A stretch of 21,851 nucleotides of DNA, taken from assembly GCA_030620115.1 (NCBI GenBank), contig JAUXFG010000060.1, positions 1 through 21,851 on the forward strand. The letters run 5' to 3'. The notes below the pieces were generated by a model. That model made no database searches and was not told where the DNA came from. It saw only the letters and a program-made list of their open reading frames with translations. The position numbers and the translations under genes are program-made. The number at the start of each line of letters is the position of its first letter. Position 1 is the first letter of the stretch. This document shows, one piece after another, positions 1 to 21,851 of the stretch. The DNA comes from Candidatus Fermentibacterota bacterium (GTDB lineage: Bacteria > JAFGKV01).

Positions 1-341
1 CACGGCGTTGTCATACATAGCCGGGAGCCAGGCTACGCCCTGACAGAGCCGAGGTCTTCAATCACAAGCCTCGCATTCAGAACCATTTCGGCGGTTTCGC
101 TTCGAAACCCGGAGAGAAGTCCGGGCTGGTGGGGCCACCCGCCCGCCCCTCGATTCTGCCCGGGACAGGCCGGCGGAAACGTTCAACATCGAACATTCAA
201 CATCGAACGTCGAACCATAGGAACAAAGAACGCGCAACCAACTTCTGATCTCTTCCACTTCGGCGTTGGACGTTCGATGTTCGATGTTGGATGTTTGTCT
301 TTCCTGGAAAGGCTCTCGACACTAGATGGAGAGGTTCAGAG
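1..341. other. Gene-free left edge with inverted heptamer arrays
   Basis: I see no gene I can support here. Plus frame 1 is open from base 1 to a TGA at 343-345, but the conceptual peptide runs straight through the heptamer repeats and resembles no family I know. It could hold the last codons of a gene entering from the left, perhaps ending near position 40, but nothing decides this. The right half (181-299) is the inverted heptamer array listed separately. A purine-rich ribosome binding site for the next gene lies at 328-334. Confidence 0.5.
181..299. repeat. Inverted pair of 7-nt-periodic arrays (family A)
   Basis: The left arm, 181-215, is five consecutive heptamers: GTTCAAC, ATCGAAC, ATTCAAC, ATCGAAC, GTCGAAC. 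The right arm, 265-299, is five heptamers in the opposite sense: GTTGGAC, GTTCGAT, GTTCGAT, GTTGGAT, GTTTGTC. The arms are near reverse complements separated by about 50 nt, so a long imperfect hairpin is possible. The ATG at 291 lies inside the right arm. Related arrays occur at 13977-14011 and 16044-16129. The period is exact while individual units vary, which fits a short tandem heptamer repeat rather than a palindromic transposon end. Confidence 0.85.
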
Positions 342-1229
342 TTGAAGTTACGGGTCAGGCTGCGCTGTCCCTCGTGCGGAGAAGTGGATGCCAAGGCGCT
401 TTTTTCGGCACGGCTCGGGCATGGCGATGACCACAGCTGCTATGGCTCCAGGAGATTGGGGAGACCAAACCCCCACGGTGCGATCTATGTCTGCCCGGTC
501 TGCGGGTGGGGAATCACCGAACCCATGCCCACTGGCGAAGAGCTGGCGGATCGGTACGGCGCCATGCCGGAACCAGGCTACTTGAAGGATGGCGACGTCC
601 GAATGGTGCAGTTTCGGGCTGAGCTCAAGACGCTCATCTCGCTACTCCCGAAAAAACCAACATCGCTCCTTGACGTGGGTTGCTCGTATGGACTCATGCT
701 CAAGGCCGCGCAGGAGCTGGGCATTGCCTCGTTGGGCCTCGAGTTGGCCGAGGATCAGGTGGCCTGGTGTCACGCCTCGGAGCTCAACGTACGAAGGGGA
801 GGGCTGGAGAAACTCGAAGCCCACGAGGCATTCGACATCGTTATCCTGTGGGACATTCTCGAGCACCTGCCTGATCCTTCAGGCGCGCTGACACGAATTC
901 ACCGGCATATGCCCAAAGGCGGCATCATTTCTCTTGTGGTTCCGGACCGAGATTCGTTTATAGCACGGCTTCTAGGAGAAAGGTGGTGGTCAATACTCGA
1001 ACTCCACCTCCACTATCCGACCAAGAAGGGTCTCAGGAATGTGCTCGCAGGCGCCGGGTTCATGCCGATCTACGTTGGCACCCATCCAAAGCTCGTCTCT
1101 CTTCAACAGGTGGCCCGGTGGCTCCCGGGAGCCTGGCTCAGGGGGGCGGCAGTCAGGGTATTACCGCGTTCTCTCCGCCTCACGGTGGATCCGAAAGACC
1201 AATTGCTGATACGAGCCCGCGCGGAGTGA
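342..1229 (+). CDS. SAM-dependent methyltransferase with N-terminal zinc ribbon
   Basis: Predicted class I SAM-dependent methyltransferase of 295 residues. The N-terminus carries two CPxC knuckles (C9/C12 and C51/C54), a likely zinc ribbon. Next comes the SAM-binding motif I LLDVGCSYG (about 109-117), an acidic residue ending strand 2 near E134, and WDILEHLPDP (about 170-179), typical of Methyltransf_11/23 enzymes found in glycan and O-antigen clusters. I chose TTG at 342 because GGAGAGG (328-334) lies 7 nt upstream. The in-frame ATG at 291 sits inside a repeat and has no ribosome binding site. Substrate is unknown; a sugar or lipid-linked glycan is likely from context. A repeat-rich gap separates it from the operon downstream. 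Cytoplasmic. Confidence 0.85.
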   Translation: MKLRVRLRCPSCGEVDAKALFSARLGHGDDHSCYGSRRLGRPNPHGAIYVCPVCGWGITEPMPTGEELADRYGAMPEPGYLKDGDVRMVQFRAELKTLISLLPKKPTSLLDVGCSYGLMLKAAQELGIASLGLELAEDQVAWCHASELNVRRGGLEKLEAHEAFDIVILWDILEHLPDPSGALTRIHRHMPKGGIISLVVPDRDSFIARLLGERWWSILELHLHYPTKKGLRNVLAGAGFMPIYVGTHPKLVSLQQVARWLPGAWLRGAAVRVLPRSLRLTVDPKDQLLIRARAE

Positions 1230-1245
1230 CCCGAGACCTCCATAG

Positions 1246-1298
1246 GGCGGCCTCTCGCCGCAATCCGCCGGCTGGCGGATCAGAAGTCAGAGGTCAGC
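1246..1298 (+). repeat. Family C repeat: two hairpins plus heptamers (copy 1)
   Basis: This 53-nt element starts with a small hairpin (GCGGC, loop, GCCGC). It continues with a stem-loop of ATCCGCC and GGCGGAT around the loop GGCT, and ends with AGAAGTC-type heptamers. The reverse complement of 6835-6894 matches it at 49 of 53 positions by eye, with one additional heptamer in the other copy. The two copies are inverted and flank the block 1653-6646. Confidence 0.85.
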
Positions 1299-1355
1299 AG
1301 AAGAAGGGAAGCGCAGAGCGCAGGAACAAGACCAGAACTGGATATTATCCATATG

Positions 1356-1378
1356 GACCACGCGTCCCTCGCGTGGTC
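1356..1378. repeat. Perfect 9-bp hairpin
   Basis: GACCACGCG (1356-1364) and CGCGTGGTC (1370-1378) are exact reverse complements around the 5-nt loop TCCCT. No T-run follows, so a classical intrinsic terminator is unlikely. It is probably part of the repeat mosaic. Confidence 0.75.
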
Positions 1379-1470
1379 GATGTCACGCCACAAAGCGCCT
1401 ATGTCAGTTCCGCGACTCCGCACGGAACTGAGCCGCCGCTTCGCGACGGGAGGACAGAGGACAGCCATAT

Positions 1471-1550
1471 GGAGTGCGGCGACATGTCGCCGCTTTGTTT
1501 TTCCGCGACACGTCGCGGAATCTGAAAGCGGCCTCGTGCGGCCGCACTCC
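1471..1550. repeat. REP-like compound palindromic element
   Basis: Outer arms GGAGTGCGGC (1471-1480) and GCCGCACTCC (1541-1550) are exact reverse complements. Between and overlapping them are three nested palindromes: an 18-nt perfect one at 1476-1493, a 9-bp stem TTCCGCGAC/GTCGCGGAA with a 2-nt loop at 1501-1520, and GCGGCC/GGCCGC at 1529-1546. The whole could fold as a cruciform. From memory, very similar elements giving spurious peptides that begin MECGDMSPL recur in PVC-group and candidate-phylum genomes; I cannot search to confirm. Confidence 0.8.
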
Positions 1551-1652
1551 AAGATTCCGTCATTCGACTTTACCAACATGCTAGTAGAGTCGCACCCACA
1601 AAGCGCCGAATAGCGTGGGATGCCCCAGGAAGGGCCCATTGAGAGAATGGCC

Positions 1653-2387
1653 ATGACAGTTCACAAACCAACCATATCGGCCTTCTTCCCCACCTACAAC
1701 GAGTTGGAGAACCTTCCAATCATCGTGCAAGACATGCGTGGTGTCTTGGACGACCTGTCGCGGGACTGGGAGATCATTATCGTTGATGATGGATCCACCG
1801 ACGGAACATCCGATCTGGCCGATTCCCTTAGCCGGAAAGATCCACGAGTCCGTGTCGTGCATCATCCACAGAACATGGGCTTCGGCGCCGCCATGCGGAG
1901 CGGCATCGAGGCCTCGCGCATGGAACTGATCTTCTACACTGACTCAGACAACCAGTTCGACGTGCAAGAACTGGCCCAATTCCTTCCCCAAATGGAGAAT
2001 GCCGATCTTGTCGTCGGTTATCGTGTCAAGCGGCAGGATCCATCGATCCGGCTCTTCGTGGCCCGGGTCTACAATCTCATCATTCGCGTGCTCTTTGGAT
2101 TGAGAGTCAAGGACATCGACTGTTCGTTCAAGCTGGGAACACGCGAACTGCTTCAGAGTTTCAGGCTGTATGCCAACACCGGCCTCGGCGATGCCGAACT
2201 CCTCCTCAAGGCGCAACGTCGCGGCGCCAGGATCATCGAGCTCCCGGTGAAACACTTCCACCGTACGCTTGGCAACGTAAGCTATGAGCTGGCAAGCAGC
2301 CGCCGTCTCGGCCTCGTCCGGCTCTCGGTGCCGCTAAGAATCTTCGCTGAGATTGCCAAGCTGTGGGGTGAGTTGAGGAACGGCTGA
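1653..2387 (+). CDS. DPM-like family 2 glycosyltransferase (copy A)
   Basis: Predicted 244-residue GT-A fold enzyme of the dolichyl/polyprenyl-phosphate mannose synthase type. Such enzymes transfer a sugar from a nucleotide donor to polyprenyl phosphate at the inner membrane face. Visible motifs are the N-terminal PTYNELENL, the nucleotide-binding VDDGSTDGT (about 44-52), the DxD-type metal motif DSD at 97-99, and DCSFKL, typical of this family. No C-terminal membrane segments are present, so this is the short soluble form. I prefer ATG 1653 because GAGAGA lies 6 nt upstream; ATG 1647 and 1620 are in frame alternatives. It opens the operon, ends 2 nt before the first radical SAM gene, and is a paralogue of the gene at 5174. 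Confidence 0.88.
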   Translation: MTVHKPTISAFFPTYNELENLPIIVQDMRGVLDDLSRDWEIIIVDDGSTDGTSDLADSLSRKDPRVRVVHHPQNMGFGAAMRSGIEASRMELIFYTDSDNQFDVQELAQFLPQMENADLVVGYRVKRQDPSIRLFVARVYNLIIRVLFGLRVKDIDCSFKLGTRELLQSFRLYANTGLGDAELLLKAQRRGARIIELPVKHFHRTLGNVSYELASSRRLGLVRLSVPLRIFAEIAKLWGELRNG

Positions 2388-2389
2388 CC

Positions 2390-3751
2390 ATGGCTCGTCT
2401 GCTTCTCGTGTTTCCAGAGACAAGGTACAAGAACGGCCAACTTCCCTTAGGGATCGCCTATGCGGGCGCCAGTCTCGAGGAGGCCGGCCATGATGTCACT
2501 CTCATTGATCTTGCACACGTGCGCAGGCCGTTCCAGGCACTGGGCACACTGCTCAAGGACACGAGATTCGATTTGGTCGGCGTCTCGGTAGTCACCATCC
2601 ATGTCACAGTTGCCCGCGAGGTGAGCACGCTGGTGAAGAAACTTTCGCCTGGGAGTCTGGTGGTATGGGGCGGTGCCCATGCAACAGTCATGCCAGAGGA
2701 ATCGGCCATGCTCCCTGACGTCGACATAGTGGTCAGAGGCGAAGCCGAGCTGGTGCTTCCCCGGCTGGCATCAGATCCCACCAGACGAGACCTGCCGGGG
2801 CTGGTCTACCAAGACAACGGCACGGTATACAATTCCGGTCCCCCGGAACCAGTGGAAGATCTGGACTCCGTGCCATTCCCTGCAAGGCGCCTACTCCCCA
2901 TGGAGAGCTACCTGAAGTACTGGTACTCCCTCGATGCGATCTCGCCCACGATCCGTGGAACCGGCATCATGGCAAGCCGCGGTTGTCCGTACCGATGCAG
3001 CTTCTGCCAGCCAACACTCTCGATGCTTTTTGGAAAAAAGATCAGAAAACGCTCCCCCGAAAACATTGCGGCGGAGCTTGAATCCCTGAAGCGCGACTAC
3101 CGCATAGAAGGCTTCATGTTTGAAGATTCGACCTTCGTGCTCGACCGGCAGTGGGTGCTTCAGGTTTGTGAGGCGATTCGTGACATGAAACTGAAGTGGT
3201 GCTGTAACATCCGAGCTGACCTTGTTGATGAGGATCTCCTCGCGGCCATGGCCAAGGCGGGCCTGAGCAAGGTGAATATCGGGATTGAATCCGCCGTACA
3301 AGAGATCCTTGACGCGGCATATCAGAAGCAGATCACCATCCAACAGGTAGATGATACCGTAGCGTGGAGCAAGAAGCTGGGGCTCAAGGTGCAGGGATAC
3401 TTCATCCTCGGGGCGCCCATCGAGCGAAAAGAAGATATGCTGGAAACCATTCGTTATGCCGCACGGCTCGATATCGACGATGCAGTATTCGACATCGCCA
3501 CACCCTTTCCACAGACGAACATGTATAAGATGTGGAGTCAGTACGTCACCACGGATTTCGCCAACTTCGATTGTTTTCACAAGAGCGTGTTCAGGAATCT
3601 CCATGGTGTCTCCCAGAGTTGGATCGAGCGGCAGAAAAAGCTGGCATACTACCGCTTCTACCTCCATCCGAAACGCTGGCGCTACGTGTCCCGCATGCTC
3701 CTCTCCCCTACCGGTCTGGGCAGGACATTCATGAAGGCGAAGCGCGTATGA
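2390..3751 (+). CDS. B12-binding radical SAM enzyme 1
   Basis: Predicted cobalamin-dependent radical SAM protein of 453 residues. An N-terminal B12-binding Rossmann-like domain (about 1-130) shows LPLGIAYAGASLEEAGHDV, VVWGGAHATVMPEE and VVRGEAE. The radical SAM domain carries the 4Fe-4S cluster cysteines in SRGCPYRCSFC (C199, C203, C206). The classical DxHxxG cobalamin motif is absent, as is usual for class B radical SAM methyltransferases and their relatives. Likely roles are methylation of an unactivated carbon or another carbon-centred rearrangement on a lipid or sugar; the substrate is unknown. It starts 2 nt after copy A of the GT2 and overlaps the next radical SAM gene by ATGA, suggesting translational coupling. 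Confidence 0.9.
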   Translation: MARLLLVFPETRYKNGQLPLGIAYAGASLEEAGHDVTLIDLAHVRRPFQALGTLLKDTRFDLVGVSVVTIHVTVAREVSTLVKKLSPGSLVVWGGAHATVMPEESAMLPDVDIVVRGEAELVLPRLASDPTRRDLPGLVYQDNGTVYNSGPPEPVEDLDSVPFPARRLLPMESYLKYWYSLDAISPTIRGTGIMASRGCPYRCSFCQPTLSMLFGKKIRKRSPENIAAELESLKRDYRIEGFMFEDSTFVLDRQWVLQVCEAIRDMKLKWCCNIRADLVDEDLLAAMAKAGLSKVNIGIESAVQEILDAAYQKQITIQQVDDTVAWSKKLGLKVQGYFILGAPIERKEDMLETIRYAARLDIDDAVFDIATPFPQTNMYKMWSQYVTTDFANFDCFHKSVFRNLHGVSQSWIERQKKLAYYRFYLHPKRWRYVSRMLLSPTGLGRTFMKAKRV

Positions 3752-5172
3752 AGGTTCTCTTCGTGGTCCATGACTGCCTCACCATGCCATTGGGTATTGG
3801 GTATCTTGGCGCGGTGGCGAAAAAGGCCGGTCATGAGGTACGATTGGGCGCCCTCCTCCACGGCGATGTGGTGGGCCTGGCCAAGGACTACGGCGCGGAT
3901 CTCGTGGGCTTCACCGCAACCACCGGCTTTCACAAGAAGTACCTCACTCTCGCCAAAGAACTGAAAAACGTTCTCCCCGAAACACTTGTCGTCATGGGTG
4001 GTGCACATCCTACCTTCTTCCCGGAAGACATCGAGAGCTCTCCATCTTTGGATGCCATCTGCGTGGGAGAAGGCGAGGAGGCGCTCGTGGAGTTCCTCGA
4101 TGCGCTGGAACACGATAGGGATCACACATCCGTGGCGAACTTCTGGGTCAGATCGGGGAATCGGATTCTTCGTAACAGACTGCGACCACGCATCGAGAAT
4201 TTGGACAGTATTCCCTTTCCCGACCGGACATTGTGGCATCCCTACGAGAAACAGATGCATTTCAAGACACCATTCGTCATGGCGGGAAGAGGCTGCCCAT
4301 ACAGGTGCTCGTACTGCTTCAACCATGCATACAACAAACTGTACGACTTCGATGGGCTGATGATCCGGAGAAGGTCCGTTGGCAATGTGATCGCCGAGCT
4401 GCTTGATCTGAAGGGTTCATATCCTGTGGAGCTCGTCGTTTTTCAGGATGACATCTTCATCCTGGACAGTGAATGGGTACGGGAATTCAGTAAGGAATAC
4501 CGCGAGAAAATCGGCATTCCATTCCACTGCCATCTCCGGGCGAATCTCGTGAACGAGGAGATCGTCGAGTCACTTGCCGATGCGGGATGTATCAGCATCA
4601 AGATGGCCATTGAATCCGCAGACGACTTCATTCGAAATGACATTCTCAAACGGGGCATGAGCCGCGAACAGATACACGACGCGACGTCTCTGGTACGAGA
4701 AGCGGGCATCGTGCTCGTGACGCAAAACATCCTGGGTAACCCTAATGAGACATTGGAGCAGGCGATAGATACGCTCAGATTGAATATTCAGTGCAAGCCT
4801 GGCTATGCATTCGCCACCCTCCTCCAGCCGTATCCCAAGACCGAGATCGGGGAATACGTCAAGAACCAGGGACTGCTTGAAGATACGGCGGGGGACTTCG
4901 ACCACTCGTCCTTCTTTGACGGCACGGTTCTCAAGACATCGCATAGACGGGAGATGGAGCGGCTCCGTATGATCTTCCCGCTGGTGGTCGAATGTCCTTT
5001 TCTGCTTCGCTTTGTGCGTACGCTGATCCGTCTACCTCTGGATCCTCTTTATGCCTTGTTGGACAAGCTATGGAAAGGATTCGCCGTGAAACACCGAGAA
5101 ATGCGCTATCGACTTACCTTGAGGGAATATCTCAGATCCTTGAAAACCTATCTGTCAACAGGATACTACTGA
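3748..5172 (+). CDS. B12-binding radical SAM enzyme 2
   Basis: Second cobalamin-binding radical SAM protein, 474 residues, homologous along its length to the preceding one. The B12-binding domain shows MPLGIGYLGAVAKKAGHEV, VVMGGAHPTFFPED and VGEGEEALVEF. The cluster motif is GRGCPYRCSYC with cysteines at about 183, 187 and 190, followed by FNHAYNKLYD. Start is the ATG of the ATGA overlap with the upstream stop; much longer in-frame extensions upstream only read through the previous gene. The next gene starts one base after its stop. Two adjacent, diverged enzymes suggest two sequential steps or two positions on one substrate (inference). Confidence 0.9.
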   Translation: MKVLFVVHDCLTMPLGIGYLGAVAKKAGHEVRLGALLHGDVVGLAKDYGADLVGFTATTGFHKKYLTLAKELKNVLPETLVVMGGAHPTFFPEDIESSPSLDAICVGEGEEALVEFLDALEHDRDHTSVANFWVRSGNRILRNRLRPRIENLDSIPFPDRTLWHPYEKQMHFKTPFVMAGRGCPYRCSYCFNHAYNKLYDFDGLMIRRRSVGNVIAELLDLKGSYPVELVVFQDDIFILDSEWVREFSKEYREKIGIPFHCHLRANLVNEEIVESLADAGCISIKMAIESADDFIRNDILKRGMSREQIHDATSLVREAGIVLVTQNILGNPNETLEQAIDTLRLNIQCKPGYAFATLLQPYPKTEIGEYVKNQGLLEDTAGDFDHSSFFDGTVLKTSHRREMERLRMIFPLVVECPFLLRFVRTLIRLPLDPLYALLDKLWKGFAVKHREMRYRLTLREYLRSLKTYLSTGYY

Positions 5173-5173
5173 C

Positions 5174-5896
5174 ATGCATCTGAACAACCCTTCCATGGGC
5201 GCAGGAAGCCTCTCTGTGATCATGCCCGCGTACAATGAGGAGGGGAACATAGTCCAGGCCATAGAGGAGTGCCTGGAACATCTTCCCCATTGGGGCCACC
5301 GCTTCGAGGTGGTTATCGTTGACGACTGCTCCACGGATAGAACCAGGCAACTCGCCCAGGAGATGGCCGATCGGAACGCAGCGGTTCGTCTCGTCTCAAA
5401 CGAGCGGAACATGGGATTGGGTGGCTCGCTACGGAAAGGATTTGCCGTCACCGCCGGGGAGTATGTTTTCTACACGGATTCCGACCTTCCGATCTACATG
5501 AATGATCTCCTGAAGGCCCTGCCCCTTATGGAGAAGTATGACTTCGTGGCGGGTTGCCGCTTGAACCGCGATGAAGGCCCCCTCCGATTCATCTACTCGC
5601 GCTTGTACAACGCATTGGTGCGCGCACTCTTCTCCATCCCCATAAGGGATGTGAACTTCTCTTTCAAACTCATGAAACGTCGCGTGTTGGCTGCGGTGGA
5701 TCTTCGTTCCGATGGCTCATTCATCGACGTCGAGCTTCTGGCAGAAACGCAAAGACACGGCTTCACCATGACAGATATCGGTGTGCGCTATCGTTCTCGG
5801 GTGTGGGGAGAATCCACCCTTGCCTCACTCTCGGTGATACGTGGGATTCTCGTCGAGCTGTATGAGTACAAATGGGGTCGGATGAAACGTGCCTAG
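5174..5896 (+). CDS. DPM-like family 2 glycosyltransferase (copy B)
   Basis: Predicted 240-residue polyprenyl-phosphate glycosyltransferase, paralogous to the gene at 1653. It has MPAYNEEGNI near the N-terminus, VDDCSTDRT (about 49-57), the metal motif DSD at 102-104, and NFSFKLMKRR, which aligns with DCSFKL of copy A. The N-terminus is about 10 residues longer than in copy A. There are no membrane helices. ATG 5174 lies one base after the radical SAM stop, so translation is probably coupled; no strong ribosome binding site is visible. With the two radical SAM genes it forms a symmetrical GT2, rSAM, rSAM, GT2 unit. Its TAG stop is in frame with the downstream methyltransferase. Confidence 0.88.
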   Translation: MHLNNPSMGAGSLSVIMPAYNEEGNIVQAIEECLEHLPHWGHRFEVVIVDDCSTDRTRQLAQEMADRNAAVRLVSNERNMGLGGSLRKGFAVTAGEYVFYTDSDLPIYMNDLLKALPLMEKYDFVAGCRLNRDEGPLRFIYSRLYNALVRALFSIPIRDVNFSFKLMKRRVLAAVDLRSDGSFIDVELLAETQRHGFTMTDIGVRYRSRVWGESTLASLSVIRGILVELYEYKWGRMKRA

Positions 5897-6016
5897 CCCG
5901 AAACTTCCTCGGGAGCTTCGTCGATCCCAAGTGAAGTCTCTAACCCTGAATGGTCCCACTGGTTGGCGGGCGGCGCCACAAGCCCGGATTCCACTGCCAC
6001 ATCCAGGGCGGGTTTC

Positions 6017-6646
6017 ATGCTAAGAGTCCTGACCGCCTATGCAAAGGCGGGCCTCTGGCCATTCTTCAGAGCTCTGATCAGGTTTCTCTCCGTCCCCTTG
6101 GCACGGGTTGCCGAGCACATGCCCGAACATGGCGTTATCATAGATGTCGGAAGCGGACAGGGCCACTTCCTCCTCTACTGCGCTCACCGGGGCTTCAGGA
6201 AACTGGTGGGCATCGAGCCAAGCCTAGACGGTCTCAGACGCGCGAGAGCAGTTCTGCCTGATACCGTTCTGCTTGCACAGGGACGCGCACAATCGCTGCC
6301 CATAAGCCGTTGCGCCGCAGTGACGGCTCTCGACGTCATGTATCTTGTCGATCCCGCGGGGCAGGAAGTTTTCCTTGCCCGAGTCTTCGAACTCCTCGAA
6401 CCGGGCGGCGTGCTGCTTCTGAAAACCATGGACCCAAGTCGAAGACTCCGCCAGTTCGTCAATACTCTTCAGGAGACATTGGCAGTGAAGGTTCTGGGCA
6501 TCACACTTGGTGGAGAGTTTCACTTTCGTCGTGCCGAAGAATGGGTCACCTTATGCGAGCGCAGCGGTTTCATCGCTAAAGCAGTACCGCTTTGGCATGG
6601 CTATCTACATCCACATCTCCTCATCGTCGCGGTTCGTCCGAGGTGA
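6017..6646 (+). CDS. SAM-dependent methyltransferase
   Basis: Predicted class I SAM-dependent methyltransferase of about 209 residues. Motif I is IIDVGSGQGHF (about 41-51), followed by LVGIEPS, where E67 would bind the SAM ribose. A late motif LLEPGGVLLLKTMDP is typical of Methyltransf_11/25 families. There is no zinc ribbon, unlike the enzyme at 342. Start is uncertain: ATG 6017 and TTG 5963 are in frame, neither has a convincing ribosome binding site, and the frame is open back to the TAG of the upstream glycosyltransferase at 5894-5896. It is the last gene of the block and probably modifies the same product. Substrate unknown. Confidence 0.8.
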   Translation: MLRVLTAYAKAGLWPFFRALIRFLSVPLARVAEHMPEHGVIIDVGSGQGHFLLYCAHRGFRKLVGIEPSLDGLRRARAVLPDTVLLAQGRAQSLPISRCAAVTALDVMYLVDPAGQEVFLARVFELLEPGGVLLLKTMDPSRRLRQFVNTLQETLAVKVLGITLGGEFHFRRAEEWVTLCERSGFIAKAVPLWHGYLHPHLLIVAVRPR

Positions 6647-6700
6647 GCCTCGATGCACGCGACATGGGCTGAAGTGAAACATGATAGGGATTTTGTGGCG

Positions 6701-6728
6701 CAACATCGACAATCTCTTGTCGATGTTG
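6701..6728. repeat. Perfect 12-bp stem-loop
   Basis: CAACATCGACAA (6701-6712) and TTGTCGATGTTG (6717-6728) are exact reverse complements around the tetraloop TCTC. The arms resemble the ATCGAAC/GTTCGAT heptamers of family A. It lies 55 nt downstream of the methyltransferase stop. No U-tract follows, so it may stabilise the 3' end or be a remnant of a heptamer array rather than an intrinsic terminator. Confidence 0.85.
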
Positions 6729-6730
6729 AG

Positions 6731-6779
6731 GTCACTGCGAGGAGCGAAGCGACGCGGCAGTCCCGCGCACTGCGCGGGA
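6731..6779. repeat. GCGAGGAGCGAAGCGACG-type dispersed repeat with hairpin
   Basis: The stretch 6731-6762 has short inverted ends (GTCACTGC and GCAGTC) around a GAGGAGCGAAGCGACGCG core. It runs into an 8-bp stem TCCCGCGC/GCGCGGGA with the loop ACT at 6761-6779. From memory, TGCGAGGAGCGAAGCGACG elements occur as dispersed repeats in many unrelated bacterial genomes; no search was possible here. Confidence 0.65.
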
Positions 6780-6834
6780 GTGGAAGCTCATCACGCGGAG
6801 AAGTTCGCGAGAGAGCTCCCGACGAAGTTGTCCG

Positions 6835-6894
6835 GCTGACCTCTGACTTCTGACTTCTGATCCGCCAACCGGCGGATCGCGGCCGGAGGCCGCC
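6835..6894 (-). repeat. Family C repeat: two hairpins plus heptamers (copy 2, inverted)
   Basis: This is the inverted copy of 1246-1298. On the plus strand it reads as three TGACTTC-type heptamers, then GATCCGCC (6859-6866), loop AACC, GGCGGATC (6871-6878), then GCGGCC/GGCCGC around GGA. By eye it differs from copy 1 at four positions and by one additional heptamer. Confidence 0.85.
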
Positions 6895-6941
6895 ATAGGG
6901 GCAGTCATACGTGACAGATCTCTGAATAGAGGAGGATGAAG

Positions 6942-7883
6942 GTGAGAGCACTCATCACAGGCGGAGCCGGATTCATTGGGTCGCATATTCAGGACGCCAT
7001 GCTCCGCAAGGGCTTTGAGACCGCAATTGTGGACGACCTTTCCACCGGACATCGGGAAAACGTACATGCCTCGTCCATATTCCATGAACTCGATATCAGG
7101 GACGAAAGGCTCCAGGAGATATTCGCGGAATTCCGACCCACTGTAGTGTTCCATCTTGCCGCCCAGATGGACGTTCGCCGCTCGGTCCGAGAACCCATGT
7201 ACGATGCTGATGTCAATATTGTCGGTTCGATCAAGCTCTTGGAGCTTTGCCGCCGATACGAGACGAAGCGGGTCATCTACGCTTCCACGGGAGGCGCGAT
7301 CTATGGTGAACCGGAGTATATGCCCGCGGATGAGAATCACCCGATCAGCCCGGTCTGCCAGTATGGCATTTCGAAGCACACCGTGGAGCATTACTTGGAA
7401 CTGTACCATAAGAACTATGATCTTTCTTACTTATCGCTTCGTTTCCCCAATGTCTATGGGCCGAGGCAGGATCCCCACGGCGAGGCCGGCGTGGTTGCCA
7501 TATTCAGCCTCCTCATGTTGGAGGGAAAGCAAGCAACGATCTTTGGGAACGGGGAAAAAACCAGGGATTATGTGTTCGTGAAAGACATAGTCGCCGCATG
7601 TGAGATCGCCCTCGACACCGATAGAGTCGGCGTCTACAACCTCGGCTGGGGCAAAGAAGTCACTGACTATACGATATTCGATACGGTGAGAAGACATGTC
7701 GGCTGCGACATTGACCCGATCTATGCCCCGATTCGGTTGGGCGAGGTCAACAGGATCTGTCTTGACGCAACACGAGCATGCCGGGAGCTCGGATGGGAGC
7801 CAACCGTGAGCCTCGACAACGGGATCGCCGAGGCGGTGGTTTACTACCGCCACCATCACAGCCGATTCAAGGCATCCGCGTGA
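6942..7883 (+). CDS. NAD-dependent epimerase/dehydratase (UDP-glucose 4-epimerase-like)
   Basis: Predicted extended short-chain dehydrogenase acting on a nucleotide sugar, 313 residues. The NAD-binding loop is GGAGFIGSH (about 7-15). The catalytic YxxxK is Y141/K145 in YGISKHTVEHY, with S115/T116 upstream, and DVRRSVREP and RFPNVYGPRQ are typical of GalE-like enzymes. I chose GTG 6942 because GAGGAGG (6929-6935) lies 6 nt upstream; the ATG at 6936 directly abuts that site and would add only two residues. It would supply an epimerised or dehydrated nucleotide sugar for the glycosyltransferases around it. Its TGA overlaps or abuts the GT39 start. The exact substrate cannot be read from the sequence. 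Confidence 0.88.
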   Translation: MRALITGGAGFIGSHIQDAMLRKGFETAIVDDLSTGHRENVHASSIFHELDIRDERLQEIFAEFRPTVVFHLAAQMDVRRSVREPMYDADVNIVGSIKLLELCRRYETKRVIYASTGGAIYGEPEYMPADENHPISPVCQYGISKHTVEHYLELYHKNYDLSYLSLRFPNVYGPRQDPHGEAGVVAIFSLLMLEGKQATIFGNGEKTRDYVFVKDIVAACEIALDTDRVGVYNLGWGKEVTDYTIFDTVRRHVGCDIDPIYAPIRLGEVNRICLDATRACRELGWEPTVSLDNGIAEAVVYYRHHHSRFKASA

Positions 7884-7885
7884 AT

Positions 7886-9217
7886 ATGCCGGGGATTGGG
7901 AAAACGGCTCTGGAAGCCCACCCGGTCCGCGGTGTGTTTCTTATTGCTCTCGTAGTCCGAGTATTGCTGCTGCCGGTGGGTCTGCATCGACCACTCGGTG
8001 AAGCCCTATTCTTTCTGGACGCCGGGAGGAATATCGCCGCGGGCAAGGGATTCTGTTTGTCCGCGTCCCTCCTCCATCCGCCGGATGGCGCCTCTCCCCT
8101 CGTCCGGCAGACACTCGAGCACTGGCGGACCAGGGGAGGGATCTGGGGCGTCGTTCCACCGGAGGAGCCCACCGCATTTCTGCCACCCCTGTACCCGCTT
8201 CTGCTCGCACTCCTGCATCTTCTATTCGGATCGAGCCTTCTGGTTCCGAGGCTTGTGGGGATTGGCATGGGGGCTGCCACGGCAGTCTTGGCCTATCATC
8301 TCTCGAGCCTGATTGCGGGGAAAAAGTCCGGGCTCATCGCAGGCCTCCTTCTGGCTTTCCATCCGGTGGCCGCATTCCATTCGGTGGAGATCTCAACTCA
8401 TCAGCTTGCAGCTCTTACATTGCTTCTGCCATTGTGGTATCTCGCACGGGGAAGGATTGATCTCCGAAGATCCGTGATGAGCGGGGCCCTGATTGGCGTG
8501 GCATTCCTCGCGCGCCCCACGAGCTGGATGCTCCTGCCTCTTGTGGGAGCCTGGATCCTCTTGAAGCAGAGATCCGCTCGACTGGCACTCGGTCTCCTGG
8601 CCGGCGCGCTCTTGGTCTCTGCACCGTGGGTACTCAGAAACACAGTCTCAATGGGCCAGCCCTTGTTCTTCACCACCAATGGCGGCAGGAATCTCTGGGA
8701 ATTCAACAATCAGAAACTGGCGCCGGAATACTCCTGGTCGGAGCCCCGAGCCAGCAGATGGATGTACGACCCCATCCGTGACAAGTACCGAGAGGTCCTC
8801 AAGAAACGAGAGTGTGTGCCCTTTCCCTCGTTTTCGGATGAACCGGAATGGCAACGCGACAAGATACTCACCCATCGTTTTCTGTGTTTCATACAGGCCA
8901 ACCCGGTGGTATACATTCGGCTCGTGGGCGTCAGGATAAACCAGATCTTCGGAATCTGGCCTCTCCATTACGGGCAAGCAATCCGCGCGGCATTCTCAGC
9001 CTATCTTCTGCCCTTTCTCGTCTTCGGCATCACAGGATGCTGGATGGGATTTCAACGCGGCGGCCTGGCCAGGGTAATGGCGCTATTCACATTCGCCTTC
9101 CTTGCCCTCCACGCTTTGACCGCTGCGGGGCTGGTATATCGAGGAATGATCTCTCCGCTGCTGGCGATAAGCGCCTCCATGGCGCTCACCACTCCACGCA
9201 GAACTGCTCGCAACTAA
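7886..9217 (+). CDS. GT39/ArnT-like membrane glycosyltransferase
   Basis: Predicted polytopic GT-C glycosyltransferase of 443 residues, of the PMT/ArnT kind that uses polyprenyl-phosphate sugars at the outer face of the inner membrane. A first hydrophobic segment (about 16-32) is followed by a loop with the sequence FFLDAGRNIAAGKG, where D45 sits at the usual catalytic-acid position. Roughly eight to ten more hydrophobic segments follow, for example LYPLLLALLHLLFG and LALGLLAGALLVSAPWVL. ATG 7886 is 2 nt after the epimerase stop; GTG 7880, overlapping that stop, is an alternative. The two DPM-like enzymes upstream could make its lipid-linked donor. Its TAA shares bases with the stop of the convergent phosphodiesterase gene. 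Confidence 0.83.
   Translation: MPGIGKTALEAHPVRGVFLIALVVRVLLLPVGLHRPLGEALFFLDAGRNIAAGKGFCLSASLLHPPDGASPLVRQTLEHWRTRGGIWGVVPPEEPTAFLPPLYPLLLALLHLLFGSSLLVPRLVGIGMGAATAVLAYHLSSLIAGKKSGLIAGLLLAFHPVAAFHSVEISTHQLAALTLLLPLWYLARGRIDLRRSVMSGALIGVAFLARPTSWMLLPLVGAWILLKQRSARLALGLLAGALLVSAPWVLRNTVSMGQPLFFTTNGGRNLWEFNNQKLAPEYSWSEPRASRWMYDPIRDKYREVLKKRECVPFPSFSDEPEWQRDKILTHRFLCFIQANPVVYIRLVGVRINQIFGIWPLHYGQAIRAAFSAYLLPFLVFGITGCWMGFQRGGLARVMALFTFAFLALHALTAAGLVYRGMISPLLAISASMALTTPRRTARN
9214..9217. other. Shared convergent stop codons
   Basis: CTAA holds the TAA of the plus-strand glycosyltransferase (9215-9217) and the TAG of the minus-strand phosphodiesterase (9216-9214). There is no room for a terminator between the genes, so their transcripts must overlap. 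Confidence 0.9.
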
Positions 9218-10845
9218 AGATAGCCGAGCCCCCGCAGTCGTTCTTCCAATCCTTCACGCTCCTCTTGAGAAAGCTCCCTCGCCACGGATTTGGCATGGGA
9301 TTCCGAATCCGGCTGTGCAGGGGCCGCCTTCAGAATGCGCTCCGTGAGCATGGCATCCAATATCACACCATCCACGTCTGGAGGAATGGACAAATCCAAG
9401 AGCCTGCACATGGTGGGCATCACATCCATGAGCCGCGCACCGGATATCTCGCCTGCCCGGATGTCGGGCCCCCTGGCAAGCAGAATGCCGTCATAGGCGT
9501 GGTTTCCGGTTGCAATGCCCGGGGGGTTGAATGAATCCTGATAATGGCTCTTTGGGAAAAAGTAAAAGTGATAGCGCTCATCGAACTCGGTAATCAGGAG
9601 ATCGGGCGCGTATTCCAAGAACGGCCCCGAATAGACCTCCTCTCGCCGCTGCACTCGGAAGATTACCCGTTGTCCCGTGGCGGGATCGCACGTCTTCTGA
9701 AGCCTCTCGATGAGCTCCGATCGCAGGGACTCATAGTCTGAGGCCGGAACGATACCATATGGTTCACGGCCCTGAAGGTTTAAAAAAACGCCATTGGTGA
9801 TCAGGCAGAAGGCTCGCGTGCGCGACCAATCGGTAATCGATCCCGCGCCCTGCAATCGATTCCCCGATTCGAGGCTGTCCACAAAACCACGCTTGAGGCC
9901 GAACGGCCTGGCAATCTTCGCCAGATGATGCCTCTTGAGACCGAGCCTGTGCAACGGTCTACCCACGATATCAAAGAATCCCCTTCCACCTCTGGCCACG
10001 AAGTAACCCATCTCGGCCAGCAGATTGTTCATGTCGACCCTGGAGTGAAGGGCGTTGAAGCCGTGATCGCTCACCACAAGGAGATTCGTGTCGTCCCCTG
10101 CCAGGGAAGCCAGACACGCCACGCTATGATCTATCTTCTCGTATAGACTCAGTACACGCTGGTGAAGCTGCTCCCCTTCATCCGGGATCGCGCCGTCCAC
10201 GCCGATCCATTTCCACAGGCTGTGCTGGATACGATCAGGAGCAACAAGAACCACCACGCCAAAATCCCATGGCTCACGCTGGAGCACCCACTGGAAGACC
10301 TCGTCTTGCTGATCCATCATGGCTTCGAGGTCGGAGAGCATTCGATCACGTTCAGCCGGCTGATACTCGGCCCATGACAAATCCAGCCTGTATGGCCCGA
10401 AGCGCTCTTCGATTTCCGCAGCCAGCGAGGCAGGAAAAGTGAAACGGGTGGTCTTCGAAGGCGTGAGCGCACCACAGACCACCGTGCCCTTGAGCTCAGG
10501 CGGAGGGTAGGAAATGGGCATGTTCAGGAGCGCTGTTCGTACTCCCTTGGCATTGGCAAGATCCCAGATGGTGGTTCCGGAGAGGGTATGATAGCCCACC
10601 GGTTCGAGCCCTTTGAAATCCATCGTTCTCCGTTCGAGATCATAATTCGAGTGCTTCCCCGGATTGGTGCCGGTCATGAAACTGCTCCACCCAGGACCTG
10701 TATAAGGGGGATCAGATGATCTCAGAATGCCATGGGCGCCTTCTGCCATGAGCGTACCAAGAAACGGGAGACGGCCATCCCGAGCGAGGAGTTCGAGTAC
10801 AGAGAACGTTGCTCCATCAAGCCCAATGACCATAAGACGGGGCAT
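9214..10845 (-). CDS. Alkaline-phosphatase-superfamily phosphodiesterase
   Basis: Predicted soluble 543-residue enzyme of the type I phosphodiesterase/nucleotide pyrophosphatase branch of the alkaline phosphatase superfamily. The first metal aspartate is in VIGLDGATF (D10) and the likely nucleophile is T49 in PPYTGPGWSSF. Further metal ligands are seen in APDRIQH, VVSDHGF and GNHAYDG. The C-terminus EERLRGLGYL is a tail I remember from this subfamily. No signal peptide or membrane helix is obvious, so a cytoplasmic location is likely. ATG 10845 has AGGTGA 6 nt upstream. It is the last gene of a lipoprotein, flippase, phosphodiesterase series and may cleave or transfer a phosphate-linked group of the glycan (inference). 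Confidence 0.85.
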   Translation of the reverse strand: MPRLMVIGLDGATFSVLELLARDGRLPFLGTLMAEGAHGILRSSDPPYTGPGWSSFMTGTNPGKHSNYDLERRTMDFKGLEPVGYHTLSGTTIWDLANAKGVRTALLNMPISYPPPELKGTVVCGALTPSKTTRFTFPASLAAEIEERFGPYRLDLSWAEYQPAERDRMLSDLEAMMDQQDEVFQWVLQREPWDFGVVVLVAPDRIQHSLWKWIGVDGAIPDEGEQLHQRVLSLYEKIDHSVACLASLAGDDTNLLVVSDHGFNALHSRVDMNNLLAEMGYFVARGGRGFFDIVGRPLHRLGLKRHHLAKIARPFGLKRGFVDSLESGNRLQGAGSITDWSRTRAFCLITNGVFLNLQGREPYGIVPASDYESLRSELIERLQKTCDPATGQRVIFRVQRREEVYSGPFLEYAPDLLITEFDERYHFYFFPKSHYQDSFNPPGIATGNHAYDGILLARGPDIRAGEISGARLMDVMPTMCRLLDLSIPPDVDGVILDAMLTERILKAAPAQPDSESHAKSVARELSQEEREGLEERLRGLGYL

Positions 10846-10865
10846 GTTATGTCACCTTTCGTATG

Positions 10866-10993
10866 GGGTTCAGGGTTCAGGGTTCAGGGTTCAAGGTTCA
10901 GAGTTCAGAGTTCAGGGTTCAACGGTCCCGATCCCTCGTTGAACCTCCAAACCCTTGAACCTTCGAACCTTTGAACCCTGAACCTTTGAACCC
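10866..10993. repeat. Inverted GGGTTCA heptamer arrays (family B)
   Basis: The left arm, 10866-10921, is eight consecutive heptamers: four GGGTTCA, AGGTTCA, two GAGTTCA, and GGGTTCA. The right arm, about 10938-10993, is made of GAACCTT/GAACCCT-type units of 7-8 nt in the opposite sense. The arms meet at a perfect core, GGTTCAACG and CGTTGAACC, around a 12-nt loop, so a hairpin over 100 nt long could form. The array fills the gap between the flippase and phosphodiesterase genes and runs into the 3' end of the flippase reading frame. Confidence 0.9.
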
Positions 10994-12628
10994 GAGACCA
11001 GTTATCACCTTTCTACGGGCCAAGACAGCGGCCTCCTTATCGGCCGGCTCAAGACCAACTGTTGCGATCAGCGCGGCATAGATTAAAAGAAACCCCGACA
11101 ACAGCGCAACCGTACCGATGAATCCATCAATCACAGGTCTCACCAGGAAGATCAGGCCTCCGCCCAAGACAGCAGCACATAGCCCAACCACATACCCTCT
11201 GCTGAAAAGACCGAATCCCAAGATCAGCCGAACCTGCACGACTCGCATGATATTGACCGCTGACAATGATAATGCAGCGGCAGCGGCAGCACCCACTGCA
11301 CCCCATCGCTGGATCCAGAAATAGTTCAGTACGATGTTGGCGATACCCAATATGATCGAATTCAACAAGTTCAGTCGTTGGCGCCCAGTCATATTCAGCA
11401 TGAAGCCCACCGAACCCGTGGCCGCGGCAACCATCTTTCCGGCCGCCACAAGCACGAGGGCCAGGTAGCCGGCCTGGAAGCCTGGGCCGAACAACGAGAG
11501 TATGTCTCGCCCCGCAACTACGACCACCACAAGAATCGGCAGGCTGACAAAGAGGACCCATCTCGCAGTGAGCTTGAACATCTCCTGCAGGTTGACATGG
11601 TCCCGGCGTCCGTGCAGCGAGGCGATCATGGGCGAGAACATCTGATTCACCGCGTGCAGCGGAATCCACACCAGAGAGCCAATCCTCAGGGCGACTCCAT
11701 AGATTCCCACTTCCTCTCTGGTGCTGAGAATGCCTAACATGATGATGCCTGACCAGAGCACCAGAAAATTGCTGGCCTCGGCCAATGTAACGGGGAGCGA
11801 GTAGGAGAGAAGTTCCTTCGTGCGGAATGCTCCTCTCCCAGTCCCGAGGGTACGCCGCAGCGCTCGTAAGCCAAGCATTCCTGCCACCGCCGCCATAGCG
11901 ACGATCCCCGCATAATGGGCTGCAATGGCGCCGCGCAGCCCCCAAGCCCAGCACAAAGCTGCACCAAGCACCAGTGTTTGTCCTAGTGGGAAAGCCACCT
12001 TCTGCGCAAGAACTCGGATTTTCAGCAGGTTGATGGCCTGGACCCCTGAAAGCACTACAAAGCAGGGCGCCAGGATGATTATCGACGGCGCGATGAGTCT
12101 CATGAGCAGGAGGCTTTCGGGCTTGTGGAACACCTGGTTCGCCAGGACAGGCGCCAAAACGAGTATGCCGGCTACGGCCAACAGAGATGCACCCAATGTC
12201 CCAATGATCGCTCTACGCAAGACACTTCTTGCAGCGGCATGCTCAGCTCTGCCGTGATGGAGTGATATGAATCTAAGAACGCCTTCATCCAGCCCCAGAC
12301 GTGCGACAATATGGCCGAAATCGAATGCCACGGTCCGGGCCAACAGCCATACGCCGAGGCCCGCGGGGCCCAGCAGTCGGGCCAATAGGAAGCTCGCCAG
12401 GGTTCGCAGGCCAAGATCCGCCAGTTCCCCCCCGGCCCCTGCTCCTGTGTTGAAGACTGCGGTCTTCAGCCGATCATTCCGACCGGCATCGCCCCCCATC
12501 ACGGGGATGGTGGGTCTATCCAAGCCGGTCTTGGCCTTCAGCTCAGGATTCGGTGTACTTGTGATCTGCTCTGAATCCTGGATGCCGATCTCTCCGGATG
12601 AGAGCCGATCACTGATAGCCCATGTCAA
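10919..12628 (-). CDS. Wzx/MATE-like polysaccharide flippase
   Basis: Predicted polytopic inner-membrane protein of 569 residues from the MATE/polysaccharide-transport superfamily, which flips lipid-linked oligosaccharides. About 12-14 hydrophobic segments are visible; the first region, LASFLLARLLGPAGLGVWLLA, is typical of Wzx-like proteins. TTG 12628 has GGGGAG 5 nt upstream, giving about 60 polar residues before the first helix. ATG 12499 would be closer to the usual family start but lacks a ribosome binding site. The last 20 or so residues (GFKGSGFKGSKVQGFGG and on) are encoded by the inverted heptamer array, and the TGA is inside the final heptamer. It follows the lipoprotein gene by 29 nt. 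Confidence 0.85.
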   Translation of the reverse strand: MTWAISDRLSSGEIGIQDSEQITSTPNPELKAKTGLDRPTIPVMGGDAGRNDRLKTAVFNTGAGAGGELADLGLRTLASFLLARLLGPAGLGVWLLARTVAFDFGHIVARLGLDEGVLRFISLHHGRAEHAAARSVLRRAIIGTLGASLLAVAGILVLAPVLANQVFHKPESLLLMRLIAPSIIILAPCFVVLSGVQAINLLKIRVLAQKVAFPLGQTLVLGAALCWAWGLRGAIAAHYAGIVAMAAVAGMLGLRALRRTLGTGRGAFRTKELLSYSLPVTLAEASNFLVLWSGIIMLGILSTREEVGIYGVALRIGSLVWIPLHAVNQMFSPMIASLHGRRDHVNLQEMFKLTARWVLFVSLPILVVVVVAGRDILSLFGPGFQAGYLALVLVAAGKMVAAATGSVGFMLNMTGRQRLNLLNSIILGIANIVLNYFWIQRWGAVGAAAAAALSLSAVNIMRVVQVRLILGFGLFSRGYVVGLCAAVLGGGLIFLVRPVIDGFIGTVALLSGFLLIYAALIATVGLEPADKEAAVLARRKVITGLGFKGSGFKGSKVQGFGGSTRDRDR

Positions 12629-12657
12629 ATAGACTCCCCATGAGGTGGATAATCAGG

Positions 12658-13917
12658 CTACAATCTCCCCAGGGTAAGCCCCCACGTAATAACATCACCC
12701 ACCAAGGGCAGAATCGTCTCGCGGGTGAACGTGTCCCCATCTACATAGATGTATCTCCTCAATTCCTTCTGGTCATCAGCCGCCACGTAGAGCTCCTGAA
12801 TCCCATCATTGTTCATATCCCCGGCTGCGCAGGCGTGCTCGTACCCTGAAGAATCCTTGTCGATCTGTGTTCTCGACCATGCTCCGCCTGGATTGGGCTT
12901 CAACCACCAAAGCCCGGATCGAAACCCTGCAGCCACCAGCTCTCTCTTGCCATCGTTATCCAGATCCGTGGGAAGAAGAAACCGGCATTGCCGATCAGGA
13001 ATCGTGGTGATTTTCTTTGAACCCCAAGCACTTCCGTCCCACGTGTACTCTGCAATGGTGACTGGAGCCTTCGTGGAGGTCTCCCCACCGGTCCGTTCCA
13101 CCACGGCCTCCTTGACCACATAGAGCTCATCTTTGCCATCACCGTCGATATCGGTGACCAGTATCTCCTTTGCATGGGTATCGGCGAAACTGTCGACCAC
13201 CGCTCGTTGGTACCCGCTCCCATTCCACATGAACTGTATCACCATACCGGGCTGCGATTTGCCGCTAGCTCTGTTCGGCTGGCTTGGGGTCACATAAAAC
13301 TCGAGTTTGCCATCCCCATCGAGATCACCGATCTCGACTTCGTGCACGAATGTCTTGGGGCTGCTATCCACGCGGGTCACTTCCCATGCGCCATCCACCT
13401 CGTCCAATACCGCCACAACTCCCTGGTCATGAGTCGCAATCACAAGCTCCTTATTGCCGTCGCCGTCAACATCCCCCACTTCGATATCTCGGCAGCGATT
13501 GTGGGTCCCACCGAATACGGGTTCCCATAAACGTGTGGGGATGAGCGGTAGTCTCTCCCCCGTCCAGAAGGTCAAGGCCGCATTGTTCCCACCAATGGTC
13601 AGCACACCGCTCTTTTCGTGCATCTCCATGATCTTGGCCTTATGGAACACGTTGCTCATCGAATCCTCGAGCACCTCCCTGGTCCACTTCCCGCCTTTGG
13701 CACGGATAAACTCCAACCGGGCAGGGCCAGGCACGGGCCCTTTTCCGGGCTCACTCAAGAACTGCGCTTGAGACAGCAGAATCACACCATTGGCGCCGAT
13801 ATCTGCTGGAGCCCTTCGCACGCCCGTGGCTGAGACAGGAGCTTCCTCTTTGGCGCAGCCCCAGACGCCCAGCATCAGAACCACAGCAGTCAGTGTGAAT
13901 AGATACCTTGATCTCAT
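12658..13917 (-). CDS. FG-GAP/VCBS repeat lipoprotein
   Basis: Predicted exported lipoprotein of 419 residues. A short signal peptide ends in LGVWGC, with lipidation at C21. The rest looks like a beta-propeller with five calcium-binding DxDxDG-type loops: DVDGDGNKE, DLDGDGKLE, DIDGDGKDE, DLDNDGKRE and DMNNDGIQE, starting at about 149, 198, 256, 318 and 367. I chose ATG 13917 rather than ATG 13932 because AAGGAGGAG lies inside the longer version, directly upstream of 13917. FG-GAP propellers usually bind partners or glycans; no enzymatic motif is visible. It begins an apparent minus-strand operon with the flippase and phosphodiesterase, so a role in handling the exported product is possible. 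Confidence 0.85.
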   Translation of the reverse strand: MRSRYLFTLTAVVLMLGVWGCAKEEAPVSATGVRRAPADIGANGVILLSQAQFLSEPGKGPVPGPARLEFIRAKGGKWTREVLEDSMSNVFHKAKIMEMHEKSGVLTIGGNNAALTFWTGERLPLIPTRLWEPVFGGTHNRCRDIEVGDVDGDGNKELVIATHDQGVVAVLDEVDGAWEVTRVDSSPKTFVHEVEIGDLDGDGKLEFYVTPSQPNRASGKSQPGMVIQFMWNGSGYQRAVVDSFADTHAKEILVTDIDGDGKDELYVVKEAVVERTGGETSTKAPVTIAEYTWDGSAWGSKKITTIPDRQCRFLLPTDLDNDGKRELVAAGFRSGLWWLKPNPGGAWSRTQIDKDSSGYEHACAAGDMNNDGIQELYVAADDQKELRRYIYVDGDTFTRETILPLVGDVITWGLTLGRL

Positions 13918-13976
13918 ATTCTCCTCCTTCATTTCCTGCTGATGGTTCGCCTTCGACGAGCCATCGGCTATTCGAC

Positions 13977-14011
13977 GTTGGACGTTGGACGTTCGATGTT
14001 GTATGTTGGAT
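13977..14011 (+). repeat. Five-unit family A heptamer array
   Basis: The units are GTTGGAC, GTTGGAC, GTTCGAT, GTTGTAT, GTTGGAT, exactly 7 nt each. Unlike at 181-299, only one arm is obvious here. The GTTGGAC and GTTCGAT units are identical to those at 265-278. Confidence 0.85.
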
Positions 14012-14024
14012 CCCCAAATTTCTC

Positions 14025-14051
14025 AATTCGCAATCCAACAATCCAAAATTC
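14025..14051. repeat. Short AATCCAA heptamer-type array
   Basis: CAATCCAACAATCCAAAATT contains two AATCCAA units next to CAATTCG, in a stretch of about 7-nt periodicity. It is short and degenerate, and directly follows the family A array. It may be the eroded arm of a further heptamer family. Confidence 0.5.
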
Positions 14052-14064
14052 CCCCCCTCCCCCC

Positions 14065-14165
14065 AGATTCTTCGGTCGCTCCGCTCTCTCAGAATGACAC
14101 ACAATGCCTTATCCTTCTATATGCAACCCCTGTCATTCTGAGCGATTGCAAGGAGCGAAGAATCT
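14065..14165. repeat. Inverted pair of CATTCTGAG repeats
   Basis: Two 35-nt copies face each other: 14065-14099, in reverse orientation, and 14131-14165, separated by 31 nt. Both share TGTCATTCTGAG at one end and CGAAGAATCT at the other; the middle differs. From memory, this CATTCTGAGCG...GAAGAATCT motif is a dispersed repeat in many bacterial lineages. The pair could fold into a long hairpin upstream of the cupin gene. Confidence 0.8.
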
Positions 14166-14346
14166 CTCCTACATCTTTCCTCCATCATCTGAACGCTTAG
14201 CGATGCACGCTCTCTTCTTCCCAGCCCCCAAATCCCATTCAACCCTGTCCTTGGCACCAATGAGGGAGCAAAGCGGCTGGACCGGCGCTATATTGTATTG
14301 CGTTTTTTTTAAGTCAACTCGTAACTCTTCAGGAGGAGGTCTCCTC

Positions 14347-14940
14347 GTGAGCTGGGATGAAAGGGTGGAGGGACTTGCCGGCAATGGTGCGAGTATCTAT
14401 CGCCAGGAATACGGCGGTTCCCCTGCCATCGAGGGGTCCGTGGTCCATACCCTCACGCGCACCTTCCCTGACCCCGACCACGGCGGCAGTTTCAGGGAAC
14501 TCGCACGTCTTGAGGATTCGATCCATACCGAGCTGGCCGAGGCCGGCTTCCAACTGAGCGTCAGGCAAATAAATGTGTCCGTGGTCCAGCCGGGAGTTGC
14601 AGTAGGGCTCCACGTGCACCCTGATCAGCGAGAAACATGGTTCGTGGTGCCGGGATTCGGCAGGCTCACCGCCTACCTGGTGGACTTGCGCCACGGATCG
14701 TCCACCAAGGGAATGCTCAACAAGATCCCTCTGGGATACCGGGATACGCTTGTGGGCATCCCTGAGGGCATACTTCATGGCTACTGGAATCCCTCGCACC
14801 TTCCCGCGGTTCTTGTCTATCTCACGAGCCACGTCTTCACCCCAGAGATCGACTCGCCTCACTACCAAGAGGGGCGGCTTCGTCTCTCGGATCTCCCTAC
14901 GGAAATCGCCTCGAGGTTGCCCCCGCATATGGAGCCCTAA
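14347..14940 (+). CDS. RmlC-like cupin (dTDP-sugar 3,5-epimerase-related)
   Basis: Predicted 197-residue cupin related to dTDP-4-dehydrorhamnose 3,5-epimerase. The segment GLHVHPDQRETWFVV (H89, H91) matches the first cupin motif, VDLRHGSSTKG matches the DLR..S.T region of RmlC, and IPEGILHGYWNP (H144) matches IPxGxxHG. Y158 in LVYLTS sits at the place of the catalytic tyrosine. Start is GTG 14347 with AGGAGGAGG (14331-14339) immediately upstream; longer in-frame starts read into repeats. It could epimerise a keto sugar or bind one without catalysis. No rmlA, rmlB or rmlD is in the window. It is followed after 200 nt by the LsrF-like aldolase gene. Confidence 0.78.
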   Translation: MSWDERVEGLAGNGASIYRQEYGGSPAIEGSVVHTLTRTFPDPDHGGSFRELARLEDSIHTELAEAGFQLSVRQINVSVVQPGVAVGLHVHPDQRETWFVVPGFGRLTAYLVDLRHGSSTKGMLNKIPLGYRDTLVGIPEGILHGYWNPSHLPAVLVYLTSHVFTPEIDSPHYQEGRLRLSDLPTEIASRLPPHMEP

Positions 14941-14994
14941 GGATTCGCAGTGTTGACGTACAAATTTGCCGTAGAGTCGATCTCCCCCATGTAG

Positions 14995-15014
14995 GGGCAC
15001 GGCATGCCGTGCCC
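14995..15014. repeat. Perfect 20-bp palindrome
   Basis: GGGCACGGCATGCCGTGCCC is its own reverse complement. It is flanked by GTAG on the left and by AC on the right. I recall GTAGGGGC...GCCC palindromes as dispersed repeats in candidate-phylum genomes. It lies about 130 nt upstream of the aldolase start and could also be an operator, but its resemblance to dispersed repeats makes that less likely. Confidence 0.8.
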
Positions 15015-15140
15015 ACCCGAGGCGTAGTCCGGCATACTGCGCGGGATAAAGAATATGGGATGTCAGGATGTGAAGCTATTTCTACGCGAGCCCTAAACCG
15101 ACAGCGGATGGCGGAAAACTCTTGCAACAAAGGAGTACTG

Positions 15141-15986
15141 ATGTCTGAAACCACAACCAGAGCTCCCCTCCGAGGAGCAGCCAACATGAGTTGGGGAATG
15201 AAGAACCGCCTCTCTAGACTCATTCAACCTGACGGACACTGCTTTTTTCTCCCTATTGATCATGGCTACTTCCTTGGGCCCACCCGATGTCTGGAAGAGC
15301 CCGCAAAGACTATCGAGCCGCTCCTTCCTTGGGCGGATGGGTTATTCGTGACCCGGGGCGTGCTTCGTGCCGCAATACCTGCCGATTGCGGCGTCCCCAT
15401 CATCCTCCGCGTCTCAGGAGGAACAAGCATCTCCGGGCATGATCTTGCTGACGAGACCCTGGTGGCCACCATCGAAGAGATCATCCGGTGTAATGCAACG
15501 GCCGTGGGCGTATCGGTATTCGTGGGCAGCGATTACGAGAAGCAGACGCTCGAGAACCTCGCGGATCTTGTGAGCATGTGCGAAGGCTACGAGATTCCCG
15601 TAATGGCCGTGACCGCAGTGGGCAAGGAGCTGGAGAAACGCGCTGCCCGCTATTTGGCACTGGCCTGCAGAATAGCAGCCGAACTCGGTGCACGAGTAGT
15701 GAAGACCTACTATGCAGCCGAAGACTTCGAGACCGTCACCAACGGCTGCCCCGTTCCCGTGGTGATGGCCGGGGGACCGAAATGCAAGACCGATTTGGAG
15801 GTCTTCGAGTTCGTGTACGACGGGATACAGAGGGGGGCCATCGGGGTGAATCTCGGGCGCAACGTGTGGCAGAATCCACATCCGGTGGCGATCATGCGGG
15901 CGCTTTACGCGGTGATCCACGAGAAGGCCACGCCGAAGCAGGCCCACGAGGTCTTCCAGGAGATAAAGGAGGGCAGTGCAGCATAG
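15141..15986 (+). CDS. LsrF-like class I aldolase/thiolase (DeoC/DhnA family)
   Basis: Predicted 281-residue TIM-barrel Schiff-base aldolase. The sequence follows LsrF closely: LPIDHGYFLGPT (D40), TRGVLR, RVSGGTSIS, GSDYEKQ, VTAVGKE, then VVKTYY, with K188 as the likely Schiff-base lysine, and NGCPVPVVMAGGPK plus GVNLGRNVWQ. LsrF acts on the phosphorylated autoinducer-2 derivative 3-hydroxy-5-phosphonooxypentane-2,4-dione, but no other lsr gene is nearby, so the real substrate may be another ketose phosphate; ADH-synthase-like enzymes of the same family are an alternative. ATG 15141 has AAAGGAG 5 nt upstream. It sits with a zinc dehydrogenase and a class II aldolase, which suggests a short pathway on a phosphorylated sugar. 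Confidence 0.87.
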   Translation: MSETTTRAPLRGAANMSWGMKNRLSRLIQPDGHCFFLPIDHGYFLGPTRCLEEPAKTIEPLLPWADGLFVTRGVLRAAIPADCGVPIILRVSGGTSISGHDLADETLVATIEEIIRCNATAVGVSVFVGSDYEKQTLENLADLVSMCEGYEIPVMAVTAVGKELEKRAARYLALACRIAAELGARVVKTYYAAEDFETVTNGCPVPVVMAGGPKCKTDLEVFEFVYDGIQRGAIGVNLGRNVWQNPHPVAIMRALYAVIHEKATPKQAHEVFQEIKEGSAA

Positions 15987-16206
15987 GCGCTTGGTGGATA
16001 GACCCCGCCAAGGGGGGGCTGTCGATTTGCAGACTTGCGAGAAACTCAACATCGAACATCCAATGGAAGAGCCTCACTTCGACATTGGGCGTTGGACGTT
16101 TCCTCCAGCCGGCGGATTCGATGTTTGACCGCGACCATGGGCAGGGGGTGATCTTCTCCCTGGGATCCCTCTCCCATCACCCCATTCTCCGGAAAGGAGA
16201 TGACGC
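15987..16206. other. Intergenic gap with interrupted family A array
   Basis: About 220 nt. Heptamers ACTCAAC, ATCGAAC and ATCCAAT (16044-16064) face ATTGGGC and GTTGGAC (16084-16097). The array is then broken by a CCTCCAGCCGGCGG insertion and resumes as ATTCGAT and GTTTGAC (16116-16129). The insertion contains CCGGCGGAT, half of the family C hairpin. The ribosome binding site AAAGGAG for the next gene is at 16193-16199. Confidence 0.75.
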
Positions 16207-17235
16207 ATGCGTGTGGCCATGTGGTACAATAATCGGGATGTACGCTCAGAAGAGATGCCCATTCCGGAGATCGGGCCTGATGAGATGTTGCTCCGCGTGG
16301 TGGCAAGCGGTCTCTGCGGTTCGGACGGGCTGGAATGGTATCGGCTTCATCGTGCGCCCCTTGTTCTTGGTCACGAGGTAGCCGGCGAGATCGTCGAAGT
16401 CGGCTCAGCGGTGACCAAGTACCGCGAAGGAGATCGGGTATCGGTTGCACACCATGTCCCGTGCAATACGTGCCGATACTGCCTGAGCGATCATCATAGC
16501 TGCTGCGCCACGCTGCAGTCCACCAACTTCTTTCCGGGCGGTTTCTCCGAGTATATCCGCGTGCCTGCCCTCAACGTTGATAGAGGGACCTTCCGTTTGC
16601 CTGATCATGTCTCGTATGAGGATGCGACATTTGTGGAACCGCTGGCCTGCGTGTACCGAGGGCTACGCAAGGCAAAGGTCCGTCCCGGGCAATCGGTACT
16701 GGTAATCGGCTGCGGCATTTCGGCCCAGCTCATGATCATGACGGCACGCGCCATGGGCGCCGGGAGAATCATTGCCATGGACAATATCCCCTTCCGGCTC
16801 GACATGGCGCTTCGCAACGGCGCCGATGCAATCATCGACTCGGAGGAACACGCTCTCGACCGACTGAAGGAGCTCAACCATGGCAGACTGGTGGACCGGG
16901 TCATCATCAATCGTCCGCTCATCTCTTTGGCGCTCAAGGCGGTGGAAAAAGGAGGTACGATCCTCTTTTTCGCAGGAGCGGAGGACCCAACAGAGAAAAT
17001 CGAGATACCCTGGAATGACATCTTCTGGCGGACCGAGGTGACACTCATCAGCTCATACGCGGGTCCGCCCGTAGACTCCGAGTCTGCGCTTTCACTCATT
17101 GCCGCGGAGCGCGTCCCGGTGAATTCCATGATCACGCATAGGCTGCCATTGGCCGAGCTCGGCCGCGGTATCGAGATGCTCACGCACCCATGGGAACATG
17201 AGTCCATGAAGATCGTGATAGAATGCCAGAGATAG
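16207..17235 (+). CDS. Zinc-dependent alcohol dehydrogenase (sorbitol/threonine DH type)
   Basis: Predicted medium-chain dehydrogenase of 342 residues oxidising or reducing a polyol, sugar or amino-alcohol with NAD(P). Catalytic zinc ligands are C37 in GLCGSD, H56/E57 in LGHEVAG, and E144 in VEPLACVY. The structural zinc site is CNTCRYCLSDHHSCC (C86, C89, C92, C100). The nucleotide-binding loop is VIGCGISAQ. ATG 16207 lies 7 nt after AAAGGAG. Its 3' end overlaps the class II aldolase start by 13 nt, so the two are probably coupled. Together with the LsrF-like aldolase it suggests oxidation or reduction of a sugar phosphate followed or preceded by aldol cleavage (inference). Confidence 0.88.
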   Translation: MRVAMWYNNRDVRSEEMPIPEIGPDEMLLRVVASGLCGSDGLEWYRLHRAPLVLGHEVAGEIVEVGSAVTKYREGDRVSVAHHVPCNTCRYCLSDHHSCCATLQSTNFFPGGFSEYIRVPALNVDRGTFRLPDHVSYEDATFVEPLACVYRGLRKAKVRPGQSVLVIGCGISAQLMIMTARAMGAGRIIAMDNIPFRLDMALRNGADAIIDSEEHALDRLKELNHGRLVDRVIINRPLISLALKAVEKGGTILFFAGAEDPTEKIEIPWNDIFWRTEVTLISSYAGPPVDSESALSLIAAERVPVNSMITHRLPLAELGRGIEMLTHPWEHESMKIVIECQR

Positions 17236-17861
17236 CATGCGGGCGAACCCATGACCCGCGCCAACAGGCATTGAGGGAGAAGATGCGCCATTTCGGGCGC
17301 AAGCTCATCCTCCATGGCCTCACCCATTCCCAAGTAGGCAACATGTCGATCAGGGAAGGGGACACGATCCTTATCTCCCGAAGTGGAAGCATGCTGGATG
17401 AGCTAGCGGACGAGATGATTGTCGAGATAGGCCTGGATGGCCAGTCCTCCACCGATGCAACTGCCTCATCAGATGCAAGGATTCACCGGGCGATCTATCA
17501 GGCCACATCGGCCCAGGCGATCATACACACTCATTCCCCCTTTGCAGTGGCCGAGGCACTGATCACTCCCGGCTCAAGAATCGTGTCGCACGATATCGAG
17601 ACCAAGAAGGTGCTCGGTCAAATCCCCTTGGTTTCAGGGGATCTGGAACTCCTGGAACTGGCCAAGGAGTGCGCCCGCATCCTGCGCAAGAATAGAGCCC
17701 TGATCATCAGGGGGCATGGATCTATCGCGGCGGCAGACTCTCTTGAGGAGGCCTACTTGTACGCATGTAGTGTGGAGCACGCCTGCAAGGTGCGACATCT
17801 CTGCAGGCGTGCCGGCCATCTCGCAGCGACTGAAACGGAAAGCCGGAATCAGTCGCGATAG
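17223..17861 (+). CDS. Class II aldolase/adducin family (fuculose-phosphate aldolase-like)
   Basis: Predicted zinc-dependent aldolase of 212 residues. The N-terminal helix leads to VGNMSIREGD, matching GNxSxR of the family. The zinc site is HTHSP (H102, H104) with H165 in RGHGSIAAADSLEEAYLYA. At the place of the catalytic glutamate (E73 in L-fuculose-1-phosphate aldolase, usually in SSE) this protein has D84 in SSDARIH. The start at 17223 overlaps the dehydrogenase gene by 13 nt; ATG 17283 has a GAGGGA site but would leave a short first helix. It probably cleaves or forms a phosphorylated sugar to dihydroxyacetone phosphate plus an aldehyde. The 3' end overlaps the convergent gene by 13 nt. 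Confidence 0.85.
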   Translation: MPEIACGRTHDPRQQALREKMRHFGRKLILHGLTHSQVGNMSIREGDTILISRSGSMLDELADEMIVEIGLDGQSSTDATASSDARIHRAIYQATSAQAIIHTHSPFAVAEALITPGSRIVSHDIETKKVLGQIPLVSGDLELLELAKECARILRKNRALIIRGHGSIAAADSLEEAYLYACSVEHACKVRHLCRRAGHLAATETESRNQSR

Positions 17862-18511
17862 GCATCGATCCACGAGATGTGCAGGGCACGCACATCCGCT
17901 GACATCGCCACGGTCGGGATTTGCATTTCCATGATGTCATCACGTTTCACAATGGGCATGAAGGCTTTCCCACGGGGCAATGACGGTCCATTTGCAGCAG
18001 TAACACACACCACGGTATCGGGCCTGCCCAAGGCATTTGTCGCACGGATCGAGCCATTATCCACAGTGAACGATTCGAGCCGCGAGAAACCCCGGCTTTC
18101 GTTATAGCACAACTGGACGAGAAGCGTATCAGGCCATTGGCCTTTCTTCAACATGATGGTGGCCTCCCCGATGCCACTCCTGCTGGTGAAAAGGAAAGTG
18201 TCCCGGCCTGTTGATGACCGAATCCAGACCGAATCCTCCGGATTCTTCAGTTCGATGTCATATACGGCCCCTAGCCCGCACTTCTCACCGGCTATCGTCG
18301 CGAAGCGGTGTAGGTGCTGTGCCTGCAAGGCTTGCGACTGAGGACCCCGCAGACGTATCCTCTGCGATACATCGAGGAGACCAAAGGAGCGTAACGCAGC
18401 AGGCAGGGCCAAATGCAACGCTGCAGCAGATGGCCGGTGAGAGATGCGGGCTATGAGCGGCCCCACACACAGAGCCAAAAGAGGGACACTCAACATCACA
18501 AAGCTACGCAT
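17849..18511 (-). CDS. Secreted hypothetical protein with C-terminal ISWIDAYRD
   Basis: A 220-residue protein with a hydrophobic N-terminal segment (SFVMLSVPLLALCVGPLIA), probably a signal peptide or anchor, and no recognised catalytic domain. The remainder looks beta-rich. It shows WPDTLLVQLCY, LESFTVDNGSI and the C-terminal ISWIDAYRD. I recall secreted hypothetical proteins of planctomycetes and related groups that end in a similar W-I-D-x-Y-R motif, but this is memory, not a search. ATG 18511 has only a weak GAG-rich site upstream. It is 108 nt downstream of the large secreted protein gene on the same strand and may be co-transcribed with it. Function unknown. Confidence 0.7.
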   Translation of the reverse strand: MRSFVMLSVPLLALCVGPLIARISHRPSAAALHLALPAALRSFGLLDVSQRIRLRGPQSQALQAQHLHRFATIAGEKCGLGAVYDIELKNPEDSVWIRSSTGRDTFLFTSRSGIGEATIMLKKGQWPDTLLVQLCYNESRGFSRLESFTVDNGSIRATNALGRPDTVVCVTAANGPSLPRGKAFMPIVKRDDIMEMQIPTVAMSADVRALHISWIDAYRD

Positions 18512-18619
18512 CTCTGCTCAACAATTAGCCCAGAAGCCGCGTGAGCGAACTCGTTCCGAGGCTGGGCATAGACATGAGGCTGTCTGGTGCTAATCTGTGT
18601 GGTCTCATCTTTTCTGCGC

Positions 18620-21600
18620 CTATCTCAGCACCACGTACTTCTGTCTTGCAATATGGCCTTCGGATAGCAACTGGACTACATACGTAGCCGAAGGGACCCT
18701 CATGCCCCGGTCGTCAAACAAATCCCATTCGCTCTTGTACGCCCCAGGAATGGCCGTGCCATTGACCACTCTCCGAATGATTCGCCCGTTCAGATCGTAG
18801 ATCTCCAGCCGAACTCGACCTCCTCCGCCGCCTATACCATAATCTATGATCGCTCCCTTACATCCACGACAGGGATTTGGATATATGGGACCAAGGTGAT
18901 ACACAAAGGGCTTCGGCTCCAGGACAGGGGTAATCGAAAGAGCAGCACCTTGCGGGGTGACCCCGACATACTGCGCTTCAGCAGGCCATTCATCCCACAG
19001 AGCCCCTGCACATGCTGAAATGGAGCATACCCCTAGGTCCGCCAACTCATCAAAATGCCCCACAGGTCCACAGCCCGGGAATGTTTTCGAGAATAGAGAA
19101 TGCTCCCATCTTCCGCCTGGTCTTAGCAGATGGAAATCCATCACGTAATCCCTGGGCGAAGAAGAATTACTGCAATTGGGGCCTCCAGGAGGAACCATAT
19201 GAGGTCTCACCCACCAGATTCCGCCCAACTTCGGATTCGCCGATAAGAAGAAGTCGTTTACATACTCATCCTCGCAATTCGTAGTGCACCCCGCGATCTT
19301 GATCTGGTGCCCGGCATTCCCCGCCCCGGTCACTACCACCATGGTGTCAAAAGACACGAATTCGTATCCTCTGAGCGATGGTATGCTGGCCTGAGGAAGT
19401 GAAGAGGCAGGTGGAGGATCCGTGTTGATCTCCTGTGAAGCGATCCAGACAGTCGTGCACCCCTTTGAACGCGGGAAGCTGCATACAGCCGGAGAGCTCT
19501 TCACATAGTCTGATGAGTAGTGCGAACTCCCTTCACAGAACACAACGCTGTCCGAAGCATCTCCGCTGGAGCTGTACTTCCTTACCATGAACTCCTCACT
19601 CAATAGACCGCCAACTTCCGCCACCCACGCAGAACCATCTTGGGGACTTGCCGAGACTCCGGCTCGGACACAATATTCGGACTTCAGTCTGGTAGACATT
19701 CTGCATCCTATTCTCTCCTCTCCTTCTTCCTCAATTACTCCCATCCTGACCAGTCTACCCCACAGGGGATTGCCCCATTCCCAGTCGTCCATCACTACCC
19801 AAACATCCCCGGTCCTCTGGTCTATTGACGCCCGGAGAGGGAAATAGTAGGAGTCATACCCCGGCAACACCACTGCTGGAAGGGCGTTCCAGCCCTCCTC
19901 CTCGCGTGCATATCTCTTGATGCGAACTGCTGACCCCACATCCTTGATTATCCAGCAAGCTTCGTTCCTCGGCTCCTTCGCAACCCAGGGTGCACTCCTG
20001 TGCTCCGTCCCAACCCACATTGCTGACCCGGGCGACGTATCAAGCAACACCAATAGCTCTCCACCGGCCGAAACCTTGCCCAAGCCGGCACCATCGCCAT
20101 AGATCCAGCACCCTCCATCAACCGGATCGCTCGAACAGTGAACCGATCCAATAGCCCAGGCCGAAAAATCAAACCTCACAGGAGGGTCTCCGGGATCGCT
20201 CCCATCTGGCGTTCCGTCTTTTCGATAGCCGGCAAGCCGATATATGTCGTTGGAGTGCCTTTCAACAACCCACAACGCCGGGGCTACTATGAATGAATGG
20301 TTTTCATCCGCCCCAGGAACGTAGCCCTCGCTCCATTCTCCATTCGCTTCCCTGCTTGCCATTACTGAGACATTCATGTGCAAAGCGTTGCCCGCCAGAT
20401 CCTCCGCTGTGATACTTATCGCATACTCACCGAACCTTGCCTTATTCTCAGATCCCCAAATGGCGCCCTCCCATTGCGTGGGGCTCTCCCAATCCCCTGA
20501 GCTTCCATAGCTCACCGACCCGCCCTCATGATTCGCTGTTATCTCAGGCTCAACCTCTCTGTTCATCGGTTCGCTGAACTCCACCGAGATGTGCAGATTT
20601 GCATCCGGCGAAGCTTCTTGGTAAAGAATCTTCTTTACACAGGCCCCATCGGACCGGAATTCCCACCTTGCATGATAGATCACCGCCGTTCCCTCATCTT
20701 CCTCAAGACCCTCAGGCGTCCACACTTCATACCGACGCCAGATCCTCACCTCCTTCACAAATGGCGCAAAGTTGTCGACGATGACGGGGATGTGCTCTTG
20801 AATCTCCTCATTGATGAGATCACTGGCGTGCACGGTAACCTTGTACACCCCATCTGGGAACTTCGGATAACCTGGTTTGCCGGGATCTACATCCTGCGTC
20901 GTGTCTTGAGCTATCCAAGGCAACCCAGCATCCACCATGCGGGTATTCCAACAACCATCGGCTGCTCCTGCTGTCCAGTTCGCCCAACCCAACAGAGGAT
21001 GATAGTTCGAGACTGCGTACCAGACACTGTCGTTCACGGAAGGGAACTGATCAGTCGCTCGATACACTGCTCTGGTGACGCCATCATCTTCCATGTCTCG
21101 AATTTCGCCTTCGAATGCACGGGTATAGGGCTCCACAACAAGCTCGCCGCCCTGCCAATCATCGTGAATCGAATAGCCAATGCTGTAGACGCCAAGGTGG
21201 TGTATGTCGTTCTGAGGGTAGTCTCTGTTGAACGAGTCCCGCACCTTTGCTACAATGTCAGCTTTTCCGAAGACTACATATACATCCTCCGGTGGGCCTC
21301 CTGTCAGAGGAGGGACAGTCGGAAAGGAGCTACCATATAAGGCGTGCTGTTCGTCCAGATCCATCTTGACGCAACCCGGTCCAATAACTGCCTGTTTGCT
21401 GTCGGTGACTACGACTCCGGCGTCTTTGAGAATCTTGAGGGGATTCTCTATGCGAGGTGCCCAGTCGCTCCAGCCATCTAAACCCCTCCTCATCCTCATC
21501 ACATGGATGTGATCTGGGTCTGGGTGGAAGGGGATGACTGAGACGAAGCGCTCCCCGGGATCCCGTGACCAGCCAATTGGACTACGCCGACGGCTGAGCT

Positions 21601-21685
21601 TATTCATCATGGCTCTTCTAACGTGCCCGTAGGCCCAGCCGACCCCAAGCGGTTGCTCATTGGAACCAACATCCTCGAGAATCAC
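18620..21685 (-). CDS. Large secreted protein: incomplete M23-like N-terminus, propeller, FlgD-like C-terminus
   Basis: A 1021-residue frame. Residues 1-75 resemble the second half of an M23/LytM peptidase: GWAYGHVRR (H21), then HIHVMR (H59, H61) and ENPLKIL. Residues about 135-310 match the Ig-like repeats that often follow M23 domains (KADIVAKVRD, GVYSIGYSI, PDGVYKVTV, VIVDNFAP). An SbsA/Big_5-like Ig domain lies at about 360-445 (FSEPMNREV). Several WV/WI blades suggest a propeller at about 470-830. A FlgD-like sorting domain occupies about 930-1021 (YPNPC, LEIYDLNGRIIRRV). No signal peptide and no HxxxD zinc motif are in frame. The frame is open upstream of the GTG at 21685 only to a TGA at 21766-21764, so the gene may be 5'-truncated or frameshifted. 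Confidence 0.7.
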   Translation of the reverse strand: MILEDVGSNEQPLGVGWAYGHVRRAMMNKLSRRRSPIGWSRDPGERFVSVIPFHPDPDHIHVMRMRRGLDGWSDWAPRIENPLKILKDAGVVVTDSKQAVIGPGCVKMDLDEQHALYGSSFPTVPPLTGGPPEDVYVVFGKADIVAKVRDSFNRDYPQNDIHHLGVYSIGYSIHDDWQGGELVVEPYTRAFEGEIRDMEDDGVTRAVYRATDQFPSVNDSVWYAVSNYHPLLGWANWTAGAADGCWNTRMVDAGLPWIAQDTTQDVDPGKPGYPKFPDGVYKVTVHASDLINEEIQEHIPVIVDNFAPFVKEVRIWRRYEVWTPEGLEEDEGTAVIYHARWEFRSDGACVKKILYQEASPDANLHISVEFSEPMNREVEPEITANHEGGSVSYGSSGDWESPTQWEGAIWGSENKARFGEYAISITAEDLAGNALHMNVSVMASREANGEWSEGYVPGADENHSFIVAPALWVVERHSNDIYRLAGYRKDGTPDGSDPGDPPVRFDFSAWAIGSVHCSSDPVDGGCWIYGDGAGLGKVSAGGELLVLLDTSPGSAMWVGTEHRSAPWVAKEPRNEACWIIKDVGSAVRIKRYAREEEGWNALPAVVLPGYDSYYFPLRASIDQRTGDVWVVMDDWEWGNPLWGRLVRMGVIEEEGEERIGCRMSTRLKSEYCVRAGVSASPQDGSAWVAEVGGLLSEEFMVRKYSSSGDASDSVVFCEGSSHYSSDYVKSSPAVCSFPRSKGCTTVWIASQEINTDPPPASSLPQASIPSLRGYEFVSFDTMVVVTGAGNAGHQIKIAGCTTNCEDEYVNDFFLSANPKLGGIWWVRPHMVPPGGPNCSNSSSPRDYVMDFHLLRPGGRWEHSLFSKTFPGCGPVGHFDELADLGVCSISACAGALWDEWPAEAQYVGVTPQGAALSITPVLEPKPFVYHLGPIYPNPCRGCKGAIIDYGIGGGGGRVRLEIYDLNGRIIRRVVNGTAIPGAYKSEWDLFDDRGMRVPSATYVVQLLSEGHIARQKYVVLR

Positions 21686-21851
21686 CCACTCATGGCCCGG
21701 CCCGAGGACTGGTTTCAGACCAGTCTCGAACCTACGCTTGGAAAGAGCCCTGTCCTCCAGAACTCACTAAAATGGCGGTTTTTCGGGGGAAACAAGCGCA
21801 AGCTTAATTCCGGACTTGTTGCCGAGTTTGAGAATGAGACGTCTCCCGGAG
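21686..21851. other. Right edge; possible 3' end of a minus-strand gene
   Basis: Upstream of the large protein the minus strand has one frame entering from the window edge and ending at TAG 21769-21767 (27 codons, ending SPEKPPF). A second frame is open further, to about 21716. Neither resembles a known family, and neither shows the HxGxD-type zinc motif or signal peptide the downstream M23-like frame lacks. GGAGGA occurs at about 21752-21757 on the minus strand, in front of no usual start codon in the large frame. Confidence 0.4.

Follow-up and report, generated by a model that had tools for sequence, protein, structure and literature searches.

The hopanoid enzymes HpnI, HpnK and HpnJ are a transferase, a deacetylase and a B12-radical SAM enzyme, respectively. 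All three genes, hpnI, hpnK and hpnJ, must be present for the hopanoid cyclitol ether to be made (PMC5462960). Likewise, the calditol head group of a membrane lipid in Sulfolobus depends on a radical SAM protein, the calditol synthase (Cds; PMC8941075). These two known radical SAM systems acting on lipid head-group sugars both give rise to distinctive membrane lipids. Among the remaining cobalamin-radical SAM enzymes, AprD4 is a diol dehydratase acting on the aminosugar paromamine and MgmA is a methylase. To our knowledge, few members with a non-methylating activity are known.

Here, we describe a block of eight genes, MT1-GTa-RSa-RSb-GTb-MT2-EPI-GT39, with the quartet GTa-RSa-RSb-GTb as its core, located in a window of 21,851 nucleotides from a Candidatus Fermentibacterota genome (contig JAUXFG010000060.1, assembly GCA_030620115.1). 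With a probability of about one half, we read the block as an envelope-glycan or glycolipid operon that would make and radically modify a lipid-linked sugar and pass it to an acceptor outside. The first-pass annotation of the window had named no characterised pathway with this arrangement, and our literature searches likewise did not find it described.

Layout and conservation of the operon

Table 1. Genes of the eight-gene block, with coordinates in the window and the supporting Pfam matches.
Gene	Position	Strand	Predicted product	Support
MT1	291..1229	+	class I SAM methyltransferase, cysteine-rich N-terminus	Methyltransf_23, 78 bits
GTa	1653..2387	+	DPMS/ArnC-like polyprenyl-phosphate GT2, DSDNQ motif	PF00535, 100 bits
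RSa	2390..3751	+	B12-binding radical SAM enzyme, CxxxCxxC at residues 199-206	PF02310 and PF04055, above cut-off
RSb	3748..5172	+	second B12-binding radical SAM enzyme	PF02310 and PF04055, above cut-off
GTb	5174..5896	+	second DPMS-like GT2, DSDLP in place of DSDxQ	PF00535, 106 bits
MT2	5963..6646	+	class I SAM methyltransferase	Methyltransf_23/25/11
EPI	6936..7883	+	NAD-dependent sugar-nucleotide epimerase/dehydratase, GalE-like	PF01370, 204 bits
GT39	7880..9217	+	PMT_2-type membrane glycosyltransferase	PF13231, 46 bits

The quartet spans positions 1653-5896 on the + strand, with a gap of 2 nt between GTa and RSa, an overlap of 4 nt (ATGA) between RSa and RSb and a gap of 1 nt between RSb and GTb, in agreement with the layout and spacing claimed in the first-pass annotation. 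The range given there, 1653-6646, contains the quartet but also takes in MT2 as a fifth gene. Similarly, the proposed four-gene unit turned out to be tightly coupled and conserved, but it is part of the wider block of eight genes (Table 1). Pfam cut-offs lie at 23 bits for Glycos_transf_2 and at 29-32 bits for B12-binding and Radical_SAM, and RSa and RSb score 69-76 bits for the latter two domains. EPI reached 181 bits against the GalE model, below its cut-off of 262.

As to the gene starts, an alternative start of GTa is possible at 1620, the start codon of MT2 is uncertain (TTG was used), and the start of GT39 was taken as 7880 in a reading frame that is open from 7778.

For the kin comparison three genomes of the window's phylum were used. 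In a kin locus recorded as Candidatus Fermentibacteria (L012/L079), all eight genes from MT1 to GT39 are present in the same order, with protein identities of 49% for MT1, 74% for GTa, 70% for RSa, 72% for RSb, 62% for GTb, 54% for MT2, 72% for EPI and 52% for GT39. Moreover, the ATGA overlap between RSa and RSb is kept at this locus, and MT1 overlaps GTa by 4 nt. The other kin locus (L013/L080), labelled Candidatus Eisenbacteria, keeps RSa-RSb-GTb-MT2-EPI-GT39 on a contig that starts inside RSa. Its GTb frame holds one TGA, which may stem from faulty assembly or be a genuine lesion. Since the two kin genomes (G001 and G002) belong to a single genus, the evidence for the order comes from two genera, both in one family. 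Thus, the check on gene order across genera proposed in the first-pass annotation revealed that order and spacing are kept in a second genus of the same family, and the eight-gene arrangement is more than chance. Outside the window's family, the quartet was found neither among the 80 named RSa loci nor in the RSb neighbourhoods inspected.

Family, ancestry and predicted fold of the core enzymes

Based on domains scoring above the Pfam cut-offs and on the CxxxCxxC motif, RSa and RSb belong to the cobalamin-dependent radical SAM enzymes. The 40 RSa homologues and the five RSb sequences that were aligned all retain the cysteines of this motif, and the two proteins share about 33% identity. A tree of 76 radical SAM proteins separates a clade of RSb and its relatives (support 100) from one that unites RSa with nearly all its relatives (support 98), and both clades have relatives in other phyla. 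The HpnJ clade of the same tree (support 97) includes two paralogues from the window genome, which holds B12-radical SAM-like proteins at 18 places.

Neither RSa nor RSb reaches the cut-off of any curated family model. The best models are HpnJ (TIGR03471; RSa 177 and RSb 124 bits, cut-off 577.6), followed by BchE (TIGR02026; RSa 171 and RSb 123 bits, cut-off 481), both far below their cut-offs, and RSa scored 114 bits against the AprD4 family model (cut-off 500). An identity as HpnJ or BchE was therefore rejected, for HpnJ also on the ground that both proteins lie outside the HpnJ clade. In addition, a search for HpnJ at E <= 1e-130 gave no match in the genomes G000, G001 and G002. With all cut-offs missed and clades of their own, the two enzymes do not fall into a well-characterised unrelated family; such a placement would have spoken against the first-pass proposal. 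The family to which RSa belongs spans bacteria and archaea and is undescribed.

The predicted model of RSa (pLDDT 93.6) shares the fold of the solved cobalamin-radical SAM members. It matches AprD4, MgmA, CysS, OxsB and TsrM with Z scores of 29-34 over 380-422 residues; the best matches are AprD4 (Z 34.2, rmsd 2.6 over 402 residues, 23% identity) and MgmA (Z 32.1), TokK is likewise among the close matches, and the list, which does not contain HpnJ, BchE or Cds, is uninformative about these three. The comparison rests on RSa, as the RSb model (five sequences, pLDDT 67) is too weak to use. Because enzymes with this fold include a dehydratase, methylases and one that contracts a ring, the fold by itself does not single out a reaction.

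GTa and GTb resemble, as judged from their sequences, polyprenyl-phosphate GT2 enzymes of the DPMS/ArnC/GtrB type. For both, the nearest solved structures are ArnC, GtrB (sll0501 named for GTa) and DPMS, in line with the first-pass claim that glycosyltransferases of this type flank the radical SAM pair, and against the ArnC family model they reach 72 and 60 bits, respectively (cut-off 529). At the DxDxQ site, GTa carries DSDNQ and GTb carries DSDLP, which is kept in the kin and similar in some relatives. Both proteins fall inside one GT2 subfamily (support 98), within which GTb lies in a clade of ten rows (support 99) that does not contain GTa. Hence, the pairs RSa/RSb and GTa/GTb are paralogous in the broad sense only, and they are not sister sequences. 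The mirror symmetry suggested by the first-pass annotation dissolved in the trees, where each pair derives from separate older lineages; an origin by tandem duplication of one GT2 gene together with one radical SAM gene was rejected on the same ground. Therefore, the quartet is put together from separate lineages and is not a duplicated pair.

Genomic company of RSa

A genome scan yielded 80 RSa loci in Fermentibacteria, Zipacnadia/WS1, Anaerolineae, Deltaproteobacteria, Omnitrophota, Nitrospira, Woesearchaeota, Bathyarchaeota and others. At half of them (40/80) RSa lies directly beside a GT2 or a membrane protein assigned to PMT_2, YfhO, DUF2079, DUF6541 or a PTPS-related type, a count that is based on clustered neighbours with Pfam run on representatives and, as some Pfam scores are below cut-off, depends partly on cluster membership. 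PMT-like proteins use polyprenyl-phosphate sugars, and the YfhO, DUF2079, DUF6541 and PTPS-related membrane families presumably do so as well. Where GT2 proteins adjoin RSa in other phyla, they come from other GT2 clades and are no orthologues of GTa, so that the association of RSa with GT2 enzymes probably arose more than once. Moreover, a YdjC-type deacetylase is encoded directly downstream of RSa at 17 Fermentibacteria loci, mostly with a 4-nt overlap. The one representative scanned, which sits between membrane glycosyltransferases, is YdjC by Pfam, and among the NCBIfam models HpnK scores highest (104 bits, cut-off 233). No YdjC deacetylase was found in the window genome or its two kin.

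At 21 of the 80 RSa loci, another B12-radical SAM-type protein follows on the same strand. These partners come from at least five lineages, namely RSb, an RSb sister (archaea, Omnitrophota), an Aegiribacteria group, a Nitrospira/Omnitrophota/Elusimicrobia group and a Pseudomonadota/Myxococcota pair. By comparison, only one of 26 loci of RSb relatives has a radical SAM gene on either side, a match at L035 being left out as a fragment of the same gene. The difference corresponds to a Fisher p of 0.013, calculated with shared ancestry ignored and with some of the 26 comparison loci truncated. On the RSa tree the trait requires 10 changes, at least six of which are forced by strongly supported branches. 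These data suggest, short of proof, that a second radical enzyme is a common partner of RSa.

We tentatively extend this to a possible, though not probable, general scheme, in which the RSa family, present in bacteria and archaea alike, modifies lipid-linked sugars together with an exchangeable downstream B12-radical SAM enzyme, as a two-step module of membrane-glycan remodelling of which the quartet is one form. A widespread family that recurs next to glycosyltransferases of the polyprenyl-phosphate type would suggest that uncultured bacteria and archaea carry membrane glycans of an unrecorded class, bearing cyclitols, deoxy sugars or branched sugars, and would offer candidates in the search for enzymes with new radical chemistry on sugars.

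Proposed pathway and comparison with known systems

From the gene content we infer substrate, reaction and order of steps as follows. EPI would supply an NDP-sugar, and at the cytoplasmic face GTa and GTb, as two DPMS-like subtypes, would attach sugars to a lipid, either polyprenyl phosphate or a different one. RSa and RSb would then act in sequence on the lipid-linked sugar through hydrogen abstraction, resulting in ring contraction to a cyclitol as our first choice, in C-methylation or in 1,2-diol dehydration, while MT1 and MT2 may add conventional methyl groups. Polyprenyl-phosphate sugars are the expected donors of GT39-type (PMT_2) proteins, and the membrane protein GT39 would transfer the modified sugar onto an acceptor outside. 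The scheme of HpnI, HpnK and HpnJ would in this way be carried over to a lipid that is not a hopanoid.

C-methylation or rearrangement of a lipid-linked sugar, as envisaged in the first-pass annotation, is plausible. The reading of the block as a whole is favoured because order and couplings are conserved in another genus, because GTa and GTb match ArnC, GtrB and DPMS while a PMT_2 protein closes the operon, because half of the RSa loci adjoin a GT2 or membrane-glycosyltransferase-like gene, because an HpnK-like deacetylase lies downstream of RSa in Fermentibacteria, and because the best structural match of RSa acts on an aminosugar and its best family score is to HpnJ. The HpnK-like partner and the resemblances to AprD4 and HpnJ also let us lean, with modest confidence, towards HpnJ-type chemistry. 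Against the operon reading stand the placement of both radical SAM proteins away from HpnJ in the tree, the absence of a YdjC deacetylase from the window genome and its two kin, a fold shared by enzymes of different reactions and the number of B12-radical SAM-like proteins in the genome; gene company in a glycan locus can be loose.

RSa and RSb could instead be C-methylases of the finished glycan or of its sugar nucleotides, for which GenK, a radical SAM C-methylase of aminoglycosides, is the model. This is somewhat unlikely in our view, even though methylation is the commonest reaction of the cobalamin-radical SAM subclass (PMC13142503), MgmA, TsrM, CysS and TokK are close structural matches of RSa and the operon holds two further methyltransferases. 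The closest structural match, AprD4, is a dehydratase, the best family scores, though far below cut-off, are those of the non-methylating HpnJ and BchE, and the HpnK-like partner points toward HpnJ-type chemistry. That partner, sugar-acting by family, also speaks against an alteration of the lipid itself, either the polyprenyl chain or a membrane lipid, with the glycosyltransferases acting on the changed lipid. Such a role would be consistent with the occurrence of RSa in archaea and bacteria and with the radical SAM enzymes GDGT ring synthase and tetraether synthase, which cyclise or join membrane lipids (PMC8941075). As glycan genes and not lipid-core genes accompany RSa, and the window genome and its kin are devoid of squalene-hopene cyclase, we consider it improbable.

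Very unlikely, finally, is that the four genes are mere neighbours in a glycan locus, packed by ordinary operon compaction, with RSa and RSb in different pathways. RSb is often missing where an RSa homologue is present, and the two occur apart in other phyla, for instance about 52 kb from each other on one contig in G242; but the order, the 4-nt overlap and the tight spacing are kept in another genus, and a second radical SAM gene follows RSa more often than one flanks RSb relatives.

Taken together, the operon interpreted as acting on a lipid-linked sugar combines features of several known systems. It resembles the ArnC/ArnT modification of lipid A in that a polyprenyl-phosphate GT2 is joined by a membrane PMT-type transferase, with ArnC among the best matches of GTa and GTb, although both stay well below the ArnC cut-off. 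We know of no B12-radical SAM enzyme in the Arn system. AprD4 has the fold closest to that of RSa and acts on an aminosugar; in contrast, identity and family score are low, and AprD4 comes from an antibiotic pathway with a substrate that is not lipid-linked. The likeness to Cds, by description and not by sequence, lies in the proposed action of a radical SAM enzyme on a lipid-borne sugar, whereas the Cds product sits on an archaeal tetraether lipid.

Hopanoid biosynthesis as such was ruled out, as a search for squalene-hopene cyclase (PF13249) found none in the window genome and none in its kin, while the control matched in Bacillus subtilis. Because these genomes also have no YdjC protein, the analogy to hpnI-hpnK-hpnJ is incomplete here and is one of logic, not of hopanoids. 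The operon further differs in its two radical SAM enzymes, both outside the HpnJ clade and far below the HpnJ cut-off. Nevertheless, as in the hopanoid set, a lipid glycosyltransferase is paired with a B12-radical SAM enzyme of the same superfamily, and Fermentibacteria relatives of RSa carry the HpnK-like deacetylase.

Repeats and interrupted reading frames

Each of the two sizeable gaps in the eight-gene block (MT1-GTa-RSa-RSb-GTb-MT2-EPI-GT39) holds one copy of an inverted repeat, and the two copies are 88% alike. In the window genome this repeat family is matched 32 times; a search of G001 and G002, the two kin genomes of the same phylum, gave no match. Moreover, at L079, the kin locus that keeps the whole block order, the genes flanking the repeat positions overlap one another. 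Because of this absence and this overlap, the repeats look like inserted elements.

Two relatives of block genes carry in-frame stops, which may reflect an assembly error or a real lesion.

Coordinates of the features discussed
Feature	Location	Strand	Remark
Inverted repeat, copy 1	window 1240-1297	+	58 nt
Inverted repeat, copy 2	window 6843-6900	-	58 nt
Type I phosphodiesterase gene (PDE)	window 9214-10845		
LsrF-type aldolase, zinc alcohol dehydrogenase, class II aldolase	window 15009-17861		consecutive
RSb relative of G315	L070:4694-6109		in-frame TAG
GTb of G002	L080:2643-3338		in-frame TGA

Neighbouring genes in the window and in relatives

In other genomes, a type I phosphodiesterase resembling the window PDE repeatedly adjoins GT2 genes (L180, L197, L225, and L113), which are GTa-like in three cases. 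In one Thermoplasmatota archaeon and two Omnitrophota (L121, L138, and L142), RSa has the gene for an amine-oxidase-type flavoprotein upstream of it and a second radical SAM gene downstream. Within the window, the two aldolases and the dehydrogenase perhaps form a sugar-degradation cluster; the LsrF-type aldolase scores 356 bits against an NCBIfam cut-off of 297.

HpnK-like deacetylases and HpnJ-clade proteins

The 4.1-Mb window genome encodes RSa-similar, i.e., B12-radical SAM-like, proteins at 18 places. Two of its radical SAM proteins (G000:C130 at L006 and G000:C138 at L007) group with HpnJ, the hopanoid B12-radical SAM enzyme, yet no squalene-hopene cyclase, the hopanoid pathway marker, was found in this genome. 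At L087:9362-10093 and 16 similar Fermentibacteria loci, a deacetylase resembling YdjC and the hopanoid cyclitol-ether deacetylase HpnK directly follows the RSa relative and sits between membrane glycosyltransferases, and in the Fermentibacteria loci read an HpnJ-clade radical SAM protein is encoded a few genes beyond it.
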